From Acidobacteriaceae bacterium KBS 83 (GTDB taxonomy: Bacteria > Acidobacteriota > Terriglobia > Terriglobales > Acidobacteriaceae), in contig KB906737.1 in the NCBI GenBank assembly GCA_000381585.1, forward strand, positions 62,001 to 126,000: 64,000 nucleotides of DNA, in the 5' to 3' direction. Position numbers and translations under genes: made by a program. This document shows, one piece after another, positions 1 to 64,000 of this stretch. The notes under the pieces are model-generated. The model saw only the letters and a program-made list of their open reading frames with translations, ran no database searches and had not been told where the DNA came from. Position 1 is the stretch's first letter, and every line of letters begins with the position of its first letter.

Positions 1-38
1 CGTTCGCTTCGAAAGTACCGGAAACTTAAAAGGAGAAT

Positions 39-1112
39 ATGATGGTGGCCGAAAGCAAACGCATCGCCGTTGTGGGCGGAGCGGGATATCTGGGAAGTAC
101 CCTATGCGCCCACCTCGTGGAACAGGGGTTCCACGTTACCAGTATCGACGCGCAATGGTTTGGCGACGACTCGATACGTCGACTTCGCTGTCATCCCGAA
201 TTCACAAGCAAGAAAGTGGATGTCCACCTCGCCAACGAGGTCCTGCCTTTGCTGCGTGGCTGCAATGCCGTTATCTGGGTTGCAGGCCTGGTGGGTGACC
301 CTGCTTGTGATCTCGATATGGAGTTCACGTACAGCTGCAATTATCACAGTGCCTTGACCCTGGCGCACATCTGTAAATGGTTGGGAATCGCTCGATATGT
401 GTTTGCGTCCAGCTGCAGCGTCTATGGTCGGTCGAGTGCGGATGCGACGCATTTGACCGAAACATCACCAACCTGTCCGCTCTCCTGCTATGCGCAGGAC
501 AAGCTGGCGTCTGAAAGAGCCCTACGAGGCATGGCGGACGACTTCTTTCATCCCACCATCCTACGTCTGTCAACGCTCTTTGGGTGGTCAAATCGCATGC
601 GCTTTGATCTCGTGGTGAATGTGCTGACGGCCAGAGGTTGCAAAGGGGAGATTCTGGAAATATGCGGTGGAGGGCAGCGGCGACCGTTTCTGCACGTGAG
701 AGATGCCGCGGCGGCATTTGAGGCCGTTGTATCGAGTGATCTTTCGCTCGTGTCGAATGCGGTATTCAACGTCGGCGCAGATGCAAACAATCACCGGATC
801 ATAGACGTAGCTGATCTTGTCTATTCGGCGCTCCCTTCCGCCCGATTGAAGTTCACATCAGAGGCGAAGGATCAGCGAGACTATGACGTGGATTTCTCAA
901 AGATAGCGCGCCTGCTTGGGTTCAAAGCGAACTTCTCAGTTGCAGACGGGATTGCGGAGATGTGCCAGAAGATGACGGAAGCGAATGGCATCAATATCAA
1001 CGATCCGCTCTACAGCAATGTGAAGAGAACACAGCAACTGTTAAGCGAAACATGGCACAACGGCTTCCGACCGCCTTCGATGGTATTGGGCACAGCCGGC
1101 ACTGCGGCCTAA
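39..1112 (+). CDS. NAD-dependent sugar-nucleotide epimerase/dehydratase
   Basis: Predicted cytoplasmic enzyme of the extended short-chain dehydrogenase family (357 aa) that would epimerise or dehydrate a nucleotide sugar for surface polysaccharide synthesis. The N-terminal NAD-binding motif GGAGYLGS is at residues 13-20. The catalytic Tyr/Lys pair reads YAQDK at about 151-155, and the preceding SSCSVYG strand supplies the usual Ser/Thr. AAAAGGAG sits just upstream of two adjacent ATGs (39 and 42), so either may be the start. The next gene, a secreted beta-helix protein, begins 24 bp after the stop, so the two may be co-transcribed. Substrate cannot be told from the sequence; family assignment is firm. 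Confidence 0.9.
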   Translation: MMVAESKRIAVVGGAGYLGSTLCAHLVEQGFHVTSIDAQWFGDDSIRRLRCHPEFTSKKVDVHLANEVLPLLRGCNAVIWVAGLVGDPACDLDMEFTYSCNYHSALTLAHICKWLGIARYVFASSCSVYGRSSADATHLTETSPTCPLSCYAQDKLASERALRGMADDFFHPTILRLSTLFGWSNRMRFDLVVNVLTARGCKGEILEICGGGQRRPFLHVRDAAAAFEAVVSSDLSLVSNAVFNVGADANNHRIIDVADLVYSALPSARLKFTSEAKDQRDYDVDFSKIARLLGFKANFSVADGIAEMCQKMTEANGININDPLYSNVKRTQQLLSETWHNGFRPPSMVLGTAGTAA

Positions 1113-1135
1113 CGCATGGCACAGTCATCTCAACA

Positions 1136-2575
1136 ATGATCACGACAGCCCAATCGATCAATTGGCTTCTGCTTACTGCATCCTTCGCGGGATGCTTCCT
1201 GTTGCCCGGCGGAGGTCCTGGACACACTTTGACCGAGCCATCGCAGACATCCGCGGCTGCGCGTGCAACATACTATGTGAGCACGAACGGCAGCGACGCT
1301 GCTGACGGAAGCACGGCCCACCCCTGGGCGACTCTCCGCCATGCTGACGAGGTTGTCGGCCCAGGCGATACGGTCCTTGTCGCTGACGGTGTCTATCGGG
1401 GCGACATCGTCTTGAGAAAGAGCGGCACGAAGGGCCATCCCATTACATTTGCCGCCGAGCATAAATGGAAGGCGAAGCTGGTTGGGACCTCATCCGGCGA
1501 CGGTTCGGCAGTTATACGAGTGACCGGTGGCAGAATTGTTATCAAGGACTTCGATATCAGCGGCAAGAACGCGAATGGGATCATTCTGGCATATGCGGGT
1601 ACTTCAGCCAGCTACAACCAGGCTATCGGAAACTATGTACACGATATGAAAACACCGTGTACTGATAATAGCGGAACTGCAATTGAGACCGGCGGCGGGG
1701 ATAATTATCGCGGCATTTCCCACAACGACATCATCGGGAATCTTGTAGTGAATATCACGCCGATTGACGGCTGCCCGGAGGGGCATCCTTCGAGTGGAGT
1801 ATACGCAGAAATTCCGTACTCCACTATCGCAAATAACATCGTCATCAATGCCGGTTACGGCATCCAAAGCTGGCACGCCGCTTCGCATGTGACCGTTGTC
1901 GGAAACACCCTGATTAACAATCGTCGGTCCATCACAATTGGGGACGGCGACTCTCCCGGCGGTCGGGTGAATGATTACAGTCTTGTGCAGAACAACTTGA
2001 TCTACAACAGCGAGCAAACAGCCATCGCCGAGACCGGCAAGACTGGGCCTCACAATAGATACTTGAATAACTTGATCTATGGAGGCGACACGAGCATTAG
2101 TTTGAATCACAGTTTGCGTGCGAGTGGAACCGTTTATGCAAACCCCCGATTTATCCACAACACCGGAACTGCATTTGGAAATTATCGGCTGAGCTTTGAC
2201 TCCGGAGCCCGAGCGGCCGGACTGGCTCTGGGGGCAGTCGGCACAGACTTCGCAGGGACGCCCCGTCCTCACATCGGGGCAACAGATGTGGGCGCCTGTC
2301 TTTTTCAGCCAAGCTCTGCACCGCCCTGTCCTGAACCTCAGATGCTTAAGGTTGCCGCCGGCGCCAGCGCTGTTCCCAACCTGATTAAAAGGGGGCAGTC
2401 TTCCACCATCACCTGGACCACCGAGGATGCGGCAGCCGCTACGCTTAATGGGGAGCCTGTCCCATTAAAGGGCACCCGGAAGGTACATCCTACGGTCACT
2501 ACGACCTATAAAGTTATAGCAACCTCTCCAGCAGGTCAGACGGATTGGGGCGCTGCGACGGTCGTTGTTCATTGA
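1136..2575 (+). CDS. Secreted right-handed parallel beta-helix protein with one C-terminal Ig-like module
   Basis: 479 aa exported protein. A hydrophobic N-terminus (residues ~8-25) precedes a DUF1565-type start (TYYVSTNGSDAADG), a long run of beta-helix coils rich in Asn/Ile/Val (NNIVINAGYGI, QNNLIYNS) and one Ig-like module (RGQSSTITW, then TTTYKV, then TDWGAATVVV). Beta-helix proteins of this type are often polysaccharide lyases or hydrolases, but no catalytic residues can be assigned here. The reading frame is open back to 962; ATG 1136 is chosen because the signal segment begins there, although no good Shine-Dalgarno precedes it. It is a clear paralogue of the convergent gene at 2766-4697 (shared SYNQAIGNYVHD, WKAKLVG and VNDYSLVQNN). 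Confidence 0.85.
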   Translation: MITTAQSINWLLLTASFAGCFLLPGGGPGHTLTEPSQTSAAARATYYVSTNGSDAADGSTAHPWATLRHADEVVGPGDTVLVADGVYRGDIVLRKSGTKGHPITFAAEHKWKAKLVGTSSGDGSAVIRVTGGRIVIKDFDISGKNANGIILAYAGTSASYNQAIGNYVHDMKTPCTDNSGTAIETGGGDNYRGISHNDIIGNLVVNITPIDGCPEGHPSSGVYAEIPYSTIANNIVINAGYGIQSWHAASHVTVVGNTLINNRRSITIGDGDSPGGRVNDYSLVQNNLIYNSEQTAIAETGKTGPHNRYLNNLIYGGDTSISLNHSLRASGTVYANPRFIHNTGTAFGNYRLSFDSGARAAGLALGAVGTDFAGTPRPHIGATDVGACLFQPSSAPPCPEPQMLKVAAGASAVPNLIKRGQSSTITWTTEDAAAATLNGEPVPLKGTRKVHPTVTTTYKVIATSPAGQTDWGAATVVVH

Positions 2576-2723
2576 ACTCCTAATGCAGCGTGACTTCAAG
2601 CTACGTCAGTCGCACTTTGAACAGGTCAGAAAATACATCTATCAAAACAAAAAAAGGACGCAAAGTCGACGCAGCGTGAATGTCACGTTCCGCGGCGGCC
2701 TTTGCGCCCTGAGACCCAAACAA

Positions 2724-2762
2724 GGTTGGGGATTTGCCAGATGTTGGTCTCATCCCCCAACC
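2724..2762. terminator. Inverted repeat between convergent beta-helix genes, possible bidirectional terminator
   Basis: GGTTGGGG at 2724-2731 pairs exactly with CCCCAACC at 2755-2762 across a 23-nt loop. It lies between the stop codons of two convergent genes. There is no strong T-run on either side, so termination is an inference from position. Confidence 0.45.
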
Positions 2763-2765
2763 AAA

Positions 2766-4697
2766 TTACTTAACAGTGACGGTTGCTGAACCCCAGTCAG
2801 TCTTACCGGTCGAGTCCGTCGCAACGATCTTGTAGACCGTCGTTGCGGTTGGCCGCACTGTAACTGATCCGTTGAGGGCAACCGGCGCGCCATTCAGAGT
2901 TGCGCTTACGGCATTCGCCGTGTGCCAGGTGATCACAGACGTTTGACCGTTCGCGATGGAGGTTGGGCTAGCGCTTGCTCCCGCCGCAACGGGGCCGCTG
3001 GTAGCAGCTGCAGCCACAGTCACGGTTACAGAGCCCCAATCCACGCTACCGTTCGAGCCGGTGCCAACTACTTTGTACTGAGTCGTCGCTGTTGGCTGCA
3101 CGGTCATCGATCCGTTCAGTGCGACAGGCTTTCCATTCAAAGTCGCGCTGACAGCATTCCTGGTGTCCCACGTGATCACCGAACTCTGGCCACTCTTGAT
3201 GGAGGTTGGGCTGGCCATCACGCCGGCGGCTACTGTACCGCCCGTCGGGGTGCCAACTGCAACCGTGACTGACTGCGACGTGCTGTTGCCGGTAGAGTTG
3301 GCGACAGCTATCGTGTAAGTCGTCGTCGCAGTGGGATTTACTGTCATGCTGCCGTTGAGTGCAACGGTCGCTCCATTCAGCTTTGCGCTTACTCCATTAC
3401 TGCTTGTCCACGAGATGACCGACGATTGACCACTGGTAACGGAAGTTGGGCTAGCCGAGATGGTTGCTGTGGCTGCACCGGAAGAACCGGAACCCGAACC
3501 AGATGTCGGGGACACACCAAGAGCTGCACCTATTACTGTCATGCCCGCCTGTGGACGCGACACTCCATCAAAGTCCGTCATCACACCAGCAAGTGCGAGG
3601 CCGGTGCCGCGCGCAGGAGAAGTCATCGCTACGCGGTAGTTGCCTGAAGCATTTCCGGTGTTGTTGACGAACTGCGGGTCTGCCTTGATCGTCCCGGTGG
3701 CTTGCAGACCGTTATTCAGGCCGATGGTCGTATTACCGCCATAGACCAGGTTGTTCTTGTATTGGTTGTGGGGACCTGTGCTTCCGGTCTCTACGATCGC
3801 CGACATGCTGGAGTTATAGACGATGTTGTTCTGCACCAGCGAGTAGTCGTTCACCGTGCCTGTATTCGGCCCATCACCTGCGCCCATTGTAATGGACTGC
3901 TTGGAGTTCACGATGACATTGCCGAAGTAGGTCTCGTGATGAGCGTTGTGCCACGACTCAATCGCCCAGTGTCCGCCATTCACGATGATGTTGTTCGCCA
4001 CCATTGTGTAAGGAATTGCCGCGAAGATACCGGCGCCATGCGGAGCACTACAGCCGGGAGGATCCGTGACATTGACCACCAGGTTGCTCAGGATGTCCAT
4101 GTGGCCAACGCCGGGATTGTAGTTGTCGCCATCGCCGGAATTGATGGCGGTTCCCCCGTTGCCATCGCACGGAGCAACAAGGTCATGGACATAGTTGCCG
4201 ATGGCCTGGTTGTAGCTGGTGGTAGTTCCAGACCTGGCAAGGTCGATTCCGTTCGCATTGCTCCCGGTGACGTCGAAATCCTGAATGGTGTTATAGCTTC
4301 CGGAGACCCCGATCACGGTCGAGCCGTCGCCGGTGCCGCCGCCGACCAGTTTGGCCTTCCACTTATTCATGGCCTTGTAGGTGATCCGTTGGCCGGCTGC
4401 GCCGTTGGAGCTGATGGCAGCGTCTCCGAGCCAGCCGCCGTTGCCGAGAGAGTAGGTACCGTCTTCCACCAGGATCGTGTCGCCAGGCTTCGCCTGACGG
4501 GACGCATAGGTGATGGTTGCGAACGCGTTGCTGTCGCTCAGTCCGTTGTTGAAGTTGTTGCCGTTGGTGGCGACATAGTACGTCGTGCCGGTTTGAGCCT
4601 CGGACCTCTGTGCGGTGAACGAAAATGCGCATGTAAGCGCGATGCTGACACTGAGACCAGTCCTTAGAAGCGGCGGACATGTAAGCCGTGAAGACAT
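2766..4697 (-). CDS. Secreted right-handed parallel beta-helix protein with three C-terminal Ig-like modules
   Basis: 643 aa exported protein. A signal peptide (hydrophobic ~12-30, cleavage near SEAQ-TG) is followed by TTYYVATNGNN, a beta-helix body to about residue 385, a Gly/Ser linker and three Ig-like modules (roughly 400-480, 485-560, 570-643). Each module carries the signature GQ(S/T)SVI(S/T)W, LNG, ALNGS, PTATT; the last two end in (V/T)DWGS. The body is paralogous to the convergent gene at 1136-2575 along its length. The ATG at 4697 is preceded on its strand by AAAAAAGGATTT, giving an AAGGA ribosome site. A role in binding or cleaving extracellular polysaccharide is inferred from fold and neighbours (epimerase, heparinase-type lyase); no active site is recognisable. 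Confidence 0.87.
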   Translation of the reverse strand: MSSRLTCPPLLRTGLSVSIALTCAFSFTAQRSEAQTGTTYYVATNGNNFNNGLSDSNAFATITYASRQAKPGDTILVEDGTYSLGNGGWLGDAAISSNGAAGQRITYKAMNKWKAKLVGGGTGDGSTVIGVSGSYNTIQDFDVTGSNANGIDLARSGTTTSYNQAIGNYVHDLVAPCDGNGGTAINSGDGDNYNPGVGHMDILSNLVVNVTDPPGCSAPHGAGIFAAIPYTMVANNIIVNGGHWAIESWHNAHHETYFGNVIVNSKQSITMGAGDGPNTGTVNDYSLVQNNIVYNSSMSAIVETGSTGPHNQYKNNLVYGGNTTIGLNNGLQATGTIKADPQFVNNTGNASGNYRVAMTSPARGTGLALAGVMTDFDGVSRPQAGMTVIGAALGVSPTSGSGSGSSGAATATISASPTSVTSGQSSVISWTSSNGVSAKLNGATVALNGSMTVNPTATTTYTIAVANSTGNSTSQSVTVAVGTPTGGTVAAGVMASPTSIKSGQSSVITWDTRNAVSATLNGKPVALNGSMTVQPTATTQYKVVGTGSNGSVDWGSVTVTVAAAATSGPVAAGASASPTSIANGQTSVITWHTANAVSATLNGAPVALNGSVTVRPTATTVYKIVATDSTGKTDWGSATVTVK

Positions 4698-4754
4698 AGG
4701 TTAAATCCTTTTTTAGACATAAGTTGGCTGACCCCTGCACGTGGGCAAGGGAGC

Positions 4755-4839
4755 CCGGCAGCAACGCCGGAGTCGGAAAAAGAGCGAGCCCTGCCTGTCC
4801 TGCAAAAAAGCAGGCGACATTACGCCGGCGATCCGGCGT
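4755..4839 (-). promoter_or_regulatory. Structured leader upstream of the three-Ig beta-helix gene
   Basis: Three perfect short hairpins lie in a row 58-142 nt upstream of the ATG at 4697. They are ACGCCGG/CCGGCGT with a 4-nt loop (4822-4839), CCTGC/GCAGG with a six-T loop on the minus strand (4799-4814), and CCGGC/GCCGG (4755-4770). This looks like a folded 5' untranslated region. It does not match a riboswitch class that could be recognised by eye. Confidence 0.35.
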
Positions 4840-5741
4840 GGAGAGCTAACTGTGGATGTGGAGAGTGCGTGCCGTTCGGATAGTCAACGGCTTACACGAT
4901 TCAAGATGGGCCGGAGCGGCAATGATTTAAGTCAGCCTTGCTCCAGGAGTCGAGCAGAGTATTTTTTTGGGAAGACATGTGGGGGAGTCCTCGATAAGAG
5001 ATTTTTTTTTAACCCGGTACATATGCGGATCTGAAAAGCTACAGCGCTCGAAAGCTCTGAAGCAAGCGAAGGTGTCCGCGATTCCGCGGAAACCCAGAAG
5101 ACGTTGCTTTGGCAGCAGGTCGATCAGTCGCACGGATGTGCGAGCCCGTCAGCATCGAAAGAGATGCTGGAAAAGAATGCTTCTCACCGCTTGAATTAGA
5201 GATAGCCAGCGTGCAACTCAACCTGACTAAGCTTCCGATTCAGCCGCTTCTATGATCTGCTCACCTTAGAACCAAACGTTGAAGACGGCGATGACCCTTT
5301 GGTGTTATGCCAACTTGTCTTACCCACCATGTCCAACGCGATCCGTGAAACATCGCAAGATAAGCGATTGTTCAGGCGGTGAACAGACGTTTTTTGTGTT
5401 AACGCATGTTCGCGAGTCTAACACACAGATCAACGGAAATTGGGGCTGTGCGATCGTGTTGTCAGCGATTTATGACGCCAATCGAGAGACTCTTCACCAT
5501 TCTTTGCAGCGAAAAAATTACCTGAAATACGGCTTCATCCGCTCGACGTTGTCGAAGAGAGAGTCCGCCTCCCTCTGGCCTGTTTCTTGCCACAGTAACT
5601 CGTCTGTGTCATTCCTACAGTGCCCGCGTGTCGAACGCGCCGGATCATAAGAACCTATTTGATAAATCTCTCAATCGCCGACCGGCTTTTCCTCTACTCC
5701 GTGAGTTGGAACGGCTGCACCCCCTGCACGAAGGCGCGAAG
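4840..5741. other. Long intergenic stretch without recognisable genes
   Basis: About 0.9 kb between divergent genes, lower in GC than its surroundings, with homopolymer runs (TTTTTTT near 4962, nine T near 5002). Open frames here (for example 5279-5650) have unconvincing composition and no recognisable family. An imperfectly spaced inverted repeat, TGTGTTA (5395-5401) and TAACACA (5419-5425), is visible. It probably holds promoters for both flanking genes, but no clear -35/-10 pair could be assigned. Confidence 0.4.
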
Positions 5742-7778
5742 ATGAACGACTGGACCCCGGTTGGGGCCAAAGCACCCTGCACCCGGAAGGTGATCATCGA
5801 GGACGAGATGCACGAAACTGCAATGACGAGCAATCAGTATCTGTTCCCTGCTGTTTCTCCTGTCGCGGAGACTACAGCGCTCCCGTCCTTTGCAGCTCCT
5901 GCAGCGCCTTCTACCACAGGCAGATACTGGAGAACGCTACGACATTTGCGTCTATCTCAGCTTTTATATCTAGGATTGCACCGCACGCTGGGTACGAATG
6001 ACATTCGACGCTGGCCCGAGGTTTCAGTTGGCATAAAAACTCATGGCGGTTTGCGGCACATGGCGGACTGGCAACCTGAGTTAGCCCGCGAGGTCATCCT
6101 GGCTGGCAACGTACAGTTTGTAGATCCTCTCCCGGCGGACGATGATGATGTGCCGTGGTCTCTGAAAGAGGTAAGGCGCCGCCAGGTCTTCCACGCCAAC
6201 TATTGCGACTTCCTGAATATTGATCTCACTTCACCTCGCGACGAGGATCTCCTTCGCCGGGCCATAGGCATCGCGTTGAGCTGGTGCGATCAGAACCCTA
6301 CCGGTCGCGAAGTCGCCTGGCAGCCTTTCTTCCTGTCTCTACGCATCGTGAATTGGCTAAAGTTTCTAGCGCGCAACTATCTTCGAGCGCAGGAGATTGG
6401 CGATAGAGCACAAATGGATCGAATGCTCTCCAACCTTCGGGTGCAGGTGCTCTCGCTCGAAAGCCGGCTGGAGCGTGAACTGTTGGCAAATCACTTCCTG
6501 AAAAATGCGAAGGCTCTTGTCTTTGCCGGGTCCCTGCTTGAAGCACCGGAAAGCTCCAGGTGGCTCATTCTGGGACAGCAAATCCTAAAACAGCAGGTTA
6601 GGGAACAAATACTGCCGGATGGAGGCCACATCGAGAGGTCGCCTATGTATCACGCATGGGTACTCGATGATCTGATCGATATTCAGCAATTATTTAACGT
6701 GTGCGCGCCTGACGACCCCGAATGCCGCCTTGCCGTCAGTGACGGTGTTGCTCGCATGAGCCAATACCTGAGCGAGATTCTTCATCCCGATGGTGAGATC
6801 CCGCTGCTGAACGATTCCCAACTGAATGTGACACGGCCGACCGGCGAAATCCTTGCCGACGCCGGGGCCGTGCCTAACACTACTTCGCGAAGTGGAATTG
6901 AGACGCATATCCTTCCGGAAACTGGCTACGGGACCATTCGAAACTACGACTCGAGAAGTTTCCTGATCCTCGACTGCGGACCGCTGGGTCCCGATTATCA
7001 GCCCGGCCACGGACACTCAGATGTCCTCACTTACGAACTCACCCTGCATGGACAAAGAGTCGTTGTGGATACCGGAGTCAGTTCCTACGAGCCAGGACCG
7101 GAGCGCCAGTATGAGCGCTCAACGGCCGCTCATAACACGATACGCATCGACGAAGCAGACCAGGCCGAAGTCTGGGCCAGCTTCCGGGTTGGGATTCGCC
7201 CAACCGTCGGCCGCATTGCAGAAGGATCGATCGCGAGCGGCCATTTCGTTCGGGGGCAACATTTCAAGTACAGACACTCCAGCGTGGATCACTCAAGAGC
7301 AATCGGGCATTTCGCTGGGAGTTTCTGGATAATCGCCGACCTGCTGCAAGGCAAAGGAAGACATAAAGCAGAGTCGTTTATTCACTTCCATCCATCCGTT
7401 CAGCTCATGCCTCATCCTGGCTCGCACGATTTTCCCTCCGAATCCATGGCGCCCCAATGGAAGCTTCAGTTTGGAGAAAACAGGTACGTTCTCATGGCGA
7501 GAGGAGGCGGCATGCTCAAATTGACCTCTGCATGGTATTCACCCGGTTTCGCCATTCGACTGCCGCAATCGGTGATTCATTGGACCCACGATGGAATGTT
7601 GCCGATCTCAATGGTCTATGCGATCGTCCCCGAAGACACATCGCCGGCGAGCGTGAATCAGGTGGCAGATCATTTGTGCACCCAACTCAGCGAAAACATA
7701 TCGGCACAGCGGCGGCCTGCGAAGGCGGTTTCCGATCTTCGACCTCTGTCCGGAAATGCACCTAACTCGATTTCCTGA
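5742..7778 (+). CDS. Heparinase II/III family protein (polysaccharide lyase type)
   Basis: 678 aa from ATG 5742. An N-terminal alpha-helical toroid (starting near LRHLRLSQLLYLGLHR) is followed by the heparinase II/III beta-sandwich with the family motifs GHGHSDVLTYEL and RSTAAHNTIRIDEADQAE. The His and Asp of the first and the Arg/His of the second are in the positions expected of uronate-containing polysaccharide lyases. The frame is open back to GTG 5628; ATG 5742 has GAAGG upstream, and ATG 5808 has GAGG at a good spacing and is an equally plausible start. No classical signal peptide is seen from any of these starts, so localisation is uncertain. Neighbouring beta-helix and epimerase genes suggest turnover of an exopolysaccharide; the substrate is not known. 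Confidence 0.88.
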   Translation: MNDWTPVGAKAPCTRKVIIEDEMHETAMTSNQYLFPAVSPVAETTALPSFAAPAAPSTTGRYWRTLRHLRLSQLLYLGLHRTLGTNDIRRWPEVSVGIKTHGGLRHMADWQPELAREVILAGNVQFVDPLPADDDDVPWSLKEVRRRQVFHANYCDFLNIDLTSPRDEDLLRRAIGIALSWCDQNPTGREVAWQPFFLSLRIVNWLKFLARNYLRAQEIGDRAQMDRMLSNLRVQVLSLESRLERELLANHFLKNAKALVFAGSLLEAPESSRWLILGQQILKQQVREQILPDGGHIERSPMYHAWVLDDLIDIQQLFNVCAPDDPECRLAVSDGVARMSQYLSEILHPDGEIPLLNDSQLNVTRPTGEILADAGAVPNTTSRSGIETHILPETGYGTIRNYDSRSFLILDCGPLGPDYQPGHGHSDVLTYELTLHGQRVVVDTGVSSYEPGPERQYERSTAAHNTIRIDEADQAEVWASFRVGIRPTVGRIAEGSIASGHFVRGQHFKYRHSSVDHSRAIGHFAGSFWIIADLLQGKGRHKAESFIHFHPSVQLMPHPGSHDFPSESMAPQWKLQFGENRYVLMARGGGMLKLTSAWYSPGFAIRLPQSVIHWTHDGMLPISMVYAIVPEDTSPASVNQVADHLCTQLSENISAQRRPAKAVSDLRPLSGNAPNSIS

Positions 7779-7934
7779 AAGATCGTGATTGCGTTTTACC
7801 TTGCGCGGCCTCTCTCCTTCCCGCAGTTGTCAATCGATAGCGCACACTCCCCAAGCTAGTCTCCCCTGCATAACAAAACCTTCAGTGTCGTGGATGGCTC
7901 TCCTAATACTGGGCATCTCGGCGGAGATACGGTC

Positions 7935-10900
7935 ATGGTCCCTCAGGTAATTTCCTCGCCTAGGTCTTTCTTGCATGGTCTTCTCACCGGTCAGACAGTT
8001 GCATTCCGCCGGCACTCCCGAATTGTTTCGGTTTTGTGCCTGCTGATCGTCGCGGCACTATCCTCTGCTTTCGCGGTTGCGCAGTCTCCAAGGGCAGGAA
8101 TATCAGGCAATCCGACGACAATTGCAGCCGGCGGCAGCTCTACACTCACCTGGTCCACGGCCAATGCCGTGAGCGCGGACCTGAACGGGACCAATGTTGC
8201 CCTGAATGGATCGCAGGTAGTCTCTCCCACGACAACCACCACGTACCGCATCACCGCGCACGCCGCGAACGGGACCACGGACTGGGGTCAGGTCACCATC
8301 ACGGTCACATCCGGCGGCGGCCCCACCGCATCCATCACCGCCAATCCCACCACCATCACGTCCGGCGGCAGTTCTACACTTACCTGGTCCTCTACAAATG
8401 CAACTAGCGCCACTCTCAATGGAGCCTCGGTTGCGGTCAATGGATCAAAAGTAGTCTCTCCTACCGCGACCACCACCTATACCTTCATCGCAAAGAGCTC
8501 TTCCGGTGCCACTGCCACTTCCACTGCTACCGTCACCGTCGGTTCCGGCGGAAACCCCACAGCCGGGATAGTGGGCAATCCGACAGCGATCACAGCCGGC
8601 GGAAGTTCGACGCTCACCTGGACCACTACCAATGCTGTCAGCGCAGACCTGAACGGGACCAATGTCGCGTTGAATGGATCGCAGGTTGTCTCCCCCACCG
8701 CAACTACCACCTACCGCATCACTGCGCACGCCGCGAACGGCACAACCGACTGGGGCCAAGTCACCATCACGGTCACTCCCGGCAGCGGCCCCACTGCCTC
8801 CATCACCGCAAATCCACTGACGATCGCGCCAGGCGGCAGTTCGACCCTTACCTGGTCTTCCACCAATGCCACCAGCGCGACCCTCAATGGAGCCTCGGTT
8901 GCGGTAAATGGATCACAGGTAGTCTCTCCCACCGCGACCACCACCTATACCTTCATCGCAAAGAGTTCTTCCGGTGCCACCGCGACTTCCACCGTTACGG
9001 TGACCGTCAACTCCGGTGGCAACCCCACTGCGGGCATAGTGGGCAATCCCACAACGATTGCAGCCGGCGGCAGCTCTACGCTCACCTGGATCACTTCGAA
9101 TGCGGTCAGCGCTGATCTGAACGGGACCAACGTCGCCTTGAATGGATCGCAGGTTGTCTCCCCCACCGCAACTACCACCTACCGCATTACTGCACACGCT
9201 GCGAACGGAACCACCGACTGGGGCCAGGTCACCATCACTGTCACACCCGGCGGCGGCGGCCCCACCGCATCCATCACCGCCAATCCAACGACGATCGCAG
9301 CCGGCGGCAGTTCTACTCTTACCTGGTCCTCTACCAATGCTACGAGCGCCACCTTGAATGGGGATTCGGTGCCCGTCAATGGATCAGAGTCAGTCTCTCC
9401 CACCGCGACCACCACCTATACCTTCATCGCAAAGAGCTCTTCCGGTGCCACCGCGACCTCCACCGTTACCGTCACAATCGGTTCAGGTGGAAACCCCACA
9501 GCTTCGATCAATGCGAACCCCACCACGATTGCGCCCGGCGGCAGTTCTACCCTTACCTGGTCCTCAACCAATGCAACCAGCGCCTTGCTGAACGGGAGCT
9601 CGGTCCCTGTCAATGGATCACAAGTAGTCTCCCCGGCCGCAACCACCACCTACACCATCCTCGTAACGAGCGCATCGGGAGCTACCGCAAGCTCCACCGC
9701 TACGGTCGTTGTCAACACTGGCGGGGGGCCTACTGCCTCCATCAACGCAGATCCCATCACCATCACATCCGGCGGCACGTCTACGCTTACTTGGTCGTCT
9801 ACGGGTGCGACCAGCGCCACACTGAATGGAGCCTCGGTCGCCGTCAATGGATCACAGGTAGTCTCCCCCACGGCAACCACTACCTATACGTTCATCGCAA
9901 AGAGCTCCTCGGGAGCTACCGCCACCTCGAGCGCAACCGTCACGGTCAACTCAGGTGGAAATCCGATGGGCCAGTGGACACCGGTTCAGAACTGGCCATT
10001 CATGGCGGCTCACGCACATCTGCTCCCGAATGGAAAGGTACTCTTCTCGCCTTCCTTCCTCATCGGGAACAACCCCGCGTTGTGGGATCCGATAGCGAAC
10101 AGCTTCAGTTCATCGCCACTGGCACCGTTTAACATCTTCTGCGCCGGCCATTCTTTCCTTGCGGACGGAACGCTGCTCATTGCAGGCGGTCACAATGGAA
10201 GCTCCGGATACGGATTACCGTATGCGACCATCTACGACCCCACACAGGATTCGTGGACACAGATTCCGAACATGCAAGACGCCCGGTGGTATCCAACAAA
10301 TACAACGCTGCCGAACGGCGATGTTCTGGTGGTGTCCGGAGAAATTACACCCGGCACAAATAGCACGCTGCCGCAGATATGGGACCCACCCAGCAATAGC
10401 TGGGTCGACCTGACCTCCGCTCAACTCTTCCAGCCTCTCTACCCAATGATGTTCGTTGCGCCGAACGGGCAGGTGTTCAATGCGGGTCCTGATCAGACAA
10501 GCCGTTATCTGAATACAAGCGGAAGCGGCGCATGGACTACTGTCGGGACCTTCAACTACAACGGGACGAGGGACTATGGCTCCGCCGTTTACTACGATGG
10601 AAAGGTGTTGATTGCCGGCGGCGATGGCAGCACCAATACTGCTGCCACGAAGACGGCGGAGGTAATCGACCTGAATGCATCGAATCCGCAATGGACCAAC
10701 ACGGGTTCCCTCGCATTCGCCCGGCGCCAACTCAATCTAACGCTGCTCCCCGATGGAAAGGTGCTTGCAACGGGCGGCAGTGGAGGATTTGGATTCGACA
10801 ATGCATCCCTTCCGATCTTCCAGTCTGAGATGTGGGATCCCGCCACGGGCAACTGGACCACGATGGCAAGTATCTCGGTCTATCGCGGCTATCACTCCAC

Positions 10901-11297
10901 CGCACTCCTGCTGCCCGACGGCCGGGTCGTCTCCGCGGGCGGAGAGCAAACGGGGGCTAGCGCGGAGATATACTCCCCGCCCTATCTCTTCAACGGTCCC
11001 CGGCCTACGATCACGTCTGTTAGCTCCACCAGCGTGAAATTTGGCCAGACACTTAACGTAAGTACTCCGGACGCGGCAAGCATCAGCCAGATCACGTTTA
11101 TCCGGCTGGGATCGGTCACGCACGCCTTCAATCAAAACCAGCGTCTGGTCCATCTCCAATTCACTCAGGTCAGCGGAGGCCTGCAGGTAACCGCTCCAGC
11201 AAACGGGAAAGTCGCGCCTCCAGGGCATTACATGTTGTTCTTGGTCAACAGCAGCGGCGTTCCATCAGTGGCGAAGATCATTCAGGTCACGAACTAA
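7935..11297 (+). CDS. Galactose oxidase/GlxA-like copper-radical oxidase with eight N-terminal Ig-like modules
   Basis: 1120 aa secreted protein. The signal peptide (hydrophobic run ending AFAVAQS) is followed by eight tandem ~78-aa Ig-like modules (residues 52-676), a seven-bladed Kelch-type propeller and a C-terminal early-set (DUF1929) domain. The residues known from galactose/glyoxal oxidases are visible: Cys736 (NIFCAGHS), Tyr786 (ARWYPT), Tyr986-His987 (RGYHST) and His1063 (SVTHAF), the set that binds copper and forms the Tyr-Cys radical cofactor. It would oxidise primary alcohols or aldehydes, making H2O2. ATG 7935 is chosen over an upstream ATG at 7890 because GGAG precedes it and the signal peptide starts there. 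The modules resemble those in the neighbouring beta-helix proteins. Confidence 0.9.
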   Translation: MVPQVISSPRSFLHGLLTGQTVAFRRHSRIVSVLCLLIVAALSSAFAVAQSPRAGISGNPTTIAAGGSSTLTWSTANAVSADLNGTNVALNGSQVVSPTTTTTYRITAHAANGTTDWGQVTITVTSGGGPTASITANPTTITSGGSSTLTWSSTNATSATLNGASVAVNGSKVVSPTATTTYTFIAKSSSGATATSTATVTVGSGGNPTAGIVGNPTAITAGGSSTLTWTTTNAVSADLNGTNVALNGSQVVSPTATTTYRITAHAANGTTDWGQVTITVTPGSGPTASITANPLTIAPGGSSTLTWSSTNATSATLNGASVAVNGSQVVSPTATTTYTFIAKSSSGATATSTVTVTVNSGGNPTAGIVGNPTTIAAGGSSTLTWITSNAVSADLNGTNVALNGSQVVSPTATTTYRITAHAANGTTDWGQVTITVTPGGGGPTASITANPTTIAAGGSSTLTWSSTNATSATLNGDSVPVNGSESVSPTATTTYTFIAKSSSGATATSTVTVTIGSGGNPTASINANPTTIAPGGSSTLTWSSTNATSALLNGSSVPVNGSQVVSPAATTTYTILVTSASGATASSTATVVVNTGGGPTASINADPITITSGGTSTLTWSSTGATSATLNGASVAVNGSQVVSPTATTTYTFIAKSSSGATATSSATVTVNSGGNPMGQWTPVQNWPFMAAHAHLLPNGKVLFSPSFLIGNNPALWDPIANSFSSSPLAPFNIFCAGHSFLADGTLLIAGGHNGSSGYGLPYATIYDPTQDSWTQIPNMQDARWYPTNTTLPNGDVLVVSGEITPGTNSTLPQIWDPPSNSWVDLTSAQLFQPLYPMMFVAPNGQVFNAGPDQTSRYLNTSGSGAWTTVGTFNYNGTRDYGSAVYYDGKVLIAGGDGSTNTAATKTAEVIDLNASNPQWTNTGSLAFARRQLNLTLLPDGKVLATGGSGGFGFDNASLPIFQSEMWDPATGNWTTMASISVYRGYHSTALLLPDGRVVSAGGEQTGASAEIYSPPYLFNGPRPTITSVSSTSVKFGQTLNVSTPDAASISQITFIRLGSVTHAFNQNQRLVHLQFTQVSGGLQVTAPANGKVAPPGHYMLFLVNSSGVPSVAKIIQVTN
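8088..9962 (+). repeat. Eight tandem 234-bp repeats encoding Ig-like modules
   Basis: Eight in-frame copies of about 234 bp (one copy has one extra codon). Two subtypes are seen: A (AGI...RITAHAANGTTDWGQ) and B (ASI...FIAKSSSGATATS). The order is A-B-A-B-A-B-B-B, the seventh being diverged. All carry GG(S/T)STLTW, LNG and VNGS/ALNGS. The alternation points to duplication of a two-module (468 bp) unit. Confidence 0.93.
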
Positions 11298-11337
11298 AGC
11301 GAGCACGGAGATCGTGTTCAGAACAAGGGGAGAAACC

Positions 11338-12411
11338 ATGAAGAGCACGCTTCTGGCCCGCTTCACGGCGTGGTCATTCGCAACAGTTCTCGCTTCGGCT
11401 CCGATGGCTCGCGCCCAGTCGTCATATACGTTGATCGACATCGGCGCGCTGACCGGGGGAAATACCATCGTCAAGAAAATTAATCTGAACGGCGAAGTTG
11501 TCGGTAACTCGGGAAAAATTTATGGGGTCCATACGCGCGCTTTTATTCGCAGGGCATCCAGCCTGATAAACCTGGGAACATTGCCGGGGGGCGATTACAG
11601 TTCGGCCTCGGACATAAATCACAACACGACAGTGGTCGGTGATTCGAACACAAGTACCGGCATCCGCGCCTTCCAGTGGACACCCACCGGAGGAATGCAG
11701 GATCTGGGCACGCTTCCAGGAGATAAGGACAGCAGGGCCTTCGGCATCAACGACTCGGGACAGGTGGTTGGTTATTCCAGCGGCCCGCATGGTATTACTG
11801 CCTTCCTTTGGTCAAGCAGCACCGGCATGACCAGTCTCGGCACTCTCCCGGGAGGCCGCAACAGCGAGGCATTTGACTTGAACAACCCGGGCTCAGTGGT
11901 GGGAGTGTCAACCAACAGCTCCGGAGAAAAGCACGCCTTCCTATGGGCCTCTAGCTCGGGAATGCAGGATCTCGGAGTGCTGGGGGGCGACACCATGAGC
12001 GAAGCTCACAGGATCAACAACCAGGGGTCAGTCATCGGCTCCTCCACTGGACCTAACAGGACCCATGCCTTCCTTTGGACTGCTGGGACCGGCATGCAGG
12101 ATCTCGGCACTCTGGGAGGCGGCTTCAGCGATGCGTTGGACCAGAACAACAAGGGCGAAGTCGTTGGCACGTCAACGGCCGGCAACGGTGCCCGTGCGTT
12201 TCATTGGTCAAGCAGCACGGGGATGCAGGATCTCAATTCCCTGATACCGGCTAACTCTGGCGTGGTGCTAACGACCGCGATTGGCATCAATAATAACGGG
12301 CGCATCGTGGCAATCGGAGTAAAAACAACCGACCGCAGCGGCCCGGTGGATAGTGACGATACGCATTTGCACGCAGGTCCAACGCACGGTTTCATCCTGT
12401 TACCGCAGTAG
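11338..12411 (+). CDS. Secreted HAF-repeat protein
   Basis: 357 aa. The signal peptide (hydrophobic ~10-22, cleavage near ARA-QS) is followed by about seven degenerate ~45-aa repeats of the HAF type, with cores such as DLGTLPG, AFGINDSGQVVGYS and HAFLW. This is the repeat family named for the His-Ala-Phe motif; its role is unknown and it is usually extracellular. The start is at 11338 because AGGGGAG lies 5 nt upstream; an in-frame ATG at 11314 lacks a site. It begins 40 bp after the copper-radical oxidase stop with no terminator between, so the two are probably one transcript, ended by the hairpin at 12443. Confidence 0.88.
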   Translation: MKSTLLARFTAWSFATVLASAPMARAQSSYTLIDIGALTGGNTIVKKINLNGEVVGNSGKIYGVHTRAFIRRASSLINLGTLPGGDYSSASDINHNTTVVGDSNTSTGIRAFQWTPTGGMQDLGTLPGDKDSRAFGINDSGQVVGYSSGPHGITAFLWSSSTGMTSLGTLPGGRNSEAFDLNNPGSVVGVSTNSSGEKHAFLWASSSGMQDLGVLGGDTMSEAHRINNQGSVIGSSTGPNRTHAFLWTAGTGMQDLGTLGGGFSDALDQNNKGEVVGTSTAGNGARAFHWSSSTGMQDLNSLIPANSGVVLTTAIGINNNGRIVAIGVKTTDRSGPVDSDDTHLHAGPTHGFILLPQ

Positions 12412-12442
12412 GCTTTGACCTATTGCGAAGGTGGCGAGAAAG

Positions 12443-12471
12443 AAGGCCCCGGATCCACTCCGGGGCCTTTT
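12443..12471 (+). terminator. Rho-independent terminator after the HAF-repeat gene
   Basis: AAGGCCCCGGA (12443-12453) pairs perfectly with TCCGGGGCCTT (12459-12469) over a 5-nt loop, and a T-run follows. It closes the transcript of the secreted-protein block. Confidence 0.93.
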
Positions 12472-12562
12472 CTGTTTGCACTCGCCAGCCGAATTTGCGG
12501 CGTATGCCAATCTCGTCAGCGAGACTCAGCCCGGCTATCTTCGAAGGGATGATGAAGGAGAA

Positions 12563-12639
<77 letters not shown>

Positions 12640-12749
12640 GTTAACGCTTCCGCGTAAGGCTCTCCCGAGTGTAAGGAAGCATCGCGATGGGGTCAATGGC
12701 GCCCATCCTCAATGACGCGCTCCTTTCAGTCGCTTGCTAGACTCGGGGC

Positions 12750-13625
12750 GTGGATACCACGCATCCGGTAGCTCGCCGCCTCATCATCAATGCCGATGAT
12801 TTCGGTCTGACGGAAGGCGTGAACCGCGCCATCCTCGACCTGAATGCCGCAGAGGCGTTGCCTTCCGCAACACTCATGGCAACGGCGCCGGCCTTTCGCG
12901 ATGCCGTACATGCGGCCTTCAAACAGACGTCGCTCGGAGTCGGCTGCCATGTGGTCCTCGTAGATGGGCGGCCGGAACTGCAATCGGATGAACTTCCCAC
13001 GCTTGCGCCCGACGGCAGCCTGCGTTCCAGTCTCAACGCTTTTGTGGTTGACCTCTTCGCTGGCCGCATCGCATCCGCAGAGATCGAGCGCGAAGCCATC
13101 GCGCAGATTCGTCAAATCCAATCTGCTGGCATCACGGTTACCCACTTGGACACACACAAGCACACCCACATGTTTCCACGCGTACTCAGGCCTCTGATCC
13201 GCGCCGCTCGTGCATGTAATGTGCCTGCCATCCGCAATCCTTTTGAGCCGGAATGGTCGCTTCGTCTCACTGGGAATGCTCCCACTGCGCGCCGTCTGCA
13301 GGTGCGCACTCTGCGGCTCTTTCGCCGCCAGTTCCTGCGAGTTGTAAGCGCGGCCGGGCTGCACACGACAGATGGCGCGCTGGGCGTGCTTGCGACCGGA
13401 ACATTCGACGCAGCGTACGTCGAGCAACTGCTGCACAAAATGCCCCCAGGCATTTGGGAGCTCGTCTGTCACCCGGGATATGTCGATGATGCGCTGGGCC
13501 AGGCTGGCACCCGCTTGGTAACGACGCGCGAGACCGAACGACTCGCCCTCCTTCATGCGTTCCAGAGCCAATCCCTGGACCGGCCCCGCATCAAGCTTCT
13601 GCACTATGGTGAACTCACAGGTTGA
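12750..13625 (+). CDS. ChbG/HpnK (YdjC-like) family carbohydrate deacetylase
   Basis: 291 aa cytoplasmic protein. The N-terminal metal-binding motif NADDFGL (residues ~16-22) and the HLDTHKHTHMFP block near residue 135 define the YdjC/ChbG/HpnK family, metal-dependent enzymes that remove N-acetyl groups from sugars (ChbG) or act in hopanoid side-chain processing (HpnK). A GTG start is used; the ribosome site is weak. It is followed 62 bp later by bshA, whose pathway also needs a deacetylation step, though that step is normally done by the unrelated LmbE-type BshB. Hopanoid or glycan substrate cannot be separated here. Confidence 0.85.
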   Translation: MDTTHPVARRLIINADDFGLTEGVNRAILDLNAAEALPSATLMATAPAFRDAVHAAFKQTSLGVGCHVVLVDGRPELQSDELPTLAPDGSLRSSLNAFVVDLFAGRIASAEIEREAIAQIRQIQSAGITVTHLDTHKHTHMFPRVLRPLIRAARACNVPAIRNPFEPEWSLRLTGNAPTARRLQVRTLRLFRRQFLRVVSAAGLHTTDGALGVLATGTFDAAYVEQLLHKMPPGIWELVCHPGYVDDALGQAGTRLVTTRETERLALLHAFQSQSLDRPRIKLLHYGELTG

Positions 13626-13687
13626 ATCGTGATCATGCCCCGCCGCGTCCAATCAGCCGTCTGCTACAAAGAAAGTGCGGAGAGCCT

Positions 13688-14833
13688 ATGAAAGTCGGCA
13701 TCACCTGTTATCCGACGTACGGCGGCAGCGGCGTCGTCGCCACCGAGCTTGGCATTGAGCTGGCCGCACGCGGCCACCAGGTGCATTTCATCACCTACTC
13801 GCAGCCGTTTCGTCTCGGCGGTCGCGAGCGCGACATCCTCTATCACGAGGTGCCGGTCTCGAACTATCCGCTCTTTGAGTTCGCGCCGTACTCCCTCGCC
13901 CTCTCCACGCGTATGGCGGAGGTCGCGAGCTATTACGACCTCGACCTGCTGCACGTGCACTACGCCATCCCGCACTCCATCAGCGCACTGCTGGCCCGCC
14001 AGATGTGCGCCACCCAAGGGCGGCATCTGCCGTTCATTACCACTCTGCACGGCACAGACGTCACGCTGGTCGGCATGGACCGCTCATACCTGCCCATAAC
14101 CCGCTTCGGCATCGAAGAGAGTGACGGCGTAACCGCCATCTCCAGATATCTCCGCGACAAGACGCTCGCCGATTTCTCGATCAAGCGTCCAATCGAGGCC
14201 ATTCCCAACTTCGTTAACTGTGATGTCTACACGCCCATGGATCCGTCGGCCCGTGCGGAAGCGCGCAGAGCTTGGGCGCCGGATGGCGAAGCGCTGCTGA
14301 TCCATCTCTCCAACTTCCGGCCTGTCAAGCGCGTCAAGGATTGCGTTCAGATCTTCGCCCAGGTGGCAAAACAGGTGCCCGCCCATCTCATGCTCGTGGG
14401 AGACGGCCCGGACCGTTCGCAAGCCGAGATGCTGGCCTTTAGCTTGGGCATACGAGACCGCGTCCATTTTCTAGGCAAGCAGGACAGCGTTACCGAACTC
14501 CTTCCGCTCGCCGACCTTATGCTGATGCCCAGCGAACTCGAGTCCTTCGGACTGGCTGCGCTGGAGGCGATGGCCTGCCGCGTTCCGGCAATCGCGACCC
14601 GAGTGGGCGGAGTGCCGGAACTCATCGAGGACGGCGTCAGCGGCCGTCTCTTCCCTGTCGGCGATGTCGCAAGCATGGCCGAATGCGCGATTGGATTACT
14701 AAAAGACCCAGACAGGCTCCAATCTATGGGGGCCGCAGCCCGGCAAACCGCGCAGGATCACTTCTGCGCCTCCCGCATCATCCCGCTCTACGAGAAGTAT
14801 TACGAGCAGGTCCTGGGACAGCGTGCGCCCTGA
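13688..14833 (+). CDS. bshA: N-acetyl-alpha-D-glucosaminyl L-malate synthase BshA
   Basis: 381 aa GT4-family glycosyltransferase of bacillithiol biosynthesis, joining GlcNAc from UDP-GlcNAc to L-malate. The N-terminus KVGITCYPTYGGSGVVATEL followed by GHQVHFIT and PFRL is diagnostic of BshA. The GT-B donor site is represented by SNFRPVKRVKD, VGDGPDR and the ELESFGLAALEAMACRVP segment. The start at ATG 13688 has GGAG upstream; the frame is open further back to 13622, overlapping the preceding gene. Length matches the family (about 375-385 aa). Other bacillithiol genes (bshB, bshC) are not in the window. Confidence 0.93.
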   Translation: MKVGITCYPTYGGSGVVATELGIELAARGHQVHFITYSQPFRLGGRERDILYHEVPVSNYPLFEFAPYSLALSTRMAEVASYYDLDLLHVHYAIPHSISALLARQMCATQGRHLPFITTLHGTDVTLVGMDRSYLPITRFGIEESDGVTAISRYLRDKTLADFSIKRPIEAIPNFVNCDVYTPMDPSARAEARRAWAPDGEALLIHLSNFRPVKRVKDCVQIFAQVAKQVPAHLMLVGDGPDRSQAEMLAFSLGIRDRVHFLGKQDSVTELLPLADLMLMPSELESFGLAALEAMACRVPAIATRVGGVPELIEDGVSGRLFPVGDVASMAECAIGLLKDPDRLQSMGAAARQTAQDHFCASRIIPLYEKYYEQVLGQRAP

Positions 14834-14896
14834 CCGCGACCATCACAACCGTTCAGGCGAAAGTTCGGCGAAGCATCGAAATACGCAACCAACTAC

Positions 14897-14926
14897 CCAC
14901 GATTTACGTATCAAAAATCGTGGAGG
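14897..14926 (+). promoter_or_regulatory. Hairpin overlapping the ribosome-binding site of the next small gene
   Basis: CCACGATTT (14897-14905) pairs perfectly with AAATCGTGG (14915-14923) around a 9-nt loop. The 3' arm covers the first bases of the Shine-Dalgarno GGAGG (14922-14926) of the ATG at 14935, so the folded form could lower translation. This is read directly from the sequence; regulation is inferred. Confidence 0.5.
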
Positions 14927-14934
14927 TATCTGCG

Positions 14935-15120
14935 ATGCATTCGATCGCGTGTTTCCTCGGCCTCGTGTTCCTGGTGATTTTCGCGCTGATCGCCCTTCCA
15001 ATCTTGATCATCTTTGCGAAACTGGTCGGGCTCGCGATCATCGGAGGTGTGGTCGTTTTGTTTGTGTTAGGTATCTGGAAGCTCTTCGACCTCGCCGAAC
15101 CAAATTACCGGCCTTATTGA
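14935..15120 (+). CDS. Small hydrophobic membrane protein
   Basis: 61 aa protein that is almost entirely two hydrophobic helices (FLGLVFLVIFALIALPILI and LVGLAIIGGVVVLFVLGIW) with a short polar C-terminus. GGAGG lies 8 nt before ATG 14935, which fixes the start within a longer open frame. It resembles phage-shock-type small inner-membrane proteins in size and layout, but no family signature was recognised. Translation may be gated by the hairpin at 14897-14923. Confidence 0.65.
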   Translation: MHSIACFLGLVFLVIFALIALPILIIFAKLVGLAIIGGVVVLFVLGIWKLFDLAEPNYRPY

Positions 15121-15222
15121 GCTCATGCTGGCCGCCGCGTTCTAAGGAACAATATCGGTCAGCGATGGGCCGGAATCATGTGCGGACAGTGTGTCTGCTG
15201 GGGAGCCTACGCACGATAACCA

Positions 15223-16557
15223 CTAGGCCGGCGAAGCATTGTCCGATGCGTAATACACCATCGGCATCTCAAGCGTTACACGGGTGCCGCGCCCAGGCCG
15301 GCTCTCCACTTCGAACCGCGCTTCACCTCCATACAACACCTCGAGTCGTTCGCGGACGTTCTTCATGCCGATGCCATTGCCGGATTGGCTCTGCGCGGTC
15401 ACCGCTCCAACCGCCGCAGCACGCGCCGGCATAATCCCCACCCCATCGTCCTCTACATCCACCACCAGCCTTCCATCTCGCACACAACTCCGCAGCGTCA
15501 CCGTGCCGCCTTCGAGTCGCGGTTCCAGCCCGTGCTTGATGCTGTTCTCAATCAGCGGCTGCAAGACCATGCTGGGCACCATCACTTCCAGCGTCGCCGG
15601 CTCGATCTCACGCTCCACCCGCAGCTTGTCTGCACCGAAGCGCACTACCTCAATGCCGAGATAGTCGTCTGTAAAGGCGAGTTCATCTCGAAACGGCACG
15701 AAACTGTCATGTTCACGCAGGAGCGCCCGCAGGATGTTTGCCAACCGTACGATCATTTCCCGGGCCAGCTCCGGATGGAACCGCACCAGTGATCCGATCG
15801 AGTTCAGCGTGTTAAATAGAAAATGAGGATTAATCTGCCGCCGTAACGCGTCCAGTCGCGCCTCCAGCACCAGACGCTTCTGCTCCTCCAGTTTCTGCTC
15901 GATCTGTATCGCGTTCCATATCTTAAGCGGAATGCCTACGACCACCGCAGGGCATGCATAGATAGCAATGCGCACAATCCAGCTATGCGTGTCCAGCACG
16001 AAGAGGCGATGCGGATACAGCTTTGCCAGTTCCATCCGCGCGATCTGCATCCCGACAATCAACATCAACAGCAGGATCTGCCGATCAAGCCGGGGCCGCG
16101 CCAGGTTGCGGCGCACCCACCGATAGATACTCAGGTCGATAAATGGGGAAAACGACCACACGTCTTCCGGGTCCACCAGTCGTCCGTAAAAACCAGCGAT
16201 CATCGCCACGCAAAGATCAACTGGTAATGTCAGAAATTCGCCATGCAACATGGCCGGGATCGCCAGAAACGCGCCACCTACGGCGGCCCACCAGGGCCCC
16301 AGCAGCACGCCGAGAATCACGGTAGTCTCAAAAGCGTTGTCTGCCGCCAGGAAGTTCGGTACGGTCACGCGCGCCCAGACGCCGAGGGCGAGAGGTATGC
16401 AAATGAAGGCCAGCAAGCCGATCGTCTCGCCGGCTGTTCGATCTTCCGCGAACAACAGCCGCTTGAAAACGCGCGACCGCGCCAGTGCACTCGATATCGC
16501 CGCGGCGATGCCCAGCTTGATCAACAACGAGATTAGAATCAGCCGTGGCTCGTACAT
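15223..16557 (-). CDS. LytS/YehU-type sensor histidine kinase
   Basis: 444 aa membrane kinase. An N-terminal 5TM region of the LytS type (LGVWARV, LGVLLGPWWAAVGGAF) spans roughly residues 1-215. The His-kinase domain has the phosphoacceptor block QINPHFLFNTLNSIGSL, then the N-box LQPLIENSIKHGLEP and the G-boxes DDGVGI and GIGMKNVRERL. Such kinases normally pair with a LytTR response regulator; none is adjacent here, which is unusual. It is divergent from ribA with 51 bp between starts, so the promoters probably overlap. Confidence 0.92.
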   Translation of the reverse strand: MYEPRLILISLLIKLGIAAAISSALARSRVFKRLLFAEDRTAGETIGLLAFICIPLALGVWARVTVPNFLAADNAFETTVILGVLLGPWWAAVGGAFLAIPAMLHGEFLTLPVDLCVAMIAGFYGRLVDPEDVWSFSPFIDLSIYRWVRRNLARPRLDRQILLLMLIVGMQIARMELAKLYPHRLFVLDTHSWIVRIAIYACPAVVVGIPLKIWNAIQIEQKLEEQKRLVLEARLDALRRQINPHFLFNTLNSIGSLVRFHPELAREMIVRLANILRALLREHDSFVPFRDELAFTDDYLGIEVVRFGADKLRVEREIEPATLEVMVPSMVLQPLIENSIKHGLEPRLEGGTVTLRSCVRDGRLVVDVEDDGVGIMPARAAAVGAVTAQSQSGNGIGMKNVRERLEVLYGGEARFEVESRPGRGTRVTLEMPMVYYASDNASPA

Positions 16558-16608
16558 AGTCGCGTGGCCTCTCGATCGGCCCCGATTGCTCCCGACTATA
16601 ATCTACGC

Positions 16609-17265
16609 ATGTCCTCTATCACGGTCACCAAGGTAGCGGAGGCAGACTTCCCTTCCCGCTGGGGACATTTCCGCGTACACGGTTTTGAAGGAGTCATCAC
16701 GCAGCCGGAACCCTGCCGGCCAGGCGATCCGCCGGCCGCCCGGCGCGTGGAAGGTTGCGTGGCGTTGGTATTGGGAGACATCCACGCAGCGCCTCCTGTG
16801 GTCCGCATTCATTCGCAGTGCCTCACAGGTGATGTCTTCGGTTCGCTCCGCTGCGACTGCCGTCAGCAGTTCGAGCTGGCGATGCAACGCATCGGTGACG
16901 AAGGCGCCGGCATCCTCATCTACGAACAGCAGGAAGGCCGTGGCATCGGACTGATGGCCAAGCTACGCGCCTATGAGTTGCAGGACATGGGTCTCGATAC
17001 GGTACAGGCAAACCTCGAGTTGGGCTATAAGGCTGATTGCCGCATCTTCGAAATCCCTGCAAAGGCGCTCAAACTCCTTGGTGTGCATGCGGTGCGCCTC
17101 ATCACAAACAACCCGGAAAAGATCGCTGCCCTCGAAGAGCATGGTATCCGGGTCGTGGAGCGCATTTCAGCCAAGGTGCCGCCGGCTTCTCCACTGGCCG
17201 AACGTTATCTCGAAACCAAGCAGGCGCAGATGGGACATCTGTTCACCGAGGCTCAGACGGAATAG
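16609..17265 (+). CDS. ribA: GTP cyclohydrolase II RibA
   Basis: 218 aa enzyme that opens GTP to the pyrimidine precursor in the first committed step of riboflavin synthesis. The zinc site is the three cysteines of CLTGDVFGSLRCDCRQQ, the catalytic/GTP segment is EQQEGRGIGLMAKLRAY, and the C-terminal LITNNPEKI motif is present. It is a stand-alone RibA without the RibB domain. ATG 16609 is chosen as start; the frame is open further upstream to 16564. Its 3' end overlaps the 3' end of the convergent DinB gene by 23 bp. Confidence 0.93.
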   Translation: MSSITVTKVAEADFPSRWGHFRVHGFEGVITQPEPCRPGDPPAARRVEGCVALVLGDIHAAPPVVRIHSQCLTGDVFGSLRCDCRQQFELAMQRIGDEGAGILIYEQQEGRGIGLMAKLRAYELQDMGLDTVQANLELGYKADCRIFEIPAKALKLLGVHAVRLITNNPEKIAALEEHGIRVVERISAKVPPASPLAERYLETKQAQMGHLFTEAQTE

Positions 17266-17797
17266 GCACGTCGCGCGTGGCCTTCACTACCTTGGCGGTC
17301 GTAATCATCTGTCCCACATGCCGCTGGGTGTGTTCTGCAACATGCACCAGCAGCCCGCCAATCGTAGTGGGCAGCCTCTTGCGTCCAACGAAGCGCTGCG
17401 ATTCGAGGTCCGCTCCAATGAAGCCACGGACGCGCTTACCGGCCCGTTCGATGCTGCTCGAAAAGTCCCGTAGCATGAGATGCGGCAGGGAGGCCGACTC
17501 TGCTTCACGTCCCAGATCGGCCAGCTGTGCTTCGCTCAGATCGTGTCCTTCGGCGTAGGTCAGTAACCGGTCTACGCTGCCTGCGATGTGCCGCAACTGG
17601 AATGCGACCGATGGCAGCCCGGCCAGCCCCGCGTTCACCTGAAGACCCGTCAGATCTCCGCACCAGCGCTCCGCATCCTCCCGGGCCTGCTCCAGCGCAT
17701 GGAGCACCGCTCGAACGACTGCCGGAACCTCTTTGTGCGTGCCTCGTAACCACGGTTCCGGCTGTCCGCTTTCCGATTTTGTAGCTGTCCCCCTCAC
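17243..17797 (-). CDS. DinB family protein
   Basis: 184 aa DinB/YfiT-like four-helix protein. Metal-ligand histidines are visible in FQLRHIAGSVDRLLTYA and LLVHVAEHTQRHVGQM, the expected triad spacing. The family includes metal-dependent thiol transferases (often using bacillithiol or mycothiol) and damage-induced proteins, which is notable with bshA a few genes away. A GTG start at 17797 overlaps the stop of the upstream binding-protein gene by 4 bp (GTGA), so it is the last gene of the osmoprotectant ABC operon. Substrate unknown. Confidence 0.85.
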   Translation of the reverse strand: MRGTATKSESGQPEPWLRGTHKEVPAVVRAVLHALEQAREDAERWCGDLTGLQVNAGLAGLPSVAFQLRHIAGSVDRLLTYAEGHDLSEAQLADLGREAESASLPHLMLRDFSSSIERAGKRVRGFIGADLESQRFVGRKRLPTTIGGLLVHVAEHTQRHVGQMITTAKVVKATRDVPIPSEPR

Positions 17798-18681
17798 AAT
17801 CCCTTCCTTGCCCGGAACTCCCGCACCACCTCTGCCGGGTCCCGATGTCCGCCGTCTACCCCCTCGTTCATGGCCTGCATTTCCTGCGCATCGATCTTCC
17901 CCTCGAGTTCCGCGACTGCGGCACGCATCTGCGGCCAGCGCCGGTACGCGTCCTCGCGAAACAGCGGCACAGCGTCGTATGGCGGAAAGTAGTGCAGGTC
18001 ATCCGCGAGGACGGTCAGGTGCAATGGCTGGATGGGACCATCGGTCGAGTTCCCCGCGATGATGTCCACCTGCCGTTGCGCGATAGCCCGATAGAGCAAC
18101 CCCAGGTCCATCGTGCGCGGCGATCCATTGAACTTGAACCGGTACGCCATCTCCAAACCCCGCAGGCCGTCCGGGCGCTCCTCGAACTCATACCCCACCC
18201 CGAGCTTCCATTGCTGCGCCGCGGCTCTGGCCTGGCTTAGGGTCGAGACATGAAGACGGTTGGCATCATCGCTGCGCACAATCATCGCGAAAGTGTTCTC
18301 GAACCCAAGCGAGTTCCCCGCCTTGACTCCGTATCGTTGCTGGTAAAGACGCTGAATTGTCGCGAGAACGCGTGCGCGGTCCTTGTCCACCGGCTGCTTC
18401 AGGATCGCGGTGAGCGCGGTGCCTGTGTACTCCACATAACCGTCGATGCGTCCGGCGGCCAGGGCCTGCTGGCAAATGTAACTGCCAGCCAGATAAAAGC
18501 GCCGGTCGACCTTCAGCCCCGTTCGCGCCTCAATATGCTGCGCTAGCAGCTCGCCCAGCAATACCTGCTCGGTAAAGTTCTTCGCGCCGATAATCGGACG
18601 GTCCGGTCGCGGCGGCGTACAGCCGGCGCTGCATAGCAGGAGTGCGATGCAGATCGCAGCAAGTGCCGGCCTGTGTCTCAC
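17794..18681 (-). CDS. Osmoprotectant ABC transporter substrate-binding lipoprotein (OpuBC/OsmX type)
   Basis: 295 aa lipoprotein that would bind glycine betaine, choline or related compatible solutes. A lipobox is seen in LLLCSAGC and the OpuAC-type domain starts at IIGAKNFTEQVLLGEL; YVEYTGTALTAIL is also typical. The start is placed at GTG 18681, which overlaps the permease stop by 4 bp (GTGA) and gives a normal 17-18 residue lipoprotein signal; an ATG at 18714 would add 11 residues and weaken the signal. The same GTGA junction occurs at its own 3' end. Confidence 0.88.
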   Translation of the reverse strand: MRHRPALAAICIALLLCSAGCTPPRPDRPIIGAKNFTEQVLLGELLAQHIEARTGLKVDRRFYLAGSYICQQALAAGRIDGYVEYTGTALTAILKQPVDKDRARVLATIQRLYQQRYGVKAGNSLGFENTFAMIVRSDDANRLHVSTLSQARAAAQQWKLGVGYEFEERPDGLRGLEMAYRFKFNGSPRTMDLGLLYRAIAQRQVDIIAGNSTDGPIQPLHLTVLADDLHYFPPYDAVPLFREDAYRRWPQMRAAVAELEGKIDAQEMQAMNEGVDGGHRDPAEVVREFRARKGL

Positions 18682-19328
18682 GGCCGCCTTGTGCCCGGAA
18701 CGCGCAGTTTCCATTCCAGCAGTCCGAGCAGGCCATCTGCCCCCAGCGCGAGCAGCGCCGCAGGGATCGCGCCCGCAAGCACTAATCTGTTGTCCACGGA
18801 AGCCACACCGCGGAAGATAAACTCACCCAGCCCCCCAGCCCCCACAGCCGCTGCGATGGTGGCAATCCCCACGCACGTCACGGTTGCCGTGCGCAGCCCG
18901 GCCAGGATGAATGGCATCGCCAATGGAAGCTCCACCTTCATCAACCGCTGCCAGCTCGTCATGCCGACAGCCTCGGCGACATCCATTACCGTCGCGTCTA
19001 CGCCGGTGATCCCTGCATACGTGTTGCGAACAATCGGCAGCAACGCATAGGCCACCAGCGCAACAATCGCAATCCGCGCTGCTCGCTCACCAAGAAATGG
19101 CAGCGGCAACAGGAAGCCGAACATCGCGAGACTCGGGATCGTCTGCAGCGTGTTCACGATGCCCAGCACCGGCCGGGACAATCCGCGCCTTCGCGCCAGC
19201 AGGATACCCAGGGGTATCGCAATCGCCGTAGCGATCAGCATCGCGGCACCGGTCAGCCATAGATGCTCCAACGTCAGCGTTGTGATCTCATCCCAATGCT
19301 GCTGCAGGAAGCCGGAATCGGCCATCAC
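18678..19328 (-). CDS. Osmoprotectant ABC transporter permease (OpuBB/OpuCB type)
   Basis: 216 aa inner-membrane permease with about five to six helices. The family motif NTLQTIPSLAMFGFL and the coupling EAA-like segment DVAEAVGMTSWQRLMKVELP are present, and AAVGAGGLGEFIFRG matches betaine/choline permeases. It overlaps the ATPase stop by 4 bp (ATGATG region, 19325-19328) and the binding-protein start by 4 bp. There is only one permease gene, so the transporter is probably a homodimer in the membrane. Confidence 0.9.
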   Translation of the reverse strand: MMADSGFLQQHWDEITTLTLEHLWLTGAAMLIATAIAIPLGILLARRRGLSRPVLGIVNTLQTIPSLAMFGFLLPLPFLGERAARIAIVALVAYALLPIVRNTYAGITGVDATVMDVAEAVGMTSWQRLMKVELPLAMPFILAGLRTATVTCVGIATIAAAVGAGGLGEFIFRGVASVDNRLVLAGAIPAALLALGADGLLGLLEWKLRVPGTRRP

Positions 19329-20101
19329 GAACGCGTCTCCGTGCCGCGGTGCACCGCACGCACATAGGCCTGGACCGCTGCCACTGTCGAGGACAGGAAC
19401 TGCGCTGCCGGAAGATTTGCGACAATGCCCCCACCCTCCATCAGCACCACGCGCTCGGCGAGATAGAGCGCCTCGTCCAGATCATGCGTCACCAGCAGAA
19501 CGGTCGTCCGCGCACCGTTTTCCTGCACCTCCAGCGTCAACCGCCGCAACACATCTTGCATCTCCGCCCGGGTCAGCGGATCAAGCGCGCCGAAAGGCTC
19601 ATCCATCAATAGAATGTCCTGACCTGCTGCGAGCGCGCGCGCCAACCCAACACGCTGCCGTTGTCCCCCGGACAATTGATACGGCATGCGCTGCGCAAAT
19701 TCCGCCGCGTTCAGTCCAACCATCTCTAGCAATACATGCGCACGCTCGGCAATGGCAGCCTTGGATTTGCCCTCTATCTCCAGCACCAGTCCGATATTTC
19801 GCTCGACGGTGAAGTGCGGAAAGAGACCCGTCTCCTGGATGACGTAGCCAATCGAGCGGCGTAACGCGATCGGATCCTGTTCGAAGATGGAATGTCCGCG
19901 CACGAGAAGATCGCCGCTGCTCACACCGTGCATGCGGTTGACCGCACGCAGCAATGTCGTCTTGCCCGAACCGCTCTTCCCCAGCAGCGCCACGGTGGTG
20001 CCGGCAGCCACCTCCATCGTCACGTCCAGGAGCAGCGCGCGTCCCTCTGGCAGCCGATAACTTACGTTGCGGAACTCGATGGCTGCCGGCGCCACGCCCA
20101 T
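19325..20101 (-). CDS. Osmoprotectant ABC transporter ATP-binding protein (OpuBA/ProV type)
   Basis: 258 aa ATPase. Walker A GKSGSGKTT, Q-loop YVIQETGLFPH, signature LSGGQRQRVGLARAL, Walker B ILLMDEPFGALD and the H-loop LLVTHD are all intact. It lacks the C-terminal CBS domains found in some OpuA/ProV proteins. Start: ATG 20101 with GGAGAGAAGAC upstream; an in-frame start at 20146 lies inside the preceding terminator hairpin and is rejected. It is the first gene of the four-gene operon ATPase-permease-binding protein-DinB. Confidence 0.92.
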   Translation of the reverse strand: MGVAPAAIEFRNVSYRLPEGRALLLDVTMEVAAGTTVALLGKSGSGKTTLLRAVNRMHGVSSGDLLVRGHSIFEQDPIALRRSIGYVIQETGLFPHFTVERNIGLVLEIEGKSKAAIAERAHVLLEMVGLNAAEFAQRMPYQLSGGQRQRVGLARALAAGQDILLMDEPFGALDPLTRAEMQDVLRRLTLEVQENGARTTVLLVTHDLDEALYLAERVVLMEGGGIVANLPAAQFLSSTVAAVQAYVRAVHRGTETRS

Positions 20102-20120
20102 GTCTCTTCTCTCCAGAAGA

Positions 20121-20143
20121 CAAAGGCCGGGATGCCCCGGCCT
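20121..20143 (-). terminator. Terminator-like hairpin after the P-loop kinase gene
   Basis: AGGCCGGG (20124-20131) and CCCGGCCT (20136-20143) form a perfect 8-bp stem with a 4-nt loop. On the minus strand TTTGTC follows. It lies 30 bp after the stop of the gene at 20173 and separates it from the ABC operon. Confidence 0.75.
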
Positions 20144-20172
20144 CAAGCCTGCAAAATCCTCTCAGGCGACGA

Positions 20173-21078
20173 CTACTCCTCGCCCTCGTCGCTTCCGTCC
20201 GTGTCGTCGCCCAGCACATCGGCAGGAACCGGCGCGCTCATCGCACTTTCTGGGGTCGGCGCCGGCTGGCCCTTGACGCGCACTACCGTAATCTTCGAAA
20301 ACCCTTCTTTGAAGCTGGGCGGACGCAGGCGCTCCGCCATCTTGTGCATCGTCTCGTCACTCACGGTGCGCTCGCGCCGCCGGTTCCGGTCCATGCAAAC
20401 GTCGAAAGGCACGTCAAAGAAAACCGCCTGCACATCGTAGCCGAAGCTCTTCGCCATCTTGATCCACTGGCGGCGTTCATGCGGAGACAGGTTCGTCGCG
20501 TCCACATAATTCCAGGGCATCTTCGCAATCAAGCGGGCGCGTAGCAGCGAACGCAACGTGGAGAACACCAAACCCTGATACCGCTGCTCGGTAATGTCGT
20601 CGAAGAGAATGGTGCGCAGCAGATCGCTCGAAAGCGGTGTCACGCCGCGGCGCTTGAACCATGTCGTCTTGCCGGAGCCGGGCAGCCCAATCGTCAGCAC
20701 TACAAAGCCCCGCGAAGGCCGCGCCGCGCTCGGCGGCTCCGGCGGGACGGCGGAGGGCGATTCCGGCTGTGTCTCCACAATCAACTTACCTTCAGGAACT
20801 GGCTTGCCTGGCGCATCAGCCGCTCCTGCGCTTCCATCGGCAGCGGCATCGCTCTCATGAGCGACATCGTCCAGATCAGTTCCGACAACGGGCAGTTCCT
20901 TCGTCGTTTCTATCTTCGTGTCGGATGATCTTCCCCGGGGTGGTTGCGCAGCAGAGGACGGATAGCCGGCATTGGCATAGTTGGGCTGCAGTGGAGCGGG
21001 TTGATTCGCGGGCAGCTCCTGTCCAATTTTTCCAGTCTGCTCGGAAAGGTTGGGGGCGCGCTTGGAACGTCGTCTCAT
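20173..21078 (-). CDS. P-loop kinase (AAA_33, polynucleotide-kinase-like) with a disordered N-terminus
   Basis: 301 aa. Residues 1-125 are Pro/Ala/Ser-rich and likely disordered. A kinase domain follows with Walker A GLPGSGKTT, the lid/Arg segment DRNRRRERTVSDE and the VDATNLSPHERRQW motif typical of zeta-toxin/polynucleotide-kinase-like proteins. The acidic C-terminus (DDTDGSDEGEE) is also low complexity. It probably phosphorylates a nucleic acid end or small molecule in the cytoplasm; the target is not predictable. It is a stand-alone gene, closed by the hairpin at 20121-20143. Confidence 0.82.
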   Translation of the reverse strand: MRRRSKRAPNLSEQTGKIGQELPANQPAPLQPNYANAGYPSSAAQPPRGRSSDTKIETTKELPVVGTDLDDVAHESDAAADGSAGAADAPGKPVPEGKLIVETQPESPSAVPPEPPSAARPSRGFVVLTIGLPGSGKTTWFKRRGVTPLSSDLLRTILFDDITEQRYQGLVFSTLRSLLRARLIAKMPWNYVDATNLSPHERRQWIKMAKSFGYDVQAVFFDVPFDVCMDRNRRRERTVSDETMHKMAERLRPPSFKEGFSKITVVRVKGQPAPTPESAMSAPVPADVLGDDTDGSDEGEE

Positions 21079-21284
21079 TGGTCTGTTGGCGCGTCAACAC
21101 GCGCCTACGTGGATCGTACACAGGTCACGCCTCTGTCGCAATAACTGTGCAACAATGAGGTCCCTTCGATGACGAAGTGCTAGCATCGAAATGGAAACCG
21201 TGACAATCGCGCAGTGTTGGCGGCAGTTTGCGGCGCTAGTTTCGCGACATTTCCCATGACCCCTTTTGAGGAGACTTTATTTAG

Positions 21285-22289
<1,005 letters not shown>

Positions 22290-22316
22290 ACGACGGATTC
22301 GGTCACAACAGCGTTC

Positions 22317-22344
22317 GAGCGCCAGAAGGGATACCCTGGCGCTC
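22317..22344 (+). other. Hairpin between gap and ridA
   Basis: GAGCGCCAG (22317-22325) pairs exactly with CTGGCGCTC (22336-22344) over a 10-nt loop, 28 bp after the gap stop. No T-run follows, so it is more likely a processing or mRNA-stability element, or a weak attenuator, than a full terminator. Confidence 0.55.
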
Positions 22345-22439
22345 CACGTTCAAATCCGTGCAATATACCGAGGGAAGCTAGACCGAGCGATATGTTCCGC
22401 AATGTGAACCTTCGCTCGACCTCGCCTGCAAGAAGCGAA

Positions 22440-22826
22440 ATGTCGGTACGACAAAACATCTCGGGTAGTTCACCCTTCGAGCCAATCATTGGCTTCTCAC
22501 GTGCCGTCCGCATCGGAAACACTGTGCACGTCTCTGGGACCGGCCCTGTGGGCGCCGACGAGGGCTCCGTTGAAGAGCAGACGCGGCGCGTCTTCGAAAT
22601 CATCGGACAGGCGCTGACCAAAGCCGGCGGCACGCTGCGCGACGTCGTTCGGACACGTATGTATCTGACCCACCCTGCCGACTGGGAAGCCGTTGGCAGG
22701 GTTCATGGCGAACTCTTCGGAGAAATTCGTCCCGCCGCGACCATGGTGGTGGTCGCCGCGCTCCTTAACCCCTCATGGCGCATCGAGATTGAAGCCGAGG
22801 CCATTCTCGACCGCGCAGAAAGCTAA
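22440..22826 (+). CDS. RidA/YjgF family protein
   Basis: 128 aa RidA-family protein. Members deaminate reactive enamine/imine intermediates formed by pyridoxal enzymes, though many subfamilies have other roles. Recognisable segments are VHVSGTGPVG, VRTRMYLTHPADWEAVG and the C-terminal VVVAALLNPSWRIEIEAEAI. The archetypal RidA arginine lies in the VVRTRMYL region. Start at ATG 22440 rather than 22392, because the conserved N-terminus begins there. Its place between gap and pgk, ten bases before pgk, is unusual. Confidence 0.88.
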   Translation: MSVRQNISGSSPFEPIIGFSRAVRIGNTVHVSGTGPVGADEGSVEEQTRRVFEIIGQALTKAGGTLRDVVRTRMYLTHPADWEAVGRVHGELFGEIRPAATMVVVAALLNPSWRIEIEAEAILDRAES

Positions 22827-22836
22827 GCTGCCATAC

Positions 22837-24069
22837 ATGCACATTCCATCCATTCGCAGCCTCACCGAGGGCACCAATCAACTCCAGCACCAGCATGTGT
22901 TAATCCGCGTGGATTTCAACGTGCCGCTCTCCGAGGATGGCACCGAAATCCTCGATGACACGCGCATCCGCGAGACGCTGCCCACCATCGAATTTGTGCT
23001 TCGCCACCGCGGCAAGGTCATCCTCTGCTCGCACCTCGGCCGGCCAAAAGGTAAGCCGAACCCGAAGTACAGCCTGCGACCCATCGTGGATCGGCTGCGA
23101 GTCATGCTCGATCACAGCATCGGTGAACAGGTGAACGTCGCCTTCGCGCCGGACTGCGTTGGCGACCTCGCGCGTGAACTTGCAAACAAGCTCGAGGACG
23201 GCAAGGTCCTGCTGCTCGAAAACCTTCGCTTCTATGCTGAAGAAGAGGCCAACGACCCCGCATTTGCGAAGAAACTCGCGGGCCTCTGCCAGATCTATGT
23301 GAACGACGCCTTCGGCTCCGCACATCGCGCCCACGCTTCCACAGAAGGCATCACACATTTCGCGCAGCGTGCCGTGGCCGGTCTGCTCATGGAGAAGGAG
23401 CTCAATTACCTCGGCAAGGCGCTCACTAATCCGGCAAAGCCGTTTGTCGCTATTCTCGGCGGCGCGAAGGTCTCCGACAAAATCGAGGTCATCGAAAATC
23501 TGCTCACCAAGGTCGACGCCATTCTTATTGGCGGCGGCATGGCGTACACCTTTCTCAAGGCCCAGGGCATGGAGGTCGGCAAGTCTCTGGTTGAAGCGGA
23601 CAAGCTCGACGTTGCCCGGCAGGTTATGGCCTCTGCCAAGAGCCGAAACGTACGTTTTCTTCTGCCCGTCGATCATGTGCTGGCAAATCGATTTGCACCC
23701 GATGCCAAAACGAAGACCGTCGGAGGCGATGAGCCCTTCCCGGCAGAGTGGATGGCTCTCGATATCGGACCCAAAACGGTTGACCTCTTTGCTGGCCAAA
23801 TTGCGGAAGCCAGCACGATCGTTTGGAATGGCCCGATGGGAGTTTTTGAAATGCAGCCATTTGCCCACGGCACTTCCGCAATCGCAGAGTTGGTTGCCGC
23901 CAATCGAGATGCGGTCTCCATCGTAGGAGGCGGTGACTCGGTCTCAGCCATCAAGCAAGCGGGGGTTACGGACCGCATTACCCACATATCCACAGGGGGC
24001 GGCGCTTCGCTTGAGTTCCTCGAGGGTAAAGTACTCCCTGGGGTTGCTGCATTGTTGAAGAAGCCGTAA
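22837..24069 (+). CDS. pgk: Phosphoglycerate kinase
   Basis: 410 aa glycolytic kinase transferring phosphate from 1,3-bisphosphoglycerate to ADP. The N-terminal [10 protein letters not shown], the CSHLGRPKG substrate motif, [22 protein letters not shown], the [10 protein letters not shown] hinge and the nucleotide-binding [10 protein letters not shown] followed by [13 protein letters not shown] are all present. ATG 22837 lies 10 bp after ridA; the frame is open back into ridA but the protein family starts here. Co-transcription with ridA and downstream genes is likely. Confidence 0.97.
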
Positions 24070-24097
24070 TCTGCTAGTGTCCTTTCCCCGGGGTCAG

Positions 24098-24574
24098 ATG
24101 AGGGAATTTGCCGTGCCTTCAGTCTTTCTGCTGAACGCCGCCATATTGTTCAGTGGCGTCGTTGCGTTTGTCATCGCAGGTTTTGCCGGGACCTTCGTTC
24201 GCTCCCTGCATCCGTGGCGCTACCGGCTCATGCTGGCGCCCCTCGGCTTCGTAGTTTGTGGTGGCGTTAGCATTTCCGCAGAGCAGCATCTTCTCCGCTG
24301 GATCGAACATGGTCACCTGCAACATTCCTTCAGTTCGGGTGTCGTTCAGGGGATCGTTCTCATCATCGCCGGCCTCTGCGGTTTACTCGCAGGCATTGGC
24401 CTGGGGACCAGCCTTGATCGCACCTTCCCGGATATGCATAGCTACTCCATTGCTAACTACTGGGGATCGCAGGAACCGAGGTCCCGCGGGCGCAAGGGCA
24501 AGGTCGTTCCTATCTCCCACGGCCGGCAGCCCGGCGTCATCCCACAAATCAAAGCTATCTCGCATCGAGACTAG
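24098..24574 (+). CDS. Membrane protein of unknown function in the glycolytic cluster
   Basis: About 158 aa with three predicted transmembrane helices (FLLNAAILFSGVVAFVIAGFA; LMLAPLGFVVCGGVSI; VVQGIVLIIAGLCGLLAGIGLG) and a basic cytoplasmic tail. No family was recognised. Possible starts are GTG 24077, ATG 24098 and GTG 24113; the last has GAGGGA at a good spacing, so the true protein may be 5 residues shorter. It sits between pgk and tpiA in the same orientation. Confidence 0.7.
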   Translation: MREFAVPSVFLLNAAILFSGVVAFVIAGFAGTFVRSLHPWRYRLMLAPLGFVVCGGVSISAEQHLLRWIEHGHLQHSFSSGVVQGIVLIIAGLCGLLAGIGLGTSLDRTFPDMHSYSIANYWGSQEPRSRGRKGKVVPISHGRQPGVIPQIKAISHRD

Positions 24575-24619
24575 CGCCTCCGCCGTCCCACCTCATCCCT
24601 TGACCGCACGAAAGGAACC

Positions 24620-25372
24620 ATGCGCATTCCCCTGCTCGCCGCTAATTGGAAGATGTATAAGACTCCTGCCGAGGCACGCTCCTTCGTCTCCACATTTCTG
24701 CAAAGTCCGCCGCCTCCAAATAAGGAAATTGCGATCTTTCCTCCGGCGATCGATCTTCCGGCCGTGCTGGACGCCGCAAAGGGATCGGTTCTCCATGTCG
24801 GTGCGCAGAACATGTATTTTGTGGACGAAGGCGCCTTCACCGGCGAGATCTCCGCGCCTATGCTGGTTGCCGCAGGCGCTACTCATGTGCTGATTGGCCA
24901 CTCGGAACGCCGCCAGTATTTCGGTGAAACAGACGAGCTGGTGAACAAAAAGCTGCTGGCCGCGCTTCGCCACAAGCTCGTTCCAATCGTCTGCGTCGGC
25001 GAACATCTGGACCAGCGCGACAATGGCGAGACGGACGCGGTGCTGCGCCGCCAAACCAGTCGCGCGTTAGAGAACATCGATGCTGCGGAGGTCGCTCCCA
25101 TCGTCATCGCCTACGAGCCCGTGTGGGCCATTGGCACTGGCAAAACGGCAACGCCCGAAATCGCGGCAGAGGCGCATGCCGTCATCCGCCACGAAGTCGC
25201 GCAGCTTCTCGGCAGGCCGGCAAGCGAAGCGATGCGCATCCTCTACGGTGGATCCGTCAAGCCGGACAACGCAGCCCAGCTTTGCGCACAGCCGGAGATC
25301 GATGGTGCACTCGTCGGCGGTGCTTCGCTCGATCCGGTATCCTTCGGCAAAATCGTCGCAGCGGCCCCATAA
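24620..25372 (+). CDS. tpiA: Triose-phosphate isomerase
   Basis: 250 aa TIM-barrel enzyme interconverting dihydroxyacetone phosphate and glyceraldehyde 3-phosphate. N-terminal AANWKMYKT (active-site Asn/Lys), the electrophile His in IGHSERRQYFGE, catalytic Glu in AYEPVWAIGTGK and the phosphate-binding ILYGGSVKPDN are all intact. GAAAGGAACC precedes the ATG. It is part of the gap-ridA-pgk-membrane protein-tpiA cluster. Confidence 0.97.
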   Translation: MRIPLLAANWKMYKTPAEARSFVSTFLQSPPPPNKEIAIFPPAIDLPAVLDAAKGSVLHVGAQNMYFVDEGAFTGEISAPMLVAAGATHVLIGHSERRQYFGETDELVNKKLLAALRHKLVPIVCVGEHLDQRDNGETDAVLRRQTSRALENIDAAEVAPIVIAYEPVWAIGTGKTATPEIAAEAHAVIRHEVAQLLGRPASEAMRILYGGSVKPDNAAQLCAQPEIDGALVGGASLDPVSFGKIVAAAP

Positions 25373-25385
25373 GCGAAGAGACACA

Positions 25386-25808
25386 ATGGAGAAAACCGAA
25401 CTGTTTGCCTATCTCCGGGGGAAGCGGCTCGGTGTGCTCGGCACGCTCTCTCGCGACAACGAGCCACAGGGTGCGCTGGTCGGCTACGCGGTCACATCCG
25501 ATCTCGAGATCCTTTTCGATACCGTGAGGACCAGTCGCAAATATGGAAACATGATCGCCAATCGCCGTGTGTCGTTCACGGTCGGCAACACCGTCGGCAA
25601 AGGCGATGAGCGCACCGTGCAGTACGAGGGCATCGCTGAAGAGCTCGCTGGCGAATCGCTGGCGCGATTTCAGCCGGTCTATTTTGCTACCTGGACGGAC
25701 GGCGTCGACCGCATACAGTGGCCGGGCATCACCTGGTTTGTCATCCGTCCGCTCTGGATCCGGTATTCCGACTTCAACATTCCCCTGACAAAGGAGTGGC
25801 GCTTCTGA
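25386..25808 (+). CDS. Pyridoxamine 5'-phosphate oxidase-like flavin/F420-binding protein
   Basis: 140 aa split-barrel protein of the PNPOx-like superfamily. The pattern LGTLSRDNEPQGALVGYAV, then SRKYGNMIANRRVSFTVG, then RTVQYEGIAEELAG is characteristic of small FMN- or heme-binding members rather than true PdxH. It starts 14 bp after tpiA, so it is probably the last gene of the glycolytic transcript. The cofactor and substrate cannot be told by eye. Confidence 0.82.
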   Translation: MEKTELFAYLRGKRLGVLGTLSRDNEPQGALVGYAVTSDLEILFDTVRTSRKYGNMIANRRVSFTVGNTVGKGDERTVQYEGIAEELAGESLARFQPVYFATWTDGVDRIQWPGITWFVIRPLWIRYSDFNIPLTKEWRF

Positions 25809-25818
25809 TCCGCGCACG

Positions 25819-26157
25819 TCAGTGCACGCGCTCCTCTGGAGCCTCTTGTTCTCCATCCAGCTCCGCATCCATCGCATCCCGCACCCGCGCAATGGTCTGC
25901 TCCGGCCGCAACTGTTTCTGCTCGGCATAGAAGCGCGCAACATGCCGCACCAGGTCCGCGAGCACCACGCCCCATGCTGTCGGGTCGTCCCAACCACCCA
26001 TCTGCATGCTGACGTGCAGCTCCCCCTGCGCTACCCACGCGCGCACCAACTCAAAGGCCTTCGGATCCCTCGCCGCAGCCGGTGGAATCACTAACTGGTT
26101 ATTCCCCGGTTCTGTCTTCGCAGTATCGCTCTTCGCCGCTTCACGTTTCTCTGCCAT
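25819..26157 (-). CDS. DUF5076 family protein
   Basis: 112 aa small soluble protein. The core QLVIPPAAARDPKAFELVRAW, then WDDPTAWGVVLADLVRHVARFY matches the DUF5076 pattern of uncharacterised bacterial proteins. The stretch before it is charged and likely flexible. It starts 6 bp after the Rieske ferredoxin gene on the same strand, forming a two-gene unit; a partner role with the ferredoxin is only a guess. Confidence 0.75.
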   Translation of the reverse strand: MAEKREAAKSDTAKTEPGNNQLVIPPAAARDPKAFELVRAWVAQGELHVSMQMGGWDDPTAWGVVLADLVRHVARFYAEQKQLRPEQTIARVRDAMDAELDGEQEAPEERVH

Positions 26158-26163
26158 CGCTCG

Positions 26164-26472
26164 TTAAACCTCACACAGTACATCATCGCCATCGACGCGC
26201 ATCGGATAAACAGTGGCTGCTCCCAGCGGATTCCGCAGCTCTGCTCCAGTCTGCGGATCGAAGCTCCACCCATGCCACGCGCATACAACACGGCCATCCT
26301 CGATCATGCCATCGGAAAGCAGCGCGCCATGATGCGGACACTCGTTGTTCAGAGCCGCGAGTTTTCCATCGATCCGTGCCACGCAGATCGATGTGCCAGC
26401 CGCATTGCATTCCTTCGCCATGCCGTCGGTCGGCATCTCCGACACGCCGCCGATTCGTACCCATTGCGTCAT
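26164..26472 (-). CDS. Rieske [2Fe-2S] ferredoxin
   Basis: 102 aa Rieske-type ferredoxin. The two cluster-binding motifs CPHHGA (Cys-X-His) and CAWHGWSFD (Cys-X-X-His) are intact and spaced as in the small ferredoxin subunits of ring-hydroxylating or nitrite-reductase (NirD-like) systems. No oxygenase or reductase partner is nearby. It is first in a two-gene unit with the DUF5076 gene. Confidence 0.9.
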   Translation of the reverse strand: MTQWVRIGGVSEMPTDGMAKECNAAGTSICVARIDGKLAALNNECPHHGALLSDGMIEDGRVVCAWHGWSFDPQTGAELRNPLGAATVYPMRVDGDDVLCEV

Positions 26473-26567
26473 TCTTCGCTCCCGCTCCTTTTCATCTCGT
26501 CTCTCACAGAAGTGTACGTTTTAGGAGACTGGAAGTGGCCGCACCGCGGCTGCTACGCTGGAATCGA

Positions 26568-26750
26568 ATGTCCCCGTACCCACAGCCGCCAGACCCAGAG
26601 CCCGGGAATCTCCAAACGCAAACCGCGCTCTGGTGTCCCACCTGCGCGCGCCCCGTCAACGATCCTCTCACCTGCGGAGACTGTTCCGCTGTTATCTGCC
26701 GGGTCTGCGGCACGCCCCTCGAATCTGCGGACGAGCTCGCGTTCGGTTAA
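26568..26750 (+). CDS. Small double zinc-ribbon protein
   Basis: 60 aa protein with three Cys-X-X-Cys pairs (CPTC, CGDC, CRVC), enough for one complete zinc ribbon or a small treble-clef site. The N-terminus is Pro-rich. ATG 26568 is taken inside a much longer open frame because the sequence before it overlaps the divergent Rieske gene antisense. It ends 7 bp before the alpha/beta-hydrolase-fold gene, so the two are probably translated from one message. Function unknown. Confidence 0.7.
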   Translation: MSPYPQPPDPEPGNLQTQTALWCPTCARPVNDPLTCGDCSAVICRVCGTPLESADELAFG

Positions 26751-26757
26751 GCCAGGA

Positions 26758-27663
26758 ATGCCAGCGCCTACCCGCCCCACCGCCCGACCCCACTTCGACG
26801 ATCCGTTGCGTCCAAAGAATCCGCTGGTGGCACGCCGATGGATCCTCGGCGGTATTGGCTTGATGATGGTGGCATCGCTGGTTGCCATCTACTTTGCGAT
26901 CGGATTGCTCTTCTGGCAGGGCCAATGGCAGCTCATCTTTCACCCCTCGCACGTAGTTACCAAAACTCCGGCCAGTGAAGGCGTGCCGTTCGACGAGGTG
27001 CGTTTCGACGCAACCGAAACGGGACAGACTCAGCTCACGGGCTGGTGGGTTCGGGCTGACAGCAATGCTTCCGGCAAGCCCGCGACCGTCCTCTACCTGC
27101 ACAATGCCCGGGGTTCCCTGTCCGATGCGCTGGTGGACGTCCTCGCCTTGCATGAGGCCGGCGCTGATGTTTTCGCATTCGATCCCCGCGGCTTCGGCAA
27201 GAGCGAATGGGCGAAACCCTCAGAGAAGCATTGGAACCAGGATGCGGATGCCGCCCTCTACTATCTCGCCAGCGTGCGTCACATCGGACCAAGCCACGTG
27301 ATCGTTGTCGGTCGCGGGCTCGGCGGCACGATAGCTGCCAACCTGACGATTAGACATCCGGAAATCAAAGGCCTCGTCATGATTGATCCGCAACCGCCTA
27401 CGCTGGGGCTGATCGAGGCGCCATACTGGACCCACATCCTGCCTGTCCGCCTTCTGGCTCGCGATCACTTCAATCCATCCACCCCCCTGAGTTCCACTAC
27501 AGTGGACAAATTGTTCCTGTTGCCCTCAAACGCAACTCCGCCGTCCTTCGTTTCGAAGGCATCACCTCCAGCGATGACGGTGACAGGCACAGAGCTCGGG
27601 AGGGCCGACACGGCCGCCGCGCTGCAGCGGTTCGTGGCCCAGCATCGTCAGCAGAATCCTTAG
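26758..27663 (+). CDS. Membrane-anchored alpha/beta-hydrolase-fold protein lacking the usual Ser nucleophile
   Basis: 301 aa. One N-terminal transmembrane helix (about residues 25-50) is followed by an extracytoplasmic or cytoplasmic alpha/beta-hydrolase fold: LYLHNARGSLSD (oxyanion region), FDPRGFGKSEW, and a nucleophile elbow that reads GRGLG (27310-27324) where GXSXG is expected. The residue that should be Ser is Gly, so classical hydrolase activity is doubtful. The stop overlaps the convergent receiver gene by 4 bp. It may be a binding or scaffolding relative of YfhR/BAAT-like hydrolases. Confidence 0.8.
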   Translation: MPAPTRPTARPHFDDPLRPKNPLVARRWILGGIGLMMVASLVAIYFAIGLLFWQGQWQLIFHPSHVVTKTPASEGVPFDEVRFDATETGQTQLTGWWVRADSNASGKPATVLYLHNARGSLSDALVDVLALHEAGADVFAFDPRGFGKSEWAKPSEKHWNQDADAALYYLASVRHIGPSHVIVVGRGLGGTIAANLTIRHPEIKGLVMIDPQPPTLGLIEAPYWTHILPVRLLARDHFNPSTPLSSTTVDKLFLLPSNATPPSFVSKASPPAMTVTGTELGRADTAAALQRFVAQHRQQNP

Positions 27664-28481
27664 CTGGAAGTGTTCATGTATTCGGACAACGTCACTAACG
27701 CGGCTAACGCTTGCTCGTCCAGATTCTCGTTTACCTGCGCCAGATCCGGTACCAGATAGCTGAGATTTACGACCAGGAGATTTTCCTGGACGATCTGCGC
27801 GACGACGCGCCGCAGCATACAGAACTCAGCCAACATCATGCTTGGCGTGTAACCTTCCAGATCGCGCCGGCTATCGTATCCACCAGAGAGCTTTTTGTAG
27901 GTTGCCGTCTCCTCGCCGGAGTACGATTGCGCCGCACGAATCAACTGCTCCAGAATTCCCCTGACATAATGGAGACGCTGTTCTTTCTTTATAGGAATCC
28001 GCGATAGCGCGCCATCCTGCTCAACGGCGTGCAGCCACAGCTCCTCGATCCGTTGCAGATGTTCCTGCAAGACCATCGCGACACGCTTTGGCGGCGGCAA
28101 ATGCCGTTGGCGCGGTGGAGTTGCCAGCTTGCTCTCAATCGCTCTCACCAGTGCAGGCACATCGGCCGGCTTTACGATGTAATCGTCCACTTGCTGCCGG
28201 ATCGCCTCGAGCGCAGTCTCAAACGCCGGATATCCGGTAAGAATCATGGTCACCGCTTCCGGCTGCGTCCTTCGCATGGCGCTGACCACGGTCAGACCGT
28301 CTCCGGGATTGCCGATGTTTAGATCGGACAATAGGACTTCAAACTGCTGCGAGGTGATCTTTTGTAATGCCTCTGGGACAGTTGCCGCGGCGCTCACATC
28401 GAAGCCGTGTTTGCTCAATATGGCTGACAAGGTGATACGGATGACATCCTCGTCATCCACAAGGAGTAAGCGTCGTGACAT
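27660..28481 (-). CDS. Response regulator with a C-terminal helical (RsbRD-N-like) domain
   Basis: 273 aa. Receiver domain (residues 1-120): acidic pair in LLVDDED, phospho-acceptor Asp in LLSDLNIG, Thr in ILTGYP and Lys in IVKPAD. The second half has no DNA-binding motif; it is helical and contains GYTPSMMLAEFCMLRRVV, reminiscent of the RsbRD/kinase N-terminal sensory domain (inferred). It is a single gene, with no kinase beside it. Output is probably protein-protein contact. Confidence 0.82.
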   Translation of the reverse strand: MSRRLLLVDDEDVIRITLSAILSKHGFDVSAAATVPEALQKITSQQFEVLLSDLNIGNPGDGLTVVSAMRRTQPEAVTMILTGYPAFETALEAIRQQVDDYIVKPADVPALVRAIESKLATPPRQRHLPPPKRVAMVLQEHLQRIEELWLHAVEQDGALSRIPIKKEQRLHYVRGILEQLIRAAQSYSGEETATYKKLSGGYDSRRDLEGYTPSMMLAEFCMLRRVVAQIVQENLLVVNLSYLVPDLAQVNENLDEQALAALVTLSEYMNTSS

Positions 28482-28612
28482 TCAGGCATCCTGGGAGCTG
28501 CCCATATTCTACCTGCCCTCCAACCTGAACATGGGCCGGCCAATCTCCTTAGAAGAGGTTGGCGGATTGCAAGTAGCGCCGCTCCCTCCTTGAGAAAAGG
28601 GTCTTGCTCTGA

Positions 28613-30784
28613 CTAAAACTTCGCCAGCCCCTCGATGGCGCGGAACAGGTCTTCCGGCTGCGGCAGGATGACATTCTCCAGTTGCGGCTGATACGCGACG
28701 AAGGTGTCCGTCGCCGCGACCCGCTTCACCGGCGCGTCGAGGTCATCGAAAAGCTCGTCCGCGATGCGGGCTGCGATCTCTGCGCCATATCCCCAGCTCA
28801 GCACGTCCTCGTGAGCCACGATCACCCGGTTGGTCCGGCGCACGCTCTCCGCGATCGCCTCCCAGTCGTAGGGGCTGAGTGTCCGCAGATCGATGACTTC
28901 CGCCTCGACGCCAAGCTCGCGGCTGGCTCGCTGCGCAGCCTGCAGGCCTCGAGGAACGAGCGCACCATAGGTCACCAGAGTCAGATGCTTGCCCTCCCGC
29001 ACCGTTTTCGCCTTGCCAAAAGGCACCATATAGTCCGGTCCCGGATAAGGAGCGCGACCGTATGTCTCCCGATACAAACGCTTGTGTTCAAGAAACATCA
29101 CCGGATCGTCACAGCGAATCGCCGTGCGCAGCAGGCCGTTCGCATCGAGCGCATTCGATGGAAACACGACCCTCATGCCCGGCGTGTGGGTGAACAGAAC
29201 CTCGCCCGACTGCGAATGGTAAAGCGCGCCGCCCGTCAGATACCCGCCGATCGCGACGCGTATGACTGCGGGCGATGAGAACGCGTTGTTCGATCGCCAG
29301 CGCAGCGGGGCCAGTTCATTGCGAAGCTGGTGCATCGCCGGCCAGATGTAATCGAAGAACTGGATCTCCGCAACCGGTTTCATGCCGCGCGTGGCCACCC
29401 CAACCGCACGCCCCACGATATTCGCTTCCGCCAGCGGCGAATTGAATACACGATCGCTGCCGTATTCGCATTGCAACCCAGTTGTCAGCTTGAAGACGCC
29501 CCCCTTGCCTTTCACCGCGCCGCTCTTCAGGTTTTCTTCCCGGCTGCAGTCCGCGACATCTTCGCCAAAGACGATGATGCGCGGATCGCGCTTCATCTCG
29601 TCCTTGAGGCAGGCGTTGATCAGGTCGGCCATCGTCCGATCCGGCCCTGAAGAATTTGCCCTTTCCGATGCAAACTCTTTCGAAGTCGGATCAATGTTGG
29701 GCGAATAGACGTAGTTGTAGATCGACTCCGGTGGAGCGAACGGGGCGCGCAACACGCGGTCCGTCACTGCCTGTATTTCGTCATCGACCGCCTTTTCCAG
29801 CCGTGTTATTCCTTCCTCATCGATCACGGCTTCGCGCAGCAGTCGCAGTTGGAGTTTAGGCAGCGGATCGCGAAGATTTTCCGCCTCCAGTTCCGCAGCG
29901 GACCGGTAAAGCTTGTCATTGTCGGAAAGCGAATGGGAATAGGGTCGCGTGACATGCCCATGCACAAACGCAGGGCCCTTGCGGGCACGGCAATGCGCCA
30001 CTGCCTTGGTCATGGCGGCATAGCTCTCCACGGGATCGGTCCCATCCACCTCGGCGAAGAAGAAATTCGGGAAGTTCGTCACCAGCTTCGAGATATTGCC
30101 CCCTGGCGTGTTTGCCTCGACGGGGGTGGAAATGGCGTAGCCGTTGTCCTCAACCACAAACAGCATCGGCAGCTTTTCAAGAGACGCGGTGCTCAGCGAT
30201 TCCCAGAACTCGCCCTGGCTAGTGGAGCCTTCACCAATCGATGCGTAGACCACCTCATCGCCATGGAAGCTCACGTTCTGGAAGGCCCGATAGTCATCTC
30301 CTTGGCGCTCCGCCGCATTTGGATGCCGGGCAAAGTAGCGTCCCGCTTCCGCACAGCCCACCGCTTGCAGCATCTGCGTGGCTACGGAGGAGCTCTGCGT
30401 CACGATGTTGAGGCGCTGACTGCCCCAGTGCGAGGGCATTTGCCGTCCGCCGCTGGACGGATCCGCTGCGGCGCCCACTGCCTGCAGCAGCATCTCTTCT
30501 GCCGTCACCCCAAGGGCCAGACAAAGGGCGCGGTCGCGATAGTATGGGTAAAACCAGTCGTAACCCGGCTTCAGGGCCTTCCCAGCAGCCACCAGCAATG
30601 CCTCATGCCCGGCGCCGGAGATCTGGAAAAATATCTTTTGTTGGTTTTTGAGCAGGATTTCGCGGTCATCCAATCGCCGGGACATGTACATCAGGCGATA
30701 GACGTCGACCCACTCCGCCCCTGTCAGCCCGTTCAGTCCGCTGCCGGCACCCCTGGTGCGCCGCTCCGTCGCCACACTCCCCAT
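28613..30784 (-). CDS. Fused 2-oxoacid dehydrogenase E1 component (alpha and beta in one chain)
   Basis: 723 aa thiamine-diphosphate enzyme that decarboxylates a branched-chain or similar 2-oxoacid and acylates E2. The alpha half has [12 protein letters not shown] and the TPP motif [17 protein letters not shown]...NGYAIS; the beta half starts near [15 protein letters not shown] with VFGEDVAD and ends with the C-terminal domain ([27 protein letters not shown]). The two are separate proteins in many bacteria; the fused form is common in Acidobacteria and Bacteroidetes. ATG 30784 is chosen because AGGAG lies 5 nt upstream. E2 and E3 are not nearby. Confidence 0.92.
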
Positions 30785-30886
30785 ACACACTCCTTACTGC
30801 CTTCCCAAGTCAAAACGACTGGCGATTGTATCCTGTCATTGCTGTCTTGTGCTCAGGTAGAAGATGCGGAACAGCAGCAATTCGTC

Positions 30887-30917
30887 TCATCGGAGAAACC
30901 TCAGTGTGCTCCGATGA
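30887..30917 (+). other. Perfect inverted repeat upstream of hppA promoter
   Basis: TCATCGGAG (30887-30895) and CTCCGATGA (30909-30917) are exact inverted copies separated by 13 nt, ending 11 bp before the predicted -35 box. It may be a regulator-binding site, or a hairpin at the divergent boundary. Confidence 0.45.
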
Positions 30918-30928
30918 AACTCCATGGT

Positions 30929-30958
30929 TTGACTCACTTTTTCCACCCGTGCTCTAAT
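30929..30958 (+). promoter_or_regulatory. Predicted sigma-70-type promoter for hppA
   Basis: TTGACT (30929-30934) and TCTAAT (30953-30958) with an 18-bp spacer, about 85 bp upstream of the hppA ATG, resemble vegetative -35 and -10 boxes. Predicted by eye only. Confidence 0.5.
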
Positions 30959-31046
30959 CAGCGTTCCTTGATCCTGCGGCTTTCCCTCGAGCGCGCTCCA
31001 GCGGCACCGATGGGGCGCACCAACTCAATTCTTTCGGAGAACTTGC

Positions 31047-33311
31047 ATGCAGAATGTCGGCCTGTGGGCCCTGGGGTTCCAGATGAGCTCCCCCAGTACC
31101 CCAGACAACGGCAGTATTTATTTGTGGGGCGCGTTGGTAATCGGCGTCCTCGGCCTCTTGGTTGCATTCCTCTTCTCCCGATCCGTCCTCGCGATGGATG
31201 CCGGGACGCAGGAGATGCAGGCCATCTCCAATGCCATCCGGGAAGGGGCAGAGGCCTTCATGTCCCGGCAGTATGGCACCATCGCCATTATCGCAGTGGT
31301 GCTCGCCATCCTTCTGTACATTGGCTATCGGCTCTCGCCCTTTACAGCTCCCTTCGCCAATAAAGTAGTCGTCAGCTTTCTCATCGGCGCCATCTGCTCG
31401 GGCCTCTCCGGCCTTACCGGCATGTTCGTCTCCATCCGGACCAACATCCGCACCGCCAGCGCCGCGCGCACCAGCCTCGGGCGCGCCCTGCGGACCGCCC
31501 TGCGTGGCGGAGCCGTCACCGGACTCGTCGTCGTTGCCCTCTCCCTGCTCGGCATCGGCATCCTCTTTTTCTTCTTCGGCGGCCTCGAACAACCGCGGGC
31601 GACGCCCTATGAACTGGTTGGCTTCGGCTTCGGCGCTTCGCTGGTCGCGCTCTTCGCGCAGCTTGGCGGCGGCATCTACACCAAGGCCGCCGACGTCGGC
31701 GCCGACCTCGTCGGCAAGGTCGAGGCCGGCATCCCCGAGGACGACCCGCGCAACCCTGCCGTCATCGCCGACCTCGTCGGTGACAACGTAGGCGACTGCG
31801 CCGGCCGTGGCGCAGACATCTTCGAGTCCACCGCCGCAGAAAACGTCGGCGCAATGATCCTGGGTGCCGCCCTCTTCCCTGTCTTCGGGATCAAGGGCAT
31901 TCTCTTTCCCCTAATCATTCAGGCGATCAACCTCATCGCCTCCATCGTCGGCGTCGCCATCGTGCGCTCCCGCGAAGACGAAGACCCGATGCACGCACTC
32001 AACCGCGGCTATTACGTCACCTCGTTTCTGGCGCTGCTGGGTTTCGCCGCCGCTGTCTACTTCATGCTGCAGGGCCGCTGGTGGTTGCTCGGCTCCGGCA
32101 TCGTCGGCATCCTGACTTCGTTCCTGTTCGTTCGCATCACCGAGTACTACACCGAGACTCGATACCGGCCTGTGCGGTCCATCGCCGAGGCTTCGCTCAC
32201 CGGCCCGGCTACCAACATCATCAGCGGCCTCGCCGTGGGCATGGAGACGCCGGCCATGCCGGTTATCGTCATCAGCCTGGCGCTGCTGCTCAGCTACTAC
32301 TTCGGCGTGCGCGGCCTGGCCGATCAGTCCGAGATCGCGACGTACGCCAAGGGCATTTACGGCACCGCCATTGCCACGATCGGAATGCTCTCTGCGTCGG
32401 CCTACATCCTGGCCATGGACACCTTCGGCCCCATCACCGACAACGCCGGCGGCATCATCGAGATGTCCAACCAGCCGGATTCCGTTCGTGAAAAGACAGA
32501 CAAACTGGACGCCGCCGGCAACACGACCAAGGCACTGACCAAGGGCTACGCCATCGGCTCTGCCTCGCTCGCCGCCTTCCTGCTCTTCTCCGCCTATCTT
32601 GAAAGCGTCCACGACATCGTGGCGCACCGTTTCGCCGCAGCCGGCGAAGTCCTGCCGGAAGGCTGGCAGTTCTCGCACGTCAATCTGGCCAGCGTTCCCG
32701 TCTTTGTTGGGGCGCTGCTGGGCGCCATGCTCACCTATCTCTTCTCTTCCATGGCCATCAAAGCGGTCGGGCGCACAGCGCAATACGTCATCAAAGACGT
32801 ACGCGCGCAGTTCAAGGAAAATCCGGGGATTATGGAGGGAACCTCCAAGCCCGACTACGGCCGCTGCGTCCGCATCGTGACTGGTGCGGCGCTCAAGGAA
32901 ATGGTGTTGCCCGGTGCCCTTGCTGTCGCCATGCCGCTGGCCGTAGGTCTCATCTTCCGCCACCTGAGCGACAGCTTCCGGGTTCGCGATGTTAGCGCGG
33001 ATACCCTGCTGCTGCACGGTCATCCGGTAAATCTGACCGGCGCGGAGAGCGTCGCTGCGCTGCTGATGGTCGGCACCATCTCCGGCATCCTGCTGGCCAT
33101 GCTGATGAACAACGGCGGCGGAGCCTGGGACAACGCCAAGAAATTTATCGAGACTGGTCAGTACGGCGGCAAGCGCTCCGAAGCGCACAAGGCAGCCGTC
33201 GTGGGCGACACCGTCGGCGATCCTTTCAAAGACACCGCCGGGCCATCCCTGCACGTGCTCATCAAACTGCTCGCTACCGTCACTCTCGTGCTCGCGCCAC
33301 TCTTCCTCTGA
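31047..33311 (+). CDS. hppA: K+-independent proton-pumping membrane pyrophosphatase
   Basis: 754 aa integral membrane enzyme coupling pyrophosphate hydrolysis to proton export. Catalytic motifs are intact: DVGADLVGKVEAGIPEDDPRN, DNVGDCAGRGADIFES, and near the C-terminus GGAWDNAKKF and GDTVGDPFKDTAGPS. The Lys in GNTTKALTKGY (codon 32529-32531) marks the K+-independent subclass (Ala there in K+-dependent enzymes). About 15-16 transmembrane helices are expected. CGGAGA precedes the ATG, a promoter lies upstream at 30929 and a strong terminator follows. Confidence 0.95.
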   Translation: MQNVGLWALGFQMSSPSTPDNGSIYLWGALVIGVLGLLVAFLFSRSVLAMDAGTQEMQAISNAIREGAEAFMSRQYGTIAIIAVVLAILLYIGYRLSPFTAPFANKVVVSFLIGAICSGLSGLTGMFVSIRTNIRTASAARTSLGRALRTALRGGAVTGLVVVALSLLGIGILFFFFGGLEQPRATPYELVGFGFGASLVALFAQLGGGIYTKAADVGADLVGKVEAGIPEDDPRNPAVIADLVGDNVGDCAGRGADIFESTAAENVGAMILGAALFPVFGIKGILFPLIIQAINLIASIVGVAIVRSREDEDPMHALNRGYYVTSFLALLGFAAAVYFMLQGRWWLLGSGIVGILTSFLFVRITEYYTETRYRPVRSIAEASLTGPATNIISGLAVGMETPAMPVIVISLALLLSYYFGVRGLADQSEIATYAKGIYGTAIATIGMLSASAYILAMDTFGPITDNAGGIIEMSNQPDSVREKTDKLDAAGNTTKALTKGYAIGSASLAAFLLFSAYLESVHDIVAHRFAAAGEVLPEGWQFSHVNLASVPVFVGALLGAMLTYLFSSMAIKAVGRTAQYVIKDVRAQFKENPGIMEGTSKPDYGRCVRIVTGAALKEMVLPGALAVAMPLAVGLIFRHLSDSFRVRDVSADTLLLHGHPVNLTGAESVAALLMVGTISGILLAMLMNNGGGAWDNAKKFIETGQYGGKRSEAHKAAVVGDTVGDPFKDTAGPSLHVLIKLLATVTLVLAPLFL

Positions 33312-33331
33312 GGTAATCCCCAACTCCAAAC

Positions 33332-33358
33332 GGCGCTGCGAATTTCGCAGCGCCTTTT
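33332..33358 (+). terminator. Rho-independent terminator after hppA
   Basis: GGCGCTGCG (33332-33340) and CGCAGCGCC (33346-33354) form a perfect 9-bp stem with an AATTT loop and a TTTT tail. Confidence 0.95.
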
Positions 33359-33372
33359 GCTATGGTGAACCG

Positions 33373-34551
33373 ATGCGACTCACCGCCCTCCCCGGCAAGG
33401 TACCGTGGCATCGGCGTCGCTCCTCATCATGGTCGTCGCTGCGCAACCTGCCAGGCCGCAGCCTTCTTCGGCTCTATCTCGCCGTCTTCTTCCTGTTCTC
33501 GATCTACGGCTTCTACGTAAATCTGATGGGGCCGCGACGCCTTCCTCTCCTGTTGGTCATTGCAATGGGCATTGCCAACGGAGCGTATTCGGTTCTCTAT
33601 CCATGGCTGCTGATCCGTCGTCCAGGTCCATGGATCTGGCTGGTTGGCATCTTTCACGGCTTCTTTGCTGGCAGCCTGGCATGGCTTGCCAACTCCGGTC
33701 GGATACACCATGTGCCAGGCCCTTTGACATCCCTCAGCATGACCGGAGCCAGCATATGGACACTGCTCGTGCTCTCCTACGTCTACTTCATCGCGTTCAT
33801 CCGCAAGCAGGCGACCGAAGCCCTCCGCGTCCAAAACGAGCTTGAACTGGCTCATGGCATTCAGCAGACCCTCGTGCCGACTGTGTCCAGTACCAGCCAC
33901 TTTTATGAGATCTATGGGATCACCCGGCCCAGTGAACGCGTCGGCGGCGATCTCGTGGACATGATTCCGTCACAGGATGGTGATATTGCCTACGTTGCCG
34001 ATGTAGCAGGGCACGGCTTGCAGGCCGGCATCCTGATGGGAATGCTCAAAGCGGCTGCTCGTACTGCCCTGTTGGAACCTGTCGATCCATCGCAACGACT
34101 GCCGCTGCTGCTGGACCGGCTGGATTGTGTGCTGCCCGCGGTCAAGGAAAGTCACATGTATGCGGCCTTTGCGGCGCTGCAACTGTTCCCATTCGGCAAG
34201 GTGCGCCACGCCGTCGCCGGCCATCCGCCGGTGCTGCATTACGCGAAAGCGACCGGAACCTTCCGCGAATTAAATGTCGAACAATTCCCTCTTGGTCTTA
34301 TTCCGGGAGCGAGCTTTTCAGCAGCCGAGATCGACATAGCACGGGGGGACCTGCTGGTCATTGCAACAGATGGCGTCTTGGAGGCCTCGAATGTAGAGGA
34401 TCGCGAATTCGAAACCTCTGGCCTGCAAACTTGCATCGCATTACATCGCTCCGCATCCTTGCCCGACCTGGCCTCGGCCATCCTGGATGCAGTCACTACC
34501 TGGGGCAAACAACAGGACGACCAGACCCTTCTCATCGTTCGTCGCATTTGA
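33373..34551 (+). CDS. Membrane PP2C-type serine phosphatase (RsbU/SpoIIE family)
   Basis: 392 aa. About four transmembrane helices (residues 30-145) are followed by a SpoIIE/RsbU catalytic domain: metal-ligand motifs GGDLVDMI and VADVAGHGLQAGILMGMLKAA, then AVAGHPPVL, FPLGLIPG and LLVIATDGVLEA. Such enzymes dephosphorylate anti-anti-sigma factors. No anti-sigma gene is adjacent. The upstream terminator makes it independent of hppA; the ribosome site is weak. Confidence 0.9.
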   Translation: MRLTALPGKVPWHRRRSSSWSSLRNLPGRSLLRLYLAVFFLFSIYGFYVNLMGPRRLPLLLVIAMGIANGAYSVLYPWLLIRRPGPWIWLVGIFHGFFAGSLAWLANSGRIHHVPGPLTSLSMTGASIWTLLVLSYVYFIAFIRKQATEALRVQNELELAHGIQQTLVPTVSSTSHFYEIYGITRPSERVGGDLVDMIPSQDGDIAYVADVAGHGLQAGILMGMLKAAARTALLEPVDPSQRLPLLLDRLDCVLPAVKESHMYAAFAALQLFPFGKVRHAVAGHPPVLHYAKATGTFRELNVEQFPLGLIPGASFSAAEIDIARGDLLVIATDGVLEASNVEDREFETSGLQTCIALHRSASLPDLASAILDAVTTWGKQQDDQTLLIVRRI

Positions 34552-34565
34552 TCGCAGCCAGAACC

Positions 34566-34964
34566 TCAGCCGCGCATACGGTCCTTCACACTCTTCGCCA
34601 GCTTTTCAATCTCCGCCGCCTTCTTCACCACGTCGACGGACAATGTGTCCTTATTGGACTTGTTCACCTCTTCCTTTAACTGCTTCGCCAGCTCAAAGAG
34701 CTTATCCGTATCCCGCTCCAGTTGTTTCTGACGATCAACATTCCGCGCCTTTTCCATCCGTTGCTGTTGTTGGCGCTGCATGGGATCAGCGGGATTCGGC
34801 GGCTCGCCAAAGCCGGGAGGCGACGGAATCGTTGGCATCTGTGGCTGCTGCAACTGCGCAGCGGAAATAGTGTGGAGGCCGGGCCCGGAGACGACTACCC
34901 ATGACCCGGCCAGCAGGAGTGCGAACCCAACCCCCCAGCGCAACTTGGCAAATGAGCTTCGCAT
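34566..34964 (-). CDS. Secreted helical protein of unknown function
   Basis: 132 aa. A signal segment (hydrophobic ~10-27) is followed by a Pro/Gln-rich linker (PQMPTIPSPPGFGEPP) and a strongly charged coiled-coil-like C-terminus (RDTDKLFELAKQLKEEV...). No family was recognised; similar small proteins occur in related genomes by general appearance only. It is divergent from the MscS gene with a 47-bp gap. Confidence 0.7.
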   Translation of the reverse strand: MRSSFAKLRWGVGFALLLAGSWVVVSGPGLHTISAAQLQQPQMPTIPSPPGFGEPPNPADPMQRQQQQRMEKARNVDRQKQLERDTDKLFELAKQLKEEVNKSNKDTLSVDVVKKAAEIEKLAKSVKDRMRG

Positions 34965-35011
34965 CCGTTCATTATAGAAACGACTGCAAACTCTGGAACT
35001 GAAAGGCCTGC

Positions 35012-36004
35012 ATGCTGCTTTTGCTCGCGCCGCCGAATCATCGTCCCACCCTCCGCGAAGCTTTTCAATCCATGTGGCAGAACTGGGCCGACAACGCCCA
35101 CGACTTCTTGATCAACGATCTCAAACACCTCATCGCTATCGTGATCTTCGCCTGGCTCGCAGTCTTGGTGGTAAGGCTCATCACTGAGCGCATGTTACGC
35201 GCCGCCGAAAAGCACGCGACCGTGGGGCTGGCTCGTACATCGCAGATTCGCACTCTGGCCTCGGTGCTGCGTGCCACAGGCTTCGGCATCGTCGGCTTCT
35301 TCACCGTCATCAGCGTCCTGCGCGATATCTTCGACCTCAACCTCGGGCCTCTGTTGGCTTCTGCGGGCGTCGCCGGCGTTGCGATTGGCCTCGCAGCCCA
35401 GACCATCGTGAAGGATATGATCAACGGCTCGCTGGTACTGATGGAAGACCAGTACAACGTGGGCGACGTCGTCACCATCGCTGGCGTTACCGGCACGGTC
35501 GATTCGATGTCGCTGCGCAAGACGGCGGTCCGCGGCTTCGACGGCACACTCTATCTCGTTCCCAACAGCCAGATCACCACCGTGGCCAATCAGAGTCGCG
35601 ACTTCTCGACAACGACCCTCAACATATCGGTCGACTTCACCGCCGATCCTGACAAGGTGATCGCATTGCTAAAGAAGATCTCTTACGAAGTGAGGCAAGA
35701 CCCCGCGTACAAGGACATCTTCCTGGAAGATCCAAAGGTGCTCGGTGTCGATCAGATCAAGGGATCCGAGGTGATCTATCCCATCACCGTAAAAACGCTG
35801 GCAAGAAAGCAGTACGATGCGCTGCGCGAAATGCAGAAGCGCATCCGTATCGCTCTGGAAGAAAACAACATGTTGCCCGGTAGCCCATTCCGCGTCATCG
35901 GCGGCCATGGCCCAACGTTGCCAGGCGAACGCCCTGCGGCGGCCCCGGTCGCCGATCCAACCACCATCAAGCCGCACGAGGTGAACCCATTCGAGGCGCA
36001 GTAG
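35012..36004 (+). CDS. MscS-family mechanosensitive ion channel
   Basis: 330 aa inner-membrane channel. Three helices (40-62, 90-115, 118-140), the last being the pore-lining TM3 with the Gly/Ala pattern GPLLASAGVAGVAIGLAAQ, are followed by the beta domain NGSLVLMEDQYNVGDVVTIAG, VDSMSLRKTAVR and LVPNSQI, then the alpha/beta C-terminal domain. It opens under membrane tension to release solutes. It ends with a low-complexity tail and runs convergently to within 4 bp of the DUF255 gene stop. Confidence 0.93.
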   Translation: MLLLLAPPNHRPTLREAFQSMWQNWADNAHDFLINDLKHLIAIVIFAWLAVLVVRLITERMLRAAEKHATVGLARTSQIRTLASVLRATGFGIVGFFTVISVLRDIFDLNLGPLLASAGVAGVAIGLAAQTIVKDMINGSLVLMEDQYNVGDVVTIAGVTGTVDSMSLRKTAVRGFDGTLYLVPNSQITTVANQSRDFSTTTLNISVDFTADPDKVIALLKKISYEVRQDPAYKDIFLEDPKVLGVDQIKGSEVIYPITVKTLARKQYDALREMQKRIRIALEENNMLPGSPFRVIGGHGPTLPGERPAAAPVADPTTIKPHEVNPFEAQ

Positions 36005-36008
36005 CCGG

Positions 36009-38138
36009 TCAACTTTGCGCTGCCATCGCAGCTTGTAACTCAGCGACGGTACGCATCGCAGGCAGGCAGTGCGTCCCTTGGCACAGCACTACAAAGCTCG
36101 CTCTTTCCTGTAACTGAGGCAGTTGTGTGAGCGTGGCCTTGAGCAGCGGCGGCAGCGTCCCCGCACGCAGCACCTCAGCTGGCGCCCGTAGCACTGTCTT
36201 ATTGACCGCATATCCCGATCGGGCGGCAGACTCAAGCTCATCCGCCAGATCGTCTTCGCCAACGACGATCACCTGCTGCGGCGGCGTCAGGAATCGTTCG
36301 AGCGCCAGCCCATACGAACCGGCATAAAGGCCGAAATGCTCCACGATGCCCGCGAACGCCTCCAGTGTATCTTCGGCCGCGTCCCGCAACTTCGCATCAC
36401 CGTTTAGCGCCTCCAGGCGCAATAGCGCGGCTGCGGCCGTCGGGTTTCCCGCGGGTGTGGGAGTATCCTGCAGCGGCTTGCGACGAGCAGAGAGCGCGCC
36501 GATTGCTCCCGGATCTGCAGCAGTATCGAAGAATCCGCCACCAGTAGCGTCGTAGAAGTCACGCTGCATTCTCGCAGCCAGCATCTCGGCTGCCTGATAG
36601 TAGCGCAGCTCCAGCGTCTGCTCCCATGCGTCGAGACATGCATGCACCAGCAGTGCGTAATCATCCAGCACTCCAGGAATGCGTGGACCGCCCTCGCCCG
36701 CCGAGTAGGCCACAACATGCGCCAGGCCATCCTCGTCCGACCAGGCCTCGTTCAGAATGCGATCCAGTGTCCTGGTGGCAAACTCGCGTGTGCCCACCAC
36801 CTGAAGAGTCGAACTCGCCTGAAGGTAGGCTGAGATCGCCATCGCGTTCCAGCCGGTGTATATCGTGCGATCGACATAGGGAGTTGGCCGCGCGGCGCGC
36901 GTCGTCGCAAGCTTGGCTCGCGCACTCGCCAGCAAACCCGCAACTTCTGCGGGCTCGCGTTTGAGCTCCTTCGCCACAGGCTCGATCGATCGCTTTACAT
37001 GCAGCACATTCTTCGCTGGATTGTGATGCATATCGCCCAATTCGCCGATGTCGTAGTACGTGGCGGCCACTTCAAGTTCATCGGGGCTCAACACCTCTGC
37101 GGCTTCAGCGCGCGTCCACGTGAAGTAGTCGCCGTCATCGTCAAGCGTCATGTCGGCGTCCTGCGAGCCGTAGAAGCCGCCATTCTGCCGGTCAGTCAGC
37201 CACCCATCCATCCACGCCACCGTCTCCCGCACCACCGTGCTGAAGACCGGATACGGGAAGCTCTGCCATGCATGCACGTAGTTCGCCAGCAGGCCCGCAT
37301 TGTCGTACAGCATCTTTTCAAAATGCGGCACCACCCAGCGTTCATCCACGGAATAGCGATGGAAGCCGCCGCCCACATGATCGTAGATACCGCCATCGGC
37401 CATCTTCGTCAGCGTCACCAGCGCCACTTCGCGCGCCTTCGCATCGCCTTTACGCGTGGCCGCGTCCAGCAACAGGTCCAGCGCCGCCGGATGCGGAAAC
37501 TTCGGCTGCGCACCGAAGCCGCCGTTGTGCGGGTCGAACTGCGCGATGGCAGACTGCACCAGCTTTTCTGTGATCGCCGGGCTCAGCGAGCCGCTACGTC
37601 CCGCAAATGCTTCCCCGTGCTCAATGGCAGCAATGATCGAGCCCGCCGACTCCAGCGCCTCTTCGCGCTTCGACTTCCACACGTCCGACATGGTCAGCAA
37701 CAGCCGTTCTATGCCTGGACGCCCGTAGCGGTCATGCCGCGGAAAATACGTCCCGCCGAAAAATGGCCGTCCATCCGGCGTCAGCACCGCCGTCAACGGC
37801 CATCCTCCCTGTCCGCTGATGGCCTGTACCGCGGCCTGATAGCGGCTGTCCACGTCAGGCCGTTCGTCGCGATCCACCTTCACTGCTACAAAGTGCTCAT
37901 TGATAAGCGGGGCCAGCGTCTCGTCTTCATAACTCTCGCGGTCCATCACATGGCACCAGTGACACCACACCGCGCCGATGTCGAGCAGGACAGGCTTGTC
38001 TTCGCGCGTCGCCTGGGCAAATGCCTCCGGGCCCCATTCCTGCCAGTGGATTGGCTGATGCATGGCGGACCGGAGATAGGACGATCGCGCACGCATCAGG
38101 GCATTCGCGGACTTCGCTGGTATTTCGAGATCGGACAT
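36009..38138 (-). CDS. DUF255/YyaL-type thioredoxin-domain protein
   Basis: 709 aa. The N-terminal thioredoxin-like domain has VWCHWCHVMDRESYED (CXXC) and FVAVKVDRDERPDVD; the remainder is an (alpha/alpha)6 barrel of the glycosidase-like type, including FGGTYFPRHDRYGRPG and the GGGFHRYSVDERWVVPHFEKMLYD block. This matches the SSP411/YyaL family, whose activity is unknown. It is last in a three-gene unit (M20 peptidase, membrane protein, this gene) with 5- and 9-bp gaps. Confidence 0.92.
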   Translation of the reverse strand: MSDLEIPAKSANALMRARSSYLRSAMHQPIHWQEWGPEAFAQATREDKPVLLDIGAVWCHWCHVMDRESYEDETLAPLINEHFVAVKVDRDERPDVDSRYQAAVQAISGQGGWPLTAVLTPDGRPFFGGTYFPRHDRYGRPGIERLLLTMSDVWKSKREEALESAGSIIAAIEHGEAFAGRSGSLSPAITEKLVQSAIAQFDPHNGGFGAQPKFPHPAALDLLLDAATRKGDAKAREVALVTLTKMADGGIYDHVGGGFHRYSVDERWVVPHFEKMLYDNAGLLANYVHAWQSFPYPVFSTVVRETVAWMDGWLTDRQNGGFYGSQDADMTLDDDGDYFTWTRAEAAEVLSPDELEVAATYYDIGELGDMHHNPAKNVLHVKRSIEPVAKELKREPAEVAGLLASARAKLATTRAARPTPYVDRTIYTGWNAMAISAYLQASSTLQVVGTREFATRTLDRILNEAWSDEDGLAHVVAYSAGEGGPRIPGVLDDYALLVHACLDAWEQTLELRYYQAAEMLAARMQRDFYDATGGGFFDTAADPGAIGALSARRKPLQDTPTPAGNPTAAAALLRLEALNGDAKLRDAAEDTLEAFAGIVEHFGLYAGSYGLALERFLTPPQQVIVVGEDDLADELESAARSGYAVNKTVLRAPAEVLRAGTLPPLLKATLTQLPQLQERASFVVLCQGTHCLPAMRTVAELQAAMAAQS

Positions 38139-38147
38139 GACTTCAGT

Positions 38148-38666
38148 CTAAGATGCCGCGCGTTCCTGCGCGGTCTCTAGAGGCGACTCGGCCCGGTCCA
38201 GCCGGCGTTTGCACAGCAGGATATACATCCACGCGGTCACCAGCGTGAACGAGGCTGCAAACGCGCCGTATGGGATCACCTGCGCAAATTTGTGGAAGAA
38301 GGAGACCGCAGCAGCATCATGAAACAGGGTGGGACGCGTGGCTGCCAGTGAAAGCGCACCCACCGTGGCCACAAAGGGCACTACCATTCGCAGCCGCACC
38401 AGCAGACATGGCCGCATCGTCATCACCAGCGGCAGCACCACCAGTAGCCAGGCTGCGGTCGCCAGCACCAACGTCCAGGTACCCCATGTCAGCAGACCAT
38501 ACAGAAGCGTCTGGACGAACAGCCTGGTGTGGCCCTCGGTGTCGCGCACGGCTGTGATCAGGTTCACCGGAAAGCAGACAATCTGGCCCGCCAGCCACCC
38601 CGTGATTCCGCTCAGCACGGCATAGCCTGCGCGGCGCCATCGCGATATCACTGAATCGGGTGCCAT
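38148..38666 (-). CDS. Four-helix membrane protein of unknown function
   Basis: 172 aa with about four transmembrane helices (residues ~12-35, 48-78, 90-108, 132-155) and a charged C-terminus. No family was recognised. It lies 5 bp after the M20 peptidase stop and 9 bp before the DUF255 gene, so it is translated from the same message. Confidence 0.7.
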   Translation of the reverse strand: MAPDSVISRWRRAGYAVLSGITGWLAGQIVCFPVNLITAVRDTEGHTRLFVQTLLYGLLTWGTWTLVLATAAWLLVVLPLVMTMRPCLLVRLRMVVPFVATVGALSLAATRPTLFHDAAAVSFFHKFAQVIPYGAFAASFTLVTAWMYILLCKRRLDRAESPLETAQERAAS

Positions 38667-38671
38667 GCTGC

Positions 38672-39694
38672 CTATGCTACGAGTTTGCTTGCGATCTCTA
38701 CGTAGAGATCGATTGCCTTAAGGAGCTCGCGCTTGGCCAGCTTCTCATCGGGAGTGTGCGCAACGTGGATGGAGCCCGGGCCCAGCAGCAGCGGTTCGCC
38801 CCAGTTGGTCAGGGCCGGGATGTCGGTCGCGAAGGCCGCAACCATTGTCTCCATCCCTTCTATGGTTCGGAACCGCATGAACGGGATCTCAAGCGTGTAG
38901 TCGATCTCCGCCAGCCCGGCGATCGCCTTCTCCAGTGCGGCGCGTGTGTCATCGGAGGGACCCACAAGCCGCACCATGACCTGCGCCACTGCCTTATCTG
39001 CGATCACATTCGGCGCACGGCCACCTTCAATCAGGCCGATATTCAGGTTGCTCCCACCTATTCCCGGCTCTGTAGGAAGCTTGATCTCGAGTACGTTGTG
39101 CAACGCCTGGATCAGCTTATGGATGGCGCTGTCGCCCAGCTCCGGATAGGCCGAGTGCGCCATCTTGCCTGTCGCACGCACCGCACCGCGCAATACGCCC
39201 TTGCTCGCAATACCCAGGCGGTTGTCTGTCGGCTCGCCATTGATCAGGTAGCGATTACCCTTTGGCCGCAGATTCGCGACCTCCGCTCCCTTCGAGTCCC
39301 GCTCCTCACCGACAACGAACAGCATTCCTGCCTTCACTCCGCCCGATCGCAGCCGTTCTACCGCAGCGATCTGCGCCGCGATGATGCCTTTGGCATCGCA
39401 CGCACCGCGCCCATAGATCGCCTCATCGTCCTCGCTGCTTCCGAAATACGGGGGCACGGTATCCATATGCGTGGAGAAGACAACCTCCGGCCGCTCGCCA
39501 GGCACTGTGGCATACACGTTGAAGCGGTCCGTGGTGGCTCCGTCCTCGCCCTTGCTGGCGACGTGCATTTTCTCCACGGAGAAGTCTCGGGCGGAAAGGA
39601 ACTCCGCAAGAAATGCACCTACCGCACCTTCGCCGTAGGTGGTCGATTCGATGTCGATGAGCTGCCGCGTCAATTGCACAGGATCGAGCGTCAT
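38672..39694 (-). CDS. M20-family metallopeptidase/deacylase (ArgE/DapE-like)
   Basis: 340 aa di-zinc amidohydrolase. The metal and catalytic motifs are FSTHMDTVPP (His and catalytic Asp), YGRGACDAKG (bridging Asp) and VGEERDSKGA (catalytic Glu pair), with the dimerisation domain ATGKMAHSAYPELGDSAI. Family members release amino acids from N-acyl or peptide substrates (ArgE, DapE, CPG2). The exact substrate is not assignable. First gene of the unit ending with the DUF255 protein; divergent from a hydrolase gene with a 74-bp shared promoter region. Confidence 0.9.
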   Translation of the reverse strand: MTLDPVQLTRQLIDIESTTYGEGAVGAFLAEFLSARDFSVEKMHVASKGEDGATTDRFNVYATVPGERPEVVFSTHMDTVPPYFGSSEDDEAIYGRGACDAKGIIAAQIAAVERLRSGGVKAGMLFVVGEERDSKGAEVANLRPKGNRYLINGEPTDNRLGIASKGVLRGAVRATGKMAHSAYPELGDSAIHKLIQALHNVLEIKLPTEPGIGGSNLNIGLIEGGRAPNVIADKAVAQVMVRLVGPSDDTRAALEKAIAGLAEIDYTLEIPFMRFRTIEGMETMVAAFATDIPALTNWGEPLLLGPGSIHVAHTPDEKLAKRELLKAIDLYVEIASKLVA

Positions 39695-39768
39695 GTTAGG
39701 TCAGCATACCTGAGCGCTTGCACCCGGCCGTCCTCATCCGGCTTGTACGCTGGCTACAATCGAAACTG

Positions 39769-40440
39769 ATGTCCACCATCTCGAATCGCCTCCAGACACT
39801 CGCGATCCGTGGCCCATCCGGCAGTCTCGAAGCGCTGCTCTTCGAAGGACACCCCGGCGCAAGTTACGCCGCACTCGTATGCCACCCGCACCCCAAGGGC
39901 GGTGGAACCATGCACAATAAGGTCGTCTATCGCGCAGCCAAGACGATGCAGTCGTTCGGACTTCCAACCTTGCGCTTCAACTTCCGCGGCACCGGGCTGA
40001 GTGAAGGCGAACACGACGAGGGCCGTGGCGAACGTGAGGATGTGCGGGCGGCCATCGACTGGCTCACCGGGCGCTACAACCTGCCGGTGCTTCTCGTCGG
40101 CTTCTCCTTCGGCGCGTATGTGAGCCTGCGTGCCTGCTGTGGCGATGCCCGCGTGCCCGGCTTGGTCGCGCTGGGTCTCCCGGTGGAGGCCGAGGGACGA
40201 GGCTACAGCTACGATTTCCTGTCCAGTTGCACGCTGCCGAAACTCTTCCTCAGCGGCGGTCATGATCAATATGGCCCGCAAGCAGAGCTGGAGCGGATCG
40301 TAGCCTCCGCAGCCGAGCCCGCATCACTCGTCATCGTGCCGGAGGCCGATCATTTCTTCGCCGGCAAGCTCGAGCAGATGCAGGACGCGCTGCGGCGCTG
40401 GCTCATCGAGCACTTCTTTCCTAGCGCTCATACGGAGTAA
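39769..40440 (+). CDS. Alpha/beta-hydrolase (dienelactone/KANL3-like)
   Basis: 223 aa cytoplasmic hydrolase. The HPHPKGGGTMHNKVV oxyanion segment, FNFRGTGLSEG, nucleophile elbow GFSFGA and a late PEADHFF with the catalytic His match the small hydrolase family near TEX30/KANL3. The Ser is intact, unlike the hydrolase at 26758. The start is ATG 39769; an upstream frame to 39718 would overlap the promoter region. It ends 5 bp before the glycerate kinase ATG. Confidence 0.85.
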   Translation: MSTISNRLQTLAIRGPSGSLEALLFEGHPGASYAALVCHPHPKGGGTMHNKVVYRAAKTMQSFGLPTLRFNFRGTGLSEGEHDEGRGEREDVRAAIDWLTGRYNLPVLLVGFSFGAYVSLRACCGDARVPGLVALGLPVEAEGRGYSYDFLSSCTLPKLFLSGGHDQYGPQAELERIVASAAEPASLVIVPEADHFFAGKLEQMQDALRRWLIEHFFPSAHTE

Positions 40441-40445
40441 ACGTT

Positions 40446-41930
40446 ATGGCCGAAGGGCATAGTCGTGCGTCCCACCACTCGCTCCACGAGGACGCCCGCG
40501 CCATCTTCGTCCATGCGCTCGACGTGTGCCGCATCGAGCGCGCTTTTCGCGATCGCGTTCGTTTCGAGGGCACAACCCTGCTCCTCCAACATCCACCCGA
40601 GATGGGACCGGATCGGCCTCCCGCCCAGTTCGAGCTGGGCGGCTATCGCAAACTCCTGATCATCGCTCTGGGCAAAGCCGCCGTCCCCATGACACAGTCG
40701 CTGCTCGACATCCTGCCCCGCAAACTGTACATGCGTGGCGTCTGCAGCGCGCCGCAGAAACCTGCCCGCCGCGACTGGCGAATCCGCTACTACGCCGGAG
40801 GCCATCCGCTTCCCAACCGGGATTCCTTCCGCGCCGCACAGCACGCACTGCGCCTCCTGCGCCGCGCGTCGGAAAAGACATTCGTCATCTTCCTGATCAG
40901 CGGTGGCGGCAGCACGCTCTTCGATCTCCCCCTCTATCCCGAAATTTCTTTGGGTGACACTGTCCTCTTTCACGAGGCGCTGATCGCCTCCGGGGCCACC
41001 ATCGCGGAGATCAACGCGCTCCGAAAGCACTTCTCCGCCGTGAAAGGAGGTCGCCTGGCAACGGCCGCTCGGCGCGCAGCCAAGCTCACGCTGCAGGTGG
41101 TCGATGTGCCATCGCATCAAGCTGATGCCGTCGCCTCGGGCCCAACGCTGGAGGATCCCTCCACCGTGGACGACTGTCGCGAGTTAGTCGGGCGCTATCA
41201 ATTGCTCGAGAAATTCCCGCGATCCGTGCGGCGTTTCTTCAGTCGTCCCGATCTGCCCGAGACCCCCGGTGATAAGGCCGCACTGAAACAACTTGCTGAA
41301 CAGAGGGAGACAGCCCGCAAAACCGGACTCAAACGGATGGGCTTCGCGACGTTCACTACAGAATCGGCCTTCACCGCCAATTCGCTCGCTACTCTGCTCT
41401 CCAATCGTGACCTCGTCCGCGCCGCTCGGGAGAAAGCCACAGCGCTCGGCTACGAAGCTATCGTGGACAACGGCTGTGACGATTGGCCTTACGACAAAGC
41501 CGCGGCCTACTTGCTCGATCGCCTGATCGAGCTTCGCCGCCAGTATCCGGGGCGCAAGCTTTGCCTGCTCTCCGGGGGCGAGGTTACCGTCCGCATGGAT
41601 CGCAAACCGGGCGCGGGTGGCCGAAACCAGCAGTTCGCCCTGGCGTCCGCGTTGTTGCTTCACGAACGTCTTCGCAGCCAACCCGTCGTCTGCCTCTCTG
41701 CCGGTAGCGACGGCGCAGACGGCAACAGCCCAGTCGCCGGAGCCATCGCCGATCCCACCACCGGCGACCGCGCCCACGCCCTCGGCTTCGATGCGCAGGC
41801 CGCACTCGCCGCCTTCGATGCCTGCCCGCTCTTCACAGCAATCGGCGACGTTTTGCTGACCGGGCCCACCGGCAACAACCTTCGCGACCTCCGGATCCTG
41901 CTATGGGAACGACCCTCCATTCCCCGGTAA
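40446..41930 (+). CDS. Glycerate 2-kinase (type II, DUF4147/MOFRL)
   Basis: 494 aa kinase phosphorylating glycerate at C2, feeding glycolysis. DUF4147 motifs are ALGKAAVPM, ISGGGSTLF, NALRKHFSAVKGGRLA and VPSHQADAVASGPT; the MOFRL domain has LLSGGEVTVRM, GGRNQQFALA and SAGSDGADGNSPVAGAI. The Lys of the NALRKHFSAVKGG segment is the conserved catalytic one. It is translationally coupled to the hydrolase upstream (GGAG overlaps its stop region). Confidence 0.92.
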   Translation: MAEGHSRASHHSLHEDARAIFVHALDVCRIERAFRDRVRFEGTTLLLQHPPEMGPDRPPAQFELGGYRKLLIIALGKAAVPMTQSLLDILPRKLYMRGVCSAPQKPARRDWRIRYYAGGHPLPNRDSFRAAQHALRLLRRASEKTFVIFLISGGGSTLFDLPLYPEISLGDTVLFHEALIASGATIAEINALRKHFSAVKGGRLATAARRAAKLTLQVVDVPSHQADAVASGPTLEDPSTVDDCRELVGRYQLLEKFPRSVRRFFSRPDLPETPGDKAALKQLAEQRETARKTGLKRMGFATFTTESAFTANSLATLLSNRDLVRAAREKATALGYEAIVDNGCDDWPYDKAAAYLLDRLIELRRQYPGRKLCLLSGGEVTVRMDRKPGAGGRNQQFALASALLLHERLRSQPVVCLSAGSDGADGNSPVAGAIADPTTGDRAHALGFDAQAALAAFDACPLFTAIGDVLLTGPTGNNLRDLRILLWERPSIPR

Positions 41931-42019
41931 GGTTCCGTACAGACTTTGCTTGACCTCCGTGGGTAGGCTGATGCATCTTGCATCCCTGAACAGGGTTCGA
42001 GTCTGCGCAGGGTTCGAGG

Positions 42020-42457
42020 ATGACCTACCCGATGTCACATAAGCACGGTATGCAACCTGAGGAGGAGTTCGACTCCCGTCTCCCGTCCGACAACCAAAAT
42101 GGAAGGACCGCTCTCCTCTGCGTGGGCAACGACGAGGCGCTCCTTTCCTACCGCTGCAAAGTGTTGAATCTCGCGGGATTTGAGGTTGTTGCGGCGCGAC
42201 CCCAACCGGAGCTGAAAAACCAGTTCAGCAGTCTCTGCCGGTTACACGGACCGGCCATGGCCATTGCCTGCCACACCCTCACGGCAAATCAGCGCATTCA
42301 TCTGTCCCGCGAGCTCCGGGAGGCCTGTCCGCACGTTCCGCTACTGGCTTTGACCAATGGCGCTCTCACAGCTGCCGAAGCGCAAAGCTACGATGTGCTA
42401 CTGGATAGCCTGGATGGGCCTGCAGAACTCATCCGCCAGGTACGCTCCCATCTCTGA
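42020..42457 (+). CDS. Receiver-fold protein without a phospho-acceptor Asp
   Basis: 145 aa. From residue ~30 it has the beta/alpha pattern of a response-regulator receiver (TALLCVGNDEALLSYRCKVLN, then ACPHVPLLALTNGAL, then YDVLLDSLDGPAELIRQV). The central strand reads AMAIACHTL, with no Asp, and the Lys motif is absent, so phosphorylation is unlikely. Starts at 42020, 42032 or 42050 are possible; the last would drop the unstructured leader. Possibly a pseudo-receiver; family membership is inferred from pattern only. Confidence 0.6.
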   Translation: MTYPMSHKHGMQPEEEFDSRLPSDNQNGRTALLCVGNDEALLSYRCKVLNLAGFEVVAARPQPELKNQFSSLCRLHGPAMAIACHTLTANQRIHLSRELREACPHVPLLALTNGALTAAEAQSYDVLLDSLDGPAELIRQVRSHL

Positions 42458-42499
42458 CCGGCGGGCACAGCCAGCGTGACTGCAGCTACCATAGCTTGT

Positions 42500-42766
42500 A
42501 TGGCAATTCGCAAAGAATGGACCGAGTGGCACCTGACCCCGCGCGGGTGGGAGAAGGGCTCTACGCGACGTGAGGGCCAGGGAAACGATTGGCGCGACGA
42601 GCCGTCGGACCGGCTTCTGAGCTACCAGCATTGTGAGCTCCAGACCTCTTCCGGGCCGGCCAAGGTCACCACGGAGGAGACATGGCGCACCAAAGAGCCT
42701 GCGAAAATCGAGCAGCTGGAATCCGCCCTGGCTCAATACGGCTCTGCTCCCTCGCGTCTTGATTAG
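42500..42766 (+). CDS. Small hypothetical protein
   Basis: 88 aa hydrophilic protein, rich in Trp/Glu/Arg (KEWTEWHLTPRGWEKGS). No family was recognised. ATG 42500 is chosen because the conserved-looking N-terminus begins there. It follows the pseudo-receiver gene by 42 bp on the same strand. Confidence 0.65.
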   Translation: MAIRKEWTEWHLTPRGWEKGSTRREGQGNDWRDEPSDRLLSYQHCELQTSSGPAKVTTEETWRTKEPAKIEQLESALAQYGSAPSRLD

Positions 42767-42972
42767 GCCGCTTTTGGTACTTAATGGCATAAAAATGACC
42801 GCTTTGGGCCACAATCGAGAAAAAGATGGGGTATCATTGCGTACACTCCCCCAAAAGGGGTATGTCTGTTTCGGGAAAGAAAGCGTTTTTATACTCTGCA
42901 CTGATGAAGGCAACCGTTTGCACAAAACCTTCATCTTCCCAAACAATTCCTAAGGGGCTTTGACACCACGCG

Positions 42973-43341
42973 ATGCCAGCGATCCTAATTGTGGACGACA
43001 ACCCTATCCAGGCGGTCACCCGGCGCCTGATTCTCGAAAAAGCCCATTTCCCCGTTGTATTAGCCGAGGACGGACCCACTGCCCTCGCAAAGTTCGAGTC
43101 GGGCGACCAATTCGGCATGATCATTACGGATCACTGCATGCCCGGGATGAGCGGCCCGGAACTCGTCAAGAAGCTGCGCGAGCAAACCACGCTTCCTATT
43201 CTGGTGCTCAGCGGTCTGCCCGAGGCAGAGACACTGTACGAAGGCATGGATGTCTATTTCCGGCTGAAGCCGATTCAGCCCGAAGAGCTCATCAGCCTCT
43301 CGCGTACGCTGCTCTACCCGCGGTACTGCCAGACTGCCTGA
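42973..43341 (+). CDS. CheY-like single-domain response regulator
   Basis: 122 aa receiver with the full phosphorylation set: acidic pair in LIVDDN, phospho-acceptor Asp in IITDHCMPGMSG, Ser in LVLSGLP and Lys in FRLKPIQP. There is no output domain, so it acts by binding a partner. AAGGGG lies about 13 nt before the ATG. The 206-bp gap before it has no recognised gene. Confidence 0.9.
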   Translation: MPAILIVDDNPIQAVTRRLILEKAHFPVVLAEDGPTALAKFESGDQFGMIITDHCMPGMSGPELVKKLREQTTLPILVLSGLPEAETLYEGMDVYFRLKPIQPEELISLSRTLLYPRYCQTA

Positions 43342-43549
43342 TCCAGCACCACCCGTTCTACTGCCTCCGCTGAAACTCCACCCAATTGCGGATTGGCGCA
43401 TCTCTCCGCGCTTTGCGACAATCGACGAGAGCTCTAATGATGTTTCCTGCTGCTGCGAAGTAGCAGGCACATGCACGCGTGTCCATTTCGTAATACAAGG
43501 CGCCTGGGCTTCGGCTTTGCCCGGTCTACACGTATAGGAACATCCCTCT

Positions 43550-45619
43550 ATGCCGGTATTTGGTAGCTTCTCTCTTCTGCTTGCCCTCGCGCTGAGCGCC
43601 TATACGCTGCTCGCCGGCGCCTTTGCCCTGCGCCAACTTGCAATTCGCGCGCGCACCCGTATCTCCCCCGAGCGGCTCGCCGAGACCGCACGCCGGGCCG
43701 GCATCGCCAGTTTCTTCGCTACCACCACGGCCGCATTTGCCCTGGTCTGGGCCGCATTCACCAACGACTTCTCCGTCTCCTACATCCTTCATCACTCCAA
43801 CCGCGCCCTGCCGGGCCCGTATAAGTTTGCGGCTCTCTGGTCCGGGCAGGAAGGATCCTTGCTCCTCTGGGCGTGGCTGCTGGCTACCTACGGTTTCGTG
43901 TTGCGGCTGCGTCACAAAGTCGATGTACGGCTTACCGCATACGCATCCACCATCCTCGCCGGCGTGCAAGTCTTCTTCCTGCTCTTGCTGAACTTCGCGG
44001 CGCCCCCTTTCGCGCTGGTGCAAGGTGCCCCGCCTGCAGACGGCTTCGGTCTCAATCCCCTGCTCCAGTATCCGGAGATGGTGATTCATCCCCCAATGCT
44101 TTACCTCGGATATGTGGGCTTCACAGTGCCGTTTGCCTTCGCGCTCGGTGCCCTGATGATGCGCTATCCCGGCGAGAAGTGGATTCACATCACTCGCCGC
44201 TGGACCATGGTGACCTGGCTCTTCCTCACCTGCGGCGTATTTCTCGGAGCGCATTGGGCCTATTCGGTACTTGGCTGGGGCGGCTACTGGGCCTGGGACC
44301 CCGTCGAAAATGCCTCGCTGATGCCTTGGCTCACCGGCACCGCCTTTCTGCACTCCGTGATGATGCAAGAGAAACGCGGCATGATGAAGAACTGGAACGT
44401 GTGGCTCATCTTCTCCACCTTCCTGCTCTCCATCCTTGGGACGCTGCTCACACGCTCCGGTCTCGTCAGTTCAGTGCATGCCTTCGCGCAGTCCTCCATC
44501 GGCAGCTGGTTCTATGCCTTCCTCTTCCTCGTGCTCGTGGTCTGCGTCTTCACCTTCATCCTGCAGCGCGACCATCTCAAGTCCGATCACAAAATCGAAT
44601 CTCTGGTCTCCCGCGAATCGAGCTTCCTCTTCAACAACCTCATCTTTCTCGCGGCCTGCTTCACCATCCTGTGGGGAACGCTCTTTCCTGTCCTGAGCGA
44701 GTATGTGCAAGGCAACCGCGTCACCGTCGGCGCACCGTGGTACAACCGCATCGCTGTCCCGATCGGCCTTAGCCTGCTGGCGTTGATGGGCCTTGGCCCG
44801 CTGCTCGCGTGGCGTTCCTCGTCGCTGCGCTCCATCCGCCGCAACTTCGTGTTGCCTTCCATCGCCACCGTCGCAACGGCAATCGCCCTGCTCGCCATCG
44901 GCGAACGTCCGTGGCACGATCAGGGGACGATCTACTCCTTTGTTGCCTTCTCCGTCGCCGCGGGCGTCATCACCGCCATCGCATCCGAATTCCTGCACGG
45001 CGCACACGTGTTGAAGGTCCAGACCGGCAGAAACATCTTTGCCGCAACGCTGCTTCTCATCCAGCGCAATACCCGCCGCTACGGCGGTTACATCGTCCAC
45101 TTCGGCGTAGTGGTTATCTTCATTGGCCTCGCCGGTTCGGCGTTCAACCGCTCCACCGAGCAGGAGATGGACTTCCGCCAGTCCATGCGCGTTGGCCCCT
45201 ACACACTGGTCTGCCAGGACTACACGCAGGACACGAATCCCAACTACGACAGCGAGTACGCAGTCCTCGATGTCTACCGCAACGGCAAGAAGGTAACCCA
45301 GCTTGCCCCGGAGAAACGCTTCTACGTCGCCTCCCAACAGGTATCCACCATGGTGGCAAATCACTCCACCCTCGCCTGGGACCTGTACGTGATCTACGCC
45401 GGCCAGAACCCTGACAGCAACCGCCCCATCATCAAGGTCTTTCTCAATCCGCTGGTCGCCTGGATCTGGATCGGCGTCTTCATCGTCATCATCGGCACGC
45501 TCGTCGCTCTCGTTCCCAGCCTCACCACTGTGCTCTCGCCAGCGCGTGCCCGTGAGCCGGCAAAGAAGTCCGCCCGGCCGTTGGTCAGCGAGCCGGCAAC
45601 ACTACGAGGGGGCGATTGA
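43550..45619 (+). CDS. ccmF: Cytochrome c heme lyase CcmF
   Basis: 689 aa polytopic membrane protein that attaches heme to apocytochrome c on the outer face of the membrane. The tryptophan-rich WWD heme-handling motif WGGYWAWDPVENASLMPWL, the SGQEGSLLLWAW segment and the C-terminal periplasmic domain with RYGGYIVHFG are present. Many helices span residues 1-490. It leads a cluster with ccmH and a CcmI-like gene, overlapping ccmH in TGATG. ccmA-E are not in the window. Confidence 0.94.
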   Translation: MPVFGSFSLLLALALSAYTLLAGAFALRQLAIRARTRISPERLAETARRAGIASFFATTTAAFALVWAAFTNDFSVSYILHHSNRALPGPYKFAALWSGQEGSLLLWAWLLATYGFVLRLRHKVDVRLTAYASTILAGVQVFFLLLLNFAAPPFALVQGAPPADGFGLNPLLQYPEMVIHPPMLYLGYVGFTVPFAFALGALMMRYPGEKWIHITRRWTMVTWLFLTCGVFLGAHWAYSVLGWGGYWAWDPVENASLMPWLTGTAFLHSVMMQEKRGMMKNWNVWLIFSTFLLSILGTLLTRSGLVSSVHAFAQSSIGSWFYAFLFLVLVVCVFTFILQRDHLKSDHKIESLVSRESSFLFNNLIFLAACFTILWGTLFPVLSEYVQGNRVTVGAPWYNRIAVPIGLSLLALMGLGPLLAWRSSSLRSIRRNFVLPSIATVATAIALLAIGERPWHDQGTIYSFVAFSVAAGVITAIASEFLHGAHVLKVQTGRNIFAATLLLIQRNTRRYGGYIVHFGVVVIFIGLAGSAFNRSTEQEMDFRQSMRVGPYTLVCQDYTQDTNPNYDSEYAVLDVYRNGKKVTQLAPEKRFYVASQQVSTMVANHSTLAWDLYVIYAGQNPDSNRPIIKVFLNPLVAWIWIGVFIVIIGTLVALVPSLTTVLSPARAREPAKKSARPLVSEPATLRGGD

Positions 45620-46164
45620 TGCGCCTCAACATAAAGCCTCCGCGTCATCCTGAGCGAAGCGAAGGGCCTGCACTGTTCCATCACGCCCGCAAACCGTGGC
45701 ACTACATACACGTCCTTCTCATCGCAGCCATCGTCGTCTTCGGAGCACACGCCTCCGACACCACCAACGGTCCCCGCTATCAGAAGCTGAGTCACGCCAT
45801 CATGTGCCCCTGCGGCTGCAACCAGCTTCTCGGCGAGTGCAATCACGTCGGATGCCCGGACTCGGACAAGATGCGCAGTCACCTCGCAGCATCCATCGAC
45901 CACGGCGATGACGACACCACTATCTTCCGCGCCTTCCAGGATCAGTACGGTCCCACGGCACTGGCCGCCCCCATGTTTACGCGCTTCAACCAGTTCTCCT
46001 GGTGGGTGCCCCCGATAGTTCTGCTGCTCGGCATTGGCGCTGTCTTCTTCGTGGTCCGCCGCTGGCGGCCGCGTGCCGTGGCGATGCCCGCACCCGCGAG
46101 CGATCCCCACACGCTGGTGCTCGAACAGCGCATCCGCCGCGAAACCGGAGGCGACTCGCTATGA
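45619..46164 (+). CDS. ccmH: CcmH/CycL-type apocytochrome thiol reductase
   Basis: 181 aa. A membrane signal (~residues 28-46) is followed by the CcmH domain with the redox motif MCPCGCNQLL; CXXC-type cysteines bind apocytochrome c before heme ligation. A second helix (WWVPPIVLLLGIGAVFFVV) anchors the C-terminus. ATG 45619 overlaps the ccmF stop in TGATG and has GAGGGGG upstream. The N-terminal leader (HPERSEGP) is translated from an interspersed repeat fragment and is not part of the family. Confidence 0.9.
   Translation: MRLNIKPPRHPERSEGPALFHHARKPWHYIHVLLIAAIVVFGAHASDTTNGPRYQKLSHAIMCPCGCNQLLGECNHVGCPDSDKMRSHLAASIDHGDDDTTIFRAFQDQYGPTALAAPMFTRFNQFSWWVPPIVLLLGIGAVFFVVRRWRPRAVAMPAPASDPHTLVLEQRIRRETGGDSL
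45644..45672. repeat. Fragment of an interspersed short repeat inside ccmH
   Basis: GTCATCCTGAGCGAAGCGA and the bases that follow match a short repeat that recurs in many bacterial genomes, recognised by its translations HPERSEGP and, on the other strand, PFASLRMT. Here it lies within the first codons of ccmH. Confidence 0.6.
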
Positions 46165-46442
46165 TCCTTGCCCTTTGCGCAGCCTTCACCATCGCTCTCT
46201 TCGTTTACGTCTTCTACCCGGAGCGCCACGTCGCAGCGCAGCGCGTCAAGACGCGCCTCGATTTCCTTGAAGAGCAGAAGGCCGTCCTCTACGAGAACCT
46301 GCGCGACCTGAACTTCGAATACCGGGCGGGCAAGTATCCGCTGGAAGACTACACAGCGCAGCGCGCAGCGCTCGAGGCGGAAGCCGCCCAGGTACTGGCC
46401 GAGATGGAGCGCCTGCAACAACCCACCGTTCGCAGAGCCTGA
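46161..46442 (+). CDS. CcmI-like membrane-anchored coiled-coil protein
   Basis: 93 aa. One N-terminal helix (ILALCAAFTIALFVYVFY) is followed by a charged helical segment with LYENLRDLNFEYRAGKYPLEDYTAQRAALE, the pattern of the CcmI N-terminal cytoplasmic hairpin. The ATG overlaps the ccmH stop (ATGA), so translation is coupled. It probably helps deliver apocytochrome c to CcmF/CcmH. Confidence 0.8.
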   Translation: MILALCAAFTIALFVYVFYPERHVAAQRVKTRLDFLEEQKAVLYENLRDLNFEYRAGKYPLEDYTAQRAALEAEAAQVLAEMERLQQPTVRRA

Positions 46443-46447
46443 CTGGC

Positions 46448-47211
46448 TTGAGCGCATCACCCCCCGACCCCTTCGCCGTCCTCTCGGACATTCACGGCAA
46501 CCTCTTCGCACTCGAAGCCGTGCTCGCCGATATCGCCTCACGCTCTGTCCAACAGATCGTCAATCTCGGCGACCATCTGCAAGGCCCGCTCGATCCCGTC
46601 GGCACTGCCGACCGCTTGATCCCGCTCAACCGCCCAGCGTGCGCGGCAACTGCGACCGTCTGCTCTTCGAAGCCGGAACCATCGTCACACCCGGCAGCAC
46701 TCTCGAAGGGAACCGCGCCATCCTGACCGAGCAGCACAAACAATGGCTGGCCGCGATGCCGCAGACCCTTCAACTCGGCAACATCCTCCTCTGCCACGGA
46801 ACACCGTGGGCCGATGACGTGTACCTGCTCGAAGAGGTCACGCCTTACGGCTCGCGCATGAAGCGCACCGGGGAGCTTGCGCCCATCCTTCATGGAATTA
46901 CGGCGCGCCTCGTACTCTGCGGTCACAGCCACCAGAGCCGTGCGGTTCAGCTTTCCGCCCAGATGCCCGGCGGTCCGCTGGTGGTCAATCCCGGCAGCGT
47001 CGGTCTCCCTGCCTATACGGAAGAATCGCCGCATCCGCACGCGATGGAAGCCTGCAGCCCGCACGCCCGCTATGCCATCGTCACACGATCAGGCGACAAC
47101 TGGCAGGTGGAACATCTCGCCATCACCTACGATTGGGAATCGGCCGCGCGCCTGGCCGAACGGAATGGCAGGCCCGACTGGGCCGCGTGGCTGCGAAGCG
47201 GCCGTGCCTGA
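46448..47211 (+). pseudogene. Metallophosphoesterase (YfcE-like), frameshifted
   Basis: The 5' frame (from TTG 46448) encodes VLSDIHGNLFALEAVLADI and NLGDHLQGPLDPVGTADRLIPLNRP, the start of a calcineurin-like phosphoesterase. The 3' half continues in another frame from about 46633 with SVRGNCDRLLF, LLCHGTPW and VLCGHSHQSR...VVNPGSVGLPAY. One missing C in the CCC run at 46633-46635 restores a single 255-aa protein (CGC CCC AGC GTG). This is either a real loss of function or a base-call error. All metal-ligand motifs (SDIHGN, GD, GN, GHSH) are intact across the break. Confidence 0.8.
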
Positions 47212-47388
47212 CTTCAACGCAAATCATCCGCAATTCCGTAACTTGGCAGTATCCTAGGGCAAAAGCGCAGACACTGTGATGTGGGCGAGATCCCCTCTAT
47301 GCAGCCGTTCCTCAGCAGAACGACTGCGTTCGCATTTGCGTCGTACCTTACACTGTCTGTGCTTTTGCGTAAGTCCCCAGAATTCGAC

Positions 47389-48726
47389 ATGAGACGCCTG
47401 CTGCAGATTTCGCTTTCCCTCGCCCTTCTCCTTACCCCGGCCATGGTCACGTCCGCGCTCGCCGCCAGCATCACCGGCACGGTCACGAATGGCACGAACA
47501 ACAAGCCTTCCGCCGGCGACGATGTCATCCTGATCTCGCTGCAGCAGCGCATGCAGGAGACGGCGCGCGCCAAAACCGACACGCACGGCAAATACTCGAT
47601 CGATGTTCCTGACCAGGGCATGCACCTTATCCGCGTCGATCACCAGAAGGCCTCTTACTTTCAGCCCGCGCCTCCCGGCACCAACAACGTCGATGTCACC
47701 GTCTTCGATGTCGCCGCCACGGTTCCCGGCATCACCACCGAAGCGAACGTGATCCGCGTCGAGACCGACCCCCAGGGCCTGCACGTCACCCAAAGCTACT
47801 TCGTCAAGAACGATTCCACGCCGCCTAGGACCCAGTTTTCCAGCCGCTCCTACGAGATCTATCTGCCCCCGGACGCGAAAGTCGAAGGCGCTGCTGCCAT
47901 GGGACCGGGTGGCATGCCCGTTGCCTCCTCGCCGGCGCCTCTCGGCGAAAAGGGCCATTACGCCTATCTATTCCCTCTCCGTCCTGGCGAGACGCAGTTT
48001 CAGGTCACCTACGGCCTGCCGTACAGCGGTTCCGCGAAGTTTGCCCCTAAACTCGCTGGCACAGCGGACAACGTCGTGGTCATGGTCCCCAAGAGCATGA
48101 CCTTCGCCGCTGACCCGTCCACGCCATATACGCAAATTAACGATGACATCAACGCACAGACATTCGTTGCGAAAAATGTCAGCACCACCCAGGCGCTGGG
48201 CTTCTCCGTTTCCGGCTCCGGAGCATTGCCGCGCGATGTGCAAACCGCGCAAGCAGGCAACGGGCAGCCTGGCGCTCCTGCAAGCGCGGACGACAATCGG
48301 CCCGGCGGCGGCCTCGGCAATCCCATCGACACCCCCGACCCCCTCAGCAAGTACAAATGGTGGATCCTCTCGGGCGTCGGCCTCCTGCTGGTCATCGCCG
48401 CCGCGTTCTTTCTCCGCCGCACCCCTCAGCGCGAAGAGGACGCCTCCCTCTCAGCCTCAACTCATGAACCTCCTGCGGCGGAGCAATACGCGGCTCCCCT
48501 GACCTGGACGCAAGGGACTCCACCCCCGGCGACCGTCGCGCCGATCCCACCGCCTCCTCCCGCAGAACCAGACGCCGAGACCCAGAGGCACAATCTCCTT
48601 AACTCGCTCAAAGAGGAACTCTTTGCGCTGGAGTCCGACCGCGCCAAAGGGAATGTGGGTGAGGTCGAATATGCCGCTCACAAGCAGGCTCTGGAAGCCA
48701 TCATCCGGAGGGCGCTGAATCGTTAA
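47389..48726 (+). CDS. Exported protein with carboxypeptidase-regulatory-like domain and CcmI-like C-terminus
   Basis: 445 aa. A signal peptide (RRLLQISLSLALLLTPAMVTSALAA) is followed by a beta-sandwich carboxypeptidase-regulatory-like domain (ITGTVTNGTNNKPSAGDDVIL, TDTHGKYSIDVP), further beta structure, a transmembrane helix at ~325-345, a Pro-rich linker and a cytoplasmic charged helix. That tail (LKEELFALESDRAKGN...EYAAHKQALE) has the same layout as the CcmI-like gene at 46161. ATG 47389 is chosen for the signal peptide; the frame is open from 47281. Function unknown but tied by position to cytochrome c maturation. Confidence 0.75.
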   Translation: MRRLLQISLSLALLLTPAMVTSALAASITGTVTNGTNNKPSAGDDVILISLQQRMQETARAKTDTHGKYSIDVPDQGMHLIRVDHQKASYFQPAPPGTNNVDVTVFDVAATVPGITTEANVIRVETDPQGLHVTQSYFVKNDSTPPRTQFSSRSYEIYLPPDAKVEGAAAMGPGGMPVASSPAPLGEKGHYAYLFPLRPGETQFQVTYGLPYSGSAKFAPKLAGTADNVVVMVPKSMTFAADPSTPYTQINDDINAQTFVAKNVSTTQALGFSVSGSGALPRDVQTAQAGNGQPGAPASADDNRPGGGLGNPIDTPDPLSKYKWWILSGVGLLLVIAAAFFLRRTPQREEDASLSASTHEPPAAEQYAAPLTWTQGTPPPATVAPIPPPPPAEPDAETQRHNLLNSLKEELFALESDRAKGNVGEVEYAAHKQALEAIIRRALNR

Positions 48727-48948
48727 TCGATTGTTCGGCTCGTCCCTGGCCTCTTTGTCCCAGAAGACTGCATCCAATCTTAGTGTGGCGATCCCTGTTC
48801 TACGTAATTCCGTATTGAATTCCGCGAATTCAGAGTCATTTCTCGGCAATCCGCCCCTAACTCACTGAAAAATAGGCGACAAGGTCTCTCCTACCGACTG
48901 GTATGCAACGTGCCTCAAAAGTTGCATCGTCATCAGGAGGGGTTCTCC

Positions 48949-51900
48949 TTGGACTCGCATCTCATAAAGAAAAATGGCTTTCGGAAGGCTGGAGCGACCG
49001 GTATTCTCGCCCTCGCCACACTTGTTCTCGGCTCGGCTGCGCTCCCCACACCCGCCGCGTTCGCTCAGGCTGTCTCCGTCAATGGTGGATCCATTCAGGG
49101 CACCATCACGGACAATTCAGGCGCTGTGGTTCCCAACGCAACCGTCGTCGTGACCGGCATCGCAACCGGAGTCAAATCCAGTGTGACCACGGATTCGAGG
49201 GGCTACTGGAGCCTCGGTCCTCTGAACCCCGGCGATTACGACGTGGTGGTCACCGCACCTGGCTTTCAGAAGACAGACGTAAAGACGGTCATTCACACCG
49301 GCACTGCCACGTCAGGCAATTTCAAACTGTCGGTGGGCTCCTCCGCTGAGACCATCGAAGTCAATGCCGGCGCTGTGCAGCTCAACACAGATCAGGCGGG
49401 CGTCAGTGACGTAATCACCGCGCAACAGATCAAAAGTCTGCCGGTCAATGGCCGCAACTTCCTCGATTTGGCCCAGATTCAGCCCGGCGTGATCCTGCAG
49501 AGCGGCGAGTCCTTCGATCCGACGAAAGCAGGGTATTCGGCTATCTCCGTCGGCGGCGTCTCCGGCCGTACCACCCGCATCCTCCTTGACGGCCAGGACA
49601 TCACTGACGAAACAGTAGGAACTACCATCTTCAACGTCTCGCAGGGGGCCATCAACGAGTTCCAGTTGAACCGCTCCACGCAGGACGTCTCTGGCGAAGT
49701 CACATCGACCGGCCAAGTCCTCGTTGCGACCAACTCAGGCACAAATGCCTTCCACGGACAGGCTTTCTACCAGTTCCAGGACAACCGCGCCGGCTTCGCG
49801 GCCCTCACCGGCGGCATCCAGGCACCCTTCCAGCGCAACCAATATGGCGGAAGCATCGGTGGACCGATCCTCAAGGACAAGCTCTTCTTCTTCGCCAATG
49901 CCGAGCGTATTCAGCAGGTCAATATCGCTGCATCCAGCGCCTCACCGACCTTTGCCTCCATCCTCAACCAATACCCGTCGATTCCCTTTAACTACAAGGA
50001 GACCTATTCGACGGCGCGCGTGGACTACACCGGATGGCACGGAATCCACTTCTTCGGCCGCGTGAACTATGACGTCAATGCAGTCGGCGGAAATTTCGGC
50101 TTCCTCTATTCCATCTACAACAACCGCGATAACACCCCCGGGTTCGCCGGCGGCGCCGACTTTGTCACCGGACACTTTACCCATTCGTTCCGCGCCAGCT
50201 ATGAGAAGTTCCACAACCTCATCAGCGACGCTGTCACCGGGAACACCGCCCTCTATAACCCCATCCCGGGCCTCACGCTGTATGACTCACAGGATGGTTT
50301 CTTCGCAGGCATCAACTATCTCTCTCCTCAGGAAACCTTCCAGTCGGACAAGCAGTTCCGCTATGACGGCACCTGGACCAAGGGTGCGCATACGCTCAAG
50401 TACGGCTACAGCCTGAACCGTCTGCTGGGCGGTGGTGGCGCGGAGTTCTTCGGTGCATCGCTCTTCACCGAATTCGGCCCGGGCAGCCTGCTTTCAGGCG
50501 GCCCTGGCAAGCCAGGCTGCGCTGGTGTTATCGGTGCACAACCTTGCGCCGGCGATCCGGTCAACGGGTATTCCGCATCCGGACTCATCCTTGGCAACGG
50601 GAACTCGGTGTTCACCGAGAAGCCGGGCTTCAATCTTCCCGGCGGCGGCACCTTCGACTGGCGTGAAGGCGCTTATATCGCGGACACCTGGAAGATCAAG
50701 CCAACCTTCACCCTCAATGCCGGCCTCCGGTGGAGCGTCGATACCGACCGCGCCAACCAGGATCTGCCGACTCCGCCTTGCAGCAGCGTCGACCCAGCAA
50801 TCAACCCTTGCACCAACGGAGAGACGAATCTCTTCGACGTCTATCAGCCAGGTTTAGGCAAGAAGACCCACCAGCCCTATGCCAACTTCGGCCCCCAGCT
50901 GGGCTTCGCCTATAACCCGGCGGCTGCCCCGAACACGGTGCTGCGTGCCGGCATCGGCATTTTTTATGAAAGCGATGTCTTCAACAACACCTCAAACGCA
51001 CGCAGTTCTGTTATCAACGCCTCTGGTCCGTTCTTCAATAACACCGGCCTCTGCGGCGGAACAAATGAAGTGGCGGCCCCTGGCGGTATAACGATCACGC
51101 AGGGCGCCGGAGTTCCAATCTCGACGCTGTGCTCGGAGCCGATCAAGCAGGCGGCTTCTGGACTGCAGGATGTGCTCCACCAATACCAGGCAGCAACGCA
51201 GGCCAACAACAATGCCTTGAATCCAGCCTACATCGGCCAATTCCTGAATGCGGGCGGCGTCTATGCAGCTCCGTACCTTACCCCCTACTCGATCCAGTAC
51301 AACTTCGGAATCCAGCAGCAGATCGGCCGCGGCACCGTCATCAGCGGGGATTACATACACAATTCCACACTGAAGATTCCTCTCGTCATTGACGTAAACC
51401 GCGTCGGCTCAGCCCGCAGCCTGAATGTGAACGCTGCGAAGAACGCTATTGCCGCCACGCTCTCTGCATGCGGTGTTTCTTCGATACAGGGAGCCATTGC
51501 AAGCTGCCCGGGTCTCCACAGCGACGGAAGTGGCGCGGTAATCCAAGACTTTGCGGGTAACGGTCTTGACTCCGGGAACGCCCTCTTTAGCGGGTATCCA
51601 GCCTCAGTCTTCGGCGCAACGCCAGATACCGGGGCTGCTTTCCCAGGCCTCAACCCCGCCGTTGGTTTTGGCAAGTTCATCCTTCCCACCGGGCAGTCTG
51701 GCTACGATGCACTCCAGATCGTCTTCAAGCAGGTTCGGACGCATCCCGCACCGGGTCTCGATGCAGCCAATTTCCAGATCTCCTACAACCTCTCCAGAAT
51801 TGTCGGGGATGTGTCGACGGCAGGAAACACAGGAAATAGCGGAGACAATTTCTTTAACAGTCCTCCCTATGACTACGACAACCCCTCGGCGTACATGGGC

Positions 51901-52611
51901 CGTCTTGGGTTGGACCGCAAACACCAGCTCTCTTTCGGCGGCTCCTTCACCTTCAAGTATGGTCCACAACTGGGCTTGGTCGGTCACTTCTTCTCGTCGC
52001 TCCCGACCACCCTGTCCATGGACAATAGCGCTGGTGAGACAGCTCAGATCTTCCAGACCGACGTGTCTGGAGATGGAAGCACCGCCGATCTGATACCGGG
52101 AACCCGCCCGGGCGCATACATGCACGACTACAAAGCCAAGACCCTGCAGTCGCTCATCACCAACTACAACAGCCGCTACGCCAATACGTTGACTCCGGCA
52201 GGCCAGGCCCTCGTTTCGAATGGTCTCTTCTCCGGAGCGGAATTGGTCGCACTCCAGGGAGCGCAGCAGCCGATCGCGAATCTCCCCGGACCCCAGGCCA
52301 TGAACAACCCTGCATTCCGTGCCATCGATGCGAATCTCTCGTACCCGATTAGTCTGGGTCGGTTCCACGAAGGCATGAGCCTCGAGCCGGCAATCGCCTT
52401 CTACAACGTCATGAACTTCTCGAACTTTGGAATCCTTTCCGGACAACTACTGACCCAGACGAATGTGGGCCCAACCGGCGCATCGGGCTTCCTCAACGGC
52501 CCCGACAACCCGGCTGTGGCAGATGGCTCCCCGCGCACCCAGCGCGGATCGGGCACATTCGATCAGGGCGGTCCCCGCTCGATCGAGTACCAGCTCAAGT
52601 TCAACTTCTAA
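48949..52611 (+). CDS. Oar-like TonB-dependent receptor with N-terminal carboxypeptidase-regulatory domain
   Basis: 1220 aa outer-membrane receptor. A signal peptide (TGILALATLVLGSAALPTPAAFAQ) is followed by a carboxypeptidase-regulatory fold (IQGTITDNSGAVVPNATVVVTG, SRGYWSLGPLNPGDYDVVV), a plug region (LPVNGRNFLDLAQIQPGV, RILLDGQDI) and a long beta-barrel ending in EYQLKFNF, where the terminal Phe suits BAM insertion. This type is abundant in Acidobacteria and probably imports glycans, peptides or chelates. TTG 48949 is preferred: AGGAGGGG lies 8 nt upstream, while GTG 48910 lacks a site. A strong terminator follows. Confidence 0.92.
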   Translation: MDSHLIKKNGFRKAGATGILALATLVLGSAALPTPAAFAQAVSVNGGSIQGTITDNSGAVVPNATVVVTGIATGVKSSVTTDSRGYWSLGPLNPGDYDVVVTAPGFQKTDVKTVIHTGTATSGNFKLSVGSSAETIEVNAGAVQLNTDQAGVSDVITAQQIKSLPVNGRNFLDLAQIQPGVILQSGESFDPTKAGYSAISVGGVSGRTTRILLDGQDITDETVGTTIFNVSQGAINEFQLNRSTQDVSGEVTSTGQVLVATNSGTNAFHGQAFYQFQDNRAGFAALTGGIQAPFQRNQYGGSIGGPILKDKLFFFANAERIQQVNIAASSASPTFASILNQYPSIPFNYKETYSTARVDYTGWHGIHFFGRVNYDVNAVGGNFGFLYSIYNNRDNTPGFAGGADFVTGHFTHSFRASYEKFHNLISDAVTGNTALYNPIPGLTLYDSQDGFFAGINYLSPQETFQSDKQFRYDGTWTKGAHTLKYGYSLNRLLGGGGAEFFGASLFTEFGPGSLLSGGPGKPGCAGVIGAQPCAGDPVNGYSASGLILGNGNSVFTEKPGFNLPGGGTFDWREGAYIADTWKIKPTFTLNAGLRWSVDTDRANQDLPTPPCSSVDPAINPCTNGETNLFDVYQPGLGKKTHQPYANFGPQLGFAYNPAAAPNTVLRAGIGIFYESDVFNNTSNARSSVINASGPFFNNTGLCGGTNEVAAPGGITITQGAGVPISTLCSEPIKQAASGLQDVLHQYQAATQANNNALNPAYIGQFLNAGGVYAAPYLTPYSIQYNFGIQQQIGRGTVISGDYIHNSTLKIPLVIDVNRVGSARSLNVNAAKNAIAATLSACGVSSIQGAIASCPGLHSDGSGAVIQDFAGNGLDSGNALFSGYPASVFGATPDTGAAFPGLNPAVGFGKFILPTGQSGYDALQIVFKQVRTHPAPGLDAANFQISYNLSRIVGDVSTAGNTGNSGDNFFNSPPYDYDNPSAYMGRLGLDRKHQLSFGGSFTFKYGPQLGLVGHFFSSLPTTLSMDNSAGETAQIFQTDVSGDGSTADLIPGTRPGAYMHDYKAKTLQSLITNYNSRYANTLTPAGQALVSNGLFSGAELVALQGAQQPIANLPGPQAMNNPAFRAIDANLSYPISLGRFHEGMSLEPAIAFYNVMNFSNFGILSGQLLTQTNVGPTGASGFLNGPDNPAVADGSPRTQRGSGTFDQGGPRSIEYQLKFNF

Positions 52612-52626
52612 CCTGCATCTTTTTCA

Positions 52627-52657
52627 AAGGCCCTGCTTCGGCAGGGCCTTCGTTTTT
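52627..52657 (+). terminator. Rho-independent terminator after the TonB receptor
   Basis: AAGGCCCTGC (52627-52636) and GCAGGGCCTT (52641-52650) form a perfect 10-bp stem closed by a TTCG tetraloop, then CG and TTTTT. Confidence 0.96.
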
Positions 52658-52782
52658 GCGTCATATCCCTCGCACGTTAGACTCCAGCCACAGGGTGGGT
52701 AATGAAATGATTCCCCAATCCCCGCGTCTAAACAGTGGGTCTCTGTATCTCGGAGTACCGTAGATGCAGGACTGGAACGACT

Positions 52783-53643
52783 ATGAATACCCTCAAGACT
52801 GCCCTGCTGCTTACCTCTCTCACGCTCTTCCTGATCTTCATCGGCCAGTATTTCGGCGGCCGCAACGGGATGGTCATCGCCCTCGTCATCGCCGTGGTGA
52901 TGAACTTCGTCAGCTACTTCTACTCGGACAAGCTCGCCCTCTCCATGTACCGGGCGCAGCCGGCCACTCGCGAGCAGCTACCGCGCGTCTACAGCGTGGT
53001 AGAGCAGATGACGCAGCGCATCGGGCTGCCGATGCCGAAGATCTACGTCATTCCTAGCGATTCGCCGAACGCCTTCGCCACCGGCCGCAACCCGAAGCAT
53101 GCCTCCGTCGCCGTAACCCAGGGCATCCTGAACCTACTGAACGACGAGGAACTTGCCGGCGTCCTGGCTCACGAACTGGGCCATGTACGCAACCGCGACA
53201 TCCTCACCAGTTCCATCGCCGCAACCCTCGCTGGCGCCATCACCATCCTCGCCCATACCGGGCGCTTCGCCATGATCTTCGGCGGCTACGGCGGGCGCGA
53301 CCGTGACCGCGACGGCGGCGGCATCGCTGCGCTGTTCATGCTGATCCTGGCCCCCATCGCCGCAACCATGATCCAGCTCGCTGTCTCCCGCTCCCGCGAA
53401 TACGAGGCCGATGCCACCGGCGCACATATGACCGGCAATCCCTATGCCCTGGCCAGCGCTCTCCAGAAGCTCGACGCCTACTCCAAACGCTTGCCTCTGG
53501 GTGCCACCCCCTCCACCGCGCACCTGTTCATCGTGCAGCCGCTCATCTCCGGTGCCAGCTTCGCCAACCTCTTCTCTACCCATCCGCCCATCGCCAAGCG
53601 CGTCGAGCGCCTGCTGGGCCGCCCTTCGCAGACACAGCCGTAA
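52783..53643 (+). CDS. htpX: Membrane zinc metalloprotease HtpX
   Basis: 286 aa inner-membrane protease of the M48 family that clears misfolded membrane proteins. Helices at residues 5-22 and 28-47 are followed by the zinc site LAHELGHVRNRD (HEXXH), two more helices (one near TMIQLAVS) and the Glu ligand in SREYEADATGAHM. The start is ATG 52783, where the family N-terminus begins; an earlier in-frame codon at 52735 adds no recognisable sequence. Length matches E. coli HtpX. Confidence 0.93.
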   Translation: MNTLKTALLLTSLTLFLIFIGQYFGGRNGMVIALVIAVVMNFVSYFYSDKLALSMYRAQPATREQLPRVYSVVEQMTQRIGLPMPKIYVIPSDSPNAFATGRNPKHASVAVTQGILNLLNDEELAGVLAHELGHVRNRDILTSSIAATLAGAITILAHTGRFAMIFGGYGGRDRDRDGGGIAALFMLILAPIAATMIQLAVSRSREYEADATGAHMTGNPYALASALQKLDAYSKRLPLGATPSTAHLFIVQPLISGASFANLFSTHPPIAKRVERLLGRPSQTQP

Positions 53644-53686
53644 ATTGCTTTCTTTCGTGGCACGAATGCGGCATGCTTGACGTGCC

Positions 53687-54199
53687 ATGCGAAGCGTTCT
53701 GACTACACTCTCACTTCTCGCACTCGGTATCTGGCTGGGCGCGCTGCTGCTCTTCGTTCAAGTTGCAGCCGTGGCTTTCGGCGCGCTGCCCCCTCTCTTT
53801 CTGAACCAGGCTGAGGGCATCCACGGCGCCGGGCTCGTTGTCGGCGGCACACTTCGCCACCTGCACTATATGGGCTTGATCTGCGGCGTGCTCTTCCTGA
53901 TCTTGAGCTTTCTGCTGCGCTCGCGCGTCCGCTGGCATTCCGTTGTGCCGCAGGCGGTGCTGGTACTCGCCATGGTCGTCTTAACGGCGTATTCGCAGTT
54001 TTCGATCATTCCCCGCATGGATACCGCACAAGCCTCCGTGGGAGGCAGCGTCGGAATCGCGTCATTGCCGGAATCAAGTCCGGCGCGCGTGCTCTTTGAC
54101 CAGCTTCATCGCGAGTCCGTCCGTGTGGAAGGCCTTGTACTGATCCTTGGTTTCATCGCCTTCGCGTTTGCGGGACGGCCGCATTCCCTCCGACAGTAA
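53687..54199 (+). CDS. DUF4149 membrane protein
   Basis: 170 aa with four predicted helices (residues 8-32, 45-72, 82-102, 145-165). The pattern LGIWLGALLLFVQVAAVAFGALP, GTLRHLHYMGLICG and the FDQLHRESVRVEGLVLILG loop matches DUF4149/TMEM205-like proteins. Role unknown. It follows htpX by 43 bp on the same strand. Confidence 0.82.
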   Translation: MRSVLTTLSLLALGIWLGALLLFVQVAAVAFGALPPLFLNQAEGIHGAGLVVGGTLRHLHYMGLICGVLFLILSFLLRSRVRWHSVVPQAVLVLAMVVLTAYSQFSIIPRMDTAQASVGGSVGIASLPESSPARVLFDQLHRESVRVEGLVLILGFIAFAFAGRPHSLRQ

Positions 54200-54230
54200 T
54201 CACGGTGCAGACGTTTGGTCGGCCTCTATT

Positions 54231-54695
54231 TCAATCCGAGGCTGATCGCACGTCGTGGAGAGCTTTGATCTGGTCGTGGGATCTCTGTATGTGCGTGAGT
54301 TGCCGCTGCAATATCTCGCGTAGTGGCAATGGAAGATCTTCCTTGAGTGCGCTGGTGTAAACCTCTTTTGCTGCGTGCTCGCTCTTCTGGGCTGTGGACA
54401 ACAGCGCCATCTGACCACTAACCAGACTTGCCTGGATCTGTCCCCAAAGATGCCGTGCTTTCGACATATACGAGGTGCCCGCCTTCACATCGTGCACACC
54501 CATACGATGGAGTTCGTTCTCGAGTTCCGCGGCGTATTCCGCTCGCACCTGCGTCTCCGCAAGGAAGAAACGCTTTGCCCTGTCGTTCTGCAACCGATGT
54601 CCAAGTTCCTTGAACCCCTCCTGGTTGCTGCGCAGCGTTTCGATGAGTTCGTTCAACGTCGACTCAACCTTATCCAGCGCGATGTGTTCTGGCAT
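54231..54695 (-). CDS. PA2169-family four-helix bundle protein (DUF2383)
   Basis: 154 aa soluble helical protein. The layout (VESTLNELIETLRSNQEGFKELG, then LAETQVRAEYAAELENELHRMG, then SEHAAKEVYTSALKEDLPLPLREILQ) matches the ferritin-like PA2169/DUF2383 family, often associated with stress responses. It is convergent with DUF4149 across a 31-bp gap. Confidence 0.87.
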   Translation of the reverse strand: MPEHIALDKVESTLNELIETLRSNQEGFKELGHRLQNDRAKRFFLAETQVRAEYAAELENELHRMGVHDVKAGTSYMSKARHLWGQIQASLVSGQMALLSTAQKSEHAAKEVYTSALKEDLPLPLREILQRQLTHIQRSHDQIKALHDVRSASD

Positions 54696-54824
54696 AGCAC
54701 CTCCTCAGTTCTGAGATGTAGCCGCACAACAACCGGTTTGTCTCGGGCTGCGGTGTTGATCCCACGACTCCCGGGGGAGAGCCTTGTATAGTGACCCTTG
54801 CTGATCTTTTCCCTCGGAACGTTC

Positions 54825-55460
54825 ATGAAGGTCATCGTCTTTGGTGCTACTGGTGGTATCGGCCGGCTGCTGGTAGCCGGCGCGCTGGAACTCGGGCACG
54901 CGGTCACCGCGTTCGTGCGCAACGGACAATCGCTCGAGCCGCGCGATGGGCTGGGCATTGTTCAGGGAGACATCTTCGATCCGCAATCCGTCGCAGATGC
55001 GATCGATGGCCATCGCGCAGTCTTCTCCGCTCTGGGCGCTCGCACGCTGAAAGCCGAGCCGGTTCTGGGCCGTGCGATGCCTCTCATCATCAACGGCATG
55101 CACTTCCACATGGTCGACAGGATCATCACCGTTGGAGCTGCCGGCGCGCTCTACCCCGCGGGCAAGTATCAGCCCCCAATCGTGACCGTGCTCTTTGCGA
55201 TCATTCGTGCCACGGTGCTGCGCCATCCGATGGCGGATCAGCGGGCCCAGGAACGTCTGCTCGCCGCGACCGATCTGGATTACACCATCGTGCGGCCACC
55301 CCGGCTAACCGACGACCCGGCGACAGGAACCTATCGCGTATTGCCGGATGCGCTGCCATCCAGCAGCCGTCGGATTTCCCGCGCGGACGTTGCGGACTTC
55401 ATGCTGCAACAGCTAGTCGATCCACGATTTCATCGCCGAGGCGTCTACCTGGCCGAGTGA
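54825..55460 (+). CDS. NAD(P)-binding atypical SDR (NmrA/YwnB-like)
   Basis: 211 aa. The N-terminal nucleotide motif VIVFGATGGIGRLLV is followed by GDIFDPQSVADAIDG and VFSALGAR, the pattern of atypical short-chain dehydrogenases that often lack the catalytic Tyr-X3-Lys. The DLDYTIVRPPRLTDDP segment near residue 160 is typical of the YwnB/BVR-B-like branch. ATG 54825 is chosen as the start because the Rossmann motif follows directly. The hairpin at 55474 ends the transcript. Confidence 0.87.
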   Translation: MKVIVFGATGGIGRLLVAGALELGHAVTAFVRNGQSLEPRDGLGIVQGDIFDPQSVADAIDGHRAVFSALGARTLKAEPVLGRAMPLIINGMHFHMVDRIITVGAAGALYPAGKYQPPIVTVLFAIIRATVLRHPMADQRAQERLLAATDLDYTIVRPPRLTDDPATGTYRVLPDALPSSSRRISRADVADFMLQQLVDPRFHRRGVYLAE

Positions 55461-55473
55461 CCGGAGAAATACG

Positions 55474-55501
55474 AAAGGCGCGCCGCTCTGGACGCGCCCT
55501 T
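55474..55501. terminator. Bidirectional hairpin between convergent genes
   Basis: AAAGGCGCG (55474-55482) and CGCGCCCTT (55493-55501) pair over a 10-nt loop with one G-T pair. It lies between the SDR gene and the LEA-like gene, which converge, so it may stop both. Confidence 0.7.
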
Positions 55502-55519
55502 GATGCAGCTTCCGCCGAT

Positions 55520-56014
55520 TTACTGCGGGGTCTTCGTCTTATCGGCAACCTTGTCAGCCGTGTCGGCTGTCGCATCCGCAGTCTTGTGAGCGGCCTTCTT
55601 GGTGCCGCTCTTGGTCGCGTGGGCGGCGTCTTCCGTGCCCTCCTTGGTTGCGTCGTAAGTCTTTTCTGAGCCCTCTTTGGTCTTATCGGCAACCTTGTCG
55701 GCCGTATCGGACGTCGCATCCGCAGACTTGTGAACAACTTTCTTGGTGCCGCTCTTTGTCGCGTCGTAAGCCTTTTGAGTGCCTTCCTTCGTCTTGTCGT
55801 AGGCCTTTTGGGTGCCTTCTTTGGTCTTGTCCGCTGTCTTCTCAGTTCCCTTCTTTACGCCATGACCAAGATCCTTCGCGGCGTCCTTTGTGTCCGTCCC
55901 GGCATTCTTCACGTCCTGGCTAGCAGTCTGCGCCAGAACTGCAGGCGCAGCGCCACCCGTCAGCAGCGCCGCAGTTACAACGAGCGTGCTCATACGATGT
56001 CTAAAATCTTTCAC
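55520..56014 (-). CDS. Secreted LEA-like repeat protein
   Basis: 164 aa. A signal peptide (VVTAALLTGGAAPAVLA-QT) is followed by ~125 residues of Lys/Thr/Ala/Asp-rich imperfect repeats of about 11 residues (DKTKEGTQKAYD, DATKSGTKKVVHK, DATADTADKVADKT). This composition and periodicity resemble group-3 late embryogenesis abundant proteins, which fold on drying and protect membranes. There are no cysteines in the mature part. Function in envelope desiccation protection is inferred. Codon bias follows the genome, so it looks native. Confidence 0.8.
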   Translation of the reverse strand: MKDFRHRMSTLVVTAALLTGGAAPAVLAQTASQDVKNAGTDTKDAAKDLGHGVKKGTEKTADKTKEGTQKAYDKTKEGTQKAYDATKSGTKKVVHKSADATSDTADKVADKTKEGSEKTYDATKEGTEDAAHATKSGTKKAAHKTADATADTADKVADKTKTPQ

Positions 56015-56056
56015 ACATTCCTCCCCCTGCCCTCAAGGCAGGCGCGTCATCGTAGT

Positions 56057-56947
56057 CTACGATGCGCGACCAATCGATTGTGAGATGTGGCTCTCCCGCT
56101 TCAGGCCGCCTAGAAAACTGCTGATCGCCCCAGCAAACGCCACCGGAACCTCTTCGTGAGGTAGATGACCGGCTCCGGGAATGACCAGCAACGAGGCACG
56201 ATCGAAGTATTCAAGAAGGCGCTCTCCACTGCGAAGACTTACGGCCCGATCACGATCTCCCCAGAGCAGCAGAGTCGGTACCCTGCGCACGCCCGGGAGT
56301 GCCGCCTGAAGCGCGGCCATGTCCATCTCCCAACGGTCGAGAATGCGCAAGAGGTAGGAAACCGTACCCGGAATGCGCAATGAGGCAATGTAGCGTTCCA
56401 GGGAGCCACTCCTGATGCGGCTGGCATCGCCGTACATCCGTCCCAGCGCCAATGACTGGACGCTGGCAGGCACAGTCGGCAGGCGACCGGCAAACCAGCG
56501 TCCCAACGCGGTACGGTAGAAGCGAATCAGCGGATCGGCGACGTCCGAAAAGGGGTTTGCCGGCGCGTGAAGCACTAGGCTGCGGACGCGCTCCGGGTGA
56601 AGAGACGCCAGCATCAGAGCCACGGAACCGCCATGCGAGGTGCCGACGATGTCGGCCTGCACTATGCCCTTCGAATCCATGAGCTCAATCAGCCGTTCGG
56701 CAGTCGCAGTCAGGCTCACGTCTAAATTCGGAACCCGATCAGACCCGCCGATCCCAAGCGCATCCGGCGCATAGACAGTCGAGCTGGCAGCCAGCCGTTG
56801 CGTTGCAGGTCCCCAGGCGTCCGCGGTACCCAGCAGGCCGTGCAGGAGCAGCATGCAGGGTCCTTCGCCGGTCACAAGGCACCGCATTCGCGCGCCCTGC
56901 ACCCGGACAAATTCTTCGCTCTCCAGCAATTCACCTAAGGCAGTCAT
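56057..56947 (-). CDS. Alpha/beta-hydrolase
   Basis: 296 aa from ATG 56947. The fold motifs are LLLHGLLGTADAW (oxyanion), YAPDALGIGGSD, nucleophile elbow GTSHGG (Ser intact), the acid in LLWGDRDRAVS and the catalytic His in IPGAGHLPHEE. It resembles the epoxide-hydrolase/haloperoxidase-like group. A GTG at 56995 would add 16 residues but has no ribosome site. Substrate unknown. Confidence 0.85.
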   Translation of the reverse strand: MTALGELLESEEFVRVQGARMRCLVTGEGPCMLLLHGLLGTADAWGPATQRLAASSTVYAPDALGIGGSDRVPNLDVSLTATAERLIELMDSKGIVQADIVGTSHGGSVALMLASLHPERVRSLVLHAPANPFSDVADPLIRFYRTALGRWFAGRLPTVPASVQSLALGRMYGDASRIRSGSLERYIASLRIPGTVSYLLRILDRWEMDMAALQAALPGVRRVPTLLLWGDRDRAVSLRSGERLLEYFDRASLLVIPGAGHLPHEEVPVAFAGAISSFLGGLKRESHISQSIGRAS

Positions 56948-56995
56948 CCAATGGGCAAGCGACACTTCGGAAGCCCTCGCGTCGTGTTCACACAA

Positions 56996-57351
56996 TATTC
57001 AAACTCTTGAAACATAGAAAGCGCCGTTTTCGAAAAAGATGTATCGATGGAGCGGCAAGTGCCCCGATGGGAAGCTATTAGTCACGTCCAATAGTAAAAA
57101 GGGGACGAATACGTAGCTTTTCCGCGGATACGAAAATCAGGGAAGGCGCCTATGCCTATCCATAACGGCCTACCGTTTCGCGGAACCGTGCGGAAATCAA
57201 GTCAGCCATGAAAACGACGGCCATAGTATTAGTATTATTATTATGAATAACTTGGGGACGAGATTTCGTCCCGCGTCTCCAATTTAAAAGCTGGCAGGCT
57301 GCGTGCTTCGCACTAGACTGGAGCAACTCGTCTGTCAGTTTTCAGGGACGC
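56996..57351. other. Intergenic region upstream of the PDZ histidine kinase
   Basis: About 350 bp, AT-richer than the genome, with a TAT/TTA-rich run (57230-57245). A perfect hairpin, GGGACGA (57255-57261) and TCGTCCC (57266-57272) around GATT, is present about 80 nt before the kinase ATG. No gene was recognised; it probably carries the kinase promoter. Confidence 0.45.
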
Positions 57352-60252
57352 ATGCAGAAGTCGATCTCAACCCGGCTTACCGTGGTATCGCTGGCGCTGT
57401 TTACTCTCGCCGCGGTCATCTTTGCTGGGCTGAACCTCGTCAAGGATACGCAGTTTCAGAAGCCCACGGACGGCGTCTGGTGGATGGAGGCGCATGGCGG
57501 CCTGGAAGCGCAGAGAGTTCCTCCGGACAGCCCCGGTGAACGCGCAGGAATCAAACCCGGCGATATTCTGCTGTCTGCCGGCGATCATCCAACGCCGCGC
57601 ATGGCCAGCCTGGTTCGCCAATGGTTCCATACCGGCATCTGGCGAAGCGTCGATTACACGCTGCTGCGCTCCGGAGTGCGCATCGATGCCTCAGTCATTC
57701 TGAGCAGGCAGGATCGCTCGCAGTACAACGGCGTACGCCTCGTGGCGCTGGTGTACCTGCTCATCGGCCTGTATGTTCTCTTTCGTCGGTGGACCGCGCC
57801 GCACGCGACGCATTTCTATGTCTTCTGTCTGGCCTCATTCGTTCTTTATGCCTTCCACAGCACTGGCAAGCTGAATGCCTTTGACTGGGTGATTTACTGG
57901 GCTAACATCATTGCGGGAGCCCTGCAGCCCGCGCTTTTCCTGCACTTTGCTCTCGCCTTTCCGGAAAATCGCACGCGCGAACGCCGTGACGTTCGTCGGC
58001 ATCGCTGGCTGATGGGACTCATCTATCTGCCCTCCGTGCTGGTGATCGGATTGCAGGTGTTCGCGTTCCTCTATTGGTCCGCCACCGAATTACTGCTGCA
58101 TCGGTTGGAACAGATCGCCGTCGGCTACCTTGCCGCCTATTACGTTCTGGCCGCGCTCGTCTTCTTCGGGCATTACCGGATCACGCACGATCCGCTGCGC
58201 CGCCAACAGTTGAAGTGGCTGACCCGCGGCACGCTATTGGCAGTCATTCCCTTCACCATCCTGAATGTGATTCCGTTTCTGGCCGATTGGCCCATGCCGA
58301 GTTTGCTCACCAAGCTCTCCGGCCTCTGCCTGGTATTTGTGCCGCTGACCTTCTCCTGGGCCATCGTGCGCTACCGCCTCATGGACGTGGACCTGATCTT
58401 CAAGCGTGGCGTCGCATACACGCTTGCAACTGCTTCGCTGATCGGCCTTTACTTCGGCGCGGTCGCGATCGCAGCAGAGAGCATCCATAAGAATCTGCCG
58501 AGTTTCGGTGCCTGGGGACTCATCGCAACCATCATCATCACCGCGCAGCTCTTCGACCCGTTGAAACGTGCTATCCAGAGCCGTCTCGATCGCGTCTTCG
58601 ACCGGCGCCGGTACGACTATCGCCAGACACTCGTTGAATTCGGCCGCGGTTTGAGCTCGGAGACCGATCTGCACGCGGTGCTCGCGTCCGTTACCGATCG
58701 CCTGACGCGGACGCTCCTCGTCTCCCGCGTCGCACTCTTCCTGGATGGCCCACGCGGACACTACACGCTGGCTGCGGCCAATGGCCTCGACTCCAATCTG
58801 ATGCCGGTAACCGGGCCGGCAGCAAGGGCCCTGGATCTGGGCTTCCTCAACTTCGAGTCTGGTGGGCCGGGATCGGGAAGGCTCGCGCAGGCAGCAGAGC
58901 ATGGCGAAGCGGGCTCGCATCTCTTCTTCGAGAATCCCCACCAAGCCCTCTATCTGAGCGAACAGGAGCGGGCCGCCGCCACCGCGCTCGATCTGCACTA
59001 CTACCTGCCCTGCCGAGTGCAGCAGCGCACCATCGCGATCGTCGGCCTGGGCCGGACAACCTCCGGAGACTTCCTCTCTTCCGAAGACGTGGAATTGCTG
59101 GAGTCACTCGCATCCTACGTCGGCATAGCGATCCAGAATGCCCGGCTCTACGCGTCGCTCGCCCAGAAAGTCTCCGAGTACGAGCGGCTCAAGGAATTCA
59201 ACGAGAACATCGTCGAATCGATCAACGTGGGCATTCTTGCCATCGGACTCGACGAAACGATCGAGAGCTGGAACGCGCAGATGGAAGTAATGTTCGCCAT
59301 GCCGCGCGTGGATGTTCTGAACAAGTCCATCGATGATGTCTTCCCGGCAGAGTTTATGAGCGAGTTCCGACGCCTGAAAGACGAGCCGGGCGTTCACAAC
59401 CTCTACAAGTTCCAGTTGCCCATGCGTACCGGCGAGACGCGGACCGCCAACATCGCCATCGCACCGCTGGTCTCGCGTAGCTTCTCCGTCGTAGGCCGCA
59501 TCATCCTGGTGGATGACATTACGGGGCGTATGCAACTGGAATCGCAGCTCGCCCAGGCAGAGAAGCTTTCCTCCATTGGCCTGTTGGCCGCAGGCGTCGC
59601 ACACGAAGTCAACACACCTCTCGCTGTCATTTCCAGCTACACGCAGATGCTGGCCAAGCAGGTGCGCGGCGATGAACGGCTCGCCCCGCTGCTCGATCGC
59701 ATCACCAGCCAGACCTTCCGCGCATCAGAGATCGTCAACAGCCTGCTGAACTTCTCGCGTACCGGCTCGACCGAGTTTTCCGAGATCGATCTCAATGGTG
59801 TGATCCGTGACACCTTGACCTTGCTCGAGCACCAGTTCAAGACCGCGGGTCTGCATCTTGATGTCAACCTGAAGCCTGAACTTCCGCCCATCGTCGGCAA
59901 TGCAAACAAGCTGCAGCAGGTCTTCCTGAACCTCTTCATTAATGCCAAGGACGCCATGACCGCTGGCGGCTCGCTGCGTGTCGCGACGGAAGTGAATGGC
60001 CGGGTTGGCGTTCTTATCGCGGACACCGGTTCGGGGATCGCGCCTGAGCACATGCAGCGTATCTACGACCCCTTCTTCACCACCAAGAATGCGCCCTCCG
60101 AAGGCCAGCGCCGCGGCACCGGTCTTGGGCTCGCGGTCACGTATGGCATCATTCAGGAGCACGCGGGACGCATCCAGGTAGATAGCGCTGTGGGGCACGG
60201 CACCACCTTCCGTCTGGAATTCCCCGCAGCAAGGAAAACACTGCATGTCTGA
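57352..60252 (+). CDS. Membrane sensor histidine kinase with PDZ, GAF and PAS domains
   Basis: 966 aa. An N-terminal helix is followed by a PDZ domain (about 45-125; VPPDSPGERAGIKPGDILLSAG), eight or so transmembrane helices (125-385), a linker, a GAF-like domain (~420-600), a PAS domain (~615-730), HisKA with His751 in GVAHEVNTP and a HATPase with the N-box NLFINAKDAM, then DTGSGI and TGLGLAVTYG. The PDZ outside the membrane suggests it senses envelope or protein-folding state. It overlaps the NtrC-like regulator by 8 bp (60245-60252), so the pair is co-translated. Confidence 0.92.
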   Translation: MQKSISTRLTVVSLALFTLAAVIFAGLNLVKDTQFQKPTDGVWWMEAHGGLEAQRVPPDSPGERAGIKPGDILLSAGDHPTPRMASLVRQWFHTGIWRSVDYTLLRSGVRIDASVILSRQDRSQYNGVRLVALVYLLIGLYVLFRRWTAPHATHFYVFCLASFVLYAFHSTGKLNAFDWVIYWANIIAGALQPALFLHFALAFPENRTRERRDVRRHRWLMGLIYLPSVLVIGLQVFAFLYWSATELLLHRLEQIAVGYLAAYYVLAALVFFGHYRITHDPLRRQQLKWLTRGTLLAVIPFTILNVIPFLADWPMPSLLTKLSGLCLVFVPLTFSWAIVRYRLMDVDLIFKRGVAYTLATASLIGLYFGAVAIAAESIHKNLPSFGAWGLIATIIITAQLFDPLKRAIQSRLDRVFDRRRYDYRQTLVEFGRGLSSETDLHAVLASVTDRLTRTLLVSRVALFLDGPRGHYTLAAANGLDSNLMPVTGPAARALDLGFLNFESGGPGSGRLAQAAEHGEAGSHLFFENPHQALYLSEQERAAATALDLHYYLPCRVQQRTIAIVGLGRTTSGDFLSSEDVELLESLASYVGIAIQNARLYASLAQKVSEYERLKEFNENIVESINVGILAIGLDETIESWNAQMEVMFAMPRVDVLNKSIDDVFPAEFMSEFRRLKDEPGVHNLYKFQLPMRTGETRTANIAIAPLVSRSFSVVGRIILVDDITGRMQLESQLAQAEKLSSIGLLAAGVAHEVNTPLAVISSYTQMLAKQVRGDERLAPLLDRITSQTFRASEIVNSLLNFSRTGSTEFSEIDLNGVIRDTLTLLEHQFKTAGLHLDVNLKPELPPIVGNANKLQQVFLNLFINAKDAMTAGGSLRVATEVNGRVGVLIADTGSGIAPEHMQRIYDPFFTTKNAPSEGQRRGTGLGLAVTYGIIQEHAGRIQVDSAVGHGTTFRLEFPAARKTLHV

Positions 60253-61678
60253 AGGCAGCACGGTCCTGGCCCCGAACGCGGCAGCCGGCGACACCCAGAC
60301 CGCCCGCATCCTCATCATCGATGACGAGGTTGCCATCCGTGAATCGCTCGAAACCTTGCTGGTGCTGGAAGGCTACAGCGTGGGCACGGCTCCGGATGGA
60401 ATCAAGGGCCTGGACGAGCTGGAACGCCAGCCCTACGATCTGGTTCTCCTCGACCTCGCGCTGCCGGGGGAGAACGGCATCGATCTGCTGCCGCGCATCC
60501 TCGATCGCCGTCCCGAACTGCCGGTCATCATGATCACGGCTTACGGCACGGTGACCAATGTGGTGGATGCTATTCGCGCGGGCGCGCGCAATTTCGTACA
60601 GAAGCCGTGGGAGAACGAGAAGCTCCTTGCCGACATCCGCGCGGCCATCGCACAGCACCGCACTGAAGAGGAAAACGTCCAGCTCAAGCGCGCCCTCAAG
60701 CAGCGCTACACCTTCGAGAACATCGTCGGGAAGAGCGAGTCGATGCTGCGCATCCTCGATTTGGTAGCCCAGGTCGCACCGTCACGCTTCACTGTTCTCA
60801 TCCAGGGCGAAACCGGCACCGGCAAGGATGTCATCGCCAAGGCAATCCACGCGAATTCTCCGCGCCGTGACAAACCGTTTGTTCCGATCAACACTGGCGC
60901 CCTGCCTACAGAACTGTTGGAGTCTCAGCTCTTCGGCCACGTCAAAGGCGCCTTCACCTCTGCGCATGCGGCCCAAAAGGGGCTCTTTGAGATTGCCAAC
61001 GGTGGCACCCTCTTCCTGGACGAGATCGGCACCATGGGGCTGGAGACACAAGCAAAGATCCTGCGCGTGCTGCAGGACCGCCGTTTCCGGCCGCTGGGGT
61101 CGGTGCAGGAGGTCCAGGTCGATGTTCGCATCCTCGCGGCGACCAACAGCAACCTGCGCCAGTCTGTTCGTGAAGGACGCTTCCGCGAGGATCTTTACTA
61201 TCGCCTGAATGTGGTCACAATTGATCTGCCGCCGCTGCGCTCGCGCCGCGAAGACATTCCACTTTTGGCGATCCACTTCCTCGAGCGCTTCTCGGAAGAG
61301 AACCAGCTCGAAACGCGGCGGCTGGCCCCGGAGGTGATGCGGGCCATGATGGACTATGAGTGGCCTGGCAATGTTCGCGAGCTGGAACACGTCATTGCGC
61401 GCGGCGTAGCTCTCTCGCCCACTCCGGTGATCCCGCTCGACGTCCTTCCCGGAGAGCTTACGGGGCGTTCCTATTCCGCTTCCATGCTCGAGCACGATGC
61501 GAACGCGTCCCTCTTCGACATTCTCGAAGACATCGAACGCCGCATCATCATCGATAAGCTTGAGCGCTGCAACTGGAATCAGACCGAGGCTGCAGAGCAG
61601 TTCCGCATTCCACTGTCGACCTTGAACCAGAAGATCAAGCGCCTGAATATCGAAATACGGAAGAAGCAAAAGGAATAG
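60245..61678 (+). CDS. NtrC-family sigma-54-dependent response regulator
   Basis: 477 aa. The receiver has the acidic pair LIIDDE and phospho-Asp in VLLDLALPGENG; the AAA+ domain has Walker A GETGTGKD, Walker B TLFLDEIG and an Arg finger in LRSRREDI; a Fis-type helix-turn-helix is near the C-terminus (NQTEAAEQFRIPLSTLNQKIKRL). The sigma-54-contacting loop reads GAFTSA (60947-60964) instead of the usual GAFTGA. It overlaps the PDZ kinase gene, so it is that kinase's partner. A role in envelope stress is inferred. Confidence 0.92.
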   Translation: MSEGSTVLAPNAAAGDTQTARILIIDDEVAIRESLETLLVLEGYSVGTAPDGIKGLDELERQPYDLVLLDLALPGENGIDLLPRILDRRPELPVIMITAYGTVTNVVDAIRAGARNFVQKPWENEKLLADIRAAIAQHRTEEENVQLKRALKQRYTFENIVGKSESMLRILDLVAQVAPSRFTVLIQGETGTGKDVIAKAIHANSPRRDKPFVPINTGALPTELLESQLFGHVKGAFTSAHAAQKGLFEIANGGTLFLDEIGTMGLETQAKILRVLQDRRFRPLGSVQEVQVDVRILAATNSNLRQSVREGRFREDLYYRLNVVTIDLPPLRSRREDIPLLAIHFLERFSEENQLETRRLAPEVMRAMMDYEWPGNVRELEHVIARGVALSPTPVIPLDVLPGELTGRSYSASMLEHDANASLFDILEDIERRIIIDKLERCNWNQTEAAEQFRIPLSTLNQKIKRLNIEIRKKQKE

Positions 61679-61708
61679 ACGATCCACGCGCCGCTGGATC
61701 GCTCGAAA

Positions 61709-62050
61709 TCAGTGAGTCGTGTGATCGCGGAGCTCAGCCACCGGTGCGTTCTTCCTCACCGAAGCAATTCCGTTTTCGCATGCCGCTTCGGAAGAATACA
61801 TCTCGCTCATCCCGATGATCTGCCCATTCGACGCCTTTAACACAAAGTAAGGCTCGGAACGCTTGGAGTTCTTCCGCTCAAAATGCGCATCATCGCCCGC
61901 ATGCTTGCGCACAGATTCTATACCGCTCAGCGCACCCTCCTTGCTTTCATAGGTCTCGCTTATCAGGACCACTTCCCCATTCGCCGCCTTCAGATTGAAT
62001 CGGTACTTCTCCCCGTTGGCCCCATGTTTCAGATCGTAGGTCGCTGCCAT
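61709..62050 (-). CDS. DUF1508 (YegP-like) protein with two repeats
   Basis: 113 aa made of two DUF1508 repeats: YRFNLKAANGEVVLISETY followed by an ESVRKHA segment, then YFVLKASNGQIIGMSEMY followed by a second copy (ASVRKNA). Two-repeat proteins of this type are small soluble dimers of unknown role. AAAGGAG precedes ATG 62050; a longer upstream frame to 62119 is rejected. Confidence 0.87.
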   Translation of the reverse strand: MAATYDLKHGANGEKYRFNLKAANGEVVLISETYESKEGALSGIESVRKHAGDDAHFERKNSKRSEPYFVLKASNGQIIGMSEMYSSEAACENGIASVRKNAPVAELRDHTTH

Positions 62051-62185
62051 ATCGGGCTCCTTTCGGGTCCCACCGCGAAGAATGCCACACGATCGTACAC
62101 CGCCGGGTTCCCCCTGCAAACGAATGTTTGCATTGATCCATCTCGCTCTGCGGTTCGTATTCCCGTCTGCCGTTACAATTCCCCC

Positions 62186-62965
62186 ATGCCCTTCGCTACG
62201 CTGGACAGCTTTGCCAGGAAAAGCGTCCGCTCCGTACAGGACTACGCAATCCTCTCCGGCCGCGCGATCTCAAACCTCTTCCGGCAACCCCGTTACGTCA
62301 GCGACATCTTTACCCAGGCCGACATCATTGGCGTGGGCTCCATCCCGATTGTGATCCTCACGGGCTTCTTCACCGGCGCGGTGCTCGCACTGCAGTCGGC
62401 CGCTTCGCTGGCCACCTTCGGCGCCACAGCGCTCACTGGCACGCTTGTCTCGCTCTCGATGATCAAAGAGCTCGGCCCGGTGCTCACCTCGCTGATGATC
62501 TCCGGACGAAACGCATCCGGTATGGCATCGGAGCTGGGTTCGATGGTAGTGACCGAACAGATCGACGCGATGCGCGCGTTGGGCACGGACCCGATGAAGA
62601 AGCTGGTAGTGCCTCGCATGGTGGCCACCGTGATCATGAACTTTTTCCTGACCATCATCTCGGACACAGTCGGGATATTGGGCGGGGCGTGGGTGGCCGT
62701 CCAGTTGCTGGGCCAGAGCGGCTCGCAGTACTTCCATAACGCATACCAGTCCTTACGATACCCTGACGTTTTCCAGGGCCTTGTCAAGCCGGTCTTCTTC
62801 GGTTTCGTCATCGCCTCGGTAGGCTGTTACTTCGGCATGTCCACGCGCGGCGGCACGCAGGGCGTCGGCCGGTCCACGACACAGGCCGTTGTTGTGGCGT
62901 CGGTCCTCATCATCATCATCGATTTTCTGATCAGCCAGTTCATGATCGGTATTTTCGGACGCTGA
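62186..62965 (+). CDS. mlaE: MlaE-type ABC transporter permease
   Basis: 259 aa inner-membrane permease of the Mla/Mce lipid-transport system. The family segments are VILTGFFTGAVLALQSA, LSMIKELGPVLTSLMISGRNASGMASELGSM, VTEQIDAMRALGTDP and PRMVATVIMNFFLTII. About five helices. The start is ATG 62186, within a longer frame that reads through an unrelated strand. mlaF follows 4 bp later; no mlaD/MCE gene is seen in the window. Confidence 0.93.
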   Translation: MPFATLDSFARKSVRSVQDYAILSGRAISNLFRQPRYVSDIFTQADIIGVGSIPIVILTGFFTGAVLALQSAASLATFGATALTGTLVSLSMIKELGPVLTSLMISGRNASGMASELGSMVVTEQIDAMRALGTDPMKKLVVPRMVATVIMNFFLTIISDTVGILGGAWVAVQLLGQSGSQYFHNAYQSLRYPDVFQGLVKPVFFGFVIASVGCYFGMSTRGGTQGVGRSTTQAVVVASVLIIIIDFLISQFMIGIFGR

Positions 62966-62969
62966 ACCG

Positions 62970-63809
62970 ATGCCCACTGCCCTCCAGGAAAACGCAACCA
63001 GCCGCTTTCAGCCGAAAGAGGGCGAGCTGCCCGTTGTCTTCGAGGATGTCTCGATCGCCTTTGATCAGAATGAGGTTCTCAAAGACATCTCGTTTCAGGT
63101 GAAGCACGGCGAGACACGCCTGCTGCTGGGACCGGCGGGCGGCGGCAAAAGTGTGCTGCTGAAGCTGGCAAACGGACTCCTCCGTCCGGACAGCGGGCGC
63201 ATCTTCATCTTCGGCCACGAGATCACCGCGATGCACGAGAACGAGATCTTCGAATTGCGCTCGTCGGTCGGCATGGTCTTTCAGGAGGGCGCGCTCTTCG
63301 ACTCCATGAACATTCGCGATAACGTCGGCTTTCAGTTAATGGAGCACCATGTCCCCGATGACGAAGTCGACAGCCGTGTAGAAGAAGCCCTGAAGTTCGT
63401 GGAACTGGATAAGACGATGGAGAAGTTTCCGTCGCAGCTCTCCGGCGGCATGCGGCGCCGCGTCGCCATTGCGCGCGCCATCATCGCCAAGCCCAGCCTG
63501 CTGCTCTACGATTCACCTACAGGCGGCCTCGACCCCATTACATCAACCAACATCATCGCGTTGACCATGAAGCAGCGCGACGTCTATCACACCAGTTCCA
63601 TCCTGATTACGCACCGTCTGCAGGACGCCTTCCTGTTGGCCACCCACTACTTCGACCGGGACAAGAACACAATGGTGGCGCTACCCAGCGGCGAGGCCGA
63701 CCGCGATACCAGCTTCATGGTCTTGCACGAAGGCCGGCTGGTATTCGACGGATCGACGCACGACCTCGTCCACTCGGACGACCCATTCCTGAAGGAATAT
63801 CTCTCCTAG
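62970..63809 (+). CDS. mlaF: MlaF-type ABC transporter ATP-binding protein
   Basis: 279 aa ATPase partner of MlaE. Walker A GPAGGGKSVLL, Q-loop MVFQEGALFDSMNIRDNVGF, signature LSGGMRRRVAIARAI and H-loop SILITHR are intact. The Walker B strand reads LLLYDSPTGGLDP: the catalytic Glu that normally follows the Asp is Ser (codon 63513-63515). Length is near family size with an acidic N-terminal tail. It is translated directly after mlaE. Confidence 0.92.
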   Translation: MPTALQENATSRFQPKEGELPVVFEDVSIAFDQNEVLKDISFQVKHGETRLLLGPAGGGKSVLLKLANGLLRPDSGRIFIFGHEITAMHENEIFELRSSVGMVFQEGALFDSMNIRDNVGFQLMEHHVPDDEVDSRVEEALKFVELDKTMEKFPSQLSGGMRRRVAIARAIIAKPSLLLYDSPTGGLDPITSTNIIALTMKQRDVYHTSSILITHRLQDAFLLATHYFDRDKNTMVALPSGEADRDTSFMVLHEGRLVFDGSTHDLVHSDDPFLKEYLS

Positions 63810-63824
63810 TTCTTTCCGGCGGCA

Positions 63825-64000
63825 CTAAGCGAAGAGCACGGCAACCGGCGCGCCCACGTGATAGCTCCGGTCTGTTGCGGTCAGCTTGCCGCTGTGCGTA
63901 TCGCGCGCGAAGACCGCGACGTTCTGCGTGTCCTGATTGGAGACCACGAGCCACTTCTCTGAAGGATCGAGCGTGAAGTCACGCGGATTCTTGCCTCCGG
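63825..64000 (-). CDS. Lactonase-family (YbhE-like beta-propeller) protein, 3' end only
   Basis: Partial gene, cut at the right edge of the window. The reading frame on the minus strand encodes GGKNPRDFTLDPSEKWLVVSN, QDTQNVAVFARDTHSGKL and ends VGAPVAVLFA before TAG (63825-63827). The GKNPRDF...WLVVSNQDTQNV block is typical of the last blade of seven-bladed 6-phosphogluconolactonase-like propellers. It is convergent with mlaF, 15 bp between stops. Confidence 0.85.
   Translation of the reverse strand, partial: GGKNPRDFTLDPSEKWLVVSNQDTQNVAVFARDTHSGKLTATDRSYHVGAPVAVLFA

Follow-up and report, generated by a model that had tools for sequence, protein, structure and literature searches.

An Ig-like module shared by a copper radical oxidase and two beta-helix proteins in a putative matrix-modifying cassette of Edaphobacter-type acidobacteria

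Introduction

Many acidobacteria produce extracellular polysaccharide, little of which is chemically characterised (PMC9693552). The window, i.e. the whole stretch of 64,000 nucleotides analysed here and to whose positions all coordinates refer, carries beside polysaccharide genes a copper radical oxidase (CRO) and two right-handed beta-helix proteins (BH1 and BH2), all of them bearing copies of one Ig-like module. How did the same module come to be attached to unrelated catalytic scaffolds, and do these proteins work on a common secreted polymer, as an earlier note on this DNA had proposed?

The cassette and its neighbours

The genes of the cassette and those flanking it are as follows:

39..1112, + strand: NAD-dependent epimerase/dehydratase, last sugar-nucleotide gene 5' of the cassette (Pfam Epimerase, 7e-34)
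1136..2575, + strand: BH1, right-handed beta-helix protein with one C-terminal module (Pfam gives weak matches to Pel9A-like and Chondroitinase B; start codon deduced from sequence)
2766..4697, - strand: BH2, right-handed beta-helix protein with three C-terminal modules (AlphaFold2 model, PL9 structures top-ranked)
5628..7778, + strand: Heparinase II/III-like protein, module-free and of uncertain start (Pfam Hepar_II_III_C, 4e-44)
7890..11297, + strand: CRO, copper radical oxidase whose eight N-terminal modules run ABABABBB
9948..11294, + strand: catalytic part of CRO, kelch propeller and GO-like early set
11314..12411, + strand: HAF-repeat protein, next after CRO (TIGR02913)

BH1, BH2 and CRO are probably secreted, judged by eye. 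Directly upstream of the cassette lie genes for a Wzz/BY-kinase-like protein, two DegT proteins, a Gfo/Idh protein, a glycosyltransferase and AsnB, an extracellular-polysaccharide locus that by our own labels is of the Wzx/Wzy type. The same gene order (BH1 forward, BH2 reverse, Heparinase II/III-like protein forward, CRO forward) is found in Edaphobacter aggregans DSM 19364 (L187) and in the metagenome-assembled genome RYN_3 (L188), so that the cassette is known from three genomes only, and in all three it adjoins polysaccharide-synthesis genes, which upholds the polysaccharide setting suggested earlier. The Heparinase II/III-like protein has counterparts in the two other cassettes (60% and 57% identity), the epimerase has one at the equivalent site of RYN_3 (64% identity), and the HAF-repeat protein has counterparts of 60% and 64% identity 3' of both RYN_3 CROs. 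The module counts in the window, E. aggregans and RYN_3 are 8, 5 and 7 for CRO, 3, 2 and 1 for BH2, and 1, 0 and 1 for BH1, the BH1 of E. aggregans being without a module. No description of the cassette was found in the literature searched, which lay mostly outside subscription journals.

The catalytic parts

CRO combines a kelch propeller with a C-terminal GO-like early set, the arrangement of the AA5-type galactose oxidase fold (Pfam GO-like_E_set, 1.7e-26; Glyoxal_oxid_N, 4.5e-14), and galactose oxidases head its list of PDB matches (1.5e-56). The motifs FC.GHS, RWYPT, GYHS and VTH are present in all four cassette-type CROs, and those of the window CRO align with the corresponding residues of a solved galactose oxidase; we take these residues to be the Cys-Tyr cofactor and the Tyr/His/His copper ligands. 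The NCBIfam GlxA model (NF052501) matches CRO with 254.3 bits, far below its curated cut-off of 800, so that CRO is not a GlxA equivalog. CRO may oxidise primary alcohols of a polymer to aldehydes that are able to cross-link.

The catalytic parts of BH1 and BH2 are 52% identical and thus paralogous. The AlphaFold2 model of BH2 (mean pLDDT 76) adopts a PL9-type right-handed parallel beta-helix, and in VIA-align PL9 structures come first (5olr, Z 30.1, and 1ru4, Z 29.0, over 309 and 306 residues, respectively), while an RbmB structure reaches Z 23.6. In sequence, BH2 alone finds no match in the PDB at E 0.1, and a profile of six BH rows matches PL9 and PL6 proteins over its N-terminal part only. 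PL9 lyases rely on a catalytic Lys and a set of calcium-binding Asp residues. Thus, BH2 resembles PL9 lyases (Pel9A and the rhamnogalacturonan lyase 5olr) in modelled fold and N-terminal profile match, but the alignment stops before the active site, where the BH proteins have no invariant Lys. Since the only invariant Lys residues among the six BH sequences are at 112 and 116, and no Arg is invariant, it is doubtful that these proteins cleave in the way of PL9 lyases.

Because rhamnogalacturonan and pectate lyases of PL9 have the folds nearest to BH2, and acidobacteria degrade plant polymers, the proteins could instead break down foreign, pectin-like polysaccharide of plants or fungi. We regard this as improbable: the genes end a polysaccharide-synthesis cluster, synthesis genes lie alongside in three genomes, and no transporter or glycoside hydrolase match occurs among the 17 proteins (7 and 10) scanned in this part of the DNA.

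Twelve copies of one module

Between positions 2345 and 9947 the three proteins carry twelve Ig-like modules, one in BH1, three in BH2 and eight in CRO:

2345..2569, + strand: BH1 module, A subtype (TDWG)
3255..3479, - strand: BH2 module 1, B-like, no DWG
3015..3239, - strand: BH2 module 2, A subtype
2772..2996, - strand: BH2 module 3, A subtype
8082..8306, + strand: CRO module 1, A
8316..8540, + strand: CRO module 2, B
8550..8774, + strand: CRO module 3, A
8784..9008, + strand: CRO module 4, B
9018..9242, + strand: CRO module 5, A
9255..9479, + strand: CRO module 6, B
9489..9713, + strand: CRO module 7, B
9723..9947, + strand: CRO module 8, B

All are 75 residues long, align without gaps and share 18 invariant columns, with the signature G[QG][ST]S..[TS]W followed by LNG and P.....Y (each 12/12); DWG is found in six of the twelve (CRO 1, 3 and 5, BH2 2 and 3, and BH1). 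The earlier note had described such a module, with this signature, on three different proteins. The sharing by BH1, BH2 and CRO is borne out, but as BH1 and BH2 are paralogues, the scaffold families are two rather than three. Identity is 44-57% between BH and CRO modules and 39-59% between those of BH1 and BH2, compared with 88-95% among the CRO A modules, 75-92% among the CRO B modules and 75% between the two A modules of BH2. A profile of the twelve rows scores these at 103-125 bits, and the modules of cassette-type proteins from two other genomes, which lay outside the profile build, at 84.7-121.1 bits, so that the likeness goes beyond chance. Fourfold-degenerate sites are largely scrambled between BH and CRO modules (no more than 11 of 26 agree), indicating that the sharing is old and does not reflect a recent copy.

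A single module is predicted to form an Ig-like or PKD-like beta sandwich (pLDDT 95), for which GhpA domains (Z 8.7) and a collagenase PKD domain (Z 8.0) are found as structural matches, with moderate Z values common to many Ig folds. RbmA, a matrix protein, consists of tandem beta-sandwich domains, and its structures stand low in the Foldseek list of the module. Bacterial Ig-like and PKD-like domains thus share the predicted sandwich, whereas the window modules remain below the Pfam cut-offs: in whole-protein scans no Pfam family reaches its cut-off over the module regions (Ig_ADGRF3, 16.9 and 23.3 bits against 27) and no NCBIfam module family does so either, while single modules give weak Pfam matches throughout (best E 0.0021 for Ig_ADGRF3, 0.0037 for K319L-like_PKD and 0.0054 for He_PIG) and a PDB sequence search gives chance-level matches only (best E 0.032).

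The module family outside the cassette

Similar modules had also been expected elsewhere in the genome; indeed, 20 further, more distant copies occur there. The family is phylum-wide, being present in phosphoesterases, with tandem arrays of 8 and 10 modules in two phosphoesterase-type proteins, in further proteins and, for most of the relatives examined, in the lipoprotein Pal, where it sits ahead of the OmpA domain (the text pattern used for Pal is loose and also marked two 783-residue non-Pal proteins, L172 and L186). The Pal module belongs to the same profile family, but is a single copy, lacks DWG in the Pal proteins sampled and resides in a different host protein. The literature searched, again mostly outside subscription journals, yielded no account of an Ig-like module in Pal or in secreted proteins of acidobacteria. 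Modules above 103 bits were obtained from one of 398 family genomes, one of 299 class genomes and one of 237 phylum genomes, the same genome each time, in samples that overlap and in which only part of the first-look candidates per genome was scored; a single Pal module from a set of 40 relatives came to 103.3 bits.

Given this wide use in Pal and phosphoesterases, a generic spacer is an alternative to a common ligand or anchor: the modules could be passive stalks, for which any stable Ig-like bead would suffice and the nearest copy was reused. The tandem arrays, the varying copy number in the four cassette-type CROs (5-9) and the adhesin stalk domains among the fold matches, such as GhpA, are in line with this. 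By contrast, DWG is found in 19 and ADLNG in 12 of the 37 cassette modules, but each in 0 of 94 other modules, and all nine module-bearing cassette-type proteins have at least one DWG module, which would be superfluous for a pure stalk. Passive stalks therefore appear a somewhat doubtful explanation, albeit one to be taken seriously.

Relationships among the modules

In a tree of 131 modules, whose bootstrap had not settled, all 37 cassette modules form a single clade (99/82), apart from the Pal and phosphoesterase modules of the same genome, and the A modules of the BH proteins join the CRO A subtype (98/98), as the earlier note had predicted. In the smaller, 120-row tree this grouping is weaker (82/55); there, the sister group of the cassette modules consists of nine Pal modules from a neighbouring family. 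Since DWG is what defines the A label, the tree was repeated with the motif columns removed, giving an SH-aLRT of 75. Each of the seven BH A modules lies closer to one of the CRO A modules than to every one of the 94 others. The 75 alignment columns have little resolving power, and the non-cassette modules were collected with the profile from the window's twelve, which may bias the comparison. Overlapping duplicates of one protein (L052, L061, L160, L161, L165-L168, L185), identical copies and matches covering fewer than about 60 profile positions were omitted.

The five window CRO B modules behave differently, showing 61-66% identity to the modules of L169, a protein from another genus, vs 51-53% to BH modules, so that the local tie rests chiefly on the A subtype. 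As to whether the modules are closest to those of unrelated genomes, which the earlier note had held against module exchange, the outcome is thus mixed: the clade of cassette modules speaks against it and the CRO B modules for it. The latter, together with the 20 copies elsewhere in the genome, would fit each scaffold having taken its module separately from a genome-wide pool, the likeness being family resemblance rather than exchange within the locus. The 120-row tree agrees insofar as it does not reject one clade of all CRO modules (AU p 0.368); nor does it reject one clade of all BH modules (AU p 0.344), and so it does not fix the number and direction of transfers. Nevertheless, with one clade for the cassette modules of three genomes and every BH A module nearest to CRO A, separate recruitment is very unlikely.

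The catalytic parts form clades of their own, one for the CROs of cassette type (four sequences, SH-aLRT 98) and one for the six BHs (100). Relatives at 1e-30 for BH and 1e-40 for CRO were found in 11 and 30 of 299 class genomes, respectively, the window's own included in both, and a BH pair at 1e-60 in one of 398 family genomes, the window's own; the two Edaphobacter genomes come from a collection other than the family, class and phylum samples. The module was absent from the 22 non-window CRO matches scanned, of 45, and from the 17 non-own BH matches scanned, several of the frames being cut at sequence ends. A widespread pairing of CRO and BH across the class was considered as well, and was not found in the 299 genomes.

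A possible role in finishing the matrix

The presence of CRO and two pectin-lyase-like proteins, all module-bearing and beside slime genes, suggests joint work on one secreted polysaccharide. The cslA-glxA-cslZ genes of Streptomyces encode a polysaccharide synthase, the copper radical oxidase GlxA and a hydrolase, and loss of GlxA abolishes polymer deposition (PMC9040799, PMC11022532). A copper radical oxidase, polysaccharide synthesis and a cleaving enzyme are common to that system and the cassette, and the GlxA model matches CRO; Streptomyces, however, has a GH6 glucanase and a membrane helix, while the cassette has a cluster labelled by us as Wzx/Wzy-type, beta-helix proteins and tandem Ig-like modules. 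In Vibrio cholerae, the beta-helix lyase RbmB is encoded in the organism's own biofilm-matrix cluster, together with the matrix protein RbmA (PMC11637428, available text). There, matrix protein and lyase are separate and that text names no copper oxidase, whereas in the cassette oxidase and beta-helix proteins alike carry the one module as a fused part. CslA-GlxA-CslZ and RbmA/RbmB may thus serve as the closest working parallels.

Together with the module clade, the kept gene order, the copper-site motifs and the neighbouring polysaccharide genes, the CslA-GlxA-CslZ and RbmB precedents argue for a conserved, secreted matrix-modifying cassette of Edaphobacter-type acidobacteria, with spread of the module between scaffolds within the locus, a reading that we consider reasonably probable. 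An ancestral Ig-like module from the phylum-wide family would have been amplified on one scaffold, most simply CRO, from which the DWG-bearing A subtype would have spread within the locus to the ancestor of the other scaffold. CRO and the two lyase- or epimerase-like BH proteins would then work on the polymer that the upstream genes produce, presumably the locus's own, while the modules would serve as extended tethers that keep the catalytic parts within the matrix, possibly making contact through the DWG stretch of the A type. A bolder version, which we think unlikely, is that the A-type module represents a new Ig-like domain which binds carbohydrate, specifically the locus polymer, and puts CRO and BH on one chain, so that oxidation would be coupled to cutting or epimerisation, in a Gram-negative, Wzx/Wzy-type counterpart of CslA-GlxA that cross-links the matrix via enzyme-made aldehydes.

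The cassette offers a small, testable gene set for how an acidobacterial matrix might be finished, and a good case of module spread between unrelated scaffolds in one locus. If the proposed role is true, copper radical oxidases would be tied to polysaccharide deposition in Gram-negative bacteria as well as in Streptomyces.

A shared Ig-like module on two protein scaffolds

A 75-residue module occurs in twelve copies over two right-handed beta-helix proteins (BH1, BH2) and a copper radical oxidase (CRO) encoded in the window, which spans 62001-126000 of contig C5 in a genome of 6.25 Mb:

1136-2575, plus strand: BH1, one C-terminal module
2766-4697, minus strand: BH2, three C-terminal modules
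7890-11297, plus strand: CRO, eight N-terminal modules immediately after a signal-peptide-like stretch

The twelve copies align without gaps and with 18 invariant columns, which confirms the observation of the earlier note that one Ig-like module family is present on all three proteins. These appear to be secreted, as judged by eye from their N-termini. However, the catalytic parts of BH1 and BH2 are 52% identical, so that the two are paralogues and the three different proteins of the note reduce to two scaffold families; its interpretation is partly supported. Two subtypes can be distinguished, A with a DWG motif near the module end (CRO modules 1, 3 and 5, BH2 modules 2 and 3, and the BH1 module) and B without it (CRO modules 2, 4, 6, 7 and 8, and BH2 module 1). 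The predicted structure of a module pair (pLDDT 95) is a beta sandwich of the Ig-like type and resembles numerous Ig-like and PKD-like domains moderately well (Z up to 8.7). None of the Pfam families listed over the module regions of the whole proteins reached its cut-off, and single modules gave only weak E-values. A heparinase II/III-like protein (Hep) that carries no modules is positioned between BH2 and CRO and completes the gene set, termed cassette here.

By its sequence, CRO is a copper radical oxidase: Pfam assigns a GO-like early set and kelch, galactose oxidases lead the list of PDB sequence matches (1.5e-56), and CRO shares with three related CROs the motifs FC.GHS, RWYPT, GYHS and VTH of the cofactor and ligands. 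Since its score against the GlxA model is 254 bits, with the cut-off at 800, CRO is GlxA-like and not a GlxA equivalog. Some AA5 oxidases of bacteria and plants fall outside both original fungal subfamilies (excerpts of PMC11267884). The helix of the BH2 model (mean pLDDT 76) best matches PL9 lyases (5olr, Z 30.1 over 309 residues; 1ru4, Z 29.0 over 306), followed by BT_1002, mannuronan epimerases and PL6 lyases and, lower, by Vibrio RbmB (Z 23.6). Because the PL9 match of the BH sequence profile is confined to the N-terminal part, and invariant lysines in the six cassette BH sequences are found at positions 112 and 116 only, PL9 chemistry is not claimed for these proteins.

In trees of the catalytic domains the four cassette-type CROs group at 98 and the six BHs at 100. 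Outside the cassette the module was seen in none of the 22 CRO matches scanned (of 45) and none of the 17 BH matches scanned, several frames being cut by contig or fetch ends. Six CROs run against Pfam carry CarboxypepD_reg, Big_7, fn3, SdrD_B and similar domains; the second CRO of the window's genome (G000:C10:149686-153672, locus L011) has SdrD_B, CarboxypepD_reg and Big_7 in place of the module. An Oxalobacteraceae protein from another phylum (L189:8648-11032) contains two BH-type beta-helix domains in tandem.

The cassette in other genomes

By the cassette, the nearest named relatives are Edaphobacter. The search for BH relatives yielded 78 loci, two of which have the window's arrangement (Edaphobacter aggregans DSM 19364 and the MAG Edaphobacter sp. 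RYN_3), with the order BH1>, <BH2, Hep>, CRO> in all three once oriented alike, except that HAF-like frames intervene between BH1 and BH2 in RYN_3. Among the remaining 76, frames of 120 residues or longer show no module. Identity to the window is 70-74% for CRO, 57-60% for Hep, 53-78% for BH2 and 61% for BH1, and the module copies in the window, E. aggregans and RYN_3 number 8, 5 and 7 in CRO, 3, 2 and 1 in BH2, and 1, 0 and 1 in BH1. The E. aggregans BH1 (L187:7638-8657) stops short of the end of the catalytic part, with no module seen in the stretch behind, and is perhaps a decayed copy. A module profile gave 9 and 20 matches in the E. aggregans and RYN_3 genomes, those above 80 bits being confined to cassette proteins or a second RYN_3 CRO. 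The latter (L294:1578-5198), on another contig away from the cassette, has nine modules in the order ABBABBBAB and its own HAF-repeat neighbor.

The cassette is rare in the family, class and phylum genomes sampled. The BH pair was found at 1e-60 in one of 398 family genomes, and modules above 103 bits in one of 398 family, one of 299 class and one of 237 phylum genomes, the single genome being that of the window in every case; among 40 relatives, one module of the Tol-Pal lipoprotein (Pal) reaches 103.3 bits.

The wider module family

The earlier note proposed looking for similar modules in other secreted proteins of the genome. A profile search of the genome at E 0.01 returned 32 copies, of which 12 belong to the cassette and 20 to other proteins (one in Pal and 19 in three phosphoesterase-type proteins, which bear ten, eight and one). 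Pfam finds a Phosphoesterase domain in two of these three (on contigs C3 and C2), the C5 protein being named by likeness. The proteins at C3:31812-35657 (Pfam-tested) and C5:423656-427990 (by likeness) contain tandem arrays of 8 and 10 modules, respectively, that belong to a longer subtype. At 1e-10 the profile matches one or more times in 37 of 41 genomes (the window's own and 40 relatives). Among the best 29 relative loci (L046-L074), 26 frames show an OmpA-type text pattern, L073 is alike by eye and two encode other proteins; Pfam confirmed the OmpA domain in two Pal frames, L046 and that of the window's genome, which is adjoined by TolB, TolQ- and TolR-type genes. The module is thus a common domain of the group, and the cassette modules form a distinct branch. 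In Pal, one Ig-like module precedes the OmpA domain (window's genome, G000:C7:109080-109955, L014:6081-6956, and 26 or 27 of the 29 best relative loci), an arrangement in acidobacteria for which a literature search found no paper.

Relationships among the modules

In a tree of 120 modules (LG+G4), the 28 cassette modules form one clade (SH-aLRT/bootstrap 96/82), the sister of which is nine Pal modules of a neighboring family. The note had expected the BH modules to group with the A subtype of CRO. BH A modules form one clade (100/96) that joins the CRO A modules at 82/55, but AU tests rejected neither an all-CRO clade (p 0.368) nor an all-BH clade (p 0.344), so that this tree by itself leaves the choice between the A grouping and these rivals undecided. 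The expected grouping is recovered more firmly from 131 modules under a mixture model: the 37 cassette modules make up one clade (99/82), inside which the 19 A modules form a clade (98/98), the bootstrap being unsettled. When five motif columns were removed, the cassette and A groups persisted in a quick search (SH-aLRT 92 and 75, neither starred). Of the 37 cassette modules, 19 contain DWG and 12 contain ADLNG; neither motif is present in the 94 others, and DWG is also missing from eight further modules from three more genomes.

That the modules are nearer to each other than to foreign ones holds for the BH A modules: all seven have higher identity to a CRO A module (51-71%) than to any of the 94 non-cassette modules (44-59%). 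The single BH B module shares 64% with CRO B and 58% with the non-cassette set. This relation does not hold for the five CRO B modules of the window, which are 61-66% identical to a module of another genus vs. 51-53% to BH.

Polysaccharide context and possible function

Upstream on the contig lie genes for a Wzz/BY-kinase-like protein, two DegT aminotransferases, a Gfo/Idh protein with hexapeptide repeats, a glycosyltransferase, an AsnB-type amidotransferase and metallo-beta-lactamase-fold proteins, of which two were tested and one has a Rieske domain. The labels Wzx and Wzy are our own for hydrophobic-looking sequences; neither protein matched NCBIfam, and the Wzy-like one also lacks a Pfam match. 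Wzy-like proteins are 55-70% identical to the window's, AsnB just 37% and Wzx 46% (RYN_3); the epimerase has a counterpart (64%) in RYN_3 only, E. aggregans having a WecB-type gene at that place. A HAF-repeat protein (11314-12411) directly follows CRO, as behind both RYN_3 CROs. The Rieske protein of the polysaccharide cluster (G000:C5:55216-56955, L010:13216-14955) has a 62% identical RYN_3 counterpart, and its domain make-up resembles that of CMP-Neu5Ac hydroxylase, hinting at a hydroxylated sugar.

Two unrelated scaffolds adjoin in three genomes, with a module branch seen in no other protein family sampled and lacking in their relatives elsewhere. In the simplest account, the module would have been gained by one scaffold and then handed to the other within an ancestral locus, its copy number changing freely after the transfer. 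A working parallel is CslA-GlxA-CslZ, which likewise includes an oxidase, needed there for polymer deposition (excerpts of PMC9040799, PMC11022532), and the cassette BH can be likened to RbmB, a member of the Vibrio biofilm cluster (excerpts of PMC11637428). Taken with the polysaccharide genes, the shared module branch speaks for an extracellular task that the BH and CRO proteins have in common. For the module itself, a role as tether or spacer is the cautious interpretation, and since the DWG motif is private to the A subtype, a candidate binding role of A modules is worth testing.
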